A DNA stretch of 64,000 nt. Source: Streptomyces sp. TBY4 (GTDB lineage: Bacteria; Actinomycetota; Actinomycetes; Streptomycetales; Streptomycetaceae). Each line of letters opens with the position of its first letter. The first letter of the stretch is position 1. The notes under the pieces were generated by a model. It saw only the letters and a list, made by a program, of their open reading frames with translations. It ran no database searches and was not told the origin of the DNA. A program made the translations under genes and the position numbers. The stretch covers positions 744,001 through 808,000 of the forward strand of contig NZ_JANAVF010000001.1 in assembly GCF_024213195.1 (NCBI RefSeq), written 5' to 3'. This document shows positions 1 through 64,000 of this stretch, one piece after another.

Positions 1-41
1 CCACGCACCTCGACGCCATCAACCGCTTCCGGAACATCTGA
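1..41 (+). CDS. ccr: C-terminal end of crotonyl-CoA carboxylase/reductase (partial)
   Basis: Only the last 12 codons and the stop are in the window; they read THLDAINRFRNI followed by TGA at 39-41. This matches the C-terminus I recall for crotonyl-CoA carboxylase/reductase, which makes ethylmalonyl-CoA from crotonyl-CoA and CO2. The call rests mostly on position: meaA starts 32 bp downstream, the standard ccr-meaA order in Streptomyces. The rest of the gene lies outside the window. Confidence 0.7.
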   Translation, partial: THLDAINRFRNI

Positions 42-73
42 GACAGCCTCAAAGGCCTAAGGGACAGCCTGAG

Positions 74-2170
74 ATGACAGAGCGCCAGAAGGACCGTCCG
101 TGGCTCATGCGGACGTACGCCGGCCACTCCACGGCCGAGGCGTCCAACGAGCTGTACCGCCGCAACCTCGCCAAGGGCCAGACCGGCCTGTCGGTCGCGT
201 TCGACCTGCCGACGCAGACCGGCTACGACCCCGACCACATCCTCGCCCGCGGCGAGGTCGGCCGGGTCGGGGTCCCGGTCTCCCATCTGGGCGACATGCG
301 GCGGCTGTTCCAGGACATCCCCCTGGAACAGATGAACACCTCGATGACGATCAACGCCACCGCCATGTGGCTGCTGGCGCTCTACCAGGTGGCCGCCGAG
401 GAGCAGGGCGCGGACATCGCCCTGCTCCAGGGCACCACCCAGAACGACATCGTCAAGGAGTACCTCTCGCGCGGGACGCACGTCTTCCCGCCCGGGCCCT
501 CGCTCCGCCTGACGACGGACATGATCGCGTACACGGTCAACCACATCCCGAAGTGGAACCCGATCAACATCTGCAGCTACCACCTGCAGGAGGCCGGGGC
601 CACCCCCGTCCAGGAGATCTCCTACGCGATGGCCACGGCCATCGCCGTCCTGGACTCGGTGCGCGACTCGGGCCAGGTCCCGCCGGAGCGGTTCGGCGAG
701 GTCGTCGCCCGGATCTCCTTCTTCGTGAACGCGGGCGTCCGCTTCATCGAGGAGATGTGCAAGATGCGCGCCTTCGGCCGCATCTGGGACCAGGTCACCC
801 GCGAGCGCTACGGCATCGAGAACGAGAAGCAGCGCCGCTTCCGGTACGGCGTCCAGGTCAACTCCCTGGGCCTGACCGAGGCGCAGCCGGAGAACAACGT
901 CCAGCGGATCGTGCTGGAGATGCTCGCGGTCACCCTGTCCAAGGACGCCCGCGCCCGCGCCGTGCAGCTGCCGGCCTGGAACGAGGCGCTGGGCCTGCCC
1001 CGGCCCTGGGACCAGCAGTGGTCGCTGCGCATCCAGCAGGTCCTGGCGCACGAGAGCGACCTGCTGGAGTACGAGGACATCTTCGCCGGCTCGCACGTGA
1101 TCGAGGCCAAGGTCGAGTCCCTGGTCGCCGAGTGCCTGGCCGAGATCGACCGGATCCAGGAGATGGGCGGCGCGATGGCGGCCGTCGAGTCCGGGTACCT
1201 CAAGGGCGAGCTGGTCTCCTCGCACGCCGAGCGGCGGGCCCGGATCGAGGCCGGCCAGGACAAGATCGTCGGCGTCAACTGCTTCGAGCAGACCGAGGAG
1301 AACCCGCTCACCGCCGACCTGGACGGCGCCATCATGACGGTGGACGGGGCCCTGGAGGCGCAGACCGTCGAGCGCATCGGCCGCTGGAAGGCCGAGCGCC
1401 AGGAGTCCTCGGACCGGCAGGGCGGCGGCGACCCGTTCGTCTTCCCCACGGTCATGCAGGCCCTGGACCGCCTGAAGGAGGCCGCCGCCGGGGACGAGAA
1501 CCTGATGGAGGCCACCCTGGAGTGCGCCCGCGCCGGTGTCACCACCGGCGAGTGGGCCGGCGCGCTGCGCGAGGTGTTCGGCGAGTTCCGGGCGCCGACC
1601 GGGGTCTCCTCGGCCCCGGTGGCCGTGACCGCCGAGGAGGGGACCCCCATGGCCCTCGTCCGCGCGAAGGTCTCCCGTACCGCCGACGAGCTGGGCTCCG
1701 GCCGGCTGCGGCTGCTGGTCGGCAAGCCCGGCCTGGACGGGCACTCCAACGGCGCCGAGCAGATCGCCGTACGGGCCCGCGACGCCGGCTTCGAGGTGGT
1801 CTACCAGGGCATCCGGCTGACCCCCGAGGAGATCTCCTCGGCGGCCCTGGCCGAGGACGTGCACTGCGTGGGACTGTCCATCCTGTCCGGCTCGCACAGC
1901 GCGCTCGTCCCGGACGTGCTGGAACGCCTGCGCGCGGCGGGGGCGGGTGACATCCCCGTCGTGCTCGGCGGCATCATTCCGAATGCCGACGCCGTGGCGC
2001 TCAAGGAGGCCGGAGTGGCCGCGGTCTTCACCCCGAAGGACTTCGGCATCACGGAGATCATCGGCAAAATCGTCGACGAGATCCGCAAGGCGAACAAGCT
2101 CCACCCGCTCGGCGACGCCGATATCACCGACATCACAGACATCACCGCAAGCACGGAGGTCCCCGCATGA
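74..2170 (+). CDS. meaA: Ethylmalonyl-CoA mutase MeaA (B12-dependent)
   Basis: This cytoplasmic adenosylcobalamin enzyme rearranges (2R)-ethylmalonyl-CoA to (2S)-methylsuccinyl-CoA in the ethylmalonyl-CoA pathway. The 698-aa protein has the methylmalonyl-CoA-mutase-like catalytic barrel over about the first 500 residues, then a cobalamin-binding domain with the DxHxxG signature (D555-G-H557-S-N-G560). It is a single-chain mutase of the usual MeaA length. The ATG start has a purine-rich GGGACAG stretch upstream. The stop overlaps the next start (ATGA at 2167-2170), so translation is probably coupled. Neighbours supply the steps before and after. Methylmalonyl-CoA mutase is a paralogous alternative, but the ccr context and downstream genes favour MeaA. 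Confidence 0.93.
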   Translation: MTERQKDRPWLMRTYAGHSTAEASNELYRRNLAKGQTGLSVAFDLPTQTGYDPDHILARGEVGRVGVPVSHLGDMRRLFQDIPLEQMNTSMTINATAMWLLALYQVAAEEQGADIALLQGTTQNDIVKEYLSRGTHVFPPGPSLRLTTDMIAYTVNHIPKWNPINICSYHLQEAGATPVQEISYAMATAIAVLDSVRDSGQVPPERFGEVVARISFFVNAGVRFIEEMCKMRAFGRIWDQVTRERYGIENEKQRRFRYGVQVNSLGLTEAQPENNVQRIVLEMLAVTLSKDARARAVQLPAWNEALGLPRPWDQQWSLRIQQVLAHESDLLEYEDIFAGSHVIEAKVESLVAECLAEIDRIQEMGGAMAAVESGYLKGELVSSHAERRARIEAGQDKIVGVNCFEQTEENPLTADLDGAIMTVDGALEAQTVERIGRWKAERQESSDRQGGGDPFVFPTVMQALDRLKEAAAGDENLMEATLECARAGVTTGEWAGALREVFGEFRAPTGVSSAPVAVTAEEGTPMALVRAKVSRTADELGSGRLRLLVGKPGLDGHSNGAEQIAVRARDAGFEVVYQGIRLTPEEISSAALAEDVHCVGLSILSGSHSALVPDVLERLRAAGAGDIPVVLGGIIPNADAVALKEAGVAAVFTPKDFGITEIIGKIVDEIRKANKLHPLGDADITDITDITASTEVPA

Positions 2171-3141
2171 CCACGCCCTCTTCCCCGGTCAACCGGCTGC
2201 GGCCGCGCCGCTCCTGCCTCGCGGTGCCGGGTTCCAACCCCCGGTTCCTGGAGAAGGCCCAGGGCCTGCCGGCCGACCAGGTCTTCCTGGACCTGGAGGA
2301 CGCCTGCGCCCCGCTCGCCAAGGAGGGCGCCCGCCACACGATCGTGGACGCGCTGAACAACGGCGACTGGACGGGCAAGACCCGCGTGGTGCGCGTCAAC
2401 GACTGGACCACGCACTGGACGTACCGCGACGTGATCACGGTCGTCGAGGGCGCCGGCCAGAACCTCGACTGCATCATGCTGCCGAAGGTCCAGGACGCCC
2501 AGCAGGTCGTGGCCCTCGACCTCCTGCTCACGCAGATCGAGAAGACGATGGGCTTCGAGGTCGGCAAGATCGGCATCGAGGCGCAGATCGAGAACGCCAA
2601 GGGCCTGGTCAACGTCGACGCGATCGCCGGCGCCTCGCCGCGGCTGGAGACCATCATCTTCGGGCCGGCCGACTTCATGGCCTCCATCAACATGAAGTCC
2701 CTGGTCGTGGGCATGCAGCCGCCCGGCTACGGCGCGGACGCCTACCACTACATCCTGATGCGGATCCTGATGGCGGCCCGCATGCACGACCTCCAGGCGA
2801 TCGACGGCCCCTTCCTCCAGATCAAGAACGTGGACGGCTACCGCGAGGTCGCCGGGCGCGCGGCGGCCCTGGGCTTCGACGGCAAGTGGGTGCTGCACCC
2901 CGGCCAGGTCGACGCGGCCAACGAGGTCTTCTCCCCCTCCCAGGAGGACTACGACCACGCCGAACTGATCCTCGACGCGTACGACTGGTGCACCTCGGAG
3001 GCCGGCGGCAAGAAGGGCTCCGCGATGCTCGGCGACGAGATGATCGACGAGGCCAGCCGCAAGATGGCCCTGGTCATCTCGGGCAAGGGCCGCGCCGCCG
3101 GCATGCAGCGCACCACCAAGTTCGAGATCCCGGAGGCGTAG
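2167..3141 (+). CDS. HpcH/HpaI-family CoA-ester lyase (beta-methylmalyl/malyl-CoA lyase)
   Basis: The 324-aa protein belongs to the citrate-lyase-beta/HpcH family. It should cleave beta-methylmalyl-CoA to glyoxylate and propionyl-CoA, and perhaps malyl-CoA to acetyl-CoA and glyoxylate. Visible family features include the N-terminal RSCLAVPGSNPRF segment, the acidic DLEDACAP metal/substrate region near residue 40 and the GIEAQIENAKG segment in the barrel. It overlaps meaA by 4 bp, and the mesaconyl-CoA hydratase gene starts 4 bp after its stop, consistent with one operon. Whether it acts on both malyl esters or only one cannot be read from sequence. Confidence 0.88.
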   Translation: MTTPSSPVNRLRPRRSCLAVPGSNPRFLEKAQGLPADQVFLDLEDACAPLAKEGARHTIVDALNNGDWTGKTRVVRVNDWTTHWTYRDVITVVEGAGQNLDCIMLPKVQDAQQVVALDLLLTQIEKTMGFEVGKIGIEAQIENAKGLVNVDAIAGASPRLETIIFGPADFMASINMKSLVVGMQPPGYGADAYHYILMRILMAARMHDLQAIDGPFLQIKNVDGYREVAGRAAALGFDGKWVLHPGQVDAANEVFSPSQEDYDHAELILDAYDWCTSEAGGKKGSAMLGDEMIDEASRKMALVISGKGRAAGMQRTTKFEIPEA

Positions 3142-3145
3142 CACC

Positions 3146-3658
3146 ATGCAGTTCGGACGCACCTACGAAGAGTTCGAGGTCGGCGCGGTCTACAAGCACT
3201 GGCCCGGAAAGACGGTCACCGAGTACGACGACCACCTCTTCTGCCTGCTGACCATGAACCACCACCCGCTCCACATGGACAGCAACTACGCCGAGAACAC
3301 GACCGACTTCGGCAAGAACGTGGTCGTGGGCAACTACATCTACTCGCTGCTGCTCGGCATGTCGGTGCCGGACGTCTCCGGCAAGGCCATCGCCAACCTG
3401 GAGATCGAGTCGCTGCGGCACGTCGCCCCGACCTTCCACGGGGACACGATCTACGGCGAGACCACGGTCCTCGACAAGACCCCGTCGAAGTCGAAGAACG
3501 ACCGCGGCATCGTCTACGTGGAGACCAAGGGCTACAAGCAGGACGGCACCCTCGTCTGCGTCTTCCGGCGCAAGGTGATGGTCCCGACCGAGACGTACAT
3601 CAAGGAGCGCGGCGGCGAGCAGCCCGGCCGCCCCACGCTGAAGGAACAGGGGAAGTAG
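3146..3658 (+). CDS. MaoC-like mesaconyl-CoA hydratase
   Basis: The 170-aa single hot-dog-fold protein is placed to hydrate mesaconyl-C1-CoA to beta-methylmalyl-CoA, between the dehydrogenase and lyase steps encoded on either side. The active-site loop reads TMNHHPLHMD (about residues 36-45). Ordinary MaoC/R-hydratases have Asp-x-Asn-Pro-Leu-His here, so the usual Asp and Asn are replaced by Asn38 and His40 while H43 and D45 remain. From memory this variant is normal for the mesaconyl-CoA hydratase branch. The gene sits 4 bp after the lyase and 4 bp before the dehydrogenase. Confidence 0.87.
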   Translation: MQFGRTYEEFEVGAVYKHWPGKTVTEYDDHLFCLLTMNHHPLHMDSNYAENTTDFGKNVVVGNYIYSLLLGMSVPDVSGKAIANLEIESLRHVAPTFHGDTIYGETTVLDKTPSKSKNDRGIVYVETKGYKQDGTLVCVFRRKVMVPTETYIKERGGEQPGRPTLKEQGK

Positions 3659-3662
3659 AACC

Positions 3663-4868
3663 ATGAGCCGACTTGCCCAGACCGCCGGCCTGACGGACGA
3701 CCAGAGGGACATCCTCAAGACCGTCCGGGAGTTCGTCGACAAGGAGATCATCCCGGTCGCGACCGAGCTGGAGCACCGGGACGAGTACCCGCAGCAGATC
3801 GTCGACGGCCTCAAGGAACTCGGCCTCTTCGGCCTGATGATCCCGGAGGAGTACGGCGGCCTGGGTGAGTCGCTCCTCACCTACGCCCTGTGCGTGGAGG
3901 AGATCGCGCGCGGCTGGATGTCCGTCTCGGGCATCATCAACACCCACTTCATCGTCGCGTACATGCTCAAGCAGCACGGCACCCAGGAGCAGAAGGAGTA
4001 CTTCCTCCCGCGGATGGCGCTGGGCGAGGTGCGCGGAGCGTTCTCGATGTCCGAGCCGGGCCTCGGCTCCGATGTGTCGGCCATCACCTCGAAGGCGGTG
4101 AAGGACGGCGACGAGTACGTCCTGAACGGCCAGAAGATGTGGCTGACGAACGGCGGCACGTCCACGCTGGTGGCCGTTCTGGTCCGCAGTGACGAAGGAC
4201 ACCCCGAGGGCACCGCGCCCCACAAGTCGATGACGACCTTCCTGGTGGAGAAGGAGGCCGGCTTCGGTGAGGTCCGGCCCGGCCTGACCATCCCCGGCAA
4301 GATCGACAAGATGGGCTACAAGGGCGTCGACACGACCGAGCTCATCATGGACGGACTGCGCATTCCGGCCAATCGGGTCCTCGGCGGCCAGACCGGCCGA
4401 GGGTTTTACCAAATGATGGACGGGGTCGAGGTCGGCCGCGTCAACGTGGCGGCCCGTGGCTGCGGCGTCGCGCAGCGTGCGTTCGAGCTGGGTGTCTCGT
4501 ATGCCCAGCAGCGTCATACTTTCGGCAAAGCCATCGCCGAGCACCAGGCGATCCAGTTCAAGCTGGCCGAGATGGCTACCAAGGTCGAAGCCGCCCATGC
4601 GATGATGGTCAATGCAGCACGCAAAAAGGACTCCGGGGAACGAAACGACCTCGAAGCAGGGATGGCGAAGTACCTCGCCTCCGAGTACTGCAAGGAGGTG
4701 GTGGAGGACGCGTTCCGCATCCACGGTGGCTACGGCTTCTCGAAGGAGTACGAAATCGAGCGTCTCTACCGGGAGGCACCCATGCTGCTCATCGGTGAAG
4801 GTACCGCCGAGATCCAGAAAATGATCATCGGGCGACGCCTGCTCGAGGAGTACCGGCTCCAGGGCTGA
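3663..4868 (+). CDS. mcd: Acyl-CoA dehydrogenase, probable methylsuccinyl-CoA dehydrogenase
   Basis: This FAD flavoenzyme of 401 aa would oxidise (2S)-methylsuccinyl-CoA to mesaconyl-CoA, passing electrons to ETF. It has the acyl-CoA dehydrogenase N-terminal helical domain, the FSMSEPGLGSD beta-domain signature, and the C-terminal LLIGEGTAEIQ segment with likely catalytic base E379. It ends the ethylmalonyl-CoA operon and is followed by a strong hairpin. The last third (about 4370-4868) has visibly more A/T at third codon positions than the rest of the operon. Butyryl-CoA dehydrogenase is the main alternative; the gene context decides. Confidence 0.87.
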   Translation: MSRLAQTAGLTDDQRDILKTVREFVDKEIIPVATELEHRDEYPQQIVDGLKELGLFGLMIPEEYGGLGESLLTYALCVEEIARGWMSVSGIINTHFIVAYMLKQHGTQEQKEYFLPRMALGEVRGAFSMSEPGLGSDVSAITSKAVKDGDEYVLNGQKMWLTNGGTSTLVAVLVRSDEGHPEGTAPHKSMTTFLVEKEAGFGEVRPGLTIPGKIDKMGYKGVDTTELIMDGLRIPANRVLGGQTGRGFYQMMDGVEVGRVNVAARGCGVAQRAFELGVSYAQQRHTFGKAIAEHQAIQFKLAEMATKVEAAHAMMVNAARKKDSGERNDLEAGMAKYLASEYCKEVVEDAFRIHGGYGFSKEYEIERLYREAPMLLIGEGTAEIQKMIIGRRLLEEYRLQG

Positions 4869-4874
4869 AAGTCC

Positions 4875-4911
4875 CTTTTGCGGTAAATCGTCCACCGGTT
4901 TACCGCAAAAG
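4875..4911 (+). terminator. Strong hairpin after the ethylmalonyl-CoA operon
   Basis: Two perfect 13-nt complementary arms (CTTTTGCGGTAAA at 4875-4887 and its reverse complement at 4899-4911) enclose an 11-nt loop, starting 6 bp after the mcd stop. There is no U-run, as is common in Streptomyces. The arms are A/T-richer than the surroundings. Confidence 0.8.
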
Positions 4912-4967
4912 AGTCACTAGCAGTCACTGGCTCCCGGCCATCGACTCGGCTTCTGGCTTGCCCAGTT

Positions 4968-4979
4968 GTTGCGCGCAAC
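4968..4979. promoter_or_regulatory. 12-bp palindrome upstream of psd
   Basis: GTTGCGCGCAAC is a perfect palindrome about 75 bp before the psd start, in the 142-bp gap after the terminator. Its position and symmetry suit a dimeric regulator's operator. No regulator is identified. Confidence 0.35.
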
Positions 4980-5053
4980 CGATAGCATTCCAGTAAAGCC
5001 GCCGTCCCGTCCCCCCGTTTGCGGCGCGGCATCACCCGCTACGAAGGTCATCC

Positions 5054-5710
5054 ATGCCCCACAGCCAAACCTCTGCACCTCGCGTCGGCCTCCTCGGTGG
5101 ACGCCTCGCGCGCGGAGCATCGCCGTGGCTTCTGCCGACCGTCGCCACCGCCGCCGTCAGCCTCGTCCGGGCCCGCAAGTCCGGACGCTGGGCGGCAGTG
5201 GCCGTGCCCACCACCGCGCTCGCGGCGGGCATGCTGTGGTTCTTCCGCGACCCCGAGCGTGAGATCACGCAGGGCCGGGTCATCTCCCCCGCCGACGGTG
5301 TGGTGCAGAGCATCATGCCGTGGAAGGACGGGCGGACCCGCGTCGCGATCTTCATGAGCCCCCTGAACGTCCACGTCAACCGCGCGCCCCTCGCGGGCAC
5401 GGTGACGTCCGTGGAGCACATCCCCGGCGGATTCGTTCCGGCGTTCAACAAGGAGAGCGAGAACAACGAGCGCGTCGTCTGGCACTTCGACACCGAACTC
5501 GGCGACATCGAGATGGTGCAGATCGCCGGCGCCGTCGCCCGTCGCATCGTCCCGTACCTGCCGGCCGGTACCAAGGTGGAGCAGGGCGAACGCATCGGTC
5601 TGATCCGCTTCGGCTCCCGCGTCGACATCTACCTCCCCGAGGGCGTCGAGGTCGCGGTCGAGGTCGGACAGGCCACCACCGCGGGGGTGACCCGAATTGA
5701 CCGTGACTGA
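5054..5710 (+). CDS. psd: Phosphatidylserine decarboxylase
   Basis: The 218-aa protein converts phosphatidylserine to phosphatidylethanolamine at the membrane. It belongs to the short class and self-cleaves to make a pyruvoyl prosthetic group. The cleavage site is the Gly187-Ser188 pair in RFGSRVD, and the other likely self-processing residues D81 (SPADG) and H107 (LNVHVNR) are present. A hydrophobic stretch at about residues 47-64 would anchor it. The next gene, pssA, overlaps its 3' end, so substrate-making and substrate-using enzymes are translationally linked. Confidence 0.94.
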   Translation: MPHSQTSAPRVGLLGGRLARGASPWLLPTVATAAVSLVRARKSGRWAAVAVPTTALAAGMLWFFRDPEREITQGRVISPADGVVQSIMPWKDGRTRVAIFMSPLNVHVNRAPLAGTVTSVEHIPGGFVPAFNKESENNERVVWHFDTELGDIEMVQIAGAVARRIVPYLPAGTKVEQGERIGLIRFGSRVDIYLPEGVEVAVEVGQATTAGVTRIDRD

Positions 5711-6560
5711 ACCTGAAACCCCGGCCGCCGGCTGGGTGCCCGAGGCTGCTCCCGAGGAGGAGTCCACCGAGGACGACATGCCGCTGTCACTGCGGCTGTC
5801 GATAGCGGACACCCTCACCCTCGGCAACGCCACGTGCGGATTCATGGCGGTGTACTTCACCACCACCGGGATCCTCATCCCGCACCTCACCGGCAGCGGT
5901 GAGTCGGGCATGGCCCGCAGCAGCGCGGCCACGGCCGTGATACTGATGCTGCTCGCCGCGGTCTTCGACCTCTTCGACGGCATCGTGGCCCGCAAGCTGC
6001 GCAGCTCGCCGATGGGCGCGGAGCTGGACAACCTGTCCGACCTGATCAGCTTCGGCCTGGCTCCGGCGTACTTCGTCCTCGTCTACGGCATGGTCGCCGA
6101 CGACGCGGTGCAGAAGATGTCGGCGCTGGCGGCGATCGTGGTGCTGCTGGCCGTCGTCCTGCGCCTCGCGAGATTCAGCTGCGTGGCGATGAAGGACGGC
6201 ATGTTCCAGGGCATGCCGAGCCCCTTCGGCGCGCTGACGGTCGTCTCGATCGTGCTGCTGGAGCTGCCGTTCATCCCGACCCTGCTGGCGATCGTCGGCG
6301 TGGCCTGGCTGATGGTGAGCCGGGTCGAGTACCCCAAGCCGCGGGGTGTCCTCGCGGTGGCGATGCTCAGCTGGATCGTCGCGGCGATGGGGCTGCTGGC
6401 CGCGTGGGCGTTCGACGCGCCGGGCGGCGGGCTGCTGCTCCAGACCGGCTGCGCGCTGCAGATCGCTCTGGCGGCGACCATCCCGCTGTTCGCGACGACC
6501 CGTCGCGCGAACACGTTCCGCCACAACCGCCGCGAGGCCCGGGCCACCCAGGCCCCGTAG
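5697..6560 (+). CDS. pssA: CDP-diacylglycerol--serine O-phosphatidyltransferase
   Basis: This integral membrane enzyme makes phosphatidylserine from CDP-diacylglycerol and serine, feeding Psd. The full CDP-alcohol phosphotransferase signature is present: D91-xx-D94-G95-xx-A98-R99-x7-G107-xxx-D111-xxx-D115. Several hydrophobic segments surround it (about 78-91, 118-160 and 180-270). The start is TTG at 5697 or GTG at 5703; both overlap psd (14 or 8 bp). A strong hairpin follows 19 bp after the stop. Confidence 0.93.
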   Translation: MTVTEPETPAAGWVPEAAPEEESTEDDMPLSLRLSIADTLTLGNATCGFMAVYFTTTGILIPHLTGSGESGMARSSAATAVILMLLAAVFDLFDGIVARKLRSSPMGAELDNLSDLISFGLAPAYFVLVYGMVADDAVQKMSALAAIVVLLAVVLRLARFSCVAMKDGMFQGMPSPFGALTVVSIVLLELPFIPTLLAIVGVAWLMVSRVEYPKPRGVLAVAMLSWIVAAMGLLAAWAFDAPGGGLLLQTGCALQIALAATIPLFATTRRANTFRHNRREARATQAP

Positions 6561-6579
6561 CCCCGCCGCACGCGCACGC

Positions 6580-6617
6580 AAGGGCCCCCGACCGCCACCA
6601 GGCAGCCGGGGGCCCTT
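6580..6617 (+). terminator. Terminator of psd-pssA
   Basis: Perfect 11-nt arms, AAGGGCCCCCG (6580-6590) and its complement (6607-6617), surround a 16-nt loop. The hairpin lies just after pssA and ends in a short TT. Confidence 0.8.
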
Positions 6618-6690
6618 CCGCATCCCCGGGGGCCGCCCTACGCCGCTGCGCGGAGCCTGGCCGCCCCGCGGGCCCGCCTGTGCCGCTGCG

Positions 6691-6800
6691 CGGGGCGGAG
6701 TTCCCCTACCCGCCCTTCGCCCGTTCCCCGGGCTGCGCCCGGACCCCCTCTGGGGCTCCGCCCCAGACCCCGCGCCTCAAACGCCGGCGAGGCTGGATAT
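6691..6800 (+). repeat. Intergenic repeat, copy A (Streptomyces GC-rich palindromic unit)
   Basis: This segment shares its blocks, in the same order, with two copies at 13556-13750: CCCTACCCGCCCTTC, CGTTCCCCGGG, a CTCCGCCCC palindromic block, CTCAAACGCCGG and GGCTGGAT. It fills most of the 316-bp gap between pssA and the ada-like gene and does not look coding. It contains several short GC-rich hairpins. The remaining 76 bp before the ada-like start should hold that gene's promoter. Confidence 0.7.
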
Positions 6801-6876
6801 GCCGCGCAGCGGCGCGCTTAGGCTTGGTGTCGGAAAACCGCCAGCCTCAGGCGTGTGCGGTCGGGAGGATGGAGCC

Positions 6877-8370
6877 ATGTACACCGATACGGAGCGTTGC
6901 GTTCGGGCCGTCCAGTCGAAGGACGCGCGGTTCGACGGGTGGTTCTTCACCGCCGTGCGGACCACCGGGATCTACTGCCGGCCCAGCTGCCCCGCCGTAC
7001 CGCCCAAGGTCGAGAACATGACCTTCCTGCCCAGCGCCGCCGCCTGCCAGCAGAACGGGTACCGGGCCTGCAAGCGGTGCCGGCCCGACACCTCCCCCGG
7101 CTCCCCCGAGTGGAACGCCCGTGCCGACGCCGTCGCCCGCGCCATGCGCCTCATCCAGGACGGGGTGGTCGACCGGGAGGGGGTCCCGGGGCTGGCCTCC
7201 CGGCTCGGGTACTCCGCCCGCCAGGTGGAGCGCCAGCTCGGTGCCGAGCTCGGCGCCGGGCCGCTCGCCCTCGCCCGGGCCCAGCGCGCGCAGACCGCCC
7301 GGCTGCTGATCGAGACCTCCGGGCTCCCGATGGGCGACATCGCCTTCGCCGCCGGGTTCTCCTCGATCCGGACCTTCAACGACACCGTCCGCGAGGTCTT
7401 CGCGCTGGCCCCGAGCGAGCTCCGGGCGCGGGCCGCCGGCCGGGGGGCCGTCCCGGGCCCCGGACCCGCACAGGTGCCCGGCACCATCAGCCTGCGGCTC
7501 CCCTTCCGGGCCCCGCTCACCCCGGACAACCTCTTCGGCCACCTCGCCGCGACCGCCGTGCCCGGGGTCGAGGAGTGGCGGGCCGGCGCCTACCGCCGCA
7601 CGCTGCGGCTCCCGTACGGCACCGGCGTCGTCGCCCTGACCCCGCGGCCCGACCACATCGGCTGCCGGCTCGCCCTCACCGACCTGCGCGACCTCACCAT
7701 CGCCATCAGCCGCTGCCGCCGGCTGCTGGACCTCGACGCGGACCCGGAGGCCGTCGACGAGCAGCTGAGCTCCGACCCGCTGCTGGCGCCCCTCGTGGCC
7801 AAGGCTCCGGGCCGCCGGGTGCCGCGTACGGTCGACGCGGAGGAGTTCGCCGTACGGGCCGTGCTCGGCCAGCAGGTGTCCACCGCGGCGGCGCGCACGC
7901 ACGCGGCCCGCCTCGTACGGGCCCTCGGCGAGCCGGTGACCGACCCCGACCCCGAGGGCGGGCTGACGCACCTGTTCCCCACCTCGCAGGCGCTCGCGGG
8001 GATGGACCCCGAGGCGCTGGCCCTGCCGCGCAGCCGGCGGACCACCTTCACCACGCTCGTCTCCGCCCTCGCCGACGGCTCGCTCCCGCTCGGCATCGAC
8101 AGCGACTGGGAGGCGGCCCGCGCGAGGCTGGGCGCGCTGCCCGGCTTCGGGCCGTGGACCACCGAGATCATCGCGATGCGGGCCCTGGGGGACCCGGACG
8201 CCTTCATTCCGGCCGACCTGGGGATCCGGCGGGCCGCGACCTCGCTCGGGCTGCCGTCCACGCCCGCGGCGCTGACGGCCCGCGCGGCGCACTGGCGGCC
8301 CTGGCGCGCGTACGCCGTGCAGTACCTGTGGGCCACCGAGGACCATCCGATCAACGTCCTGCCCGCCTGA
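6877..8370 (+). CDS. Ada-AlkA fusion: methyl-phosphotriester sensor plus 3-methyladenine glycosylase
   Basis: This 497-aa DNA repair protein has three parts. Residues 1-75 are the Ada N-terminal zinc domain with cysteines C34, C38, C65 and C68 in the YCRPSC and CKRC pairs; one should accept methyl groups from phosphotriesters. Residues about 85-190 are an AraC-type helix-turn-helix. From about residue 200 it is an AlkA-type HhH-GPD glycosylase with the LPGFGPWT hairpin and likely catalytic D447 (PADLGIRR). It lacks the O6-methylguanine methyltransferase domain of E. coli Ada; that activity is encoded by the next gene. The ATG at 6877 follows GGGAGGATGGAG. It is probably self-regulated by alkylation. 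Confidence 0.93.
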   Translation: MYTDTERCVRAVQSKDARFDGWFFTAVRTTGIYCRPSCPAVPPKVENMTFLPSAAACQQNGYRACKRCRPDTSPGSPEWNARADAVARAMRLIQDGVVDREGVPGLASRLGYSARQVERQLGAELGAGPLALARAQRAQTARLLIETSGLPMGDIAFAAGFSSIRTFNDTVREVFALAPSELRARAAGRGAVPGPGPAQVPGTISLRLPFRAPLTPDNLFGHLAATAVPGVEEWRAGAYRRTLRLPYGTGVVALTPRPDHIGCRLALTDLRDLTIAISRCRRLLDLDADPEAVDEQLSSDPLLAPLVAKAPGRRVPRTVDAEEFAVRAVLGQQVSTAAARTHAARLVRALGEPVTDPDPEGGLTHLFPTSQALAGMDPEALALPRSRRTTFTTLVSALADGSLPLGIDSDWEAARARLGALPGFGPWTTEIIAMRALGDPDAFIPADLGIRRAATSLGLPSTPAALTARAAHWRPWRAYAVQYLWATEDHPINVLPA

Positions 8371-8431
8371 CCCCGCCGACAGCGACACCGACAGCGACAC
8401 CCACACCGACTTCCGAGGAGCACGAGCCGTC

Positions 8432-8935
8432 ATGAGCAGCAGCACCAGGCAGCACACCGTCGTGGACAGCCCCTACGGGCCGCTCACCCTCGTCGCCGAC
8501 GGCGGGGTCCTCTGCGGCCTCTACATGACCGGGCAGCGCCACCGTCCCGCCGAGGAGTCCTTCGGGGAGCGGGTCGCCGCCGGCGAGGCCCCCTTCCCTG
8601 AGGTGGTGCGGCAGCTGACCGCGTACTTCGCCGGGGAGCTCACCACCTTCGACCTTCCGGTCCGGCTGGAGGGCACCGAGTTCCAGCGCAGCGTGTGGGA
8701 GCAGCTCGTACGGATCCCCTACGGGCAGACCTGGTCCTACGGGGAGCTGGCCGCGAAGCTCGGCAAGCCGAACGCCTCGCGCGCGGTGGGGCTGGCCAAC
8801 GGGAAGAACCCGGTCGGCATCATCGTGCCCTGCCACCGCGTCATCGGGGCGTCCGGCTCCATGACCGGCTACGGCGGCGGCATCGACCGCAAGGTCCGCC
8901 TCCTGGCCTTCGAATCGGGCGCCGGGCAGCTCTAG
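8432..8935 (+). CDS. ogt: Methylated-DNA--protein-cysteine methyltransferase
   Basis: The 167-aa suicide enzyme removes methyl groups from O6-methylguanine. The active site IVPCHRVIG is intact, with acceptor C134, and the helix-turn-helix/arginine-finger region (NASRAVGLANG) precedes it. It starts 61 bp after the Ada-AlkA gene with a GAGGAG ribosome site. It supplies the activity missing from that fusion, so the pair works as an adaptive-response operon. The gap holds a short GACAGCGACACC-like tandem repeat (about 8377-8411) of no evident function. Confidence 0.95.
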   Translation: MSSSTRQHTVVDSPYGPLTLVADGGVLCGLYMTGQRHRPAEESFGERVAAGEAPFPEVVRQLTAYFAGELTTFDLPVRLEGTEFQRSVWEQLVRIPYGQTWSYGELAAKLGKPNASRAVGLANGKNPVGIIVPCHRVIGASGSMTGYGGGIDRKVRLLAFESGAGQL

Positions 8936-8943
8936 GGCACGAC

Positions 8944-9387
8944 CTACGGCTCGGTGAGCTGCTTGAGGAGGTGCACGTCCGCGTGCACCCCGTGGATCCC
9001 CGGGATCCGGGCGGCTTCCACATAGCCATGGCGTTCGTAGAAGCCGGGCGCCTGGAAGGTGTAGGAGGAGACGGCAACACGATCGCAGCCGCGTCGTCGC
9101 GCCTCCGTCTCCGCTGCCCGCAGGATCCTGCCGCCCCAGCCGTCCTTGCGGCTGTCGTCGCGCACCCAGAGCAGGTCGATGCCGCACAGAGCGCCCCAGG
9201 TCCACGCGGACAGTCCGCCGACCAGTTCGCCCGCCTCATCGGTGACCTTGACCGAGAACGTGCCGCGGTCGGACACGCCGGTGGCGGCCGTGTTGAAGGC
9301 GATGAGTTCCCCGGTCAGCCGGTCGTCGAGCTCGGTGTCGCCCTCGCCCGTGGTCAACGTCGGGCCGGAGCCGTGGTCAGTCGTCAC
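8944..9387 (-). CDS. GNAT-family N-acetyltransferase
   Basis: The 147-aa single-domain protein has the GNAT acetyl-CoA loop RKDGWGGRIL followed by a helix and the late PGFYERHGY motif typical of the fold. The likely start is GTG (9385-9387). It is convergent with ogt across 8 bp. The substrate cannot be predicted. Confidence 0.85.
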   Translation of the reverse strand: MTTDHGSGPTLTTGEGDTELDDRLTGELIAFNTAATGVSDRGTFSVKVTDEAGELVGGLSAWTWGALCGIDLLWVRDDSRKDGWGGRILRAAETEARRRGCDRVAVSSYTFQAPGFYERHGYVEAARIPGIHGVHADVHLLKQLTEP

Positions 9388-9406
9388 GGCGCGGAGTATG
9401 TCAGCA

Positions 9407-9835
9407 CTAGATGACCACCAGCGGGACCAGCAGGGCGAAGGCGGCGCCGGCCTCGACCGCGTAGCCGTACAGGGACGGGTGCTGGACGGGGGCCGCCAGC
9501 AGGACCACGCTCTGCTGGGTGGCGGCCGCTCCCACCCAGTCGGCGTCGGCGCCGAGGCCGCCCTGGTACCAGCCTTCGCAGGAGCCGGGGCCGGTGACGG
9601 CGAGGACGTCGTCCTCGCGGCGGTAGAAGGCCTGCCAGCCCTCGGCCGGCACGGACCAGGCCTCGAAGTCGGTGAACTGCGCCCAGCCGCCGTCCCGGAT
9701 CGCGGTGTCGAACATCCAGACCGGCACCCCCTCCGGGGTGACCTCGCCGCTCTCCTGCTGGTCGGTGGTGAAGTGGACCATGGGCAGGGCGTCGGGCCCG
9801 TCCGCGGTACTGGGCCAGGCGTACATCGTGATCAT
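9407..9835 (-). CDS. Small protein of unknown function
   Basis: I do not recognise this protein. From the ATG at 9835 it has 142 aa, is rich in Trp and acidic residues, and ends in a hydrophobic tail (FALLVPLVVI) that could be a buried strand. An upstream TTG at 9877 would add 14 residues and put the start 10 bp after the Nudix stop, suggesting coupling. No transmembrane helix or signal peptide stands out. Confidence 0.6.
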   Translation of the reverse strand: MITMYAWPSTADGPDALPMVHFTTDQQESGEVTPEGVPVWMFDTAIRDGGWAQFTDFEAWSVPAEGWQAFYRREDDVLAVTGPGSCEGWYQGGLGADADWVGAAATQQSVVLLAAPVQHPSLYGYAVEAGAAFALLVPLVVI

Positions 9836-9887
9836 CTGCTGAATTCTGTCCTGCTCGGTGTAGGCACGGAATAACAAGCGGCAGGGG

Positions 9888-10388
9888 CTACGAGGCCTGC
9901 GGCCTGCGGCCGTTCTCCAGCTCGGCGGTGCCCTCGCCGGTCCGCAGGATCCGGCACGCCTCCACCGTGCGCGGACCCAGGGAGCCGAGCAGATGGTCCG
10001 TCAACTCGGCCTCGTCCACCAGCTTCCACGAGAGCAGCTCCTCCTCCTGGAGCTTGATGGAGGCGAGCTGCGCGGCGTCGAGCACGCCGCCGTCGTAGAG
10101 GTACGCGACGAGCGGGGGCCGGCCCTCGCCGGTGGACCAGTCGACGGCGAGCAGCCGGCCGAGCGGTACGTCGATGCCGATCTCCTCGGCGCTCTCCCGG
10201 CGGGCGGCCGTGCGCGGGGACTCCCCCGAGTCCGACTCGATGGTGCCGCCCGGCAGGGCCCAGCCCTCCCGGTAGTTGGGCTCGACGAGGAGCACCCGGC
10301 CCCCGGCGTCCCGGAAGAGGGCGGCGGCTCCGGCCAGTACCCGGGGCAGGCTCGCGATGTAGGTGGCGTAGTCATCCGTGGTGGTCAC
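9888..10388 (-). CDS. Nudix-family hydrolase
   Basis: The 166-aa protein hydrolyses a nucleoside-diphosphate-linked compound; the substrate is unknown. The catalytic helix ends RRESAEEIGI, matching the REUxEExGU half of the Nudix box. The glycine half reads GGTIESDSGE, two residues longer than the standard spacing between Gly and Glu. The chosen start is GTG at 10388; GTG at 10397 is also possible. It lies downstream of the BCCT gene on the same strand, 38 bp after it. Confidence 0.85.
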   Translation of the reverse strand: MTTTDDYATYIASLPRVLAGAAALFRDAGGRVLLVEPNYREGWALPGGTIESDSGESPRTAARRESAEEIGIDVPLGRLLAVDWSTGEGRPPLVAYLYDGGVLDAAQLASIKLQEEELLSWKLVDEAELTDHLLGSLGPRTVEACRILRTGEGTAELENGRRPQAS

Positions 10389-10426
10389 CCGCGCCACCCT
10401 ACCCAGCCGCCCCGGGCCCGTGGGGA

Positions 10427-12172
10427 TCAGGCGTCCGGGGTGGAACCGCCCCCGGAGCCGGTGCCGTCCTCGCGGTCGCGGTTCCTCGACTCCGCCACGC
10501 GGCGCAGGCGCGGGTGGCGGGCGGGGCCCTGTTCGGTGATGGCGTCGCCGACCATGGCCTTGACGGCGTCCCGGAGTCCGTGGAGGGCGTGGTGGCGGAC
10601 GGGGCCCGCGCCCGGGTCCTCCCGCAGCTCCTTCACCAGGGCCCAGCAGAGGATCAGCATCACCACCACGAAGGGCAGTGCGACCAGGATGGTGGCCGTC
10701 TGGAGGGACTTCAGGCCGCCCGCGACGAGGAGCACGGCGGCCACCGCCGCCATCAGCACGCCCCAGGTGACGACGAGCCAGGTCGGCGGGTGCAGGGAGC
10801 CGCGGCTGGTGAGGGAGCCCATGACGAGGGAGGCGGAGTCGGCGCTGGTGACGAAGTACGTCATCACCAGGAGCATCGCGATCCACGAGGTGACCGTGCC
10901 GAGCGGGAGCGCGTCGAGCATCGCGAAGAGCGTGGCCTCGGTGCCCTCCTTGGCCTTGGCGGCCATGTCGGCGACGCCGGTGGAGTCGAGGCGGATCGCG
11001 GTGCCGCCCATGACGCAGAACCAGACGACGGTGGCGCCGCTGGGCACCAGGAGCACGCCGATGAGGAACTCGCGGATGGTGCGGCCGCGCGAGATGCGGG
11101 CGATGAAGGTGCCGACGAAGGGGGCCCAGGAGAGCCACCAGGCCCAGTAGAAGATCGTCCACGCGCCGAGCCACTCGCTGTCGGTGAAGGCGCCGGTGCG
11201 GGTGGCCATCGGGAGCAGTTCGTGCAGGTAGCTGCCGATGCTCGCCGGGATCACGTCGAGGACGTAGACGGTCGGGCCGAGGACGAACACGAAGGCCATC
11301 AGGGCCGCGGCGAGCACGATGTTGATCGTGCTGAGCCATTTGACGCCCTTGTGCAGGCCGGAGAAGGCGGAGAGCACGAAGGCGGCGGAGAGGGAGACGA
11401 TGATGATCAGCTCGACGGTGGTCGAGTCCTCGATGCCGGTGGTGATGTTGAGGCCCTTGGACACCTGGAGGGCGCCGAGGCCGAGGCTGGTGGCGGTGCC
11501 GAAGACGGTCGCGAAGACGGCGAGCAGGTCGATGGCCTTGCCGGGCCAGCCGTTGGCCCGCTCCTCGCCCATGAGGGGGACGAAGGCGGAGCTGAGGCGG
11601 TTGCCGCGGCCCTTGCGGAAGGTCGCGTAGGCGAGCGCGAGGCCGGCGATGCCGTAGATCGCCCAGGGGGTGAGGGTCCAGTGGAAGAAGGAGTAGTCGA
11701 GCGCGGCGCGGGCGGAGTCTCCGGTGCCGGGGGCCGCGCCGGAGGCCGGGGGCGGATTCAGGTAGTGGGTGAGCGGCTCGCCCACCCCGTAGAACATGAG
11801 CCCGATCCCCATGCCGGCGCTGAACATCATCGCGATCCACGCGAGGTTCGTGAACTCGGGATCCGAATCGTCCTTGCCGAGGCGGATCCGGCCGAAGCGG
11901 CTGATCGCGAGCACGACGCACATGACGAGGAACACATCGGCGGCGATCACGAAGAGCCACGCGAAGTTGCTCAGCACCCAGGCCAGGGCGCTGCTCGACG
12001 CCGAGTCGAAGGAACTCTTGCCGAGGGCCGCCCAGGCGACCACGGCCAGGACGGAGATCACTCCGATGGTGACGACGGCGTGGTCGGGAGTGCCGTCAGG
12101 GCCCTCGACGGGGCCCGCGGACCCGCCACCTGGGGAATCCGGACGTGGCTGTTCCAGTGAATCCGTGCTCAT
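10427..12172 (-). CDS. BCCT-family glycine betaine/choline transporter
   Basis: This 581-aa secondary transporter, with about 12 membrane helices, should import betaine-type osmoprotectants with sodium or protons. It has the GMGIGLMFYGVGEP segment of the first repeat and the family signature around FYWAWWLSWAPFVGTF. The C-terminal cytosolic tail is rich in Arg and acidic residues, like the osmosensing tails of BetP-type proteins, though sensing is not shown. The ATG at 12172 faces the glycerate kinase promoter region. Confidence 0.92.
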   Translation of the reverse strand: MSTDSLEQPRPDSPGGGSAGPVEGPDGTPDHAVVTIGVISVLAVVAWAALGKSSFDSASSSALAWVLSNFAWLFVIAADVFLVMCVVLAISRFGRIRLGKDDSDPEFTNLAWIAMMFSAGMGIGLMFYGVGEPLTHYLNPPPASGAAPGTGDSARAALDYSFFHWTLTPWAIYGIAGLALAYATFRKGRGNRLSSAFVPLMGEERANGWPGKAIDLLAVFATVFGTATSLGLGALQVSKGLNITTGIEDSTTVELIIIVSLSAAFVLSAFSGLHKGVKWLSTINIVLAAALMAFVFVLGPTVYVLDVIPASIGSYLHELLPMATRTGAFTDSEWLGAWTIFYWAWWLSWAPFVGTFIARISRGRTIREFLIGVLLVPSGATVVWFCVMGGTAIRLDSTGVADMAAKAKEGTEATLFAMLDALPLGTVTSWIAMLLVMTYFVTSADSASLVMGSLTSRGSLHPPTWLVVTWGVLMAAVAAVLLVAGGLKSLQTATILVALPFVVVMLILCWALVKELREDPGAGPVRHHALHGLRDAVKAMVGDAITEQGPARHPRLRRVAESRNRDREDGTGSGGGSTPDA

Positions 12173-12316
12173 GCGGCCACACTATGCAGGCGTATATCCC
12201 TATTTAGGGGTATGCCGCGCCGCATGTGGCCCAGGCCACCCATGGGCATAGGAGGATCCTCCGGATAGGCTCATGGGTGGCGCGACTGCACTGTTCGATA
12301 GCAAGGGATTAGCAAG
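12173..12316. promoter_or_regulatory. Divergent control region of the BCCT transporter and glycerate kinase
   Basis: This 144-bp spacer contains three symmetrical sequences: an A/T-rich imperfect repeat ATCCCTATTTAGGGGT (about 12196-12211), GTGGCC-CA-GGCCAC (12226-12239) and the perfect palindrome GGAGGATCCTCC (12251-12262). Any could be an operator for either gene. No -10/-35 pair is convincing. Confidence 0.4.
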
Positions 12317-13465
12317 GTGACGGACGGAGCAGTAACTGAGACCGCGCGCGTGCTCATCGCCGCGGACAAATTCAAGGGCTCGCTCACGGCCGTTCAGGTC
12401 GCGGAGCGGGTGACGGCCGGCCTTCGCAAGGCCGTACCGGGCGTGGAGATCGAGACCCTCCCCGTCGCGGACGGCGGCGACGGTACGGTCGCGGCCGCCG
12501 TGGCGGCCGGTTTCGAACGCCGGGAGGTACGGGTCACCGGACCGCTCGGTGACCAGGTCACGGCCGCTTTCGCCCTGCGCGAGGGCACCGCGGTGGTCGA
12601 GATGGCGGAGGCCTCCGGGCTCCAGCTGCTGCCGGCGGGTGTCTTCGCCCCGCTGACGGCGACCACCTACGGCTCCGGCGAACTGCTGAAGGCCGCACTC
12701 GACGCGGGAGCACGCTCGATCGTCTTCGGTGTGGGCGGCAGCGCCACCACCGACGGCGGTGCGGGCATGCTGGCCGCGCTGGGCGCGGTGTTCCTGGATG
12801 CGAACGGTGAACCCGTCGGTCCGGGCGGCGGCGCGCTGGCCGGGCTGGCCTCGGCCGACCTGTCGGGCATCGACCCCCGCATCAAGGAGATCGACTTCGT
12901 CCTGGCGAGCGACGTGGACAACCCTCTGACGGGTCCGAAGGGCTGCGCAGCGGTCTACGGTCCGCAGAAGGGGGCGTCGCCCGAGGACGTGGCGACGCTG
13001 GACGCGGCGCTGGCGCACTTCGCGGTGGTCCTGGAGAAGTCGATCGGCTCCCTGGCCGCCGAGGCGGCCGTGTCGCCCGGCGCGGGCGGGGCGGGCGGCA
13101 TCGGCTACGGGGCCCTGCTGCTCGGTGCCTCGTTCCGTCCCGGCATCGAACTGATGCTGGAAGTGCTCGGCTTCGCGCCGGCGCTGGAGCGGGCCACGCT
13201 GGTCATCACCGGTGAGGGTTCGCTGGACGAGCAGACCCTCCACGGCAAGGCTCCGGCCGGTGTCGCGGCGGCGGCTCGCGCGGCCGGCAAGCCGGTCGTC
13301 GCGGTCTGCGGCCGCCTGCTGCTCACGCAGGAGGCGCTGTCGGCGGCCGGGATCCAGCGGGCCTACCCGCTCACGGATCTGGAGCCGGACCCGGCGGTGA
13401 GCATCCCGAATGCGGGGCCGCTGCTGGAGCGGGTGGCGGAGAACATCGCGGCCGACGTCCTCTGA
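12317..13465 (+). CDS. glxK: Glycerate kinase
   Basis: The 382-aa enzyme phosphorylates D-glycerate, by family analogy to 2-phosphoglycerate, bringing glyoxylate-derived carbon into glycolysis. It shows the family start IAADKFKGSLTA, the PVADGGDGT motif near residue 55, and the FGVGGSATTDGGAGML glycine-rich segment. The GTG start is preceded by a purine-rich AGCAAG. Glyoxylate released by the ethylmalonyl-CoA pathway at the window's left end could feed this enzyme, but that link is inference. A strong hairpin follows. Confidence 0.93.
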   Translation: MTDGAVTETARVLIAADKFKGSLTAVQVAERVTAGLRKAVPGVEIETLPVADGGDGTVAAAVAAGFERREVRVTGPLGDQVTAAFALREGTAVVEMAEASGLQLLPAGVFAPLTATTYGSGELLKAALDAGARSIVFGVGGSATTDGGAGMLAALGAVFLDANGEPVGPGGGALAGLASADLSGIDPRIKEIDFVLASDVDNPLTGPKGCAAVYGPQKGASPEDVATLDAALAHFAVVLEKSIGSLAAEAAVSPGAGGAGGIGYGALLLGASFRPGIELMLEVLGFAPALERATLVITGEGSLDEQTLHGKAPAGVAAAARAAGKPVVAVCGRLLLTQEALSAAGIQRAYPLTDLEPDPAVSIPNAGPLLERVAENIAADVL

Positions 13466-13485
13466 GGACGGCGTCCGCCCCTTCC

Positions 13486-13522
13486 GGCGGCCCGGACCCC
13501 CTGACGGGGGGTCCGGGCCGCC
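13486..13522 (+). terminator. Terminator of glycerate kinase
   Basis: Perfect 16-nt arms at 13486-13501 and 13507-13522 with a 5-nt loop, 20 bp after the stop. This is one of the strongest simple hairpins in the window. Confidence 0.85.
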
Positions 13523-13555
13523 GGCGTTCCCGGGGCGGGTCGGGCCCATGCGGCC

Positions 13556-13750
13556 CTGCGGGGCATGTCCCCTACCCGCCCTTCGCCCGTTCCCCGGGGC
13601 TCCGCCCCGGACCCCGTGCCCTCAAACGCCGGGCGGGCTGGATTTATCCAGCCCGCCCGGCGGTTGAGGGCACGGGCGCGAAGCGCACGTACGGGTCCGG
13701 GCGCAGCCCGGGGAACGGTGGAAGGGCGGGTAGGGGACTTCGCCCCGCAG
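13556..13750. repeat. Head-to-head pair of the intergenic repeat (copies B and C)
   Basis: Copy B (13556-13643) and copy C (13646-13750, reverse complement) carry the same blocks as copy A at 6691-6800 and meet at a GGCTGGAT-TT-ATCCAGCC centre. Together they can fold into a roughly 190-nt imperfect hairpin lying exactly between two convergent genes. Copy C has about 10 extra bases near 13675-13695. Apart from this and the terminator, the 303-bp gap holds nothing I can identify. Confidence 0.75.
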
Positions 13751-13768
13751 GGCTCGCCCGCCGTCGGG

Positions 13769-14386
13769 TCAGGGCCGGGCCAGGGACGGCGCGGCGGTGC
13801 GGGCCGCGGTGACGAGCTCCTCGGTCGTGACGATCCGGGCGAAGTCGCCGCCCTGGAGGTTGACCGCCGTGGCGGTGGCGAGCTGGTCGGCCGTCAGGCG
13901 GGGTGCGTCCGGGCCCGGTCCGGCAGCCAGGTCGAAGGTGTGGGTGGCATCGAGCGGCACGAGGACCTCGTAGCCCAGGTTCCCGGCCATCCGGGCCGTG
14001 GTCTCCACGCACATGTTCGTCTGGATCCCGGTGATGACGAGCTGTCCGACGCCCTGCGCAGTGAGCCAGTCGGCGAGGTCCGGGGTGCCGTAGAAGGAGG
14101 AGTTGACGGACTTGGTGACGTGCAGGGCGGCCCGGCCGGCCCGCTCGGCGACGAAGTCCTTGAGGGCGTACCCCGGCCGGTCCGGCGCGAGGACGGAGCC
14201 GGGGGTCCGGGAGGCGTGCTGCACGAGCACGATCGGGCGGCCGGTCTCCTGCCAGGCGTCCATCAGCGCGGCGATGTTGGCCTCGGCGGCCGGGTTGTTG
14301 CGCGGTCCCCAGAACGCGGGGTCGTCGAAGCCCTGCTGGACATCGATGACCAGCAGGGCACTGTTGGCGGCGATCTCGTTCGTCAT
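13769..14386 (-). CDS. Isochorismatase-family cysteine hydrolase
   Basis: The 205-aa protein has the complete catalytic triad of the family: D15 (LLVIDVQQG), K92 (HVTKSVNSSF) and C126 (TNMCVETT), with the usual cis-peptide region before the cysteine. It probably hydrolyses an amide or imide of unknown identity. It is divergent from a GlxA-type AraC regulator (197-bp gap), a common pairing in which the regulator controls the hydrolase. The ATG start is at 14386. Confidence 0.9.
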   Translation of the reverse strand: MTNEIAANSALLVIDVQQGFDDPAFWGPRNNPAAEANIAALMDAWQETGRPIVLVQHASRTPGSVLAPDRPGYALKDFVAERAGRAALHVTKSVNSSFYGTPDLADWLTAQGVGQLVITGIQTNMCVETTARMAGNLGYEVLVPLDATHTFDLAAGPGPDAPRLTADQLATATAVNLQGGDFARIVTTEELVTAARTAAPSLARP

Positions 14387-14451
14387 GCCCTCATCCTGGG
14401 CGGCCCCACCCCCTCGGACCAGTACCGCCCGGGCTCCGAACCGATGGGATC

Positions 14452-14466
14452 CTGCCACCGTGGCAG
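14452..14466. promoter_or_regulatory. Candidate operator between isochorismatase and glxA-like genes
   Basis: CTGCCAC-C-GTGGCAG is a perfect inverted repeat with a one-base centre. The half-site GTGGCAG recurs at 14566-14572, just before the regulator start. A repeated half-site in a divergent promoter region suits an AraC-family autoregulator. This is inference from symmetry only. Confidence 0.4.
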
Positions 14467-14582
14467 TCCGGGCCCAGGAAGACCCATGGGTGGGCTCCGC
14501 CCCAGCTCGGGGGCCTCGCGGCGGCATCCGCAGGGGGCTCGGCCCTCCCCCTCGGCCGGGTCCCCGTGGCAGACTCACGGCC

Positions 14583-15587
14583 ATGCACCGCGTCGCGATC
14601 GTGGCCCAGCCCGGCATTCGCGCTTTCGACCTGGCCGTCATCACCGAGGTCTGGGGGCACGACCGCGGCCACCGCGGGGTACCGCCCTTCGAGCTGCGCC
14701 GGTGCGCCCTCGACCCCGGCCCGATCCCGCTCCCCGGCGGACTGTCCCTGATGCCGGACCGCGGGCTCGACTGGCTCGCCCGCGCCGACCTCGTCGTGGT
14801 CCCCGCGCTGGACCGGCCCTGTGACCCGACGCCCGAGCCGGTCCTCGCCGCCCTGCGGGACGCGCACGCGCGGGGCATCCCGGTGGCCGCCCTGTGCGCC
14901 GGCGCCTTCATCCTCGCCGAGGCCGGGCTGCTGGCCGGCCGCAGGGCCGTGACCCACTGGTCCCTGGCCCCGGCGCTGGCCGGCCGGTACCCCGCCGTGC
15001 GCGTCGAGGAGGCCCCGCTCTACGTCGGGGACGACGGGCTGTGGACCTCCGCCGGGGTCGCCTCCGGCATCGACCTCTGCCTGCACCTGGTCCGGGAGGC
15101 GCACGGCTCCGAGGCGGCCGCCGCGATCGCCCGCTCGATGGTGACGGGCCCCTTCCGCACGGGCGGGCACGCCCAGTACCTGGACCGCCCGACCCCGCTC
15201 GCCGACCGGACCGCCGAGGCGCTGGCCCTCGTACGGGAGCGGGCGCTCGGGCGGCTGCACGAGGCGCTGGACGTGGCGACCCTGGCCCGGTGGGCCGGGA
15301 TGTCGCCGCGGTCCTTCGCCCGGCACTTCGCCGCGGCGACCGGCACCACCCCGCACAAGTGGCTCCTGGGCCACCGTCTGGACGAGGCGCGCAAACTGCT
15401 GGAGCGCACCGACCATCCGGTCACCGAGGTGGCCCGGCGGGCCGGATTCGCCAGCGAGGTCACCTTCCGGCAGCACTTCACCTCGTACGTCGGCACGAGT
15501 CCCCGTGCGTACCGTGCGGCCGCTGCCGCACCAGGAGCCCCGGGGCCTCCCCCAAACCACGCCGACAGTGTTAGAAAGGGCTCATGA
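14583..15587 (+). CDS. GlxA-type AraC-family transcriptional regulator (DJ-1/PfpI plus HTH)
   Basis: The 334-aa regulator has an N-terminal DJ-1/PfpI-like domain (about 1-190) with the nucleophile-elbow cysteine C105 in AALCAGAFILAEAGLL. A C-terminal AraC double helix-turn-helix (about 225-320) ends in the conserved FRQHFTSYVGTSPRAYR-type segment. It likely senses a small amide-like effector and controls the divergent isochorismatase. Its stop overlaps the start of the next gene by 4 bp (ATGA at 15584-15587), so a sensor phosphatase may be co-translated with it. Confidence 0.9.
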   Translation: MHRVAIVAQPGIRAFDLAVITEVWGHDRGHRGVPPFELRRCALDPGPIPLPGGLSLMPDRGLDWLARADLVVVPALDRPCDPTPEPVLAALRDAHARGIPVAALCAGAFILAEAGLLAGRRAVTHWSLAPALAGRYPAVRVEEAPLYVGDDGLWTSAGVASGIDLCLHLVREAHGSEAAAAIARSMVTGPFRTGGHAQYLDRPTPLADRTAEALALVRERALGRLHEALDVATLARWAGMSPRSFARHFAAATGTTPHKWLLGHRLDEARKLLERTDHPVTEVARRAGFASEVTFRQHFTSYVGTSPRAYRAAAAAPGAPGPPPNHADSVRKGS

Positions 15588-18445
15588 CCGGACGTTTTGG
15601 CCTAGCCAGGGGCTCCGACGGAGCGCCCGAGGACAGGCCCCCGCCCGAGGACGGGTCCCCACCCGGAAGCGGGCCCGGACACGGACCGGGAACCGGCGAA
15701 GGACCGGGAACCGGCCACGGATTCTTCGCGCACCTCTCGCTCGGTGCCCGCAGCGTCGCCGGCCAGGTGTTCGCCCTGCAGGCCGTCCTCGTGCTGGTGC
15801 TGATCACCGCCGCCGCCACGGCCCTGTTCTTCCAGGCCCGGTACGACAGCCAGCGCGACGCCCGCAACCGCTCCCTCGCCGCCGCCGAGGCCTTCGCGCA
15901 CGCTCCCGGCCTGCCGGCGGCCCTGGAGTCCGCCGACCCCACCGCCGTGCTCCAGCCGCTGGCCGAGGGCGCCCGCAAGGCTTCGGGGGTCGATTTCATC
16001 GCCGTCATGACCACCGACGGGATCCGGTACACCGACTCCCGCCCCGAGCTGATCGGCCGCCGCGCCACCGGCGACCTCTCCCGGGCCGCGGCCGGACAGG
16101 CCTTCACGGAGACCTTCCAGGGCAAGCCCAGCGACGTGGTCCGCGCCGTGGTGCCCGTACGGGACTCCGCGGGCACGGTGGTCGGCCTCGTCGCCACCGG
16201 CATCGAGGTCGGGAACGTCGGCGAGGTGGTCGAGGGACAGCTGCCCCTGCTCCTCGGCGCGGCCACCGGCGCCCTGCTCCTCGGCACCGGCGGCGCGGCC
16301 CTCGTCAGCCGCCGGCTGCGGCGCCAGACCCGGGGCCTCGGCGAGGCCGAGATGACCCGGATGAACGAACACCACGAAGCGGTTCTGCACGCCGTCCGCG
16401 AGGGCGTCCTGATCATCGACGCCGACGGCCGGCTGCTGCTCGCCAACGACGAGGCCCGCCGCCTCCTGGACCTGCCCGCCGACGCCGAGCGGCGGCACGT
16501 GGGCGAGCTCGGCCTCGATCCGGCCACGGCCGCGCTGCTGGCCTCGGGGCGGGTCGCCACCGACGAGGTCCACCGGGCGGGCGACCGACTGCTCGCCGTG
16601 AACGTCCGGCCCACCAAGCCCTACGGGGGCCGCCCGACCGGCACCGTGACCACCCTGCGCGACTCGACCGAGCTCGCCGCGCTCTCCGGCCGGGCCGCGG
16701 TCGCCCGGGACCGCCTCCAGCTGCTCTACGACGCCGGTGTGCGCATCGGGACCACCCTGGACGTGGTGCGCACCGCCGAGGAGCTCTCCGAGGTCGCGGT
16801 GCCCCGGTTCGCGGACTTCGTCACCGTCGAGCTGCTGGAGCCGGTGCTGCGCGGCGAGGAGCCCGGGGGCGGTGCGCACACCGAGATGCGCCGGGCCGCC
16901 ATCAGCGGGATCCGCGTCGACTCCCCGCTCCAGCCGGTGGGCGACGTCATCCGCTTCGTGGTGCCGACCGCGCCGATGGCGACGGCCCTGGACGCCGGAC
17001 GGGCGGTGCTCGCGGCCGATCTGACCGCCGCCTTCGGCTGGCGGGCCCAGGACCACGACGGCACCCGGGTGGCCCTGGACTACGGGCTGCACTCGCTGAT
17101 CTCCGTACCGCTGCAGGCCCGCGGGGTGGTCCTCGGCATGGCCAACTTCTGGCGGGCCGACACCCCCGAGCCCTTCGACGAGGAGGACCTGTCCTTCGCC
17201 GAGGAGCTGGCGGCGCGGGCCGCGGTCTCCATCGACAACGCCCGCCGCTTCACGCGCGAGCACGCGGTCGCGGTGACCCTGCAGCGCAGCCTGCTGCCGC
17301 GGGTGCTGCCCGATCTGAGCGCCGTGGACGTGGCCTTCCGGTACCTGCCGGCGAAGGCCGGGGTCGGCGGGGACTGGTTCGACGTGATCCCGCTCGCCGG
17401 GGCCCGGGTCGCGCTGGTCGTCGGCGACGTGGTGGGGCACGGGGTGCACGCGGCCGCCACGATGGGCCGGCTGCGGACGGCCGTGCACAACTTCTCCACC
17501 CTGGACCTGCCGCCCGACGAGCTGCTGGGCCACCTCGACGAGCTGATCGACCGGATCGACCAGGACGAGTCCTCGGGGGACGGGGGCTGCGGGGAGGGCG
17601 GCGAGTCCTCGGGCGTCACCGGCGCCACCTGCCTCTACGCGGTGTACGACCCGGTGTCCGGGCACTGCGCCATGGCCAGCGCCGGCCATCCCGGCCCGGC
17701 CCTGGTCATGCCCGACGGGCGGGTGGAGTACCCCGAGCTGCCGATCGGGCTGCCGCTGGGCGTCGGCGGGATGCCCTTCGAGGCCGTGGAGCTGCGGCTG
17801 CCCGAGGCGACCCGGCTCGTGCTGTTCACCGACGGGCTGCTGGAGGACCGCGACCGGGACTTCGACACCGGCCTGGGCATGCTGACCGAGGCCCTGTCCC
17901 GGCCGGACCGCAGCCCCGACCAGGCCTGCGCCGACGTACTGGCCTCCCTGCTGTTCCCGTCGCCGAGCGATGACATCGCCCTGCTCATCGCCGACGCCCG
18001 GCGGCTCCCGGCCGACCGGATCGCGGAGTGGGAGGTGCTCCCGGACCCCTCGGACGTGTCCCGGGTCCGCCGGGCGGGCTCCGCGCAGCTCACCGACTGG
18101 GGGCTGGGGGACGTCACCTTCACCGCCGAGCTCATCCTCAGCGAGCTGATCACCAATGCCATCCGGTACGGGACCCCGCCGATCCGGGTCCGGCTGCTCC
18201 GCGACCGCACCCTGATCTGCGAGATCTCCGACGGCAGCAGCACCTCGCCGCACCTGCGCTACGCGGCCACGACCGACGAGGGCGGGCGCGGCCTGTTCCT
18301 CGTCGCCCAGTACGCGGAGCGCTGGGGCACCCGCTACACGGACCGCGGCAAGGTGATCTGGGCGGAGCTCCCCCTGACGGGCGCGGCCGAGCCGACGCCC
18401 CCGTCCGTCGTGGACCTGGAGGCCCTGGAGGACCTGGCCTGGTAG
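15584..18445 (+). CDS. Membrane sensor SpoIIE-type serine phosphatase with anti-sigma-like ATPase domain
   Basis: The 953-aa protein begins with a Pro/Gly-rich cytosolic tail (1-48), then a helix at about 61-83, an extracytoplasmic sensor at about 84-218 and a second helix at about 221-241. The sensor has the CitA/DcuS-like pattern GIRYTDSRPELIGRR. PAS (about 262-370), GAF (about 380-550) and SpoIIE PP2C phosphatase (about 555-790) domains follow. The phosphatase shows GGDWFDVIPL and VVGDVVGHGVHAAATMG metal-site motifs. The C-terminus (about 815-940) is a HATPase_c anti-sigma-kinase-like domain. Such proteins dephosphorylate anti-anti-sigma factors and could also bind them. The ligand is unknown; a carboxylate is a guess from the sensor fold. 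Confidence 0.9.
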   Translation: MTGRFGLARGSDGAPEDRPPPEDGSPPGSGPGHGPGTGEGPGTGHGFFAHLSLGARSVAGQVFALQAVLVLVLITAAATALFFQARYDSQRDARNRSLAAAEAFAHAPGLPAALESADPTAVLQPLAEGARKASGVDFIAVMTTDGIRYTDSRPELIGRRATGDLSRAAAGQAFTETFQGKPSDVVRAVVPVRDSAGTVVGLVATGIEVGNVGEVVEGQLPLLLGAATGALLLGTGGAALVSRRLRRQTRGLGEAEMTRMNEHHEAVLHAVREGVLIIDADGRLLLANDEARRLLDLPADAERRHVGELGLDPATAALLASGRVATDEVHRAGDRLLAVNVRPTKPYGGRPTGTVTTLRDSTELAALSGRAAVARDRLQLLYDAGVRIGTTLDVVRTAEELSEVAVPRFADFVTVELLEPVLRGEEPGGGAHTEMRRAAISGIRVDSPLQPVGDVIRFVVPTAPMATALDAGRAVLAADLTAAFGWRAQDHDGTRVALDYGLHSLISVPLQARGVVLGMANFWRADTPEPFDEEDLSFAEELAARAAVSIDNARRFTREHAVAVTLQRSLLPRVLPDLSAVDVAFRYLPAKAGVGGDWFDVIPLAGARVALVVGDVVGHGVHAAATMGRLRTAVHNFSTLDLPPDELLGHLDELIDRIDQDESSGDGGCGEGGESSGVTGATCLYAVYDPVSGHCAMASAGHPGPALVMPDGRVEYPELPIGLPLGVGGMPFEAVELRLPEATRLVLFTDGLLEDRDRDFDTGLGMLTEALSRPDRSPDQACADVLASLLFPSPSDDIALLIADARRLPADRIAEWEVLPDPSDVSRVRRAGSAQLTDWGLGDVTFTAELILSELITNAIRYGTPPIRVRLLRDRTLICEISDGSSTSPHLRYAATTDEGGRGLFLVAQYAERWGTRYTDRGKVIWAELPLTGAAEPTPPSVVDLEALEDLAW

Positions 18446-18479
18446 GCGGACGGCCGCTCGGAGCAGGGCGGACGGCCGC

Positions 18480-19070
18480 TCAGAGCCGGGCGGCCAGCCG
18501 GTCCTTCGCCTGCGGCCATTCGTCCGCCAGCAGGGAGAAGTACACGGTGTCGCGCCAGGTGCCGTCCTGGCGGCGGCGGTGGCGGCGCAGGACGCCTTCG
18601 CGCTGTGCGCCGAGGCGGGCGATCGCGGCCTGGGAGCGGGTGTTGAGGTGGTCCGTCTTGAGCTGGACCCGGCCCATGCCCAGGTCCTCGAAGGCGTGGG
18701 TGAGCAGGAGCAGTTTGGACTCGGTGTTGACGGCGCTGCGCCAGTGGGCGCGCCCGTACCAGGTCCAGCCGATCTCCAGGCGTTCGTTCTCCGCGTCGAT
18801 GTCCATGTACGTGGTCCAGCCGACGGCCCGGCCGCTGTCGAGGTGGACGACGGCGAAGGGGACGTACGCGCCGCGCTCCGCGTCGGCCAGCAGGGCGTCG
18901 AGGGTGGCGCCCAGCTCCTCCGGGGTCCGCGGCGTGCCGCCCACCCACCGCCAGACCTCCTCGTCGCCGCCGCCGGCCGCGTACAGGTCGGGGAGGTGGC
19001 TCCGGGTCAGCGGCTCCAGGCGGACGTGGCGGCCGGTGAGGGTGATGGGGGACGGCGCTTTGGCAGACAT
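18480..19070 (-). CDS. RimJ/RimL-type GNAT acetyltransferase
   Basis: The 196-aa protein resembles ribosomal-protein N-acetyltransferases: RHVRLEPLTRSH start, a long central beta-hairpin, EIGWTWYGRAHWRSAVNTES for the acetyl-CoA site and the late RLGAQREGVLRRH motif. The start at ATG 19070 matches where family similarity begins; an upstream TTG (19106) is less likely. It is convergent with the sensor phosphatase. Confidence 0.87.
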   Translation of the reverse strand: MSAKAPSPITLTGRHVRLEPLTRSHLPDLYAAGGGDEEVWRWVGGTPRTPEELGATLDALLADAERGAYVPFAVVHLDSGRAVGWTTYMDIDAENERLEIGWTWYGRAHWRSAVNTESKLLLLTHAFEDLGMGRVQLKTDHLNTRSQAAIARLGAQREGVLRRHRRRQDGTWRDTVYFSLLADEWPQAKDRLAARL

Positions 19071-19114
19071 GGGAGAGAAGATAGACCACCTCTGCACTAG
19101 ACACAAAACATTAT

Positions 19115-19126
19115 TGCACTAGTGCA
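19115..19126. promoter_or_regulatory. 12-bp palindrome upstream of the RimJ-like gene
   Basis: TGCACTAGTGCA is a perfect palindrome in an A/T-rich stretch; its core GCACTAG is repeated at 19094-19100, 22 bp away. It sits in the 57-bp gap upstream of the acetyltransferase and just beyond the stop of the phosphatase gene, so it could be an operator for the former. Confidence 0.35.
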
Positions 19127-19127
19127 T

Positions 19128-21185
19128 TCATTCCTTCACGGTCCGGGCCAGCAGCACCGCCACGTCGTCCTGCGGGGCCTCCGGGAGGAGGCGTTCCAGG
19201 ATCGCGTCGCACAGCGCCTCCAGCGGCTCCCCCGCACCCCTCAGGGCGCCCGCCAGCCCGGCCATCCCCTCGTCCAGGTCCCGTTCCCGGGACTCGATGA
19301 GGCCGTCCGTGTAGAGCACGAGGAGGCTGCCCGGGCCGAGCCGGACCTCCTCCGTGCGGAACTCCCGTCCGCCCGTGCCGAGCGGGGTCCCCGGCGGGCC
19401 GTCCAGGAAGGTCACGGCCCCGTCGGCCGCGACCACCGCCGGCGGCGGGTGGCCGGCCCGGGCGATGACGCAGGCGCCCGTCACCGGGTCGTGGACGGCG
19501 TAGACGCACGTGGCCATCTCGTCCTCGCCGAGGTCGGCCACCACCGCGTCCAGCGAGCGGAGCATCTGCTCCGGGGTCACCTGCTGCCGCGCCAGGGTCC
19601 GTACCGCGGTGCGCAGTTGGCCCATGACCGCGGCCGCGTGGATGCCGTGGCCCATCACGTCGCCGATGACCAGACCGGTCCGGCCGTCCGGCAGCTCGAT
19701 CACGTCGAACCAGTCGCCGCCGACGTCGTGGTCACTGGCCGGCAGGTAGCGGCCGGTCAGCTCCAGTCCGGCGACCTCGGGCAGCGCGTTGTTGCTCAGA
19801 CTGCGCTGCAGGGTAAGCGCGGCCGCGCGCTGGGTGGTGTACATCCGGGCGTTGTCGATGTTCAGGGCCGCCCGGGCCACCACCTCGTCGATGAGCTCGA
19901 AGTCCTCGTGGTCGAAGGGGTCGCGCCCGCGCACCCGGGTCACCACCACCACCCCGAGCACCTGCCCGCGGGCCACCAGCGGGACCATCCGGGCGCAGCC
20001 GAGGGTGGCCAGGTAGGCGCGGAGCGCGGCCGCGCGCGGATCCTTGATCAGGGCCGGGATGTCGGCCGTGAACAGGTTCATGGGCTGGCCCTCGGTGATG
20101 ACCTGCTCGTAGGCGGTGTGCGCCGGGATCTGGAAGGTCTGCCCGGCGACCAGCTTGGAGGTGGGGGCGCCCGGGTCGGGGAAGAGGGCGGCCAGCCGGC
20201 GCAGGACGCCCCGGGTGGACGCGCCGGCCTCGTCCGGATCCAGCACGGCTTCCAGGAGCTGCACGTCGGCCGAGTCCGCGAGCCGCGGTACCAGCACCTC
20301 CACGATCTCCTGGGCCGTCTGCCCCAGGTCCAGCGTGGTGCCGATGCGGGTACCGGCCTCGGCGAGGAGGGCGAACCTGCTGCGCGCCCGCTCCGCCTCC
20401 GCCTGGGCGCGCTGCCCGTCGGTGATGTCGATGAGGGAGGCGATCAGGCCGAGCCGCCGCCCGGAGCCGTCCAGCAGCGGGGCGTAGGAGCAGGACCAGG
20501 TCCGGTCGTGGTCGGGGTCGGCGGGGGTGCGGCCGGTGCGGCGGACGTCCACGACGGCGGAGCCGCATTCCAGCACTTTGCCCATGAGCCGTTCGAGGTC
20601 GAGGGCGTTGACCCCGGGCACGACCTCGGTGAGCCGTTTGCCGACGTGCTCGGCGGCGGACACCCCGTTCATCCGGGCGAGGGCGTCGTTGACGCGCAGG
20701 AAGCGCAGGTCGGGGCCGAGGGTGCCGAGCCCGATCGGCGACTGGGTGAACAGGCTCTGCAGGGCGGCGAGCGAATCGCGCATCAGCAGGACCTCGGAGG
20801 TCTCCACGGCGATGAGCAGGGACCCGGTGCGCCCCTGCGGATCGGGGGCGGGCAGGATCCACATCTCCATCGGGACCTGGTGGCCGTCGCGGTGGCGCAC
20901 CGGCAGCGTGCCGACGACCGTCTCCCCGGCCTGGACCCGGCAGGTCAGCTGGTCGGCGAGCTCGTGGTTGGCGTCGGGGACGAGCACGTCGGAGCCCGGC
21001 CGGCCGAGGATGTCCTCGGGGCGGTGGCCCAGCAGGTCCTGGGCCGCCAGCGACCACTCGACGACGATCCCGTCGGCGTCCTCCCGCCACAGGGCGATCG
21101 GCAGCAGCTCGCTCAGCACGCCCGCGTACCCGACAGCAGCCACCGGCTGGTCCGGTACCTCGCTCGTCTCCTGGTAGGTGTCCAC
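19128..21185 (-). CDS. PAS-PAS-GAF SpoIIE-type serine phosphatase
   Basis: The 685-aa cytosolic protein has two PAS domains (about 20-135 and 140-265), a GAF domain (about 285-455) and a C-terminal SpoIIE PP2C phosphatase (about 465-685) with GGDWFDVIEL and VIGDVMGHGIHAAAVMG. No transmembrane helix is seen. It probably acts on an anti-anti-sigma factor in a general stress cascade, but no such partner is encoded in the window. The start is GTG (21183-21185). Confidence 0.9.
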   Translation of the reverse strand: MDTYQETSEVPDQPVAAVGYAGVLSELLPIALWREDADGIVVEWSLAAQDLLGHRPEDILGRPGSDVLVPDANHELADQLTCRVQAGETVVGTLPVRHRDGHQVPMEMWILPAPDPQGRTGSLLIAVETSEVLLMRDSLAALQSLFTQSPIGLGTLGPDLRFLRVNDALARMNGVSAAEHVGKRLTEVVPGVNALDLERLMGKVLECGSAVVDVRRTGRTPADPDHDRTWSCSYAPLLDGSGRRLGLIASLIDITDGQRAQAEAERARSRFALLAEAGTRIGTTLDLGQTAQEIVEVLVPRLADSADVQLLEAVLDPDEAGASTRGVLRRLAALFPDPGAPTSKLVAGQTFQIPAHTAYEQVITEGQPMNLFTADIPALIKDPRAAALRAYLATLGCARMVPLVARGQVLGVVVVTRVRGRDPFDHEDFELIDEVVARAALNIDNARMYTTQRAAALTLQRSLSNNALPEVAGLELTGRYLPASDHDVGGDWFDVIELPDGRTGLVIGDVMGHGIHAAAVMGQLRTAVRTLARQQVTPEQMLRSLDAVVADLGEDEMATCVYAVHDPVTGACVIARAGHPPPAVVAADGAVTFLDGPPGTPLGTGGREFRTEEVRLGPGSLLVLYTDGLIESRERDLDEGMAGLAGALRGAGEPLEALCDAILERLLPEAPQDDVAVLLARTVKE

Positions 21186-21323
21186 TGCGCCGACCTCACC
21201 CCGGGGGGCCCTGTTCCTTCCGATTCACCCTAGCCGAGCCTTCGCCGACCGGCGCTGTGTCGGGCGGGTGTCCGGCTTCGGGTGGGCCCGGGGACCCGGA
21301 CCGGGCCCCCGCGGCCGGTCCCC

Positions 21324-23375
21324 CTACTCCCAGTCGTCCCACGGCGGGTCGATGTCCTCGTCCTCCGGGCCGAAGAGCGACTCCCCCGTTCGCGGGGCAG
21401 CCGGCTGCGCCTGGGCGGGAACGGCGGCCCGGGCGGGGGCCGGGGCCGGGGCCGGGGTGGCCTCCGCCTGGGCCGGCGGGGACTCTGCGGCCGGGTCCCC
21501 CGCGGCCGGCTCGGGCCGGGCGCCGCCCAGGGTCTGCAGGATGCCCTCGGCGTACTTGGCGAGCTTCGCCTCGCCGACCCCGTTGACCGTGCCCAGCTCC
21601 GCGACCGTCCCGGGCAGCCGCGTCGCGATCTCCCGCAGCGTCGCGTCGTGGAAGACGACGTACGCGGGCACGCCCTGCTCCCGCGCGGTCTCGGCGCGCC
21701 ACGCGCGGAGGGACTCGAACACGGGCACGGCGGCCGCCGGCAGGTCGACCGGTACCCGGCCGCCCTTCCCGGAGCGCGATCCGCCGGACTCCTTGCGGGA
21801 CGAGCCGGCCGCCGGCGCCGTCTCCTTGCGCATCGGCACGCTCCGGCGGCCGCCCAGCACCTCGCCGCTGGCCTCGGTCAGCACCAGCGTGCCGTAGTCG
21901 CCCTCCACCGCCAGCAGTCCGAGCGCCAGCAGCTGCCGCACGACCCCGCGCCATTCGTTCGTGCCCAGGTCCGTGCCGATGCCGAAGACCGAGAGCCCGT
22001 CGTGGTCGAACTGGATGACCTTGGCCGTCTTCTTGCCCTGCAGGATGTCGATGATCTGTCCGGCGCCGAACTTCTGCCGGCGCTCCTTGGCCAGCCGCCA
22101 CACCGTGGACAGCAGCTTCTGCGCCGCGACCGTCCCGTCCCAGGACTCGGCGGGCGTCAGGCAGGTGTCGCAGTTCCCGCAGTCCGGCGCACCGGTCTGC
22201 CCGAAGTAGGCCAGCAGCCGCGACCGGCGGCAGCCGACCGTCTCGCACAGCGCGAGCATCGACTCCAGGTGCCGGGCCAGCGCGCGGCGGTGCGCCTCGT
22301 CGCCCTCGGAGCCCTCGATCATCTTGCGCTGCTGCACCACGTCCTGGAGCCCGTACGCCAGCCAGGCCGTGGCCGGCTCCCCGTCGCGGCCGGCACGGCC
22401 GGTCTCCTGGTAGTAGCCCTCGACCGACTTGGGCAGGTCCAGGTGGGCCACGAAGCGCACGTCCGGCTTGTCGATGCCCATGCCGAACGCGATCGTGGCC
22501 ACCACCACGACCCCGTCCTCCCGCAGGAACTTCGACTGGTTCGCCGCGCGCGTCCGGGAGTCCATGCCCGCGTGGTAGGGCACGGCGTCGATGCCCTGTT
22601 CGACCAGGGCGGCCGCCGTCTTCTCCACGGATGCCCGCGAGAGGCAGTACACGACCCCGGCGTCCCCGGGGTGCTCGGTGCGGATCAGCTCCAGCAGCTG
22701 CTTGACCGGGTTGTTCTTCGCCACGATCCGGTACTGGATGTTCGGCCGGTCGAAGCCGGCCACGAAGTGGCGGGCGTCCTCCAGGCCCAGGCGCGCCGCG
22801 ATCTCGGCGTGCGTGGCCTCGGTGGCCGTCGCGGTCAGCGCGATCCGGGGCACCTTCGGCCACCGCTCGTGCAGCATGGACAGCGCGAGGTAGTCGGGCC
22901 GGAAGTCGTGGCCCCACTGGGCGACGCAGTGCGCCTCGTCGATGGCGAAGAGCGAGACGGTGCCCCGGTCCAGCAGCCGCTGCGTCCCCTCGGTGCGCAG
23001 CCGCTCGGGTGCCAGGTAGAGCAGGTCGAGCTCGCCGTCGAGGAAGGCCTGCTCGACCGCGCGCCGGTCGTCGGACAGCTGCGTCGAATTGAGGAAGCCG
23101 GCCCGGACCCCGAGCGCGTTGAGGGCGTCCACCTGGTCCTGCATCAGGGCGATCAGCGGGGAGATCACCACTCCGGTGCCCGCTCTGACCAGGGCCGGGA
23201 TCTGGTAGCAGAGCGATTTGCCGCCGCCGGTCGGCATCAGCACCAGAGCGTCGCCGCCGCCGGCGACGTGCTCGATGATCTGCTGCTGCTCGCCGCGGAA
23301 CGAGTCGTACCCGAAGACGCGGTGGAGCACCTGCTGTGCGTCGGGGATCTCGACGGCTGCTTCCGAAGGGGTCAT
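21324..23375 (-). CDS. recQ: ATP-dependent DNA helicase RecQ
   Basis: The 683-aa 3'-5' helicase acts in recombination repair. It has Walker A PTGGGKS (48-54), DEAH (146-149), motif VI around [10 protein letters not shown], the RecQ zinc cysteines (CGNCDTC region), a winged helix, and an HRDC domain at about 545-620. A Pro/Ala-rich linker leads to an extreme acidic tail ending IDPPWDDWE, which resembles single-strand-binding-protein tip peptides. The ATG at 23375 lies 52 bp from a DnaA-box-like site. Confidence 0.94.
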
Positions 23376-23426
23376 CCCAGAAGCCTAGCGACCTCCTCGG
23401 ACAGATCCGTCCGGATCCTCCGGGCC

Positions 23427-23435
23427 TGTGGACAA
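23427..23435 (-). promoter_or_regulatory. Isolated DnaA box upstream of recQ
   Basis: On the minus strand this reads TTGTCCACA, the consensus DnaA box of Streptomyces as I recall it. It lies 52 bp upstream of the recQ start in the recQ/isomerase divergent gap. One box by chance is possible. Confidence 0.45.
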
Positions 23436-23590
23436 CCCGGTCGTACGCAGCGGACGCCGCGGGCCCCGTGCGCGACGGCGCGGCCGGGCGCCCCGGCGGC
23501 CCGACCGGTGACACAGTAGGAGGCCTCCCGTATCCACGTAATCCACGTATCTCTGTCTCCCGGTCTCCCGGTCTCCGAGAGGAACACGCG

Positions 23591-24361
23591 ATGTGGCAGC
23601 CCGACGGGTGGGACGTGCGCGTCCGCCTCGGCATCCTCACCCCGCACGCCGATGTCGGCCCCGAGTCGGAGCTGCGCGCCATGGCTCCGGCCGACGTGGG
23701 CCTGCACGCCGCCCGGGTGCCGTTCCACGCGATGGGGCACGGCGGCGCGATGGACCCCACCATTCCGCTCGCTCCCGTGCGCGCCTTCGCCGAGCCCCCG
23801 CACGTGGACGAGGCCGCCGGGCTGCTGGCGGCCGCCCCGGTGTCGGTGATCGCCTACGCCTTCACCAGCTCCGCCTACGTCATCGGCCCGCGCGGGGAGG
23901 GGTACATGCTGGACCGGCTGCGCGAGCGCACGCACGGGCTGCCCGTGGTCGCCACCTGCGCCGCCACCGTGGAGGCGCTGCGGGCGCTGGGGGCGGGCCG
24001 GCCCGCCCTCGTGGACCCGCCGTGGTTCGACGAGACGCTGAACGACCTGGGGCGGGGCTACTACGAGGACGCCGGGTTCGAGGTCCCGTACGCCGCCCCC
24101 TGCGGCCTCCCCAGCGGGCAGACCCTGATCGGGCCGCGGGCCCTGCACGACTGGGTGGCCGCGCACGTGCCCGACACGGCGGACGCGGTCGTGATCGGCG
24201 GCAACGGCTTCCGCGCGGTCGGGACGATCGCGGCCCTGGAGGCCACCCTGGGCCGCCCGGTCCTGACCGCGAACCAGGCCCTCCTGTGGGCGGCCCTGCG
24301 CGCGGCCGCCACGCCGACCACCCCCATCACGGAGTACGGCCGGCTGTTCGCGGCGCCCTGA
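23591..24361 (+). CDS. Maleate isomerase/arylmalonate decarboxylase-like protein lacking catalytic cysteines
   Basis: The 256-aa protein has the two-lobe Asp/Glu racemase superfamily fold of the maleate isomerase/AMDase branch, with recognisable blocks at IAYAFTSSAYV, ATVEALRALGAGRPAL and VVIGGNGFRAVG. The position of the first catalytic Cys is F91 and that of the second is about G204, so both usual catalytic cysteines appear to be missing. C123 and C171 are elsewhere. It may be a binding protein or use different chemistry. The start ATG follows GAGAGGAAC. The 215-bp gap upstream has tandem ATCCACGTA and CTCCCGGT repeats (23530-23580). Confidence 0.75.
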   Translation: MWQPDGWDVRVRLGILTPHADVGPESELRAMAPADVGLHAARVPFHAMGHGGAMDPTIPLAPVRAFAEPPHVDEAAGLLAAAPVSVIAYAFTSSAYVIGPRGEGYMLDRLRERTHGLPVVATCAATVEALRALGAGRPALVDPPWFDETLNDLGRGYYEDAGFEVPYAAPCGLPSGQTLIGPRALHDWVAAHVPDTADAVVIGGNGFRAVGTIAALEATLGRPVLTANQALLWAALRAAATPTTPITEYGRLFAAP

Positions 24362-24492
24362 AGGGCTCCGGGGCCTTCCCGGGCCCTCCCCCGACCTCCC
24401 GGCGGACCTCCCGGCGCCCTCCCGCCCGGGCGCCGGGAGCCGAGCCGAAATATGATGGGCCCCGGTCTTTCGCCCAGCGGAAGCAGAGGCAC

Positions 24493-24519
24493 ATGGGCAT
24501 ACCCCGGAGCGGTCAGTGA
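24493..24519 (+). CDS. 8-codon leader ORF overlapping the next start
   Basis: ATG at 24493, preceded by GCAGAGGC, encodes MGIPRSGQ and stops at TGA 24517-24519. Its stop overlaps the GTG start of the phosphatase gene (24516-24518). It may be a translation-coupling leader rather than a functional peptide; chance is also possible. Confidence 0.35.
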   Translation: MGIPRSGQ

Positions 24520-25340
24520 CCCCGCGCCGCCCGGCCCGGCCCGCCAGCGCGGACCTGCTGAGCATGCTGGGCCGGCTCACCGCGCAGGCGCGGGAGGGCG
24601 CGGAGCTGCAGCAGGCCCGGGTGGAGCTGGCCGAGGCGCTGCAGCGCGAACTGCTCCCCGCTTCCCTGCCCGTGGCACCGGGGCTGAGGACCGCGGCCCG
24701 GTACGCGCCCGCCCGCCAGGGTCTGGAGATCGGCGGTGACTGGTACGACGGCTTCGAGGTGCCCGGAGGGGCCTTCGCCTTCTCCCTGGGCGACGTACAG
24801 GGGCACGACGTGGCGGCCACCGCCTTCATGGGGCAGGTCCGGGTCTGTCTGCGCGCCGTGGCGGCCGTCGTCCTCGATCCCGGCGAGGTGCTGAGCCGGG
24901 CGAACGAGGTGCTGCTCTCGATGGACAGCGAGCTGTTCGCGACCTGCAGCCTGCTCCGCTTCGACCCGCGGACGCGGGAGCTCCAGGCCGCCCGGGCCGG
25001 CCACGTCCCCACCGTGTGGGGCACCGTCGACGGCCGGTACGGCGTCACCGAGGACGCCGGCGGTCCGCCGCTGGGCACGGTCCCGGGGGCCCGGTACCCG
25101 GTCACCCGCCGCGTGCTGACGGAGGCGGGCTCCATCGTCCTGGTCACCGACGGGGTGGTGGAGGGACCGTCGTTCCCGATCGACGAGGGACTGGAGCACG
25201 TGGCCCGGATCGTCGGGAAGTCGGCGGGGGGCGACCCCGACGAGCTGGCGGCCGAGGTGATGAAGGTGGCCGATTTCACCGGCCACGCCGACGACGCCGC
25301 CGTGCTCGTCCTCAGCCACGACGGGGCCCGGCCCCGCTGA
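24516..25340 (+). CDS. Stand-alone SpoIIE-type serine phosphatase
   Basis: The 274-aa protein is essentially a PP2C SpoIIE domain with a short N-terminal helix rich in Ala/Glu/Gln (about 12-45), which may be a coiled coil. Metal-site motifs are IGGDWYDGF and LGDVQGHDVAATAFMG, with a late VTDGVVEG and the terminal DDAAVLVL. It lacks sensor domains. The GTG start overlaps a tiny leader ORF. The next gene, 46 bp downstream, encodes a MASE1 membrane sensor that could serve as its input partner. Confidence 0.88.
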   Translation: MTPRRPARPASADLLSMLGRLTAQAREGAELQQARVELAEALQRELLPASLPVAPGLRTAARYAPARQGLEIGGDWYDGFEVPGGAFAFSLGDVQGHDVAATAFMGQVRVCLRAVAAVVLDPGEVLSRANEVLLSMDSELFATCSLLRFDPRTRELQAARAGHVPTVWGTVDGRYGVTEDAGGPPLGTVPGARYPVTRRVLTEAGSIVLVTDGVVEGPSFPIDEGLEHVARIVGKSAGGDPDELAAEVMKVADFTGHADDAAVLVLSHDGARPR

Positions 25341-25386
25341 CCTCCCCCCAGCGGCTCTCCCCCGGCAACCGGCAACCGGCCCACGC

Positions 25387-26376
25387 GTGTCACGCCCCGC
25401 CGGGACGCCCGGGCCGTTGTCTGATGCAGTGGTGCGCACCGTGGAATGGCGACGTCCGACCGGAGCCCTGCTCCGGATCCTCGGGGTGGCCGTCGCCTAC
25501 TACGCGACCGGCCGGCTGGGGCTGCTGTGGCAGGTGACCGTCGAGGGGAGCACCGTCACGCCCCTGTGGCCGCCCACCGGCATCGCTCTCGCCTGCCTGC
25601 TCTGGTTCGGGCCCCGGATCTGGCCGGGCATCACGCTCGGGACCTACCTCGCCATCGAGGGGCTCGGCGCGGTCAGCCTCCACGGACTCGGAATCATCGC
25701 GGGCAACACCCTCGCCCCGCTGTGCGCCTACGCGCTGCTGCGCCGCGCCGGCTTCCGCCCCGAAGTGGACCGGCTGCGGGACGGACTGGCACTGGTGTTC
25801 CTGGGCGGCCTGGTGCCGATGCTGATCAGCGCCACCGCCGGGACCTGGACGCTGATGCTCACCGGCGACCTGATGCCGGGGAACTTCTGGCCGGTGTGGT
25901 CGGCCTGGTGGGCCGGCGACACGATGGGCGTGCTCCTGGTGACCCCGCTGCTGCTGGTCCTGCCCCGGGCCCGGCTGACCCGGGACCCCTTCCGGGCGGC
26001 CGAGGCGGCGGCCCTGGCGGTCGCGGTCGCCGCCGTGACCCTCACCTTCACCCGCAGCTCCCTGTCCCTGCTCTTCCTCGTCTTCCCGCTGCTCATCTGG
26101 GCCGCGGTGCGCTTCCGGCTCCCCGGCAGCGCACCGTGCGCCCTGCTCGTGTCCGTCCTGGCGATCACAGCGGCGACGGACCGCGCCGGCCCCTTCGCCG
26201 GCCGCACCCTCCTCGAGGTCATGGTCAACCTCCAGGCGCTCAACGGGGCGTCCGCCCTGACCGCGCTGCTGCTGGCGGCCCTCGTCACCGAGCAGGACAA
26301 CGTCCGCCTGAAGATCGAGGAGGTCTGCGAGGACCTGGCCGAGGTGGTGGCCCGTCTGGCCCCGCCGAAGGACTGA
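25387..26376 (+). CDS. MASE1-domain integral membrane protein without output domain
   Basis: The 329-aa protein is a MASE1-type sensor: about eight hydrophobic helices with the typical TPLWPPTGIALACLLWFG and NTLAPLCAYALLRR regions. After the last helix only about 30 residues follow (KIEEVCEDLAEVV, a short amphipathic helix), so there is no kinase, cyclase or phosphatase attached. MASE1 is normally fused to an output domain. The separate SpoIIE phosphatase directly upstream may be that output. Start choice is uncertain: GTG at 25387, 25432 or 25441. Confidence 0.85.
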   Translation: MSRPAGTPGPLSDAVVRTVEWRRPTGALLRILGVAVAYYATGRLGLLWQVTVEGSTVTPLWPPTGIALACLLWFGPRIWPGITLGTYLAIEGLGAVSLHGLGIIAGNTLAPLCAYALLRRAGFRPEVDRLRDGLALVFLGGLVPMLISATAGTWTLMLTGDLMPGNFWPVWSAWWAGDTMGVLLVTPLLLVLPRARLTRDPFRAAEAAALAVAVAAVTLTFTRSSLSLLFLVFPLLIWAAVRFRLPGSAPCALLVSVLAITAATDRAGPFAGRTLLEVMVNLQALNGASALTALLLAALVTEQDNVRLKIEEVCEDLAEVVARLAPPKD

Positions 26377-26398
26377 TCGCAGGAACAGACGAGACGGC

Positions 26399-27619
26399 CT
26401 AGACCGGCAGGACCGCCCGGGGCCTGTCCGTCGGGTCGAGGACCGCCGCGATGCTCCGGGCGAGGCCGGGGATGCGGTGCGCCGGGATGCCCGCGATGTT
26501 GATCCGCCCCGAGGTGGTGCCGTAGACGGCGTACTGCCGGCGCAGCCGGAGCATCTGGTGCGGCGTGAGCGGCAGCATCGAGAACATCCCCTTCTGCCGT
26601 GCCAGCGACCGCGCCTGCTCCGCGCGGCCCAGCGCGCTCAAGTGGGCGGCCAGGTCGGCCCGGTTGGCCGTGATCCGGCCCCGCATGACGTCCAGTTCCG
26701 CCCGCCAGGCGGCCCGTAGGCCCTCGTCCTCCAGGATCGTGGTCACGACGGCCGCGCCGTGCTCGGGGGGCATGGAGTACAGCGTCCGGGCCGCGTTCTG
26801 CAGGGTGGTCTCGGCGTGCCGCACGGCCCGGTCCGAGGCGCCGAGGACGATCGCGCAGCCGACGCGGTCGCTGTAGAGGCCGAAGTTCTTCGAGCAGCTG
26901 ACGGCGATCAGCATTTCCGGTACGCGCTCCGCCAGCATCCGGGTGGCCAGGAGGTCGGCCTCCAGGCCGTCGCCGAGCCCGTGGTAGGCGAGGTCGACGA
27001 AGGGCACCCAGCCGCCCCGTACGGCCGACTCGGCCAGTGCCTCCCAGTCCTCGGGGAGGGGGTCCACGCCCGTGGGGTTGTGGCAGCAGCCCTGGAGCAG
27101 GACGACGTCGTCCCGCCGGGCCTCGCGCAGCTCCCGCAGCACGCCGGCGGAGTCGAAGCCGCCCGCGGCGTCGCGCCAGCCGTAGGGGCGGACCTTCAGC
27201 CCGGCGGCCTCCAGGATGGGCCGGTGGTTGACGTAGGCCGGGTCGCTGACCCACACCGTGGTGCCGGGGCGGGTCCGGCAGATCAGGTCGGCCAGCAGCC
27301 GCAGGGCGCCGGAGCCCGCCACGGTCTGCACGGCCGCGGCCCTCCCGGACGGTCCGTCCGGTCCGGGGCCCAGGACCAGGTCCAGCAGGGCGCGGTTGAA
27401 GGCGGCGTTGCCGGAGAGCCCGCGGTACTCCTTGGACTCCGAGCGCTGTGCCAGGCGTATCTCGGCCTCGCGCACGGCGGCCATGACGGGCGTGGTTCCC
27501 GTCTCGTCGCGGTAGACGCCGAGGACGAGGTTCAGGCGTTCGGGCCGCTCGTCGGCGCCGAACTCGTAGGTCAGGTCCCACAGCGGGTCGGTGGGCGGCG
27601 GCGGAAGGAGCTCAAGCAT
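26399..27619 (-). CDS. Class I aromatic/aspartate-type aminotransferase
   Basis: The 406-aa PLP enzyme is of the AspC/TyrB type. It has NPTG (181-184) and the PLP lysine K244 in SCSKNFGLYSDRVG. The N-terminus MLELLPPPPTDPLWDL is typical of the family. It should transaminate aspartate or aromatic amino acids with 2-oxoglutarate. Its ATG overlaps the stop of the upstream EamA transporter gene by 8 bp, so an amino-acid exporter and an aminotransferase are translationally coupled. An Lrp-type regulator is divergent upstream of the pair. Confidence 0.9.
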   Translation of the reverse strand: MLELLPPPPTDPLWDLTYEFGADERPERLNLVLGVYRDETGTTPVMAAVREAEIRLAQRSESKEYRGLSGNAAFNRALLDLVLGPGPDGPSGRAAAVQTVAGSGALRLLADLICRTRPGTTVWVSDPAYVNHRPILEAAGLKVRPYGWRDAAGGFDSAGVLRELREARRDDVVLLQGCCHNPTGVDPLPEDWEALAESAVRGGWVPFVDLAYHGLGDGLEADLLATRMLAERVPEMLIAVSCSKNFGLYSDRVGCAIVLGASDRAVRHAETTLQNAARTLYSMPPEHGAAVVTTILEDEGLRAAWRAELDVMRGRITANRADLAAHLSALGRAEQARSLARQKGMFSMLPLTPHQMLRLRRQYAVYGTTSGRINIAGIPAHRIPGLARSIAAVLDPTDRPRAVLPV

Positions 27620-28589
27620 CTGCGGGAACCTCGGGTCGTGGACGGCGGTTGGCGAGGACCACACCGGCGGTGATGAGGGGTACGCCGATGAGCACGGCGG
27701 GGGTCGGGGACTCGCCGAGGAGGGGGACGGCCAGCAGGACGACGGCGACGGGGCTGAGGCTGCCGACGACGGAGCTGCGCCCGGCGCCCAGCCTGCGGAT
27801 GGCGAAGGCGTACAGCAGGCCGGCGCACAGCCCGACCCCCAGCCCCTGCACCACGAGGAACAGCAGGATGTCGCCGCCCGCGGCGTGCGCGAGGCCGGTG
27901 GGGAGCACCCCGGTCAGGACCAGGATCCCGATCACCGCGAAGGAGGGCAGGCACAGCAGTCCGATCGATCCGACGGGATCGAGGTCCACCTCGCGCAGGC
28001 CCACCGTGTACAGGGCCCAGAGCCCGCTGGCCACCAGGAGCGTGCCGGTGCCCTCGAGGACGTCCGCGTCCACGGGTACGACGTAGCGCCAGACGAGGGC
28101 GGCCACTCCGGCCGCGATCAGCGCGAGCCCGGCCGCCTGCGTCCCCCGGGGCATTCCGTGCCCCCGGCGGACCATGATCGCGGAGACGAACAGCGGGACC
28201 ATGCCGGGGACGATCGAGCCGACGAAGGCCGCCGAGGTCAGGGCGCCGCCGTGCATCGCCGCCAGGAAGAAGGGCACCCCGGCACCGCAGATGATCTTCA
28301 GCGCGACGCCCGGCCGCACCGCGGCGATGCGGCGACGGCGCCGCCACAGGGCCGGGAGCAGGACGAGGAGGGGGACGCCGAAGCGCAGCAGGGCGGCGTC
28401 GGCGGGCAGGAGCGAGGAGGCGCTCAGGGCGCGGGCGCTGAGCGCGAAGGCCGCCCAGATGGCCACGGTCAGCACGAGGGCCAGCAGGCCCTCGGCCTGC
28501 TGGGAGAGCCCGAAGCGGCCGGGGTGTCCGGCCTTCGGGCCCGCCGCGTCGGGAGGCGCGGTCGCCGGGGTGGTGTTCGTCGCGACCAA
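27612..28589 (-). CDS. EamA/DMT-family exporter
   Basis: The 325-aa protein has ten hydrophobic helices in two EamA repeats and probably exports an amino acid or related metabolite. A TTG start at 28589 is favoured because GGAG lies at the right spacing upstream and no ATG or GTG fits better. It is the first gene of a two-gene operon with the aminotransferase and is divergent from an Lrp/AsnC regulator, a layout typical of amino-acid export systems. Confidence 0.87.
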   Translation of the reverse strand: MVATNTTPATAPPDAAGPKAGHPGRFGLSQQAEGLLALVLTVAIWAAFALSARALSASSLLPADAALLRFGVPLLVLLPALWRRRRRIAAVRPGVALKIICGAGVPFFLAAMHGGALTSAAFVGSIVPGMVPLFVSAIMVRRGHGMPRGTQAAGLALIAAGVAALVWRYVVPVDADVLEGTGTLLVASGLWALYTVGLREVDLDPVGSIGLLCLPSFAVIGILVLTGVLPTGLAHAAGGDILLFLVVQGLGVGLCAGLLYAFAIRRLGAGRSSVVGSLSPVAVVLLAVPLLGESPTPAVLIGVPLITAGVVLANRRPRPEVPADA

Positions 28590-28732
28590 GGAAATTGCTC
28601 CAGCCTCTGAGAGCGGACCGGTCCGGCCCGTTCCAGGGCAACGCTAGGCCTTCGGGCGGGGCAGCCGATTGCCAGTTCTGCCGCCCGGACATACGTTTGG
28701 GGCAGGATCTGCCAATAAACCGGGGAGTAACC

Positions 28733-29224
28733 GTGGACGCAGTCGATCTGCAGATCATCAGGGAACTGCAGGCCGACGGGCGCCTGTCCAACCAGGACCT
28801 CGCCGACCGCGTCCGGCTCTCCCCGTCCCCCTGCCTGCGCCGGGTGCGGCGCCTGGAGGAAGCGGGCCTCATCCGCGGTTACACCGCCATGGTCGACCAG
28901 GTGGCCTTCGGGCTCCCGGTCACCGTGTTCGTCCGGATCCGCCTCGAACGCCACACGGCGGAAGCGGTGCGGCTGTTCGAGGAGCACGTCGCGGTCATCG
29001 AGCACATCCAGGACTGCTATCTGATGGCGGGCAGCAGCGACTACCTGCTCCGGGTCGTCATCGAGGACCTGGAGGCCTACGAGGCCCTGGTGCGCCACCG
29101 GATCCACGCCATCCCCGGGATCGCCTCCATCGAGTCGAGCTTCGCCTTCGGCAGCGTCAAGCAGTCGAGGACGTACCCGGCTCCCAGCTCCGGCACGTCG
29201 AGGCGACCTGCTGCGGGTGGGTGA
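28733..29224 (+). CDS. Lrp/AsnC-family regulator
   Basis: The 163-aa protein has an N-terminal winged helix (LSNQDLADRVRLSPSPCLRRVRRLEEAGLIRGY, about 17-50) and a C-terminal RAM ligand-sensing domain (about 65-140). The GTG start follows CGGGGAG at good spacing. It probably controls the divergent EamA-aminotransferase operon in response to an amino acid. The last 20 or so residues extend past the usual family end and overlap the 3' end of the convergent reductase-hydrolase gene by 68 bp. Confidence 0.9.
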   Translation: MDAVDLQIIRELQADGRLSNQDLADRVRLSPSPCLRRVRRLEEAGLIRGYTAMVDQVAFGLPVTVFVRIRLERHTAEAVRLFEEHVAVIEHIQDCYLMAGSSDYLLRVVIEDLEAYEALVRHRIHAIPGIASIESSFAFGSVKQSRTYPAPSSGTSRRPAAGG

Positions 29225-30854
29225 GCTGCGGGTAGTGCCCGGCCCCCTCGATCCCGGTCACCGGGTGGCCGACGGCCTCGGCCAGCGGGTCGGCCGACCC
29301 CACGACGATCCGGACCGGGACCTTCACCCGGTCCAGCAGCTCCCGCGAGCGGCGGCGCCCGGCGGCGTCGGCCCGCAGGGCGGCGACCACGCGGCGCGCC
29401 ACTCCGCGACGGCCCAGGTCGGCCGCGGCGCTCTCCACCTCCGCCCCCTCGGGGACGCCGAGCCTCCGGGCCAGCCGGGCGGCGGACATGCGGCGCAGCA
29501 CCGGCGCGGCCAGGGCCGAGCGGGCGAGCCGGGGGGCGGGCGCCTGCAGGAAGGCCGGGGAGACGAGCACGAGGCCGCTGACGCGGTCCGGGTGGTCGAC
29601 GGCGTAGCGCAGCGCGGGTCCGCAGGCCAGGGAGTGCGCGACCAGTACGGGGCGGGTCCGCACCGGGCCCATCAGGTCGGCCAGCCACGCGTCCACCGGC
29701 CCGGCCGCGGCGGCCGAGCGGCCCAGGCCCGGCAGGTCGGGGGCGAGCACCGGGCCGGGGAGGTGGGCGGCCAGGGGCGCCCAGAGGTCCGCGTTCATCG
29801 GCAGTCCGTGCAGCAGGACGTGGCCGGGGGCGTGCCGTTCTCCGCTGACCCAGGTACGGCTTCCCGCCACGTCGGAGAAGCCGTACGGCTTCAGCCGGGG
29901 TGACGCGGCGCCGAACCGGGCGGCCACCAGCTCGTCGGCCCACCGGTGCAGGGCGTCGGCCACCGGGGGCATCTCCAGCCCGGCACCGGCCGCGAAGGCC
30001 CGGGCCGGGGCCGTCGGGTAGCGGTCGGTGGACAGGAAGGCCAGCGTCTCGGGATCGGCGCCGGTCAGCCTGCGCGGCAGGCGCCGCAGCAGAGCGGTGG
30101 GAATGCTCCGCCGGGGTGCCCGTACGCCGGTGTGGTCGGCGATCGCAGCGATCAGCGCGGGCAGGAGCGGGGTGTCGTCGTCGAGCACCCAGTAGTGCTC
30201 ACCCGCGGGCGCCGCGGGGACCTCCGCGAGGAACCGTACGAAGTAGTCGACGGTGGTGACCGGCAGAAAGGTGTCGGGGCCTCCGGGCAGGGCGGGGAGC
30301 CGGCCGTTCCACAGGTCCTCGACGAGGGCGGCCAGGCCGATGTACTGGCCCGGTCCGATCACGGTGCTGGGGTTCACGATGGTCAGCGGTACGTCCAGCT
30401 CGCCCGCCCGGGCGCGCACCGCGAGGTCGCCCTCGTGCTTGGACGCCTCGTACGCTCCCAGCCCGGCGTAGTCGGGGGTGCCCCCGTCCCCGCTCACCCG
30501 GTATCCGCTGATGTGCACCAGCCGCCGCAGCGCGGGCAGTTCGGCGGCCCATTCGAGCACGTTGAGCGCCCCCGTGACGTTGGTCGCGCGCGCCTCGCGC
30601 ACGCCGAGGCCGAAGGCGAAGCGGCCGGCGGCGTTGTAGACGTCGCGCACTTCGGGCAGGCCCGCGAGCGGTCTCGTGATGTCGGCGGCGACGATGCGCA
30701 GCCGGCCGGTGTCCACGCCCTGGGCGGCCAGCCAGGGGGTGAGGGTGTCGTTGCGTACGGCTGCCGCCACCCGCTGCCCCCGGGTGAGCAGTTCGGCGAC
30801 GAGCGAGCGGCCGATGAAGCCGGTGGCGCCGAAGACGATCGCGTCTGCGTCCAT
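29157..30854 (-). CDS. NAD(P)-dependent reductase/epimerase fused to an alpha/beta hydrolase
   Basis: The 565-aa protein joins two enzymes. Residues 1-320 form an extended SDR domain with the Rossmann motif GATGFIG (9-15) and catalytic Y135xxxK139. Residues about 335-565 form an alpha/beta hydrolase with an oxyanion LLHG loop near 350, nucleophile S408 in VAHSLACG, an Asp in VGSADPL, and His in GAGHYPQLTHP. The nucleophile elbow is A-H-S-L-A instead of GxSxG. AGGAG precedes the ATG. The promoter contains an operator shared with the tetR-like gene just upstream. Substrates are unknown; a reductase plus esterase/lactonase acting on one compound is plausible. Confidence 0.87.
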   Translation of the reverse strand: MDADAIVFGATGFIGRSLVAELLTRGQRVAAAVRNDTLTPWLAAQGVDTGRLRIVAADITRPLAGLPEVRDVYNAAGRFAFGLGVREARATNVTGALNVLEWAAELPALRRLVHISGYRVSGDGGTPDYAGLGAYEASKHEGDLAVRARAGELDVPLTIVNPSTVIGPGQYIGLAALVEDLWNGRLPALPGGPDTFLPVTTVDYFVRFLAEVPAAPAGEHYWVLDDDTPLLPALIAAIADHTGVRAPRRSIPTALLRRLPRRLTGADPETLAFLSTDRYPTAPARAFAAGAGLEMPPVADALHRWADELVAARFGAASPRLKPYGFSDVAGSRTWVSGERHAPGHVLLHGLPMNADLWAPLAAHLPGPVLAPDLPGLGRSAAAAGPVDAWLADLMGPVRTRPVLVAHSLACGPALRYAVDHPDRVSGLVLVSPAFLQAPAPRLARSALAAPVLRRMSAARLARRLGVPEGAEVESAAADLGRRGVARRVVAALRADAAGRRRSRELLDRVKVPVRIVVGSADPLAEAVGHPVTGIEGAGHYPQLTHPQQVASTCRSWEPGTSSTA

Positions 30855-30872
30855 GCGAACGAACTCCTAAAA

Positions 30873-30900
30873 TAGATCGGTCTACATATTTTGAGGTCAA
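30873..30900 (-). promoter_or_regulatory. Promoter and TetR operator of the reductase-hydrolase gene
   Basis: TAGATCGGTCTACATATT (30873-30890, plus-strand reading) differs at one base from the site in front of tetR (31511-31528). On the minus strand a -35-like TTGACC (30895-30900) precedes it and an A/T-rich -10 region (TCTATT/TATTTT) overlaps its far end, so a bound repressor would block RNA polymerase. Confidence 0.75.
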
Positions 30901-30926
30901 AAAGAAGCCCGCCTGTCGCGGCGGGC
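30896..30926 (-). terminator. Rho-independent terminator of the tetR-like gene
   Basis: Read on the minus strand: a perfect 7-bp GCCCGCC/GGCGGGC stem (30926-30920 and 30913-30907) with a 6-nt loop, then TTCTTTTT. The T-run runs into the -35 box of the next gene. Confidence 0.85.
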
Positions 30927-30935
30927 CGTGTCGGG

Positions 30936-31499
30936 TCAGCTCACGCCCAGCAGGGCGCCGACCTGACGGGAGACGCTCTCCAGCGGCCCCCTGCTGCGGT
31001 GCGCCCGGGCCAGCAGCAGCGCCCCCTCCACCAGGGCCAGGATGGTGACGGCCAGGTCGTCGGCGTCCGGACGGCCCGCCAGTCGGGCGCGCAGGGCCTC
31101 CTGCCACGAGGCGTAGACCTCCGAACACGCCTTCTGCAGCGGGTCGCTGGTGGCGGCCATCTCCAGTGCCACGGTGGCCACCGGGCACCCCTTGCGCCAG
31201 CCCGACTCCTCCAGCCGGTCACCCAGGTGCCGCAGCACCCCGTCGACGAACTCCGCCACGGACGGGCTGGACTCTGCCAGACCCCCCAGGGCGTCACCGA
31301 TCATCCCTCCGGCCCGCCGGACGGACTCCCCCACCAACTGGTCCTTGCCGCCGGGGAAGTGGAAGTAGAGCGAGCCGCGGGGCGCCCCGCTGGCCGCGAT
31401 CACCTGGTTGAGCCCTGCGCCGAAGTACCCGCCGGCCTCAACCAGTTCCTGCGTCGCATCCAGCAGCCGGTCGCGCGTCTCGACACCCTTCTGTCCCAT
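30936..31499 (-). CDS. TetR-family repressor
   Basis: The 187-aa protein has a TetR N-terminal helix-turn-helix (RDRLLDATQELVEAGG, then GLNQVIAASGAPRGSLYFHFPGGKDQL) and a ligand-binding C-terminal domain with C-terminal TetR_C-like CPVATVALE. The start is ATG 31499. A promoter with TTGAAC (31530-31535) and TAGTGT (31507-31512), 17 bp apart, predicts transcription from about the ATG itself, so the mRNA may be leaderless. Its operator lies between the two hexamers. It should regulate itself and the reductase-hydrolase. Confidence 0.9.
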   Translation of the reverse strand: MGQKGVETRDRLLDATQELVEAGGYFGAGLNQVIAASGAPRGSLYFHFPGGKDQLVGESVRRAGGMIGDALGGLAESSPSVAEFVDGVLRHLGDRLEESGWRKGCPVATVALEMAATSDPLQKACSEVYASWQEALRARLAGRPDADDLAVTILALVEGALLLARAHRSRGPLESVSRQVGALLGVS

Positions 31500-31510
31500 G
31501 GGAGCCACAC

Positions 31511-31528
31511 TAGACCGGTCTACATATT
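31511..31528 (-). promoter_or_regulatory. TetR operator in the tetR-like promoter
   Basis: TAGACCGGTCTA (31511-31522) is a perfect 12-bp palindrome followed by CATATT, located between the -35 and -10 hexamers of the tetR-like gene. Seventeen of 18 bases match the site at 30873-30890. Confidence 0.8.
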
Positions 31529-31531
31529 CGT

Positions 31532-33016
31532 TCAACCCTTGGCCTGGTCCGCCGCCGGCTTCTGGCCGGAGCGTGCCTTCTCCAGCAGCTCGGCGTACGG
31601 CGTCTGCGCGGTGTCGCCGCGCACTGCCGAGAGACCGTAACGGGTCTTGGCCTTTTCGTTCGCCAAGGGATTCTGGGGGTCGAACTCAATCCGATCGGCG
31701 GGCGGCGATACGATCACAACGACGCGCGGCCAATCGTCACTTGCCACCCTGAACACCGATATGCGCTGCCGGCCGCGAGTCACATTGAGGATTTCACTGC
31801 TGTTCGAGATCTCGGATTGATACATGTATTCGGAATTTTTGGGAATCTTCCCGTCCTTGACCACCCTCCACAGATCCCTTTCCGGCGTCCCGGACCGCTC
31901 ATATTCAGGCGGAATCTTCATTCGATCCTTCCTGACCACGTACACCTCGGTCTGAGCCCTGAGGGCTTCATATTTCAGACCCTTCGAATCGCCCTTCGGG
32001 GCCTTGGGATCGCCCTTCTTCCGGCCCTCGGGATCGCTGATCTCAACGACCGTGTCCTGCACGACCTGCTCCCCCGGATTCAGCGCGCGGCCCACCGGTA
32101 CGACGAATTCACCATGGTAGACAAGATCATCCTTGACCCCCTTGACCCCCTTGACGTCCTCTTCGTTGTTTGCGCGCACGCCATGAATCCAGTACTTGCT
32201 GTCGAGGATGTAGACGGGAACCTCACCCCCGTTCTTGACGAACATGCGAACCGTCACGTACAGCGGCCCGTCCTTCTTCCCCTCCTTCTCCAGACTCGAC
32301 TCCCTGAATTCCGCTCCGCTCAGCACCAGCGGGGTCTTCACATACGGGAGGTAGATCTGCGAATACGCCAGATTGGCGCCGGCGAGCAGGCTGGAGACGA
32401 TCGCCCCGATCGCGATCGTCTTCGGGTTGCGCAGGCCCTTCCACGCCCGGGATCTGATGAGTACGGCCAGGGCGGCCGAAGACCCGATGGTCAGGGCGAT
32501 GCCGATCACGGTGTAACCGGTGAACCGCTCGCCGATCTGCAGCAGGAGGACCGCGATGCCGCAGAGGAGGGCGATCACGACTCCGGCCAGAACGACCACT
32601 CCCGAGTACCGCCACCGCCGCTTCCCCCAGTAGTCGACACAGAGCAGCGCGGCGAAAACCTCCAGCAGGGACACGACCAGGATGGTCACCCCCGCCACGC
32701 GTCCCCCGTAGGTCAGGGCGTCCCCACTGTCCGAAATCCCGATCCGGAACAGCGGACACGCGGTCGCCATCAGGCCGAGGAACATGAAGAAGCCGATGCC
32801 CCGCCGCTGCCATCCCCCTTTGTCCGGCCAGTCGGTGCTGCCCTTGCCGCCCCAATGGATGCTGTCGGGATCGAATACCAAGTGAGCACGTTTCAGAAGC
32901 ATCCTTTCGACTTCCCAGGAGGACCAGGCCTTCCCGACGGCAATGCCGTCGACCTCGACCTTCCGCAAGCCGATGTCATCAGGCGCCCCCACGGTGACCA
33001 CACGCGTGTTCGCCAT
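31532..33016 (-). CDS. Membrane protein of unknown function with large C-terminal domain
   Basis: I do not recognise this 494-aa protein. After a soluble N-terminus (about 1-75) it has about six hydrophobic helices (about 75-240), then roughly 250 mostly hydrophilic residues that probably form a beta-rich domain. That half contains KGVKGVKDD, encoded by three copies of the 9-bp unit CTTGACCCC (32132-32155). Its 3' half is clearly A/T-richer than neighbours (for example 31640-31990 and 32290-32400), suggesting acquisition. The ATG at 33016 follows GGAGGGG. It ends 32 bp before the tetR-like start, inside whose promoter its stop lies. Confidence 0.75.
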   Translation of the reverse strand: MANTRVVTVGAPDDIGLRKVEVDGIAVGKAWSSWEVERMLLKRAHLVFDPDSIHWGGKGSTDWPDKGGWQRRGIGFFMFLGLMATACPLFRIGISDSGDALTYGGRVAGVTILVVSLLEVFAALLCVDYWGKRRWRYSGVVVLAGVVIALLCGIAVLLLQIGERFTGYTVIGIALTIGSSAALAVLIRSRAWKGLRNPKTIAIGAIVSSLLAGANLAYSQIYLPYVKTPLVLSGAEFRESSLEKEGKKDGPLYVTVRMFVKNGGEVPVYILDSKYWIHGVRANNEEDVKGVKGVKDDLVYHGEFVVPVGRALNPGEQVVQDTVVEISDPEGRKKGDPKAPKGDSKGLKYEALRAQTEVYVVRKDRMKIPPEYERSGTPERDLWRVVKDGKIPKNSEYMYQSEISNSSEILNVTRGRQRISVFRVASDDWPRVVVIVSPPADRIEFDPQNPLANEKAKTRYGLSAVRGDTAQTPYAELLEKARSGQKPAADQAKG

Positions 33017-33156
33017 GACACCAGCCTGCCCCTCCAGGCCTGACGTCGCCTCCGGAGCACAAGCGTGCGATCCGCACCCGCCGGGGTGCACGCGGCACGG
33101 AGCGGGGTGAACCTGGTGGTGACGTGTTGGTGCAGCTCGCCCCCGGAGGAGCCCCC

Positions 33157-33375
33157 ATGCGCAGACGAATCCTCGGCTTCACCGCCGCCCTGGCCTTGGC
33201 CGTTCTCGGTACCTCGGCCCCGGGCGCGCAAGCTGCCGTCCCCGTTGTCACCGGACCGGAATGCGTACGGGAAACAGTGGATTACGGCAAGGGATCGGTG
33301 GAGTACGACTCGTCCACCGGCCTGTGGACCTGCATAGGCGGCAGGTACGACGGCGAACCCATCACCACGAGCTGA
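33157..33375 (+). CDS. Small secreted protein with two cysteines
   Basis: The 72-aa product starts at an ATG preceded by GGAGGAG. It has a clear signal peptide (MRRRILGF, hydrophobic core, cleavage near AQA-AVP at about residue 26). The mature peptide of about 46 residues has two cysteines (in ECVRET and LWTCIGG), so one disulfide is likely. It resembles the many small exported Streptomyces proteins with no assigned role. Its stop is 26 bp from the convergent response-regulator remnant. Confidence 0.75.
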   Translation: MRRRILGFTAALALAVLGTSAPGAQAAVPVVTGPECVRETVDYGKGSVEYDSSTGLWTCIGGRYDGEPITTS

Positions 33376-33401
33376 AGGCCGCCAGGCCTCGGCGGTGTTC
33401 C

Positions 33402-33980
33402 TCAGGCCCGCAGGAAGGCGAGGACCGCCAGGACCCGGCGGTGACCCTCGGTGTCCACCGGCAGGTCCAGCTTGCTGAAGATGTTGCCGATGTGCTTGTT
33501 CACGGCCGCTTCGCTGATGAACAGGTGTGCCGCGAGGCCTGCGTTGGTACGGCCCTCCGCGATCAGGCCGAGCACTTCGCGCTCCCGGGGGCTGAGCCGC
33601 TCCAAGGGGTCCTGGCGCAGCCGTACGAGCTGCTGGATCACCTCCGGGTCCACCACCGTCCCGCCGGCGGCGACCCGTTCGATCGCGGCCGTGAAGTCCG
33701 CCACCGCGCTCACCCGCTCCTTGAGGAGGTAGCCCACGCCGGCTCCGCCGCCCGAGTCCAACAGGCCCAGCGCGTACGAGCGTTCCACGTACTGACTGAG
33801 GACGAGCACGGGCAGGCCGGGGAACTCCTCGCGCAGCCCCACCGCCGCCCGCAGGCCGTCGTCGCCCATCGACGGCGGCATCCGCACATCGGTGACGATC
33901 AGGTCGGGCCGGTCGGCGCGTACGGCCGCGACGAGGGCGTCGGCGTCACCCACCGCCGCAACCACCTCGTGGCCGACCCG
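33402..33980 (-). pseudogene. 5'-truncated LuxR-type response regulator
   Basis: About 192 codons remain, from VGHEVVAAVGDADALV to the stop. The phosphoacceptor Asp is present (LIVTDVRMPP) and the LuxR/NarL helix-turn-helix is complete (LSPREREVLGLIAEGRTNAGLA). The first strand of the receiver domain, with its start codon and acidic metal-binding pair, is missing: homology stops at about 33974-33980 and the sequence switches directly into an ABC permease on the other strand. The open frame continues upstream only as antisense sequence of that permease. It is a remnant, not a working two-component regulator. Confidence 0.85.
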
Positions 33981-33981
33981 C

Positions 33982-35601
33982 CTGGGCCTGTTCACCACGG
34001 CCTTCGTCGTCGCCTCCATGCTGGTTCTGGCCACCGGCATGCGCCGCCGGGAGATCGGCCTGCTGCGCACCATCGGCGCCGGACCCGGGCAGATCCGCCG
34101 CATGATCCTCGGCGAGGCCGCCGTGGTCGGCGTACTCGGCTCGCTCGCCGGCTGCGCGGCCGGGATCGCCGCCGCCCCGCTGCTGCGCGGCATCCTCGAC
34201 GGCCTGGACGTGGCCCCGCCGGACTCGGGCATCACGGTCTCCGCCTGGCCGCTGCTCACGGCCTGCGCGGTCGGTGTGGGCGTCAGCGTCATCGCAGCCT
34301 GGGCCGCCGGCCGCAAGGCCGCACGGGTGGCCCCGATCGAGGCCCTGCTCGACAGCCGGTCCGCCAACCAAGCGATGGGGCGCGGGCGTTGGATCGCCGG
34401 CCTGGTGGCCCTCGCCCTCGGTGCCGTGCTCGCCGCCGGGACCGCCCTCACCGGCGCCGACGACCGGATCAACCTGGCGCTCCTCGCCACCATGACCCTC
34501 ATCGTGGCCGCCGCCCTGCTGACCCCCGTCCTCGTGGGCCCCGTAGGCCGCGCGCTGACCGCGCCGTTCCAGCGGTTCGGGTCGGCCGGGCCCGTCCTGA
34601 TCCGGGCCGAGCTCGTCGCGGGCTCCCGCCGCGCCGCCTCCCTGGTGGCCCCCGTGATCGCCGCCGTCGGCTTCGCGGTCCTGCTCAGCGGGATCGTGGA
34701 GACGATGCGGGTGGCCTACCCGGCGGGCGAGGCCCTCAAGGTGGCGGGCCAGACGATCGTCACCCCGGCCGGCACCCCCGGCAACACCGACGAGGTCGCC
34801 GCGGCCAACCCGGTGGGCAAGGCCGCGCTGCCGACCCGCGCCTTCGTCGGGACGAGCTCCGGCAGGCCGACCGTCCTGGACGTCCTGGGCACCCGCGACC
34901 CGCGGTGGAACAGGCCGGGCGAGGCGGTGCTCGGCGAGCGGACCGCGAGGGAACTGGGCCTGGAGCGGGGCCGGGACGTCCCGGTACGGTTCGCCGACGG
35001 GGCGACCGTCACCCTGCGGATCGCCGAGGTCCTGCCCGACGACCCCGCCCGCGGCGATTTCGTGGTCCCCCGCGACCTGGTCCGTGCCCACGACCCGGCC
35101 GCGCTCACCGACGACATCTTCGTCCCGGCCGACGCCGAGGCCTCCGATGCGGTCCCCGGCACCGCCCTGCACGACGCGGCCGCGTACGCCCTCGCGGACT
35201 ACGAAACCGACTCCGAGCTCACCGACAGCCTGGCCACCATGCTCATCGTCATCGCCGTCGGCTACAGCGTGATCGCCGTCGCCAACAGCATGGCCACGGC
35301 CGCCCACGGGCGGCGCCGCGATGTCGCGGTGATGAGGTCCGTCGGCGGCACCGTCCCCCAGCTGCTCCTCCTCTCGGTCGGCGAGACCGCGGTGGTGGTC
35401 GTCGTCGGCGCCGCCCTCGGCATCCTGGTGACCCTGCCCCCGCTGGCGGGCATGGCCTCCGGGCTCTCGCAGGCCACCTCGGCCGACGTGGGCCTGCACC
35501 TCGACACCGGAGCCGTCGCCGCGGCGGTCGCCGGCACACTGCTGGCGGCGGTCACGGCCGGGGTCGCGGTCACCTGGCGGACGCTGCGCGGGACGCCCTA
35601 G
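33982..35601 (+). pseudogene. 5'-truncated FtsX-type ABC transporter permease
   Basis: About 540 codons remain. Homology starts inside the protein at LGLFTTAFVVASMLVLA, a membrane helix of the first FtsX lobe, followed by the usual RRREIGLLRTIGAGPGQIRRM coupling helix. The second lobe is complete, including a large extracytoplasmic domain and a final helix pair. The first helix, the first extracytoplasmic domain (several hundred residues in this family) and the start codon are missing. No ABC ATPase or histidine kinase is nearby, though such genes usually accompany this permease and the response regulator. The 3' end overlaps the convergent antiporter by 32 bp. Confidence 0.85.
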
Positions 35602-36838
35602 GCGCGGCGAGGGCGGCCGCGTCCTTCGTGGCGGGGAGGATGCGGCTCAGCAGCGGACCGGTGAGGGCGGTGGTCGTGACGGCCATGACCACCATCAGCG
35701 AGTACAGCTCGGCGTCGAGCACGCCGAGCTCCAACCCCACGCCGAGGACGACCAGTTCGGTGAGCCCGCGGGTGTTCAGCAGGGCGCCGAGCGCGGCCGC
35801 CCTGCGCCCGTCCAGCCCTCCGATGCGGGCGCCGGCGTAGGCGCCGAGGAACTTCCCGGTCACGGCCACGGTCAGGATGGCGGCCAGCTGCCCCAGGTCC
35901 GAGGCGCTCAGGCCGGAGAGGTCCACCTTCAGGCCGGACAGGACGAAGTACACGGGCAGCAGGAGCAGTCCGCAGAGCGGTTCGACCCGTTCCAGCACTC
36001 CGTCCCGGAGCTTTCCGTCCGTTCCCCGCGGCAGTACGGCACCGAACAGGAACGCGCCGAAGATGTAGTGCAGCCCGAGCCATTCGGTGAAGGCGGCCGA
36101 GACGAGGAGCCCGCCGAGCACGAGGGCGAGGAAGTTCCGGTTCCCGGCCCGGCCGCCCGGCCCGTCCCCCGGGACCCGGCGGGCCGCCCGGCGGAGCAGG
36201 GGCCGGACCGCGGTGACCATCAGCACCGCGTACGGCACCAGCAGCGTCAGCCACCAGTCGAAGCGCTCCCCCGTGGCGATCGCGACCACCACGGCGAGCA
36301 GCGTCCAGGCCAGCAGGTCGGTGATGGCGGCGCAGGCCAGGGCGGTGGCGCCGATCCGGGTGTGGGCCAGTCTGCGGTCGGCGATGATCCGCGCCAGGAC
36401 GGGGAACGCCGTCACCGACATCGCGACCGCGAAGAACAGGACGAAGCCGGCGGAGGAGCCCTCGTGGTGCGGGGACAGCAGCGTCGCCGCCAGTACGGCG
36501 CCCAGCACCAGCGGCAGCACGGTCGAGCAGAGGGACGTCCACAGGGTGGCCCGTCCCCCGCCCCGCAGGATGCCGAGGTCGAGTTCGCTGCCGACGACGA
36601 ACATGAAGAGCGCGACGCCCACTCCGGCCAGGGCGTTCAGCAGGGGCCGCACCTCGGCGGGGAAGATGAAGCCGGAGAGCCCGCTGCCGAACAGGGTGGG
36701 GCCCAGGAGCACGCCGGTGAGGATCTCACCGATCACCGCCGGCTGACCGAATCTGCGCGCCAGCGCTCCCATCGCCCGCGCCAGCCCCAGGATCACGGCG
36801 AGACCCAGGAAGAGGTGGACGGCCTGGGACTCGGTCAC
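35570..36838 (-). CDS. Kef-type (CPA2) cation:proton antiporter
   Basis: The 422-aa protein has 12-13 hydrophobic helices with the CPA2 pattern (GQPAVIGEILTGVLLGPTLFG near the N-terminus, GIALACAAITDLLAWTLL-type helix with Asp in the middle). It probably exchanges potassium or sodium for protons. There is no TrkA-N domain at its C-terminus. It starts 40 bp downstream of the halogenase-like gene, in the same direction, so the two may be co-transcribed. Confidence 0.88.
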   Translation of the reverse strand: MTESQAVHLFLGLAVILGLARAMGALARRFGQPAVIGEILTGVLLGPTLFGSGLSGFIFPAEVRPLLNALAGVGVALFMFVVGSELDLGILRGGGRATLWTSLCSTVLPLVLGAVLAATLLSPHHEGSSAGFVLFFAVAMSVTAFPVLARIIADRRLAHTRIGATALACAAITDLLAWTLLAVVVAIATGERFDWWLTLLVPYAVLMVTAVRPLLRRAARRVPGDGPGGRAGNRNFLALVLGGLLVSAAFTEWLGLHYIFGAFLFGAVLPRGTDGKLRDGVLERVEPLCGLLLLPVYFVLSGLKVDLSGLSASDLGQLAAILTVAVTGKFLGAYAGARIGGLDGRRAAALGALLNTRGLTELVVLGVGLELGVLDAELYSLMVVMAVTTTALTGPLLSRILPATKDAAALAAPRASRAASAR

Positions 36839-36878
36839 CGCCGGCCTCCGGACGGCGGGGGGACCGGAAAACCGATCA

Positions 36879-38225
36879 TCACGAGGGCTCCGAGGCGCGG
36901 ATGGTGCCCAGGAAGGGGCGCCAGGCGTGCTTCGGGTCGTTCTCCACCTCGTTGATGACCGCGCGCATGGCGGCCAGGGCCTTGGGGTGCTCCTCGTACA
37001 TGTCGCCCTGGAGGAGCTGCAGTACGTCCAGGCGGTACTTCGGGTCCTGCACGAAGACGCCGAAGAGCAGGTTCAGCCGGTAGTAGATCGAGATGAACTC
37101 GTACCAGTTCCTGGTTCCGATCTTCTGCAGGCGGGCGTACTCGGCGAACTGGGCTGCGTCGTAGCGGTCGGCCTTGAACGCCGCGACGATGTCCTCGCAC
37201 GCCAGCCGGGCCGTGTTCATGGCGATGCCCACGCCGCTGGAGAAGATGGGGTCGACGAACCGGGCCGCGTCCCCGACCATGACGTACCGGTCCCCGGTCA
37301 CCCGGTCCATGGAGTAGCTGTAGTCGCCCTCGGCCTTGAACGGCCTTACCCGTTCGGACTTCTTCAGCTCTTCCGCGAGGTCCGGCCGGGTGCGGACGAA
37401 CTCCCAGAAGAACTCCTCCCGGTCCTTGTTGAGTTCGCCGAAGTTCTTCTTCTGCGTCACCACCCCGATGCTCGTGATGGTGTCCGTGATCGGTATCTGC
37501 CAGACCCAGGTGTCGCTGATCGGAAGGAAGTGGACGTGGATGTTGTCGATTTCCTTGGGCGACTTGGCCAGCGCCTTCCGGTCGAGGCCCTCGAACCAGG
37601 TGTGGATGGCGTACTGGTTGAAGTGCTCGTCCGGCACCTTCAGCTTCTGCTGCCGGCCGAGGAACGTGTGGCGACCCGATGCGTCGACCACGACCCGTGA
37701 GGTGAAGTCCAGGGAGCGCGGCCCCATGCGGACGGTCACGGTCGCCCGGTCCGGGTCGTCGAAGTCGACCTTCTGCACCCGGACGTTCTGGAAGATCTTT
37801 GCGCCCGAAGACTCGGCGTTCTTGAGCAGGATGAGGTCGAACTTCCCGCGGTCGACGTGGTAGGTGAAGACCCGGTCGACCCCCTCCTGCGCACGCTCGC
37901 CGAAGGCGACCTCGGCATGGCCGTCGAAGTCCAGGCCGTCGAAGTCGAGCACCATGGTGGCCGCGCTGATCTCCTTGTACATCTGCGGGGTCGTCCACGA
38001 GGCGCCGTACTTCTTGGGGAAGCCGGCCGCCTCGATCTCCGGCATCGCCCCGGTCTCCAGCAGCACGCGCGTGGTGGCGGGGACCAGCGACTCACCGACG
38101 TGCGGCCGGGGGAAGATCTCGCTCTCGAACACCGCGACCGAGAGCCCCGCCTTGGCGAGGTAGGAAGCGGTGGTGGAGCCTGCCGGACCGCCCCCCACTA
38201 CGATCACATCAAAATCCACGGTCAT
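36879..38225 (-). CDS. FAD-dependent halogenase-like monooxygenase
   Basis: The 448-aa flavoprotein has the FAD-binding GGGPAG (11-16), the FPRPHVGESLVPAT block (38-51) typical of class B flavin-dependent halogenases, a lysine in GFPKKYGASW (K71/K72) where these enzymes keep the active-site lysine, and the diagnostic WxWxIP motif (W240-V-W-Q-I-P245). A second FAD block is GDAARFVDPIFSSGV (318-332). It may halogenate a phenolic or pyrrolic substrate. No PKS, NRPS or other biosynthetic core gene is beside it. Geranylgeranyl-reductase-like enzymes share the fold but usually lack WxWxIP. The ATG at 38225 has AGGAG. Confidence 0.8.
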   Translation of the reverse strand: MTVDFDVIVVGGGPAGSTTASYLAKAGLSVAVFESEIFPRPHVGESLVPATTRVLLETGAMPEIEAAGFPKKYGASWTTPQMYKEISAATMVLDFDGLDFDGHAEVAFGERAQEGVDRVFTYHVDRGKFDLILLKNAESSGAKIFQNVRVQKVDFDDPDRATVTVRMGPRSLDFTSRVVVDASGRHTFLGRQQKLKVPDEHFNQYAIHTWFEGLDRKALAKSPKEIDNIHVHFLPISDTWVWQIPITDTITSIGVVTQKKNFGELNKDREEFFWEFVRTRPDLAEELKKSERVRPFKAEGDYSYSMDRVTGDRYVMVGDAARFVDPIFSSGVGIAMNTARLACEDIVAAFKADRYDAAQFAEYARLQKIGTRNWYEFISIYYRLNLLFGVFVQDPKYRLDVLQLLQGDMYEEHPKALAAMRAVINEVENDPKHAWRPFLGTIRASEPS

Positions 38226-38678
38226 CCCTGACTCCTCTTCAACTGCTGTGGCCGAATACGCCACGGTCCGTCCTCGCTTTTGGCTCGAACGTGGCATCGC
38301 TCGTCAGTCAATCCACCGAACAGCAAGCAGCGCAAGGCTCTTAGTCGAAGGTGGTAGCGGCACTCGCCGGAAGTGTCACTGACTTCCCGTCAGGGTGGAA
38401 TTTATATCGGGAATTGACGGCGCTTTGATGCGCCCCGGATATGAATGGGGTCCGGGGAACTCGCACCTGCGCCCCTGCACGGCCGGACGGCCCGGGCGGC
38501 CGGCCGGCCGTCCCCCGTGATGGGCCGGAGGGGGGAACGCGGGCCGTGTCGGACGGCCGGGAGCAGGTGGTGATCGCGGCCGTCCCTAGGTTGGCAGCCG
38601 CGGCCGGGGGCATCCGGCCGACGGGTCCCGGGGACCCCCGGACCCACGGTGCGCACACCCCGCGGGAGCGAAATCACC
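38226..38678. other. Divergent 453-bp intergenic region
   Basis: No gene is seen. The left half is A/T-richer. A possible plus-strand promoter is TTGACG (38414-38419) followed by an A/T-rich GGATATGAAT about 17-20 bp downstream, which would leave a long leader for the beta-helix gene. The right half is very GC-rich with a hairpin around 38500-38535 (GGACGGCC/GGCCGTCC). Confidence 0.4.
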
Positions 38679-39806
38679 ATGGCAATCCCCCTGATCAGGA
38701 CGGCCGCCCGGCTAGGAATCTGCCTCGTCACGGCCCTCGCCGTCTGTCCACTGGTGCCGGCATCCGCCACGGCGGGGGCCCCGGCCGACGGCTCTCCGGA
38801 CATCGTGGTCCCCAGGGACCATCCGACGATCCAGGCAGCCGTCGACGCCGCCTCCCCCGGTGACCGGATCAGCGTCCGGGCGGGCGTCTACCGCGAGCAG
38901 GTGGTGATCGGCAAGAACCTGTCGATCACCGGGGCCGGCGACGGGAAGACGACGATCCAGGCCCCGTCGACGCTGACCCCCGGCGAGGACGGCGGCAACG
39001 CGATCGTCGAGATCCACGAGGGCGCGTCCGTCTCGCTGTCGAAGCTCGCCGTCAGCGGGCCGGGCTCGGGCACCTGCGACAGCGGTGCGCTCGACACCGG
39101 CATCCGCGTCCTCGGGGGTGCGCGCCTCGACCTCGGCCACGCCTCCGTCACCCACATCACCGACACCCCGGCCGCGCCCTGCTTCCACAGCGGGGACGCC
39201 ATCCTCATCGGTGACCTGCCGGTCGGCACCGGTTCGGCCACCATCCACGACACCCGGATCACCGGCTACCAGGGCGTGGGCGTGGTCGTCCTCAACGAGG
39301 GGTCCAGCGCCACCATCGAGCGCAGCACCGTCACCGGGCACCCGACCCTGTCGACCGACGGCATCGAGTTCGTGGGGGGCGCGGTCGGCCGCGTCACCCA
39401 CAGCACCATCAGCGAGAACGAGTGCCGGGAGCCCGACACGGCATGCGGCCCCGACGTCTTCAACGAGTTCCAGCACGCCGGGATCGTCGGCGACGCCCCG
39501 GGCACCGTCCTGGAGCACAACCGCATCACCGGCAACCAGGTGGGCATCTACGTCGCCGGCACGGGGCTCACCATCGGCAACAACGACCTGCGGCGGAACT
39601 CGTACATCGGAATCGCCCTCCAGGACGGTTCGTTCACGCTCCGGAAGGACCGGATCACGGGCGGGACGCACGGTGTCGCGGTCATCGCGGCGACGACCGA
39701 CACGGACGCGGTGCTCGACGGGGTGAAGATCACGCAGACCTCGGGCACGCCGGTACGGACCTTCGAGTGCTGCGGCTTCACCGCGACGGCGACCGTGAAT
39801 CCGTAG
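38679..39806 (+). CDS. Secreted right-handed parallel beta-helix protein
   Basis: The 375-aa protein has a signal peptide (cleavage near residue 30, ASA-TAG), then IVVPRDHPTIQAAVDAASPGDRISVRAGVYREQV, the usual opening of pectin-lyase-like beta-helix proteins. Repeated short beta-strand rungs (VGVVVLNEGSSATI, VGIYVAGTGLTI, IGIALQDGSFTL) follow. Six cysteines may form disulfides outside the cell. No catalytic signature of a known lyase or hydrolase is seen, so an enzyme or a surface/wall role are both possible. GGGAG precedes the ATG. Confidence 0.82.
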   Translation: MAIPLIRTAARLGICLVTALAVCPLVPASATAGAPADGSPDIVVPRDHPTIQAAVDAASPGDRISVRAGVYREQVVIGKNLSITGAGDGKTTIQAPSTLTPGEDGGNAIVEIHEGASVSLSKLAVSGPGSGTCDSGALDTGIRVLGGARLDLGHASVTHITDTPAAPCFHSGDAILIGDLPVGTGSATIHDTRITGYQGVGVVVLNEGSSATIERSTVTGHPTLSTDGIEFVGGAVGRVTHSTISENECREPDTACGPDVFNEFQHAGIVGDAPGTVLEHNRITGNQVGIYVAGTGLTIGNNDLRRNSYIGIALQDGSFTLRKDRITGGTHGVAVIAATTDTDAVLDGVKITQTSGTPVRTFECCGFTATATVNP

Positions 39807-40308
39807 CGGCTTCCCCGTCCTCCAGGCGGGCGGCGAGGCGGGTGAGGGCCGGCAGGGCCGTGCGGAGCGCCGCGCGGTCGGCGTCGGGCAGGGCCGCGAG
39901 CGCGTGCTCCAGGCGGCGTTCGTGGGCGCGGGTCCAGGCGGCCAGCCGCAGCCGGCCGGCGTCGGTGGCGCTGACGGCCGCGGCGCGCCGGTCCTCGCCG
40001 TCCACCTCGCGGCGGACCAGCCCGTTGCCGGCCATCGTCGCGACGAGTCCGCTCACCGTGGACTGGGCCAGACGCGTGCGGGCGGCGAGTTCGCTGACGC
40101 GGACCGGGGAGCGTTCGACACAGGCCTGGAGCAGTTCCACCTGGGCCATGGGGAGCTGCTCCCAGGGGTACTCCGTACGGATCGACGCGCGCAGGGCGCG
40201 GCGCAGCCGGGTGACGGCCGCCGTCAGCTCACGGGCTTCGGACGAGCCCCCGCCCGGCGGTGCCTGCGGGTCGTCCGGCACGCGCGGCGTGGGTGACATG
40301 CCGACCAC
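39778..40308 (-). CDS. MarR-family regulator
   Basis: The protein (176 aa from GTG 40308, 173 from ATG 40299) has the MarR winged helix with VRVSELAARTRLAQSTVSGLVATM and the wing VRREVDGEDRRAAAVSATDAG. The GTG lies 1 bp after the stop of the upstream MFS transporter gene, so the two are one operon. It probably represses that efflux pump. Its 3' end overlaps the beta-helix gene by 29 bp. Confidence 0.9.
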   Translation of the reverse strand: MVGMSPTPRVPDDPQAPPGGGSSEARELTAAVTRLRRALRASIRTEYPWEQLPMAQVELLQACVERSPVRVSELAARTRLAQSTVSGLVATMAGNGLVRREVDGEDRRAAAVSATDAGRLRLAAWTRAHERRLEHALAALPDADRAALRTALPALTRLAARLEDGEAATDSRSPSR

Positions 40309-40309
40309 G

Positions 40310-41764
40310 CTACTCGCGCTCCGCGCCGGGCGCGGTGGCTGCCGCGCCCCTCCCGGCCCCCGCGCCCCTCCGGGCTCCCGTGGCGGCCGTGACGGCCATG
40401 ACGGCGGACGCGGCCAGCAGGATCAGCACCGCGAGGCGCCCGCCCCCGCCGCCCGTGTGCAGGGCCAGGGTGACGAGGGCGACGCCGATCGCGGTGCCGA
40501 GCCCGCGGGCGGTGTTGATCAGGCCGCCGCCGGTGCCGGGAGCGTCCTGCGGGACCGCCCGCATCACGAGGGCGTTGTTGGCGGGGGCGAACAGGCCCAG
40601 GCCGACGCCCAGCACGCCGAGCGCACAGGCGAGCGGTACGGGCGCGGGCGCCACGAGGAGCAGGCCGGCCAGGGCGCACCCGGACAGCGCCGCTCCGTAC
40701 AGGCAGCGCGCCCGGTCGGTGACGGCGGCGGGCAGGGCCCGGTCGCCGCCCACCGCGCCGAGCGCGAACCCGGCGGGGAGGGCGGTCAGGGCCGTTCCGG
40801 CGACGAGCACACCGTGCCCGGACCCGAGGAGGAGTACGGGTACCAGCACCAGCGGACCGAACAGCACCAGGTATCCGCACAGCGCCGCCACGAGCCCGCC
40901 CCGGATCCCGGGAGTCTTCAGCAGCGCGGGGTCGAGCAGGGGTGCGGGGGCCCGCCGCTCCTGCCGGACGAGTGCGGCAGTGGCTGCGAGGGCGACCGCG
41001 CCGGCGGCCGGCCCGGTCCAGCCCGGCACGTGCAGCCCCGACAGGGAGCTGAGCGCGACCAGCAGGGCGGCGGTGGCGGTGGCCAGCCAGAGGACTCCGG
41101 CCCGGTCGAAGCGGCGCCGGGGGGCCCGGTCCCGGGTGCGCGGGAGCAGGTAGTGCCCGGCGGCCAGGGCGATCAGCCCGACGGGCACGTTGATCCAGTA
41201 CGTCCAGCGCCAGCCGGGCCCGGCCACCAGGGCGGCCCCGACGGTGGGGCCGAGCGCGAGCCCGACGGCCTGGGCGGCGGCCTGGACGCCGAGTGCGGTG
41301 CGCAGCCGGGCGGGCGGCGTGCTGGTCTTCACCAGGGCCACGCTGTTGGCCTGGAGCATGGCCGCGCCCACCGCCTGCACCACCCGGAACCCGATGAGGG
41401 CGAGGAGGGTCGGGGCGAGGCCGCAGGCCGCCGAGGCGGCGGTGAAGAGCGCGAAGCCGTAGAGGTAGGAGAGTTTGCGGCCGTGGACGTCGGAGAGCCG
41501 GCCCACGGGCACCAGCAGGGCCACGAGCGTGAGCAGGTAGGCCAGCGAGACCCATTCGACGCCCGCGAGGGGAACCCCGAACTCGGCCCGGACCCCGGGA
41601 TAGGTCATCGTCACGATGCTGGCGTCGAGCTGCCCCATGAAGGCGCCGAAGCACACGGTGGCCACGGCCGGCCGCCAGGCGCCGGTGCGCGAGCGCACCC
41701 AGGCGGGCCGGGCCCGTTCCCGTACGAGAAGGGCGGGCAGGGCGGACGCGGACGGGAACACCAT
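40310..41764 (-). CDS. MFS drug-efflux transporter (DHA2 type, about 14 helices)
   Basis: The 484-aa protein has the antiporter motifs of EmrB/QacA-type pumps: QLDASIVTMTYP in helix 1, GRLSDVHGRKLSY in loop 2-3, and ALGPTVGAALVAG in helix 5. It probably exports hydrophobic drugs or metabolites using protons. It is followed directly by a MarR regulator. The ATG at 41764 has GGAG upstream. Confidence 0.9.
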   Translation of the reverse strand: MVFPSASALPALLVRERARPAWVRSRTGAWRPAVATVCFGAFMGQLDASIVTMTYPGVRAEFGVPLAGVEWVSLAYLLTLVALLVPVGRLSDVHGRKLSYLYGFALFTAASAACGLAPTLLALIGFRVVQAVGAAMLQANSVALVKTSTPPARLRTALGVQAAAQAVGLALGPTVGAALVAGPGWRWTYWINVPVGLIALAAGHYLLPRTRDRAPRRRFDRAGVLWLATATAALLVALSSLSGLHVPGWTGPAAGAVALAATAALVRQERRAPAPLLDPALLKTPGIRGGLVAALCGYLVLFGPLVLVPVLLLGSGHGVLVAGTALTALPAGFALGAVGGDRALPAAVTDRARCLYGAALSGCALAGLLLVAPAPVPLACALGVLGVGLGLFAPANNALVMRAVPQDAPGTGGGLINTARGLGTAIGVALVTLALHTGGGGGRLAVLILLAASAVMAVTAATGARRGAGAGRGAAATAPGAERE

Positions 41765-42092
41765 GCGGGGGCTCCTTCCGTGCCCGGCGGCCCCCGTGTT
41801 CCGAGATTACATCGGACACCGAATTATCCGCCCGGAAGGAACCCGGAAAGAAAAGGAGGAAAGGCCCGGCCGGCGCGGGACGAAAGACCGGAACCCCTCT
41901 CCCGACAGGGCCGGCCGGGGAATCCCGAGCGGAATCCTTTACCGACTTTCCCGGGATTTTTATCTCCCTGTACTTAGCGCCGCCTTATTCGTTTTCCGTT
42001 TACCGGGGAGGCCGGTCCGGCCCGTCCTGCGAGCCTATGGTTCTGACGTACGCGCCCACTCCGCTCGCAGAGAATCGCAGAGACACGCCCTC
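41765..42092. promoter_or_regulatory. Divergent control region of the MFS pump and Pit transporter
   Basis: No gene is seen in this 328-bp gap. Near the MFS start are overlapping inverted repeats, TCCGA-N7-TCGGA (41800-41816) and TCGG-ACA-CCGA (41812-41822), plausible MarR operator sites. An A/T-rich stretch (41935-42004) probably holds the pit promoter. Confidence 0.45.
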
Positions 42093-43277
42093 ATGGACTC
42101 CTCCACGACGCTCATCGCGATCACGATCGCGGTGGCCCTGCTCTTCGACTTCACCAACGGGTTCCACGACACGGCGAACGCCGTGGCCACCGCCATCGCC
42201 ACCGGAGCGCTGCGCCCCAGAATCGCCGTGGCCATGTCCGCGGTCTGCAATCTCGCGGGTGCGTTCGTTTCGGTGGCGGTCGCCCGGACGATCTCGGGGG
42301 GCATCATCGACGAGCACGCCGGAATACGTCCGCACGTCATCCTCGCGGCCCTGGCGGGTGCCGTCCTGTGGAACCTGACGACCTGGCTGCTCGGCATTCC
42401 CAGCAGTTCCTCGCACGCCCTCGTCGGCGGACTGATCGGCGCCACCGTCGCCTCGGTGGGCCTCCAGGGGGTCGTGGCGACGGCCGTGATCGGCAAGATC
42501 CTCGTCCCGGCCGCGCTGTCGCCGCTGATCGGCGGCGCGGTGGCGTACGCGGCGACGCGGGCGGCCGGCCGGCTGCGCGGCCCGGAACGCGGCGGGAACG
42601 GCGGGAACGGCGCGGGAGCCGGTACGAAGAAGGGCGGCGGGCGCGGGGCGCGCGCCGGGCAGGTGGCCGCGGCGGCCCTGGTGTCCCTGGCGCACGGCAC
42701 CGGCGACGGCCAGAAGACCATGGGCGTGATCACGCTGACGCTCATCACGGCGGGCTCCCTGCCCGCCGGGTCGGCGCCCCCGCTGTGGGTCATCGTGGCG
42801 GCGGGGCTCACGATGGCCCTGGGCACCTTCACGGGCGGCTGGCGCATCATCCGCACGCTCGGCACGGGTCTGACCCGGCTCGGCCCGCGCGAAGGCTGCC
42901 TGGCCCAGACGAGCGCGGCGGCCGTCCTGCTGACCACCTCCCACCTCGGCTTCGCGGTGTCCACCACGCACGCCGTCACCGGCAGCGTCGCGGGGGCCGG
43001 GCTCGCCGCTCCCGGCGGGGTGCTGAACCGCAGGACGGTGCGGTCCATGCTCACGTCCTGGGTCCTGACGCTGCCCGCCGCCGGGCTCGTCGCCGCGCTG
43101 GCCGTCCTCCTCACGGAGCAGGGGGCCTGGGGGCAGGACACCACGGCCGGTCTGCTGCTGTGCGCCACCGTCGCCTTCTGGGCCCGCTCCCGGCGCACGG
43201 CCGTCACCGCGCGCAGCGTCGCGCCGGTGCCGGCACCGGCGCCGACACCGGCCGCCGGCGTCGGCGCGAGCGCCTGA
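42093..43277 (+). CDS. pit: Low-affinity inorganic phosphate transporter (Pit family)
   Basis: The 394-aa protein has two PD001131-type repeats with about ten helices. The first signature FTNGFHDTANAVATAI (20-35) is intact. The second reads AHGTGDGQKTMG (200-211), where the family usually has Asn at the position of G204. A hydrophilic Gly/Arg-rich loop (160-190) divides the halves, and a Pro/Ala-rich tail ends the protein. It should co-transport phosphate, or metal-phosphate, with protons. The ATG at 42093 has no strong ribosome site. Confidence 0.9.
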   Translation: MDSSTTLIAITIAVALLFDFTNGFHDTANAVATAIATGALRPRIAVAMSAVCNLAGAFVSVAVARTISGGIIDEHAGIRPHVILAALAGAVLWNLTTWLLGIPSSSSHALVGGLIGATVASVGLQGVVATAVIGKILVPAALSPLIGGAVAYAATRAAGRLRGPERGGNGGNGAGAGTKKGGGRGARAGQVAAAALVSLAHGTGDGQKTMGVITLTLITAGSLPAGSAPPLWVIVAAGLTMALGTFTGGWRIIRTLGTGLTRLGPREGCLAQTSAAAVLLTTSHLGFAVSTTHAVTGSVAGAGLAAPGGVLNRRTVRSMLTSWVLTLPAAGLVAALAVLLTEQGAWGQDTTAGLLLCATVAFWARSRRTAVTARSVAPVPAPAPTPAAGVGASA

Positions 43278-43313
43278 GCCCCGCTCCGCGACTCCTCACG
43301 TAAGGTCCCCAAA

Positions 43314-44477
43314 GTGAAGGTATCGGGCAGCTCGGTGGCAGCGCAGGGCCTGCGGTCCCGGATGACCGCCGGCTTCGGCGACGGAAGCATGGTCGTGCGC
43401 GCCGCGATCTCCGCGGGACTCGCCTGGTGGATCGCCTCCGTGCTGCTGCACTCCGACTCGGCCTCGCTCGCCCCCGCCGGCGCCATCCTGGCCACGCAGA
43501 CCACGCCCTTCGCCACCGCGCGCAAGAGCCTCCAGCGGGCGGCGGGCATCCTGTTCGGCTTCCTGCTCGGCGTGGCGGCCACCGCGTCGATGGGGACGAA
43601 CACGGTGAGCATCCTCCTCGTGGTCCTGGTCGGCATGTACGCGGGACGCGCGACGCACCTCGGTTCGCAGACGCACCAGATCGCACTCACCGCGGTGCTC
43701 GTGATGGGCGCCGCCACCACCTTCGGGTACGGGGCCTCCCGGCTGGAGGACAACGTCGTCGGCGTGCTCGTCGGCACCGTCGTGGGGCTCGCGCTGCCGG
43801 CCCCCGGTTTCACCCGCCGCGCCGGTGAGGAACTGGCCCGCCTGAACCGGCAGATGGCCGCGCTCCTGGCCGAGATCGCCCGCGGCCTGGCCGAGGACGA
43901 CTGGGCCGCGCGCACCGGGGACTGGGTCCGGCGGGCCCGTTCCCTGTCCAAGGAGCTCGACGCGGTGCGCCAGGCCGTCCGGGAGGCCGAGGACGCGATC
44001 CGGTGGCGGCCGCGCGGCCGGGCCGCGCGACCCCGCCTGGACCGGCTCGGCGAAGCCACCCAGTGCCTGGACCACGTGGGCCACCAGGTCCGGGGGATCA
44101 CCCGCGGCCTGTACAACCTGACCTTCCGCGAAGGCCGCCCGCCCGCGCTGCACTGGGCGCAGCACGAGGAATCCCTGCTGCCCCTGCATGCCGAGGCCCC
44201 CGCCGGGCTGGACGGGGTGCTGGCCGCGCTCGCCGCGATGCTGGGCGACCTGGCCGACGTACACGTGCGGGAGGGGGCCCCGCCGCCCGAGGTGCGGGCC
44301 CGCCTGGCGGAGCTGCTCGGCGAGGCCGAGACCGGCTTCCTGCGGACCGCGCTGGCGCAGTCCCCCGCCTACGCGGACTGGCGGGTCCTGTGCACCGCCG
44401 GGATCCTGGAGGACGCCCGGAAGATGCTCCACGAACTGGACCCCGCGATCGGGCCCCACAAAGCCGCCTTCGGGTAA
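43314..44477 (+). CDS. FUSC/aromatic-acid-exporter-like membrane protein
   Basis: The 387-aa protein has six N-terminal hydrophobic helices (about 25-165) of the FUSC type, then a long cytosolic helical domain (about 165-387) rich in Arg, Ala and Leu with probable coiled coils. Such proteins are thought to export aromatic acids or other organic acids. It starts with GTG 36 bp after pit and may be in its operon. A bidirectional hairpin follows at once. Confidence 0.82.
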   Translation: MKVSGSSVAAQGLRSRMTAGFGDGSMVVRAAISAGLAWWIASVLLHSDSASLAPAGAILATQTTPFATARKSLQRAAGILFGFLLGVAATASMGTNTVSILLVVLVGMYAGRATHLGSQTHQIALTAVLVMGAATTFGYGASRLEDNVVGVLVGTVVGLALPAPGFTRRAGEELARLNRQMAALLAEIARGLAEDDWAARTGDWVRRARSLSKELDAVRQAVREAEDAIRWRPRGRAARPRLDRLGEATQCLDHVGHQVRGITRGLYNLTFREGRPPALHWAQHEESLLPLHAEAPAGLDGVLAALAAMLGDLADVHVREGAPPPEVRARLAELLGEAETGFLRTALAQSPAYADWRVLCTAGILEDARKMLHELDPAIGPHKAAFG

Positions 44478-44510
44478 GCAGCCCCCGCAGGTGCGGCTCC
44501 CGGGGGCTGC
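44478..44510. terminator. Bidirectional hairpin between convergent genes
   Basis: Perfect 10-nt arms GCAGCCCCCG (44478-44487) and CGGGGGCTGC (44501-44510) overlap the end of one gene and abut the stop of the next. Confidence 0.8.
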
Positions 44511-45932
44511 CTACCCCGTCTTCCCCCGCAGGTGGCGCCAGACCGCCTTGGCCGCGTTGTGGCCCGACATGCCGTGGACTCCGGGGCCGGGCGGGGTGGC
44601 CGAGGAGCACAGGAACACGGCCGGATGGGGCGTGTTGTACGGGGACAGGGTGAGCCTGGGGCGCAGCAGGAGCTGGAGCCCGGAGGCGGCCCCGCAGGCG
44701 ATGTCGCCGCCGACGTAGTTGGGGTTGCGGGCGGCAAGCTGCGGCGGGCCGGCCGTGGCGCGGGCCAGCACCAGGTCCCGGAACCCGGGCGCGAAGCGCT
44801 CCAGTTGGCGTTCGACGGCTTCGGTGAGGTCGCCGTCCCAGCCCGCCGGGACGTGCCCGTAGACCCAGAAGGTGTGCTTCCCCTCGGGCGCCCGCCCGGG
44901 GTCGACCAGGCTGGGCTGGGCGGCGATGAGGAAGGGGGTGCGCGGGACCCGCCCGCTAGAGGCCAGCTGCAGGGCCGCGTCGATGTCGCGGGTGCGCGGA
45001 CCGATCTGCACGGTGCCGGCCCGGCGCGGCTCCTCGGCGGTCCAGGGGACGGGGCCGTCCAGGGCGTAGTCCAGCTTGAAGACGGAGGCCCCGTAGCGGT
45101 AGCCGTCGTAGACCCGGCCCAGGCGTGCGATGCGGGCCAGCGCGGTCGGGGAGGTGTCGAAGACGTACGCCCGGGCCGGCGGCAGGTCGTCGAGCCGCTT
45201 GACCTCGAACCCGGTGTGGACCGTCCCCCCGAGGTCGCGCAGGTAGGCGGCGAGGGCGTCGGAGATCGACTGCGAGCCGCCGCGCGGCACCGGCCAGCCG
45301 TTCGCGTGCGCGGCGAGGGCGAAGACCAGGCCGACGGCGCTGGTCCCGATCCCGCCGAGCGGGGCGATGACGTGCGCGACGAGCCCGGCGAACAGGGCGC
45401 GGGCCCGGTCGTCGCGGAAGCGGCTCAGCAGCCAGGTGGAGGGCGGCAGCCCGGCCAGCCCGAAGCGGGCGAGGGTGAGCGGGTCACGGGGCAGCGCGGT
45501 GTCCGGCAGCGACATGAAGTCCCGGGCCAGGGTGTCCCACCGGCCGAGGAAGGGCTGCACCAGCCGCCGGTACGTGCCCGCGTCGCGGGGCCCGAAGGAG
45601 GCGGCCGTCTCCGCGACGGACCGGGCGAGCACGGCCGCGGTGCCGTCGTCGAAGGGGTGCGCCATGGGCAGCGGGGCGTGCAGCCACTCCAGCCCGTACC
45701 GCTTCAGGGGCATGGTGGAGAAGACGGGGGAACCGGCGCCCAGCGGGTGCACGGCCGAGCAGGGGTCGTGCCGGAAGCCGGGGAGGGTGAGCTCCTCGGT
45801 CCGGGCCCCGCCGCCGACGGTGTCCGCGGCTTCGAAGACGGCCACGGAGAAGCCGCGCCGGGCCAGTTCCACGGCGGCCGTCAGCCCGTTGGGCCCGGCC
45901 CCCACCACGACCGCATCGAGGATCGACGGCAC
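44511..45932 (-). CDS. FAD-dependent oxidoreductase (phytoene desaturase/PYROXD2-like)
   Basis: The 473-aa flavoprotein has the dinucleotide-binding GAGPNGL (11-17) and the following E at [12 protein letters not shown], plus the carotenoid-desaturase-like C-terminal [13 protein letters not shown]. The middle has the [20 protein letters not shown] segment of this group. It is not near carotenoid genes, so it probably oxidises another lipid-like substrate. GTG start with AAGGAG at good spacing. Confidence 0.85.
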
Positions 45933-46087
45933 TTGCGACTCCTTCGTCCGGCGGCGCCACCGCCCCCAGCGTATTGCGCCTGTCCATGGGCGGCTCCGCG
46001 ATCCGCGCCCACTCCGTTCGCCCTGGGCTCAGCCGCGGCTGCGGCCGGCCTCCCGGCCGGGTCCCGGGGGCGGGCCGGGCCGCCTGC

Positions 46088-46912
46088 TCACGCGCCCCGC
46101 AGCAGCTCCCGGATGCGTACGGCCGTGGCCTCGTCCCGGCCGACCGCGAACGGCAGCGCGTTGTCCCGGTCCACCCGGAAGGGGACCCCGTCGACGGTGC
46201 TCTGGGAGCCGCCCGCCTCGGCGACGAGCAGCAGCCCGGCCGCGTGGTCCCAGGCCGAGGGCCAGTTGAAGGCCAGGCCGTCCATCTCTCCCCGGGCCAC
46301 CTTCAGGTACTCCAGGCCCGCCGAACCGCAGGCCCGCGGGGCCACCCCGGGGATGTCCAGCCGTGCGAGGACGCGCCGCTCCTCCTCGGTGGTGTACAGC
46401 GGGTGGGCGGTCGCGACCCGCAGCTCGGCGCCGGGCTCGGGCGAACCGCTCTGGATCCGCTCGCCGTTGACGTACGCGCCCTGCCCGCGCACGGCGGTGG
46501 ACATCTCCTCCAGCGCCGGGGCGAAGGTCCAGGAGGCCAGGAGCTCCCCGCGGTGCGCGAGCGCGACCAGGGTGCAGAACTCCGGCTCGCCGTGCACGAA
46601 CTGCCGGGTCCCGTCCACGGGGTCCACGATCCACACCGGCGCGTCGGCGCGCAGCGCCCCGTACACCCCGGGATCCGCGTGGACCGCTTCCTCGCCCACC
46701 ACGGCCGAGCCGGGCAGGAGCCGGGTGAGCGCGGCCGTCAGGTACTCCTCCGCCTTGCGGTCGGCATCGGTCACCAGGTCGTGCGGGCCGCTCTTCTGGT
46801 CCACCTCGTGGTCGGCGAGCTGGCGGAATCTCGGCATGATCTCGATCGCCGCCGCCTTGCGCACGGCTTCGTCGACGTCGGGCAGGTTCCGGGCGAGGAA
46901 TTCATCGATCAT
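46088..46912 (-). CDS. Inositol-monophosphatase-family phosphatase
   Basis: The 274-aa protein has the family metal sites: GEEA (73-76), D97-P-V-D100-G-T and a late WDHAAGLLLVAEAGG. Its likely substrates are inositol phosphate, histidinol phosphate or a sugar phosphate; histidinol-phosphatase is a common annotation for Streptomyces members. The ATG at 46912 sits only one base from a GGAGG, so the true start may be slightly different. Confidence 0.88.
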   Translation of the reverse strand: MIDEFLARNLPDVDEAVRKAAAIEIMPRFRQLADHEVDQKSGPHDLVTDADRKAEEYLTAALTRLLPGSAVVGEEAVHADPGVYGALRADAPVWIVDPVDGTRQFVHGEPEFCTLVALAHRGELLASWTFAPALEEMSTAVRGQGAYVNGERIQSGSPEPGAELRVATAHPLYTTEEERRVLARLDIPGVAPRACGSAGLEYLKVARGEMDGLAFNWPSAWDHAAGLLLVAEAGGSQSTVDGVPFRVDRDNALPFAVGRDEATAVRIRELLRGA

Positions 46913-47050
46913 GCCTCCAGCAAAGCACGCCCGGCTGACAAACCCCACCGCCGGACCCGTCGGGCGGCCGGCCCCCGGGTGGACCGCGGGTGAACGGACC
47001 GCCCGCCCGCGCCCGTGGACCGGCCCCCTCCGGGACTGGGCCGTCTCTTC

Positions 47051-47091
47051 CGGATTCTGCCGGGCCAGCCCGCGCCGCCCGGCAGAATCCG
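47051..47091 (-). terminator. Terminator of the secreted repeat peptide gene
   Basis: Perfect 15-nt arms at 47051-47065 and 47077-47091 with an 11-nt loop, starting 11 bp past the stop of the small secreted peptide gene. Confidence 0.8.
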
Positions 47092-47102
47092 AAAGGGACG
47101 AC

Positions 47103-47312
47103 CTAGTGCTCGTACGCCCCGTCCGACATGTGGAGGAACTGCGGGCCCTGCTCCCCCTGCAGGAACTGCGGGCCCTGCTCCCCGTACGTCTTGCCCTGCA
47201 CCCGGTCCTGCGGCGCGACGCTGATGTGGTTGTCGGCGAAGGCCGGGCCCGCGCCCAGCCCGGCCAGGGCGAAGGCTGCGGTGGCGGCTATGGCGGCGGC
47301 TCTGACGTTCAT
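47103..47312 (-). CDS. Small secreted peptide with tandem GEQGPQFL repeat
   Basis: The 69-aa product has a signal peptide (MNVRAAAIAATAAFALAGLG, cleavage near AFA-DNH at residue 26-27) and a mature chain of about 43 residues containing GEQGPQFL twice in a row. The coding DNA has two identical 23-bp blocks (47134-47156 and 47161-47183), a recent duplication of a 9-residue unit. There are no cysteines. It lies 123 bp downstream of the STAND-TPR regulator on the same strand and has its own terminator. Its function is unknown; an exported signal or a structural peptide are possible. Confidence 0.75.
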   Translation of the reverse strand: MNVRAAAIAATAAFALAGLGAGPAFADNHISVAPQDRVQGKTYGEQGPQFLQGEQGPQFLHMSDGAYEH

Positions 47313-47435
47313 GCTGGTCCCCCCGGGTCCGGCCGGCCCCTGGTCGGGCCGGCTCGGAACCAGGCTGTCAGGCCCGGCCGGAGTCCTGCAACAGCATCGG
47401 GACGATCCGCTCGGCGGACCCGGCGCCGAGGTCGC

Positions 47436-49895
47436 TCAGCGGGCCCCGGCGCCGAGCGCTTCCCGGAGCGAGCGCCCCGCCGTGCGGTGCCCGGCCGCCG
47501 CGGCCGGGTCCGTGCCCTCGAGCAGGGCCGCGATGCCCTCGTGGGCCAGCGCCTCCTCGTGCCGGTAGCCGAGCCCCGGGGCCAGCTCCAGCGTCCGCCG
47601 GTGCAGTCGCAGCGCCTCCTCGGGCAGTCCCGCGAGCCGGCAGGTCTCGGCGTAGCCGCCCAGGAAGCGGACCTTCCAGTGCTCCTCGAACAGCTCGTCC
47701 AGCAGCGCGAAGGCCTCCCGGTGGCCGGCCAGGGCCTCCTCGTACCGGCCCATCCGGCGCAGCCCGACGGCCAGGCAGTTCAGGGACCACGCCTCGTTGT
47801 TCACGTGCCCGTCCTCGCGGGACAGGGCCAGCGCCCGGTGCAGGTGCTCCGACGCCTCCTCGGGAGCCTCCTCGGCGATGGCCACGCCGAGGGTGATGCG
47901 GGCCGTCAGGGTGGGCGGCCAGGCGGGGTCCGGGTGGGACACCTCCAGCACCTCCCGGGCCCGGCGCGCCGCCTCCTCGCGGTCCCCCAGCTGGAGCAGC
48001 GCCCAGGCCTCCGAGGCGGCGGCGTGGGCCGCGCCCGTCGGCAGTCCGGCGTCCCCGTACAGCTTCCCGGCCAGCCGGAACAGTTCGAGCGGCTCCTCGG
48101 CGCTCCCCCGGTCCCAGCTCAGATAGCCGCGGCGCAGGGCCAGTTCGGCTTCGGAGCGGGTGTCCCCCGCCTGTGCGACCCGGAGTCCGGCGGCCTGGTA
48201 GGCGGCCTCGGCCTCGGCCATCCGGCCGGCGTTGTAGCGCGCGAAGCCCAGGTCGCTGTAGGCCTCGGCCAGGCGCAGCGGGTCGCCCAGGCGTTCGGCG
48301 GCGGCCAGCGAGCGCTCGAAGAGGTGGTTGAGGTGGGTCGTGCCGCAGCGCCTCGCGAAGTACGCCCGCAGGAACCGCGGCAGCTCGCACACGTGCACGT
48401 CCGCCCCGACGGCGACCGCCGTCTCGAAGGCGGCGATCATCGTCTCGTACTCCGAGGCGAGCCAGTTGCAGGCCGCGTTCTTGTCGGCGAAGCGCGGCAG
48501 TTCGGCCGGGGCCCGGCCCGCGGAGGGCGGCCGTCCCGGTGACAGGACCGGCATCGCGGCGTCGGCGGCGGCCGCCGCGTGCACGAAGTAGTCGAGGAAG
48601 CGGCCCAGCGCGCGCTCCCGCTCGGCCGGGGAGTCCTGCTGCGCCGAGGCGCCGCGCGCGTGCTGGTGCACCAGGTCGTGCAGCCGGTAGCGGCCCGCCG
48701 TCGGCTGCTGGACCAGGTGTGCGTCGACCAGGTCCTCCAGCATCTCCCGGGCACCGCGCAGCGGTACGTCCGCCAGGGCGGCGGCCGCGTACGCGTCGAA
48801 GGTGCCGCCGGGCAGCAGGCCCAGCATCCGGAACAACCGGGCCTGGGCCCGGTCCAGTTGCCGTACAGACATGGCGAAGGCGGTGTCGAACTCGCTCGCG
48901 CCCTCCGCCAGCCGCTCCACGAGGATGCCCACCGTCCAGCCCGGCCGGTGCCGCAGCCGGGCCGCGGCCAGCCGCAGGGCCAGCGGCAGGTGGCCGCACA
49001 GCCGCAACACCTCGGCGGCGGACTCCGGTTCGCGCCCGAGGCGGCCCCCGGGGCCGCCGGGGTCTCCGCTGGCCCGGGCGAGCAGTTCCGCGCTCTCCCC
49101 CGGGCTGAGCACGTCCAGCGACACGGGGGGCACCTCGTCCAGGCCGAGCAGCCGGTTGCGGCTCGTGATCAGGACGACGGAGTCACCGGCGCCGGGCAGC
49201 AGCGGGCGGACCTGGTCCGCGTCGACGGCGTTGTCGATGACCACGAGGGCGCGCCGGCCCGCGAGTTCCGCGCGCCAGCAGGCCGCCAGCTGTTCGAGGC
49301 CCTCCTGCGGGACCCGCTCGGAGGGAACGCCGAGTGCCCCGAGCAGCATCCGCAGCGCCGAGTCGGGATCGAGGGGCTGCCGGCCCTCGGTGAACCCGTG
49401 CAGGTCCACGTAGAGCTGGGCGTCCGGGTAGTCGGCGGCGAGCCGGTGCGCGGCGTGCACCGCGAGACAGGTCTTGCCCACGCCCGCCATGCCGTCGACG
49501 GCGACGCCGCGGTGGCTGTCCACTGCACCGAGCACCGCGGCGAGTTGCTCCTCGCGTCCGGTGAAGTCGGGTACGTCGCGCGGCAGATCGTTGCGGGGCT
49601 GCGGCTGGACCTGGCGGCTGGCCTTCGGGGGCGCCGGCAGGGTGCCGGAGGAGCCCCGCTCCCAGAGGGGGCGCAGCGGGCGGGGGTCGCGCTTGACCAG
49701 CTTGCAGAGGGCGACCACCGCGGGCCAGGGCGGCACGGTCTGGCCGCTGAGATAGCGCGAGAGCGAGGAGGAGCTGAGCCCCGCGTCCCTCGCGAGGGCC
49801 CGTACCCCGAGCCCCGAAAGCTCCTGGAGCCGTCGCAGCCGTGCGGCCAGCTCGTCCTGCGGGTCGGCCTCGGCCGTCCCCCGTTCCCTGTCCAC
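47436..49895 (-). CDS. XRE-type HTH / STAND (NB-ARC) ATPase / TPR regulator
   Basis: The 819-aa protein has an N-terminal XRE-like helix-turn-helix (about 14-66: VRALARDAGLSSSSLSRYLSGQ), an NB-ARC-type ATPase with P-loop GMAGVGKT (135-142) and Walker B-like ALVVIDNAV, and a C-terminal tetratricopeptide array (about 500-800). It resembles AfsR-family pathway regulators but has an XRE instead of a SARP DNA-binding domain. Such STAND proteins are molecular switches triggered by a ligand bound at the repeats. The GTG start is 210 bp from the divergent AhpD-like gene. Confidence 0.88.
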   Translation of the reverse strand: MDRERGTAEADPQDELAARLRRLQELSGLGVRALARDAGLSSSSLSRYLSGQTVPPWPAVVALCKLVKRDPRPLRPLWERGSSGTLPAPPKASRQVQPQPRNDLPRDVPDFTGREEQLAAVLGAVDSHRGVAVDGMAGVGKTCLAVHAAHRLAADYPDAQLYVDLHGFTEGRQPLDPDSALRMLLGALGVPSERVPQEGLEQLAACWRAELAGRRALVVIDNAVDADQVRPLLPGAGDSVVLITSRNRLLGLDEVPPVSLDVLSPGESAELLARASGDPGGPGGRLGREPESAAEVLRLCGHLPLALRLAAARLRHRPGWTVGILVERLAEGASEFDTAFAMSVRQLDRAQARLFRMLGLLPGGTFDAYAAAALADVPLRGAREMLEDLVDAHLVQQPTAGRYRLHDLVHQHARGASAQQDSPAERERALGRFLDYFVHAAAAADAAMPVLSPGRPPSAGRAPAELPRFADKNAACNWLASEYETMIAAFETAVAVGADVHVCELPRFLRAYFARRCGTTHLNHLFERSLAAAERLGDPLRLAEAYSDLGFARYNAGRMAEAEAAYQAAGLRVAQAGDTRSEAELALRRGYLSWDRGSAEEPLELFRLAGKLYGDAGLPTGAAHAAASEAWALLQLGDREEAARRAREVLEVSHPDPAWPPTLTARITLGVAIAEEAPEEASEHLHRALALSREDGHVNNEAWSLNCLAVGLRRMGRYEEALAGHREAFALLDELFEEHWKVRFLGGYAETCRLAGLPEEALRLHRRTLELAPGLGYRHEEALAHEGIAALLEGTDPAAAAGHRTAGRSLREALGAGAR

Positions 49896-49971
49896 GGTTC
49901 CCCCCGTATCCCTGTCCCGTCGCGCCCGAATTATCCCGGGGTCCGTCTGCGCTGGTCAAGGACGTTCCGCC

Positions 49972-49991
49972 TGTCCCACGGTGTCCCACGG
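49972..49991. repeat. Tandem 10-bp direct repeat in the regulator/AhpD gap
   Basis: TGTCCCACGG occurs twice with no spacer. Direct repeats in a divergent promoter suit binding by a STAND-type regulator, as AfsR-like proteins bind direct repeats, but no data support it here. Confidence 0.4.
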
Positions 49992-50105
49992 CCATCGCCG
50001 CGGCGGGCCCCTGCGGCTGTTATGGAGTCACACCCCGAGGGGGGAACCGGAAACCCGGAGGAACGGGGGACCGGAAGAAGGAGAAACCCGAAAGAGGAGC
50101 ACACC

Positions 50106-50564
50106 ATGATGCAGTCCCGCATGCAGAACCCCGCCGTCGTCCTGTCCGGTGCGATGCAGCCCATCCAGGACCTCTTCAAGGCCGTCCACTCCGGTGGCCT
50201 GGACGGGCAGATCCTGGAGCTGGTGCACCTGCGGGTCAGCCAGATCAACGGGTGCAGCGCCTGCGTCGACAGCGGCGCCAAGACGGCCCGCAAGTCCGGG
50301 GTGAGCGACGAGCGGCTGGCCACGGTCGCCGTCTGGCGCGAGACCCCGTACTTCACGGAGGAGGAGCGGGCCGCCCTGCTGCTGGCCGAGGCCGCGACCC
50401 GGCTCGCCGACCGTCCCGACGCGGTGAGCGACGAGGTCTGGGACACGGCCGCCACCTACTTCGACGAGAAGCAGCTCGCCGCGATCGTCCTGATGATCGG
50501 CGTCACGAACCTGTTCAACCGGCTCAACGCCACGACCCGCCAGATCGCCGGCGCGTGGGGATGA
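50106..50564 (+). CDS. AhpD/carboxymuconolactone-decarboxylase-like protein
   Basis: The 152-aa helical protein has the AhpD-type redox pair C50-S-A-C53 in INGCSACVDSG followed by the usual conserved region. It probably reduces a peroxide or disulfide partner. A strong AGAGGAG precedes the ATG. It is divergent from the STAND regulator and may be its target. Confidence 0.88.
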   Translation: MMQSRMQNPAVVLSGAMQPIQDLFKAVHSGGLDGQILELVHLRVSQINGCSACVDSGAKTARKSGVSDERLATVAVWRETPYFTEEERAALLLAEAATRLADRPDAVSDEVWDTAATYFDEKQLAAIVLMIGVTNLFNRLNATTRQIAGAWG

Positions 50565-50636
50565 ACGGCGCGGACCGCCCCGCTTCCTAGTATGACAATC
50601 CAGCTCAATACGCCACTTCCCGGGAGGAAACCCGCC

Positions 50637-51143
50637 ATGACGAACACCAGCCGGTCCACGAAGAGCACGTCCCCGAAGAGCACCGCCACGAAGAGCACGT
50701 CCCCGGAGACCACCTCCGAGAAGTTCTCGGACGACGAGATCGCCGCGATGAAGGAGCACGCCAAGGAGCTGAAGGCGTCCGCGCGCCGCGGATCCCGCGC
50801 CGACAAGGCGGCGGCGGAGGAGGCCGACGTGGTCGCGAAGATCGCCGAAATGCAGGAGTCCGACCGGGTCATGGCGGAGCGGGTCCACGCGATCGTCAAG
50901 GAGAACGCGCCCGGCCTCGCGCCGAAGCTCTGGTACGGGATGCCCTCGTACGCCCGGGACGGCAAGGTGGTCTGCTTCTTCCAGAGCGCGGAGAAGTTCA
51001 AGGCGCGCTACGCGACGCTCGGCTTCAGCGACCAGGCGCACCTCGACGAGGGCTCGATGTGGCCGACCTCCTACGCCCTGACCCGGCTGACGGCCGCGGA
51101 CGAGGCGATGATCGCCACGCTCGTGAAGAACGCGGCACACTGA
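50637..51143 (+). CDS. DUF1801-like protein with Ser/Thr/Lys-rich N-terminal tail
   Basis: The 168-aa protein starts at an ATG with GGGAGGAAA upstream. The C-terminal half ([19 protein letters not shown], then [20 protein letters not shown]) is the DUF1801/YdhG-like fold found in proteins once linked to iron handling. The first 45 residues are a low-complexity STK-rich tail made of repeated AAGAGCACGTCCCCG DNA units (about 50660-50706). Function is not established. Confidence 0.8.
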
Positions 51144-51197
51144 GACGTGGCCTGCCGACCGCCGGCGCAGGCACCGGAACGAGGAGAACGATCGACC

Positions 51198-51947
51198 GTG
51201 CTGAAGCCCCTTGTCCTCACGATCGGTTCGGATCTCCCGCCCGGTGCGCAGGCACCGTCGGACGCGCCCCCGCCGCCGGACGCGTCGACCACCGTGTGGC
51301 TGGTCGACACCGACGAGCAGGCCGGCGCGGCGGCCCGACTGGCTCCCGCGGTCCTGGACCCGGCCGAGCACCAGCGGGCGGCCGCCTTCAAGTACGAGGA
51401 GGACCGGAGCCGCTACGTCGCCTCCCACGTGGCGCTGCGGGTACTGCTCGGCTCCCGGCTCGGCCTTCCCCCGGGCCGGGTCTGCATCACCCGCGCACCG
51501 TGCCCCTCCTGCGGCGGCCCCCACGGACGGCCGGTGACCGGGGACGGGCCCGTCCACTTCTCCCTGTCGCACAGCGACCGGCTCGCGCTGATCGCGGTGG
51601 GCCCGGTGCCGGTGGGAGCCGACGTGGAGACGCTGGCCCCGGCATCGACGGTGACCGATATCGCCGGGCAGCTGCACCCCCGGGAGGCCGCGGAGCTGGC
51701 GGCCCTGGCCCCGGAGGAACGGCCCGCGGCCTTCGGCCGCGTCTGGGTCCGCAAGGAGGCGTACTTCAAGGGCCTGGGCATCGGCCTGGCCCGGGGCCTC
51801 GCCCTCGACTACGTGGGCACCGGCGACACCCCGCCGGGCGACGGCCTGCCGGGCTGGACCCTGACGGACGTGGCCGTCGCCCCGGGCTTCACCGCCGCCG
51901 TGGCGGTGTCGACGGACGGTCACCCCGGCCCCGTACGGGGGGCGTAG
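51198..51947 (+). CDS. Sfp-type 4'-phosphopantetheinyl transferase
   Basis: The 249-aa enzyme activates carrier proteins of polyketide or peptide synthases by adding phosphopantetheine from CoA. Motifs are VGADVETL (with D142 and E144) and WVRKEAYFKGLG (W183, K186, E187, K191), the family's metal and catalytic residues, and the PVHFSLSHS block. Length suits the Sfp class. No carrier-protein gene is nearby, so it probably serves clusters elsewhere. The GTG at 51198 follows GAGGAG. Confidence 0.92.
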   Translation: MLKPLVLTIGSDLPPGAQAPSDAPPPPDASTTVWLVDTDEQAGAAARLAPAVLDPAEHQRAAAFKYEEDRSRYVASHVALRVLLGSRLGLPPGRVCITRAPCPSCGGPHGRPVTGDGPVHFSLSHSDRLALIAVGPVPVGADVETLAPASTVTDIAGQLHPREAAELAALAPEERPAAFGRVWVRKEAYFKGLGIGLARGLALDYVGTGDTPPGDGLPGWTLTDVAVAPGFTAAVAVSTDGHPGPVRGA

Positions 51948-51981
51948 CCGGGCCGGGACGGGCGGACCGTCGCCCCGCTCC

Positions 51982-52983
51982 CTACCGCAGGAGGTTCAGT
52001 GCGACCCGTAGATCGTCGGCGGCCAGGGCGGTGAGGGGCGCCCGGGCCTGCGGGTCGTAGCCACGGGGGACGCCCTCGACGAGGACGATCAGGGCCAGGT
52101 AGGCGCGGTACATCGCGATGCGCCGGCGCTCGTCGGTCGTGAGCGGGGCCGCCGGGCGGTAGCCGGACAGGAAGGCCGGGTCCCCTGCGATGTCGCCGAA
52201 GAGCGCGGTGGACACGAGGTCGGCGAGCGGGTCGCCCCAGAAGGAGCGTTCTCCGTCGAGGACACCGGTGATCTCCAGCCTTCCGTCCCGCTCGGCGAGC
52301 AGGATGTTGCCCTCCCACAGGTCGAAGTGGACCAGCGAGGGAACCGTCACCTGGTCCAGCAGCCGCCCCCGAGTGCGGACGAGGCCGAGGACCTCGTCGG
52401 GGTCGACGGGCAGCGGGGGCCCGAACCGCCGGGCGTCCGCGCAGACATCGGCCAGCATGCCGTCGAAGGCGGCCCGCCAGCCCGTCGCGGCGCCGGCCGG
52501 CGGATTCCCGTACGGGTAGCCGAAGGAGGAACCCCGGATCCGGTGGAGCCCGCGCAGGAGACGGCCCAGGTCGGCGCGGAGCCTGGCGTGGTCCTCGGCG
52601 CCGATCCGGGGGCGCAGCCGCTCCCAGGTTTCGCCCTCCAGGTGGGTCATCAGGAGGTAGTCGCCGTCGATCGCGGTCCGGTCGGAGCCGGCCGCCAGGA
52701 TCCCGGGCACGGGCAGACCGGGCACGGCCGCCGCACGGCGGTAGAACTCCGCTTCCGTGCGCATCAGGGCGTTCTCGTAGGTCATGAGGGGAGTACCGGC
52801 GGGTGGCGCCACCTTGAGCACGGCCGCCTCCTCTTCCGTGGCGGGCGGCGCGGCCAGCGTGAGCAGGTGGACGGAGTTGAAGGTGCCGCCCGTCAGCTCC
52901 CGGCTGGTCAGCACCCTGGTCCCGGGGCCACGGGCATGGGCGACAACTCCCGCGATCTGCTCGTCGGTCAGCGTCCGCTTCAT
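51982..52983 (-). CDS. Protein-kinase-fold phosphotransferase (APH family)
   Basis: The 333-aa protein has the APH/choline-kinase catalytic loop LVHFDLWEGNIL (H219, D221, N226) and the metal-binding D243 in GVLDGERSFWGD. Members phosphorylate aminoglycosides, sugars, choline or other small hydroxyl compounds. Its likely promoter carries a LacI-type sugar operator identical to one before a secreted carbohydrate-binding protein, so a sugar kinase role is more likely than antibiotic resistance. It is convergent with the PPTase gene. Confidence 0.85.
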   Translation of the reverse strand: MKRTLTDEQIAGVVAHARGPGTRVLTSRELTGGTFNSVHLLTLAAPPATEEEAAVLKVAPPAGTPLMTYENALMRTEAEFYRRAAAVPGLPVPGILAAGSDRTAIDGDYLLMTHLEGETWERLRPRIGAEDHARLRADLGRLLRGLHRIRGSSFGYPYGNPPAGAATGWRAAFDGMLADVCADARRFGPPLPVDPDEVLGLVRTRGRLLDQVTVPSLVHFDLWEGNILLAERDGRLEITGVLDGERSFWGDPLADLVSTALFGDIAGDPAFLSGYRPAAPLTTDERRRIAMYRAYLALIVLVEGVPRGYDPQARAPLTALAADDLRVALNLLR

Positions 52984-53342
52984 CGCGCGTCCTCCGGTCG
53001 GTGGGCTGTCGGCGGTCCTCCGCGGCCGGCGGAGCAGCGGCAGGCGGTTCCGTGGCGGGCGGGCCGGGACGAGCGCGAGAGGGCGGGGAGGAAGTCGGGA
53101 GAGCGCTCTCCGCTGGCCGGAACCTAGTGCCCGTTCCCGGCCGGAGTCAAGGAATCTGCGGTCAACTCACCTGCCGGAGCGGCGGGTTTCCTCAGCGGAA
53201 GGGCCGCCACCGCGCACCCACCCCCGGCCGGATTCCGCGATGTTGGCTCAAGGCGTTCCCTCACGGGGTGGCCTCGGCTAGCTTCTGTCCTCAACTCCCC
53301 CACCCCCCTCACATTCCCCATCCCAGCTCCGGGCGGATCGTT
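52984..53342. other. 359-bp divergent gap with operator and promoter
   Basis: No gene is seen. The gap carries a minus-strand promoter and operator for the APH-fold gene (53098-53150). The plus-strand side before the ABC ATPase has no clear -10/-35 pair. Confidence 0.5.
53098..53150 (-). promoter_or_regulatory. Promoter and LacI-type operator of the APH-fold gene
   Basis: On the minus strand TTGACT (53150-53145) and TAGGTT (53126-53121), 18 bp apart, make a good promoter. The perfect 14-bp palindrome GGAGAGCGCTCTCC (53098-53111) begins 9 bp past the -10, over the start of transcription. It resembles LacI-family sugar operators such as the CebR box. The same palindrome recurs at 61897-61910. 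Confidence 0.75.
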
Positions 53343-54698
53343 ATGAGTCGTTCCATCGCGTTGCGCGATGTCAGCAAGAGATACGGGCCGGGCTCCCTCG
53401 CCGTCGAGCGCGTCTCCCTCACCGTCGAGCCGGGCGAGTTCCTGGTTCTGCTGGGGCCTTCGGGCTGCGGCAAGTCCACCGTCCTGCGGATGATCGCGGG
53501 CCTGGAGGACATCACCGAGGGCGAGTTGCTGCTCGACGGCGAGTACGCCAACCACATGCCGCCGAGCGAGCGGGACATCGCGATGGTGTTCCAGAGCTTC
53601 GCGCTGTATCCGAACATGACGGGTCGCGGCAACATCGGCTTCCCGCTGAAGCTCCGTGATCCCCGCGCGGATCACGAGCCGCAGGTGGAGGCCACGGCCC
53701 GGATGCTCGGCATCGAGGACCTCCTCGACCGCTTCCCCGGGCAGCTCTCCGGCGGCGAGCGCCAGCGGGTCGCGATGGGCCGGGCCATCTCCCGCCGCCC
53801 GTCGGTGTTCCTGATGGACGAGCCGCTCTCCAGCCTGGATTCGAAGCTGCGCGGCCACCTGCGGGCCGAGATCGCCCGACTGACCTCCGAACTGGGCGTC
53901 ACCACGGTCTACGTCACGCACGACCAGTCCGAGGCCATGTCCCTCGGCCACCGGGTGGCGGTGATGCGCGGCGGTGTCCTCCAGCAGGTCAGCTCGCCGC
54001 GGGACACCTACGCCCTCCCGGCGAACGTGTTCGTGGCCGCGTTCATCGGGACGCCCCGGATCAGCCTGCTCCAGGCCGTCGTGCACGCGCCGCTGGGATC
54101 CGGCATGTGGATCGATCTGGGGCGGCACCGGCTCGCGCTCCCCCAACCCCTCAGCGCAGACCACCAGTTGCTCCGGATCCAGCAGGGGCGTCCGGTCATC
54201 GTCGGGCTGCGGTCGGAGGCGGTCAGGATCGCCCCGCCGAGCCAGGCGCGGCCGGGCGAGGTGGCCATGACGGGCATCGTCGAGCACGTCGAGTACCAGG
54301 GGCACGAGGCGCTGGTCCACGTGGACACGGGCTCGCGCCCCGCGGTGGTGGCGGATCTGGAGTCGGCGCGGCATCCGGCCGCTCCCCGGCGCGGTCTCCG
54401 GCGGCAGAAGAGCAGCGGCCTGGGCCGGTTGAGGAAGCGGGCCCAGGAGCGGCTGTCCGGGTCGGTTGCGGTGCTGGACGCGCCGCCGGAATCCGTCCCG
54501 GGGCCGGCCGCGGGCGGCGCCGCGGAACGGCTGGGGGCGGTGCGCAGCGACCTCGTGGTGCGCACGGGACCGCACGTCCGGGTGCGGGTGGGGGCCCAGA
54601 TCCCGCTGCTGGTGGATCTGGGGCAGCTGTACGTGTTCGATCACGCGGGGCGCCGGGTGTCCCCGGCCGGGGACGGGGTCACCCTTCTGGAGCGGTAG
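53343..54698 (+). CDS. MalK/MsiK-like ABC transporter ATPase
   Basis: The 451-aa ATPase has Walker A GPSGCGKST (38-46), the signature LSGGE (135-139), Walker B FLMDE (156-160) and a C-terminal TOBE/OB region of sugar-importer ATPases. It is about 70-80 residues longer than a usual MalK/MsiK because of an insertion rich in Arg, Pro and Gly at about 345-420. It could power the ATPase-less sugar importer at 56268-59476, or several importers as MsiK does. It starts at ATG 53343. Confidence 0.88.
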   Translation: MSRSIALRDVSKRYGPGSLAVERVSLTVEPGEFLVLLGPSGCGKSTVLRMIAGLEDITEGELLLDGEYANHMPPSERDIAMVFQSFALYPNMTGRGNIGFPLKLRDPRADHEPQVEATARMLGIEDLLDRFPGQLSGGERQRVAMGRAISRRPSVFLMDEPLSSLDSKLRGHLRAEIARLTSELGVTTVYVTHDQSEAMSLGHRVAVMRGGVLQQVSSPRDTYALPANVFVAAFIGTPRISLLQAVVHAPLGSGMWIDLGRHRLALPQPLSADHQLLRIQQGRPVIVGLRSEAVRIAPPSQARPGEVAMTGIVEHVEYQGHEALVHVDTGSRPAVVADLESARHPAAPRRGLRRQKSSGLGRLRKRAQERLSGSVAVLDAPPESVPGPAAGGAAERLGAVRSDLVVRTGPHVRVRVGAQIPLLVDLGQLYVFDHAGRRVSPAGDGVTLLER

Positions 54699-54716
54699 CA
54701 CCGTGGCGCCGGCCGG

Positions 54717-54755
54717 CGGCCCACCTCGCGCGCTGCGGCGCCGCGGGGTGGGCCG
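54717..54755. terminator. Bidirectional hairpin between ABC ATPase and ROK regulator
   Basis: Fourteen-nt arms (54717-54730 and 54742-54755) with one mismatch and an 11-nt loop sit between the two convergent stops. Confidence 0.75.
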
Positions 54756-54760
54756 GGGGC

Positions 54761-56083
54761 TCAGTGCGCCGCCCGCTCCTGCAGCGTGGTGCGCCAGGCG
54801 GGGAGCGGCTCCTCGCGCTCGGGTTCGGCGCGGTGGCCGCCGCGGGCGAAGAAGTCGGCGAGCGGGAGGATGCCCGCGCCGACGGTGACCGCGTCGGGGC
54901 CGAAGGTGCCCAGGTCGATGCGGACGCTGGAGGCCGGGTACGACAGGGCGTAGGAGGTGGCGTAGGACCGTACGGAGTCCAGGAAGCGGGTGCCGAGCTG
55001 CAGGCCGGCCCAGCCGCCGACGAGGATGCGTTCGGGCTGGAAGAGGTTGATGAGGTCGGAGAAGCCGGCGCCGAGGTACTCGGCGGTCTCCTCCAGGACG
55101 GCCAGGGCCGTCGCGTCGGGCAGCGCGGTGGCTCCGTCGGCGTCCGGTGAGGGGTAGGCGGCGGCGAGCATCGCGGTGAGGGCGGTCTCCTCGTCGGCGT
55201 CGGCGGGCGGGCGTCCGCCGGCCTCGGCCCAGCGTTCCAGGAGGGCTTCGGCCCCCGCGTACGCCTCCAGGCAGCCCTGGGCGCCGCAGCGGCAGCGGCG
55301 TCCGCGGACCCGTACGGTCAGGTGGCCCCACTCGATGGCGCGGCCGGTGCGGGTGTCGTCGCTGACCACGCAGGCGCCGACGCCGGAGCCGAAGAGCACG
55401 ACGACGGCGTTGTGCGCCCCGCGTCCGGCGCCGAACCACATTTCGGCCTGTCCGAGGGTTTTGGCCCCGTTGTCGATGTAGTACGGGACGGTTTCGGGCA
55501 GCAGTCGGGAGTCGCGCAGCATGCGTTCGAGGGGGACCGCGTCCCAGCCGATGGTCTGACCGTGGACGACGGCGCCGTCCGCGTTCCTGGCGACGATGCC
55601 GGGCACGCCGATGCCGACGCCGAGGAGCCGCTCGGGCGCGATGCCGGCCAGGTGCAGGACTTCGGCGATGCCCTCGCGCAGGTGCCGTACGACGACCGCG
55701 ACGTCGTAGCGGTCGATGCGGCGGGGCCCGGCCGCCGCCTCCAGGGGGCGTTCGACGCGGGCGAGCTCGGTCAGGGTCAGGTCGAAGAGCTCTATGCGGA
55801 TCCGGGTCTCGCCGACGTCCACGCCGATCATGTAGCCGCTCTCGGGGCTGACGCGGAGCAGGGTCCGGGGGCGTCCGCCGGCGGATTCGACGCTGCCGGC
55901 TTCCTCCACCAGGCCGTCGCCGACCAGCTCCGCGACCACGTTGCTGATCGATCCGGAACTGAGGCCCGTGGCGGGGCCCAGCGAGAAGCGGCTCAGGGGA
56001 CCGTCGAAATACAACCGTTGCAGAACGGCGGTCCGGTTCTCCCGCCGCAGGTCACGCACTGTTCGGCCGCTACGTACTCGCAC
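54761..56083 (-). CDS. ROK-family transcriptional regulator
   Basis: The 440-aa regulator has a MarR-like N-terminal helix-turn-helix (LSRFSLGPATGLSSGSISNVVAEL) and a ROK sugar-binding domain with the zinc motif CRCGAQGCLE (about 264-273). The kinase-site Asp found in ROK sugar kinases (ENDAN) is replaced (IDNGA), so it is a repressor, not a kinase. GTG at 56083 is favoured by the AGGGGA before it; an upstream TTG (56116) would add 11 residues. It is divergent from the sugar importer/GH1 operon and should control it. Confidence 0.9.
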   Translation of the reverse strand: MRVRSGRTVRDLRRENRTAVLQRLYFDGPLSRFSLGPATGLSSGSISNVVAELVGDGLVEEAGSVESAGGRPRTLLRVSPESGYMIGVDVGETRIRIELFDLTLTELARVERPLEAAAGPRRIDRYDVAVVVRHLREGIAEVLHLAGIAPERLLGVGIGVPGIVARNADGAVVHGQTIGWDAVPLERMLRDSRLLPETVPYYIDNGAKTLGQAEMWFGAGRGAHNAVVVLFGSGVGACVVSDDTRTGRAIEWGHLTVRVRGRRCRCGAQGCLEAYAGAEALLERWAEAGGRPPADADEETALTAMLAAAYPSPDADGATALPDATALAVLEETAEYLGAGFSDLINLFQPERILVGGWAGLQLGTRFLDSVRSYATSYALSYPASSVRIDLGTFGPDAVTVGAGILPLADFFARGGHRAEPEREEPLPAWRTTLQERAAH

Positions 56084-56135
56084 TCTGTCCCCTGACTTCG
56101 TTGCCCATAACTGCAAGATACCTGCGTGAACGCTC

Positions 56136-56182
56136 TTGACGAGTCCTTCGCTTGAGGTTTAACTCACATCCTAAATTAAGCC
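56136..56182 (+). promoter_or_regulatory. Promoter and candidate ROK operator of the sugar operon
   Basis: TTGACG (56136-56141) and TTAACT (56159-56164) are 17 bp apart. An inverted repeat GGTTTAA (56156-56162) / TTAAGCC (56176-56182), 6 of 7 matching, covers the -10 region. This suits repression by the divergent ROK protein. Confidence 0.6.
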
Positions 56183-56267
56183 ATGTGGTTTTGGGGGCCG
56201 ACCGCGGAACGTCCGCCCCCCACCCCGCAGTCGGCATCCCGTTCCTTCCTGAAAGGCCCATGGAGCC

Positions 56268-57587
56268 ATGCGCAGAATCAGAGTCGCAGCGGTAGGCGCC
56301 GTCACCCTCTCCCTCGTCCTCGGGGCGGCCGCCTGTGGTGGTGGCGGCTCCACCGACGGGAGCGGGTCCAACGAGCAGCCGAAGACGCTGACCTACTGGG
56401 CCTCCAACCAGGGATCGAGCCTCGAGGTCGACAAGCAGGTCCTCCAGCCGGAGCTCGACAAGTTCGAGAAGCAGACGGGCATCAAGGTCAAGCTCGAGGT
56501 CGTGCCGTGGGGCGACCTCCTCAACCGCATCCTGACCGCGACCACCTCCGGCCAGGGCCCCGACGTCCTGAACATCGGCAACACCTGGAGCGCCTCACTC
56601 CAGGCCAGCGGCGCGCTGCTGCCGTGGGACGCCAAGAACTTCGAGAAGATCGGCGGCAAGGACCGCTTCGTGGAGTCGGCGCTCGGCTCCACCGGGGTCA
56701 AGGGCCAGGACCCGGCGGCCGTCCCGCTGTACTCCATGGCCTACGCCCTCTACTACAACAAGAAGGCCTTCGCCGACGCGGGCGTCGCCAAGCCGCCGAC
56801 CACCTGGGACGAGGTGATCGCCACCGGCAAGCAGCTGACCAAGGACGGCAAGGCCGGACTCGGCGTCGAGGGCTCCAACCTCTCCAACAACATCCACCAG
56901 GTCTTCGTCCTGGGCAAGCAGCACGGCGCGGACTTCTTCACTGCGGACGGCAAGGCCGACTTCACCTCCGACGGCGCGGTCAAGGCCGTCAAGCAGTACG
57001 TCGACCTGATGGCCGACGCACAGATCGTCGCCAAGGGCAACGCCGAGTACTCCCAGAACCAGTCGCTGAGCGACTTCGCCAAGGGCAAGACCGCGATGGT
57101 GCTGTGGCAGACCGCCTCGGCCACCTTCGCCGCGCAGGGCATGAAGGAGGACGAGTGGGGCGTGGTCCCCGCACCCGTGCAGTCCGGCACCCCGGGCACG
57201 GGCACGTCCACCAACTCGATGGTCGCCGGCATCAACATGGCCGTCTTCAAGAACACCAAGAACATCGACGGCGCCACGAAGTTCGTGAACTTCATGACCG
57301 GTGACGAGGAGCAGAAGATCCTCAACAAGGCCTACGGCTCCATCCCGCCGGTGAAGTCCGCCCAGACCGACCCCGCCTTCAACACCCCCGGCCTGGCCGT
57401 CCTGCGCGACACGCTCGCCAAGAGCGCCTCCGCCCTCCCGCAGGTCCCCGAGGAGTCGCAGTTCGAGACCGTGGTCGGCACCGCGGTCAAGGAGCTCTTC
57501 GCCGACGCGGCGGCCGGCCGGCCGGTCACCGTGGAGTCGGTGAAGGCCAAGCTCGAGAAGGCCCAGCAGCAGATGCCCAAGAAGTAG
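56268..57587 (+). CDS. Sugar ABC transporter substrate-binding lipoprotein
   Basis: The 439-aa extracellular lipoprotein has a signal peptide ending in the lipobox LGAAAC (C23), a Gly/Ser linker, then a family 1 (MalE/CebE-like) solute-binding fold with the YWASNQG start. It captures a sugar for the two permeases downstream. The GH1 enzyme in the operon suggests a beta-glucoside such as cellobiose. It starts at ATG 56268 after GAAAGG. Confidence 0.92.
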   Translation: MRRIRVAAVGAVTLSLVLGAAACGGGGSTDGSGSNEQPKTLTYWASNQGSSLEVDKQVLQPELDKFEKQTGIKVKLEVVPWGDLLNRILTATTSGQGPDVLNIGNTWSASLQASGALLPWDAKNFEKIGGKDRFVESALGSTGVKGQDPAAVPLYSMAYALYYNKKAFADAGVAKPPTTWDEVIATGKQLTKDGKAGLGVEGSNLSNNIHQVFVLGKQHGADFFTADGKADFTSDGAVKAVKQYVDLMADAQIVAKGNAEYSQNQSLSDFAKGKTAMVLWQTASATFAAQGMKEDEWGVVPAPVQSGTPGTGTSTNSMVAGINMAVFKNTKNIDGATKFVNFMTGDEEQKILNKAYGSIPPVKSAQTDPAFNTPGLAVLRDTLAKSASALPQVPEESQFETVVGTAVKELFADAAAGRPVTVESVKAKLEKAQQQMPKK

Positions 57588-57600
57588 GCACGGACACCTC

Positions 57601-58596
57601 ATGACCACCACCGCACCCCCTCGTACGGGCAGGCGGACGGTACGGAAGAACCACCCCGGAGCGGCGCCCCGCACCCGCCGCTCCGGGCGGCTCCGCCGCA
57701 TCTCCCTGCCGTACCTGCTCCTGCTCCCCGCCCTGGTCCTGGAGCTCCTGGTCCACCTGATCCCGATGGTCATCGGCATCGTGGTCAGCTTCAAGGAGCT
57801 CACCCAGTTCTACCTCCGCGACTGGGGCAACGCACCCTGGTCCGGCCTGGACAACTACTCCCTGACCGTCGACTTCGACGCACCGGTCGGCGAGGCACTG
57901 CTGAGCTCCTTCTTCACCACGTGCCTGTTCACCTTCTTCTCCGTGGGACTGTGCTGGCTGATCGGCACGGCCGCCGCGATCTTCATGCAGGAGACGTTCA
58001 AGGGCCGGGGCATCCTGCGCACCATCTTCCTGGTGCCGTACGCACTGCCCGTCTACGCCGCCGTCATCACCTGGGCCTTCATGTTCCAGCGCGACAACGG
58101 CCTGGTGAACCACGTCATCCACGACCAGCTCGGGCTCACCGACAGCCCGCCGTTCTGGCTCATCGGCGACAACGCCTTCGTCACCCTGCTGGTCGTCTCG
58201 GTCTGGAAGGGCTGGCCCTTCGCCTTCCTCATCATGATGGCCGGCCTGCAGAACATCCCCCGCGAGATCTACGAGGCCGCGGCCCTGGACGGAGCGGGCG
58301 TCTGGCAGCAGATCCGCCGGATCACGCTCCCCTCGCTGCGCCCGGTCAACCAGGTCCTGATCCTGGTGCTGTTCCTGTGGACGTTCAACGACTTCAACAC
58401 GCCGTTCGTCCTGTTCGGGAAATCGGCGCCGGCTTCGGCCGACCTGATCTCCATCCACATCTACCAGTCCTCGTTCCAGACATGGAACTTCGGCACCGGT
58501 TCCGCGATGTCGGTCCTGCTGCTGCTGTTCCTGCTCGTGGTGACCGGCCTCTACCTCCTGCTCACCTCCCGAGGAAGGAGCGCCACCGATGCCTAA
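57601..58596 (+). CDS. Sugar ABC transporter permease (MalF type)
   Basis: The 331-aa protein has a basic N-terminal tail, about six helices, and the inner-membrane EAA loop EIYEAAALDGAGVWQQIRRITLP that docks the ATPase. It starts 13 bp after the binding-protein gene and overlaps the next permease by 8 bp. Confidence 0.93.
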   Translation: MTTTAPPRTGRRTVRKNHPGAAPRTRRSGRLRRISLPYLLLLPALVLELLVHLIPMVIGIVVSFKELTQFYLRDWGNAPWSGLDNYSLTVDFDAPVGEALLSSFFTTCLFTFFSVGLCWLIGTAAAIFMQETFKGRGILRTIFLVPYALPVYAAVITWAFMFQRDNGLVNHVIHDQLGLTDSPPFWLIGDNAFVTLLVVSVWKGWPFAFLIMMAGLQNIPREIYEAAALDGAGVWQQIRRITLPSLRPVNQVLILVLFLWTFNDFNTPFVLFGKSAPASADLISIHIYQSSFQTWNFGTGSAMSVLLLLFLLVVTGLYLLLTSRGRSATDA

Positions 58597-59476
58597 GCAC
58601 ACTCAGGCGGTGCAGTCCCGGTCCTCCCGGTCGCCGATGGCGCCCCCCAAGTCGTTCCTCGTGAGCCGGCTGGTCTTCCTGACGCTCCTCACCGGGTTCG
58701 TCCTGCTGCCCGTGTACGTCATGATCTCCAGCTCGCTCAAACCGCTGCAGGACGTGTCGGGGAAGTTCCAGTGGATCCCCTCGGGCCTGACCATCCAGCC
58801 GTACTTCGACATCTGGAAGACCGTCCCCCTCGGCGACTACTTCATGAACTCGCTGATCGTGGCCGGTGCGGCGACCGTCTTCTCCGTGGTCATCGCGATC
58901 TTCGCGGCCTACGCCGTCAGCCGCTACTCCTTCCGCGGCAAGCGGGTCTTCACCGTCACGGTGCTGTCGACGCAGATGTTCCCCGGCATCCTCTTCCTGC
59001 TGCCGCTGTTCCTCATCTACGTCAACATCGGAAACGCCACCGGGATCGCGCTGTTCGGCTCGCGGGCCGGGCTGATCCTCACCTACCTGACGTTCTCGCT
59101 GCCGTTCTCGATCTGGATGCTGATCGGATACTTCGACTCGGTCCCCCGGGACCTCGACGAGGCCGCCAAGGTCGACGGCTGCGGACCGCTCGGCGCCCTC
59201 TTCCGCGTCATCGTGCCCGCCGCGATCCCCGGCATCGTCGCCGTCGCCGTGTACGCCTTCATGACGGCCTGGGGCGAAGTGCTGTTCGCCTCGGTGATGA
59301 CCAACGACGCGACCCGCACCCTCGCGGTGGGGCTGCAGGGGTACTCGACCCAGAACGACGTGTACTGGAACCAGGTCATGGCCGCCTCGCTCGTCGTGAG
59401 CCTGCCCGTCGTCGGCGGCTTCCTCCTCCTCCAGCGCTACCTCGTCACCGGGCTGACCGCCGGCGCGGTCAAGTAG
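58589..59476 (+). CDS. Sugar ABC transporter permease (MalG type)
   Basis: The 295-aa partner permease has six helices and the EAA loop [23 protein letters not shown]. It ends 32 bp before the GH1 gene. No ATPase gene is in this operon. Confidence 0.93.
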
Positions 59477-59508
59477 CCCCTCCTCCCATGACTTGTGAAA
59501 GGTCTGCT

Positions 59509-60864
<1,356 letters not shown>

Positions 60865-60890
60865 CCCGCGCGGTCCGTGCCCGTACGGAA

Positions 60891-60917
60891 CGCCCGGCCG
60901 GGATCCCCGGCCGGGCG
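60891..60917 (+). terminator. Terminator of the sugar operon
   Basis: Perfect 12-nt arms (60891-60902 and 60906-60917) with a 3-nt loop, 27 bp after the GH1 stop. Confidence 0.85.
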
Positions 60918-60936
60918 TCTCGGCGTACCCCCGGGG

Positions 60937-61674
60937 TCAGCCAGGGGCCAGGAGGCAGAACTCGTTGCCCTCCGGGTCGGCCAGGACCGTCCACGAGATC
61001 AAGGACCGGTCGACACCGGGGTCGGTGGCGCCCAGGGCGCGCAGCCGGGCCTCCTCCGCCGCCGGATCGTCACCGGGGTAGGGGCGGACGTCGAGGTGGA
61101 CGCGGTTCCACCCGCTCTTGGTGTCGGGGGTGCGGACGAACTCCAGGTAGGGGCCGACTCCTTCGGCGGACCTCATGGACGCCTGCCCGTCGGTGACCTC
61201 GTGGCGCGTCCAGTCCATCGCCTCGCCCCAGAACCGGGCCATGGCCCGCGGGTCGGTGCAGTCGACCACCACCGCGGCCACCGGACCGGTGTCCCGGTAG
61301 ACCGGCCGGGGTTCCAGTACGCAGAACTCGTTGCCCTCCGGATCGGCCATGACGGTCCAGGGGACGTCGCCCTGCCCCACGTCGGCGAGCGTCGCGCCGA
61401 GGTCGCGCAGGCGCGCGACCAGCTCCGCCTGATGGGCGGTCGAGGTGGTCGCCAGATCGAGGTGCACCCGGTTCTTCCCCACCTTGGGTTCCGGGCGGGC
61501 GACGAGGTCGACGCAGACGGCCACGGGGTCGGGGTAGGCGAAGCCCACGGGCTCGAGGTTCGTCACGCCGGGCGCCTCGCTGTCGACACCCCACCCGAGC
61601 GCCTCCGCCCAGAACCGGCCGAGGGCGGAGTCGTCGTGGGCCTTCATGTTGATTTGTACGAGCCTCGTCGCCAT
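60937..61674 (-). CDS. Tandem VOC/glyoxalase-fold protein
   Basis: The 245-aa protein has two similar VOC domains (about 1-122 and 128-245), each ending DPEGNEFC; the halves align well (WTVMADPEGNEFCVL and WTVLADPEGNEFCLL). Members bind metal and act as dioxygenases, lyases or drug-binding proteins; which applies is not clear. ATG at 61674 with AGGA upstream. Confidence 0.88.
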   Translation of the reverse strand: MATRLVQINMKAHDDSALGRFWAEALGWGVDSEAPGVTNLEPVGFAYPDPVAVCVDLVARPEPKVGKNRVHLDLATTSTAHQAELVARLRDLGATLADVGQGDVPWTVMADPEGNEFCVLEPRPVYRDTGPVAAVVVDCTDPRAMARFWGEAMDWTRHEVTDGQASMRSAEGVGPYLEFVRTPDTKSGWNRVHLDVRPYPGDDPAAEEARLRALGATDPGVDRSLISWTVLADPEGNEFCLLAPG

Positions 61675-61684
61675 GCCGGAGATC

Positions 61685-61757
61685 CTAGGGGGTGTCCGCA
61701 AAGTCCCACCTGCCCCGCCCTGCGGGCGGCCGGCGGGACTTTGCGGACACCCCCTAG
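61685..61757. mobile_element. 73-bp MITE-like palindromic element
   Basis: Two perfect 23-bp inverted repeats (61685-61707 and 61735-61757), each carrying GGGGTGTCCGCAAAGTCCC or its complement, enclose 27 GC-rich bases. Both ends are CTAG. It carries no gene and lies 11 bp upstream of the VOC gene start. The shape is that of a miniature inverted-repeat transposable element; a regulatory hairpin is the alternative. Confidence 0.65.
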
Positions 61758-61864
61758 AACCGGCCCGAAGTCCAGCTCCGCGACGACTCGGTGACGTGCA
61801 GTGAGAGAAGCGCACTTCACACCTCTGCACTTAATGAAAGCCGAAAGAAAAGACGTCAAGCTCC

Positions 61865-61910
61865 TTGACCGGTCGATCGCGTTACGGGCAAGGTCTGGAG
61901 AGCGCTCTCC
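61865..61910 (+). promoter_or_regulatory. Promoter and LacI-type operator of the secreted beta-helix protein
   Basis: TTGACC (61865-61870) and CAAGGT (61889-61894) are 18 bp apart, as at 53121-53150. The palindrome GGAGAGCGCTCTCC (61897-61910) follows 2 bp later and is identical to the one at 53098-53111. Confidence 0.75.
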
Positions 61911-61937
61911 CGTTTCAGGTTCGTTAAAGGAGCACCC

Positions 61938-64000
61938 ATGCCAACTGGCATACCTGTCCCCGCGTTGCCCCGCGGACGACGCCCGGTTTCCACCCGCAGG
62001 GGGATCGCCGGGGCGGTCACGACCGCCCTCGTCGGCGGCCTGCTCGCGCTGACCCCGTCCTCCCCCGCCGCCTCGGCCGAGCCGGCGCCGGTCTCCCAGG
62101 GCAAGGCGGTCACGGCCTCCAGCCAGGAGCACTACGGCACCCCGGCCACCGGCGCCGTCGACGGCGACAACGGCTCGCGCTGGTCCAGCGCCGCCTCCGA
62201 CGCCCAGTGGCTGCAGGTGGACCTCGGCGCCGCGACCGAGCTGAGCAAGGTCGTCCTGCAGTGGGAGGCCGCCTACGCCAAGGCCTACCGGATCGAGCTG
62301 TCGGTCAACGGCACCGACTGGTCCACGGCCTACTCCACCGCCACCGGCGCCGGCGGCACCGAAACCGTGAACATCACCGGGACCGCCCGCTACGTCCGCA
62401 TGCAGGGCGTCTCCAGGGCCACCGGATACGGCTACTCGCTCTGGGAGTTCAAGGTGTTCGGGACCACCGGGGGCGACGGGGGCGGGCCGACCCTGCCTGG
62501 CGGCGGCGACCTCGGCCCCAACGTGCACATCGTGGATCCGTCGACCCCCGGCATCCAGGCCGAGCTGGACCGGGTCTTCCAGGAGCAGGAGTCGGCGCAG
62601 TTCGGTAGCGGCCGGCACGCCTTCCTCCTCAAGCCGGGCACGTACAACAACATCAACGCCCAGATCGGCTTCTACACCCAGATCGCCGGCCTCGGCCTGC
62701 GCCCGGGCGACACCACCATCAACGGTGACGTGACGGTCGATGCGGGCTGGTTCAACGGCAACGCGACCCAGAACTTCTGGCGCGGCGCGGAGGGTCTGAC
62801 CCTCAACCCGGTCAGCGGCACCAACCGGTGGGCGGTCTCGCAGGCCTCCTCCTTCCGCCGCATGCACGTCAAGGGCGCGCTCAACCTGGCACCGGACGGC
62901 TACGGCTGGGCCAGCGGCGGCTACATCGCCGACTCGAAGATCGACGGCCAGGTCGGCAACTACTCGCAGCAGCAGTGGTACACCCGCGACAGCTCCATCG
63001 GCGGCTGGTCCAACAGCGTGTGGAACCAGACCTTCTCCGGCGTCGAGGGCGCTCCGGCCAACGCGTTCCCCGAGCCCCGTTACACCACGCTCGACACCAC
63101 GCCCGTCTCCCGCGAGAAGCCCTACCTCTACCTCGACGGCAACGAGTACAAGGTGTTCGCGCCGGCCAAGCGCACCAACGCCCGCGGAACCAGCTGGGCC
63201 AACGGCACCCCGCAGGGCGAGTCCGTCCCGCTCAGCCGGTTCTACGTGGTCAAGCCCGGCGCCACCGCCGCCACGATCAACCAGGCACTGGCCCAGGGCC
63301 TGAACCTGTTGTTCACGCCCGGCGTCTACCACGTCGACCGGACGATCGACGTGAACCGCGCGAACACCATCGTGCTCGGCCTCGGCCTCGCCACGATCAT
63401 CCCGGACAACGGGGTGACCGCGATGAAGGTCGCCGACGTCGACGGCGTCCGTCTCGCCGGCTTCCTGATCGATGCGGGACCGGTCAACTCGCCGACCCTG
63501 CTGGAGCTCGGACCGCAGAACTCCTCCGCCGACCACGCCGCCAACCCCACCACCGTGCAGGACGTCTACATCCGCGTCGGCGGCGCCGGCGCGGGCAAGG
63601 CGACCACCAGCATGGTCGTCAACAGCGACGACACCATCGTCGACCACACCTGGGTGTGGCGCGCCGACCACGGCGAGGGCGTGGGCTGGGAGACCAACCG
63701 CGCCGACTACGGGGTGCGGGTGAACGGTGACGACGTCCTCGCGACGGGCCTGTTCGTCGAGCACTTCAACAAGTACGACGTGGAGTGGTTCGGCGAGCGC
63801 GGAAAGACGGTCTTCTACCAGAACGAGAAGGCCTACGACGCCCCGAACCAGGCCGCCATCCAGAACGGCGGCACCCGCGGATACGCCGCCTACCGGGTGG
63901 ACGACTCGGTCAACACCCACGAAGCCTGGGGCCTGGGCTCGTACAGCAACTACAACGTCGATCCGACGATCATCCAGGACCACGGCTTCAAGGCCCCGGT
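61938..64000 (+). CDS. Secreted discoidin (F5/8C) plus right-handed beta-helix protein (partial)
   Basis: The frame is open to the window end (687 codons). A signal peptide (1-47, cleavage ASA-EPA) includes a Tat-like RR pair (STRRGIAGA). Residues about 52-178 form an F5/8 type C (discoidin) carbohydrate-binding domain. A Gly/Pro linker (about 178-193) leads to a pectin-lyase-like beta-helix domain (from about 195). Such proteins are usually glycoside hydrolases or polysaccharide lyases; the family is not decided here. The ATG follows AAAGGAG. Its promoter has a LacI-type operator, consistent with polysaccharide use. Confidence 0.85.
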   Translation, partial: MPTGIPVPALPRGRRPVSTRRGIAGAVTTALVGGLLALTPSSPAASAEPAPVSQGKAVTASSQEHYGTPATGAVDGDNGSRWSSAASDAQWLQVDLGAATELSKVVLQWEAAYAKAYRIELSVNGTDWSTAYSTATGAGGTETVNITGTARYVRMQGVSRATGYGYSLWEFKVFGTTGGDGGGPTLPGGGDLGPNVHIVDPSTPGIQAELDRVFQEQESAQFGSGRHAFLLKPGTYNNINAQIGFYTQIAGLGLRPGDTTINGDVTVDAGWFNGNATQNFWRGAEGLTLNPVSGTNRWAVSQASSFRRMHVKGALNLAPDGYGWASGGYIADSKIDGQVGNYSQQQWYTRDSSIGGWSNSVWNQTFSGVEGAPANAFPEPRYTTLDTTPVSREKPYLYLDGNEYKVFAPAKRTNARGTSWANGTPQGESVPLSRFYVVKPGATAATINQALAQGLNLLFTPGVYHVDRTIDVNRANTIVLGLGLATIIPDNGVTAMKVADVDGVRLAGFLIDAGPVNSPTLLELGPQNSSADHAANPTTVQDVYIRVGGAGAGKATTSMVVNSDDTIVDHTWVWRADHGEGVGWETNRADYGVRVNGDDVLATGLFVEHFNKYDVEWFGERGKTVFYQNEKAYDAPNQAAIQNGGTRGYAAYRVDDSVNTHEAWGLGSYSNYNVDPTIIQDHGFKAP

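Follow-up and report, generated by a model that had tools for sequence, protein, structure and literature searches.

The signals to which STAND regulators respond, including those of the global antibiotic regulator AfsR, are poorly known. According to PMC10936776, the NOD and TPR parts of AfsR are inhibitory and ATP relieves this inhibition, and the AfsR box overlaps the -35 element of afsS. PMC2267785 describes AfsS as a 63-aa protein with three 12-aa repeats whose gene is activated by AfsR, and in PMC3897704 SCO4424 is annotated as 'Possible secreted protein'. A survey of the open-access literature yielded no paper on the pairing of a regulator of the kind described below with an AhpD-like gene or on peptide-sensing STAND-TPR regulators, and none on HaaA or on exported AfsS-like peptides.

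Here we analyse a locus of Streptomyces sp. TBY4 within a 64,000-nucleotide stretch of DNA (the window), in which an XRE-NB-ARC-TPR regulator lies between a divergent AhpD-like gene and a small gene for an export-type repeat peptide (Table 1). The original prediction had seen in the regulator and the peptide a possible peptide-switch pair. We find that the regulator's lasting partner is the AhpD-like gene, and that the peptide appears to be a younger addition to the locus.

Table 1 Features of the regulator locus, with positions counted from the first letter of the window
Feature	Position	Strand	Remarks
Inverted repeat 3' of the peptide gene	47035..47107	.	31-nt arms; terminator-like by place
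Export-type repeat peptide gene, 69 aa	47103..47312	-	ORF with ATG start; two adjacent GEQGPQFL units
Tandem 26-nt direct repeat	47131..47183	-	Copies 47131-47156 and 47158-47183, one mismatch
Conserved promoter-like block of the peptide gene	47361..47392	-	GTTGCAGGAC ... CTGACAGCCTG
XRE-NB-ARC-TPR (STAND) regulator, 819 aa	47436..49895	-	GTG start
Third box GGGACA near the regulator start	49913..49918	-	
Regulator promoter-like site, sigma-70-like	49930..49959	-	TTGACC-18-GATAAT
Operator-like direct repeat TGTCCCA-N3-TGTCCCA	49972..49988	.	Reads TGGGACA-N3-TGGGACA on the - strand
AhpD-like / CMD-family protein, 152 aa	50106..50564	+	Divergent conserved partner
DUF1801-like protein	50592..51143	+	Below Pfam cut-off

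The architecture first proposed for the regulator, an HTH, a P-loop at 135-142 and a TPR array in a gene read in the same direction as that of the peptide, was borne out. HTH_31 (residues 15-75), NB-ARC (122-317, with the P-loop GMAGVGKT) and, towards the C-terminus, TPR_12 each score above their cut-offs, the composition of a STAND transcription regulator. The stretch 102-494, which includes the NB-ARC domain, matches AfsR (PDB 8k60, E 3e-66; 8jke, E 2e-65), its nearest relative of solved structure, and 14 NB-ARC matches were counted in the same genome among the 150 of 184 candidates scored. Against curated models the regulator scores best with HaaT (NF041717, 336 bits, cut-off 1125) and third best with the FxSxx-COOH TPR model (NF040586, 114 bits, cut-off 300), and it reaches 316 bits on the AfsR model (NF053617) vs a cut-off of 1430. 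We therefore assign it neither to HaaT nor to AfsR, a SARP-STAND-TPR protein, from which it also departs in having an HTH_31 head and no BTAD domain.

To place the regulator in a wider context, we took the best 80 of the 115 relatives returned by one genome scan. Best-segment identity is at least 71% in 77 of these and 48-49% in the remaining three (L116, L118 and L119), and the 80 are distributed over Streptomycetaceae, Streptosporangiaceae, Thermomonosporaceae, Nocardiaceae, Pseudonocardiaceae, Micromonosporaceae and Catenulisporaceae. The AhpD-like gene is divergent and directly upstream in 75 of the 80 loci, or 75 of the 77 with upstream DNA on record (L088, L098 and L100 have none), and is absent from L084 and L092; among those of the 80 loci that have no peptide gene, 72 of 77 carry it. 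It is also present in eight of nine longer stretches of further genomes (L158-L163 and L192-L194, three of which repeat records already in the set of 80), and in one genome (G033, L194) the AhpD-like gene and the regulator lie side by side as broken pieces. A DUF1801-like homologue accompanies the regulator in 56 of the best 80 loci. The AhpD-like protein itself scores above the CMD and ahpD_dom cut-offs and matches PA0269-type structures, and its two cysteines are well kept (C50 in 75/75, C53 in 71/75). AhpD usually has a catalytic His after its CxxC. As 74 of the 75 AhpD-like proteins have Gly at the place of this usual catalytic His, peroxidase activity of the AhpD-like protein is uncertain.

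Between the regulator and the divergent AhpD-like gene lies a tandem TGTCCCACGG repeat (49972-49991), which had been put forward as the regulator's possible site, and this suggestion is now strongly supported by conservation. Of the 76 intergenic regions compared, those of 75 loci plus that of the window, 68 have the core TGGGACA-N3-TGGGACA exactly, six have it with one mismatch and two with two mismatches, L045 being one of these two; none of 1520 dinucleotide shuffles came closer than two mismatches, and six reached two. Even the three relatives of 48-49% identity keep it, two exactly and one with a single mismatch. Furthermore, 70 of the 76 regions have GGGACR 53 nt past the second box, the next commonest offset being found in five. 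The promoter-like hexamers of the regulator lie downstream of the double box and ahead of the third box. Taken together, the comparison strongly supports a deeply conserved operator-like site, and we infer that the regulator binds it. At up to one mismatch the genome holds no further copy, vs two chance matches of a reversed control pattern, which gives no indication of a wider regulon.

On the basis of this gene architecture, and of the conservation of the divergent pair and its site, we consider it probable that the regulator is a STAND one-component switch acting on the AhpD-like/DUF1801-like operon, and that the peptide gene is a separate satellite unit. The regulator would comprise an XRE DNA-binding head, an NB-ARC ATPase and a TPR sensor, would be dedicated to the divergent operon, and would bind the tandem TGTCCCA-N3-TGTCCCA with a third box near its own start. 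By analogy with AfsR, ATP and a signal would most likely release an inhibition by the NB-ARC and TPR parts, leading to activation of the operon and adjustment of the regulator's own expression. The peptide, as a separate transcription unit and a lineage-specific relative of an exported AfsS-like class that would tend to adjoin STAND regulators, would not be required for the switch. The third box lies close to the regulator start, and repression instead of activation could be meant. The XRE-STAND-TPR family thereby gains a concrete, testable target in the form of a conserved operator and a partner operon.

The peptide gene was confirmed as an open reading frame with two adjacent GEQGPQFL units. 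Its product has a signal-peptide-like N-terminus, as judged by eye and by pattern, and includes the sequence ADNHISVAPQ. The two identical 23-bp blocks reported in the DNA are present at a spacing of 27 nt within the 26-nt repeat, and none of 2000 codon shuffles reached 23, the longest exact repeat obtained being 14. A recent duplication of the unit, proposed on these grounds, is only partly supported: two units of this kind, in copies that are less alike, are already present in the homologue from Streptomyces sp. H27-H1 (L097). Across the seven family members described below, the unit can be read as DGxF(E/G)(H/E)(L/Q)(S/G)PQxL and its number differs from strain to strain, while a VVGDLATN tail forms the C-terminal end of five members and is lacking in the window copy and G046. 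A terminator scan found none at the inverted repeat with 31-nt arms. Upstream, the block GTTGCAGGAC...CTGACAGCCTG is nearly invariant in 7/7 members, with few differences, and the sequence above it has no such conservation; in the genome the block occurs once at up to three mismatches, with no control matches. The TGGGACA site was not seen in this upstream block, and a conserved block of this kind without the regulator's site suggests that the peptide gene is most likely its own transcription unit. The window peptide (P0001) had no known-family match in Pfam at E 0.1, in NCBIfam at E 10 or in PADLOC at E 0.01. It is not AfsS proper, given its export-type N-terminus and the curated AfsS model (NF053616), which matches none of the seven family members at E values up to 10.

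We next consider how closely peptide and regulator travel together. Inspection covered 89 regulator rows (the window, the 80 relatives and eight further ones), which represent 87 distinct loci because L016 and L019 repeat L041 and L052; the peptide stands beside seven of the 87, and 80 are without it, downstream DNA being short in three (almost none in L111, about 1.1 to 1.5 kb in L098 and L100). Conversely, a peptide profile run on 392 genomes of the genus recovered seven true members (G000, G012, G046, G074, G083, G209 and G320, where G046 is L045, G209 is L106 and G320 is L097), and the peptide lies behind the XRE-NB-ARC-TPR regulator in all seven. The family count leaves out 23 other genomes with weak matches, many of which, by our reading, share the signal peptide alone, among them proteins that we take to be an M6 protease and an AA10-like protein; six (G305, G333, G124, G159, G043 and G097) belong to the exported repeat class discussed below. 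The distance from regulator to peptide is 77 to about 180 bp, except in L045/G046, where the two are about 1.1 kb apart and about 0.9 kb of unrelated sequence intervenes, through which an open frame of up to 430 aa runs.

A quick tree of 88 rows groups the seven peptide loci within one Streptomyces clade of 10 rows (SH-aLRT 96), whose other members, L040, L042 and L013 (G054), have no peptide. Peptide presence requires four changes on this tree, and well-supported branches impose at least three of them; a single gain with a small number of losses would give such a pattern. The closest relative among the 80, L040 (regulator 93% identical), is peptide-less and retains the AhpD-like gene, the exact TGGGACA-N3-TGGGACA site and the downstream genes for inositol phosphatase (94%) and amine oxidase (98%); a degraded stretch of 76 nt still matches the region upstream of the peptide gene, and the place of the peptide itself is taken by about 1.3 kb without a match to the window. 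In G012 the peptide is beside the regulator in a 12-kb stretch from which the inositol phosphatase and amine oxidase genes are absent. That neighbourhood, and the fact that the peptide was never found without the regulator (7/7), point to some tie between the two. In strain ISL-43 (L163) an intact peptide adjoins a regulator read in two frames. The original prediction named a peptide gene often found away from the regulator as a refutation, and no such case was seen in the 392 genomes. The adjacency is thus upheld from the side of the peptide but not from that of the regulator, and, given the limited range and L040, a fixed switch pair is not supported.

Among the weak profile matches were very small secreted peptides encoded behind AfsR and a short ORF with repeats. 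A profile (A3) made from four of these AfsR-linked exported peptides and run on the 392 genomes matched 66 rows in 57 genomes. Excluding the window family and 14 further weak loci, we inspected 46 loci of this exported class. In 40 of them an AfsR homologue ends 509-1026 bp upstream of the exported peptide, with a small ORF between; as they form one orthologous family, these 40 cases count as one evolutionary observation. In S. coelicolor afsS is SCO4425, and SCO4424 is a candidate for the exported AfsS-like peptide. The other six gave no AfsR- or P0002-like hit: in L252, L253 and L259, which all belong to genome G371, an nSTAND1-WD40 gene lies next to the peptide gene in divergent orientation, and L237, L157 and L250 show no STAND gene. 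Both AfsR homologues tested (L151 and L154) score above the AfsR cut-off. For the eight small ORFs tested, those of L151 and L225 pass the AfsS cut-off, those of L239, L233 and L261 match below it, and those of L154, L226 and L255 have no match to the AfsS model; with only two of eight passing, 'AfsS' is for these ORFs partly a name by place. The small ORFs and the exported peptides of the 40 AfsR loci share motifs (mean best 5-mer score 24.95 vs 20.14 for mismatched pairs, a value that none of 20000 permutations reached; the small ORF of L243 and the mature sequences of L243, L251, L257, L260 and L263 were set by hand). A comparison with the small ORF belonging to the nearest AfsR relative gave only 18 up, 9 down and 13 ties (p ~0.05 to 0.06), so co-variation beyond shared ancestry is not demonstrated.

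The window peptide is likely a relative of this exported AfsS-like class. It adjoins a regulator and shares the mature start of the class, and its profile matches are weak and extend to four of seven family members. To the reading that it is an exported companion or output, acting as a secreted effector or surface peptide from a gene that settled behind a STAND regulator, whether or not under that regulator's control, we give an even chance. The A3 profile finds the window peptide as its sole match in its own genome (E 2.7e-5) and recovers G320, G209 and G012 as well; against this, G074, G083 and G046 are missed at E 1e-3, and with the reverse profile (A1) the AfsR-linked peptides, at E 7.5e-5 to 5e-4, do not stand out from proteins whose likeness is confined to a signal peptide. 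Beyond the signal peptide, the mature start D-x-H-x-x-V-x-P-Q is common to both families, and comparison with the mature peptides of the 40 AfsR loci gives mean best 9-mer scores of 24.3 to 26.4, compared to 14.6 to 17.4 for shuffled sequences, but single shuffles reach 27 to 38, near the best real scores, and for G320 equal the best real score. Of 91 signal-peptide-like ORFs, 17 have the pattern [DE]xH directly after AxA, and 16 of these 17 belong to the two peptide families; because the loci were chosen for these families, only the rate in the remainder (1 in at most 75) is informative. The failure of the curated AfsS model with all seven members and the absence of the regulator's site from the peptide's upstream block also weigh against a companion of this kind.

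That the two are chance neighbours, an unrelated small secreted protein having come to lie behind the regulator in one clade, we regard as rather unlikely. Such an origin would fit the single clade, the gene's own upstream block, its absence from three of the 10 clade members, and a resemblance to AfsR-linked peptides that is short and in part due to the signal peptide. However, with 14 NB-ARC matches in the genome, a random gene would rarely adjoin one (0.2 to 0.4% by a rough estimate), and the peptide's relatives also occur beside STAND regulators, even if the 40 AfsR cases reduce to one orthologous family.

Very unlikely, finally, is a peptide-switch pair in which the mature peptide or its pieces are re-imported and bound by the TPRs to switch the regulator, if only in the clade where the peptide occurs: the constant position behind the regulator, the recurring STAND association of the relatives (AfsR in 40 of 46, nSTAND1-WD40 in three) and the strain-to-strain variation in repeat number and units, as often seen in peptide signals, speak for it, but 80 of 87 regulator loci do without the peptide, L040 keeps a mere remnant of its upstream region, the gene has its own conserved block, other DNA separates the two genes in L045, an intact peptide persists beside the two-frame regulator of ISL-43, and AfsS is, according to PMC2267785, an output of AfsR and not its ligand. 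It is possible that the regulator senses the peptide, but the range of the regulator, the separate upstream block and the AfsR precedent count against such sensing.

What remains of the proposed link, once the fixed pair is set aside, is a broader one, since AfsR, likewise a STAND-TPR regulator, is followed by relatives of the peptide. With AfsR, XRE-STAND-TPR and nSTAND1-WD40 proteins as neighbours, exported repeat peptides are found repeatedly next to STAND regulators of three architectures, and from these sequence comparisons a general association appears to emerge. A quite improbable extension would make streptomycete exported repeat peptides, or cytosolic AfsS-like repeats that match them in motif, the signals or outputs through which STAND sensors of at least three architectures act, in a peptide-signalling class unlike RRNPP. 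Exported repeat peptides beside STAND regulators, including those right behind AfsR, offer testable gene pairs in laboratory Streptomyces.

Compared with known systems, the locus recalls the RRNPP systems of Firmicutes in joining an HTH and TPR regulator to an export-type peptide gene. The suggested kinship does not hold, because a STAND ATPase (NB-ARC) stands between HTH and TPR in the regulator, and the peptide, which as a cognate gene should accompany it, is missing beside most of its relatives (present in 7/87). HaaT and the FxSxx-COOH TPR proteins of RiPP clusters, by name TPR proteins of small-peptide systems, give the best and third-best curated matches, but the regulator is far below both cut-offs, and no RiPP enzyme was found among nine window proteins scanned; as AfsR itself scores 298 to 321 on the HaaT model, this likeness reflects STAND-TPR proteins in general. 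The partner protein belongs with the AhpD/carboxymuconolactone decarboxylase family by its domain and structure matches, and differs from AhpD in the Gly after CxxC. Unlike AfsR-AfsS, the window locus has an XRE instead of a SARP head, no cytosolic small repeat ORF between regulator and peptide, an operator at the divergent AhpD-like gene, and a peptide without a match to the AfsS model. It resembles AfsR-AfsS in its related NB-ARC stretch, in the TPR part behind it and in the tiny repeat protein next to the regulator, and related exported peptides lie behind AfsR and its small repeat ORF.

An AfsR gene (for a SARP-STAND-TPR regulator), a small repeat ORF (AfsS or AfsS-like) and a gene for an exported AfsS-like repeat peptide form a three-gene block at 40 of the 46 inspected loci (L151, L153-L156 and L225-L264, with exceptions). 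When the small ORF is compared with the exported peptide, their H-centred motifs tend to match inside one genome, an agreement that exceeds shared ancestry only marginally. In TBY4 itself, a small ORF containing DNHAAG repeats lies behind an AfsR-like gene and matches AfsS weakly (17.5 bits); no exported peptide was seen in the 0.8 kb read downstream. In another Streptomyces genome, nSTAND1-WD40 genes lie divergent from genes for peptides of the exported class.

At the locus of the XRE-NB-ARC-TPR regulator, the divergent AhpD-like family retains the CxxC motif, with the second Cys present in 71 of 75 members, and has Gly in 74 of 75 at the position where AhpD usually has its catalytic His. Genome G033 holds a broken copy of this locus, in which a fragment of the AhpD-like gene adjoins the C-terminal half of the regulator and nothing else of either is left. 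In Streptomyces sp. ISL-43 (L163 / L106) the regulator is split between two reading frames near residue 257, possibly through a draft sequence error, and the peptide beside it is intact. Elsewhere in the window, a 771-aa ORF had no Pfam match at E 0.1 and may not be a real gene.

Coordinates of the features discussed
Feature	Source	Positions	Strand
Regulator	window	47436-49895	-
AhpD-like gene	window	50106-50564	+
771-aa ORF	window	53124-55439	-
AfsR-like gene and small ORF	TBY4, L180	2838-6372	
Broken regulator / AhpD-like locus	G033, L194	5270-7249	
Exported-class peptide / nSTAND1-WD40 pair	G371, L252	693-3494	
Exported-class peptide / nSTAND1-WD40 pair	G371, L253	2-3180	
Exported-class peptide / nSTAND1-WD40 pair	G371, L259	5546-8741	

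Among curated families, the regulator scores highest on HaaT, a TPR protein from cyclophane RiPP systems; its 336 bits fall below the cut-off and are similar to the 298-321 bits that AfsR itself scores against HaaT.
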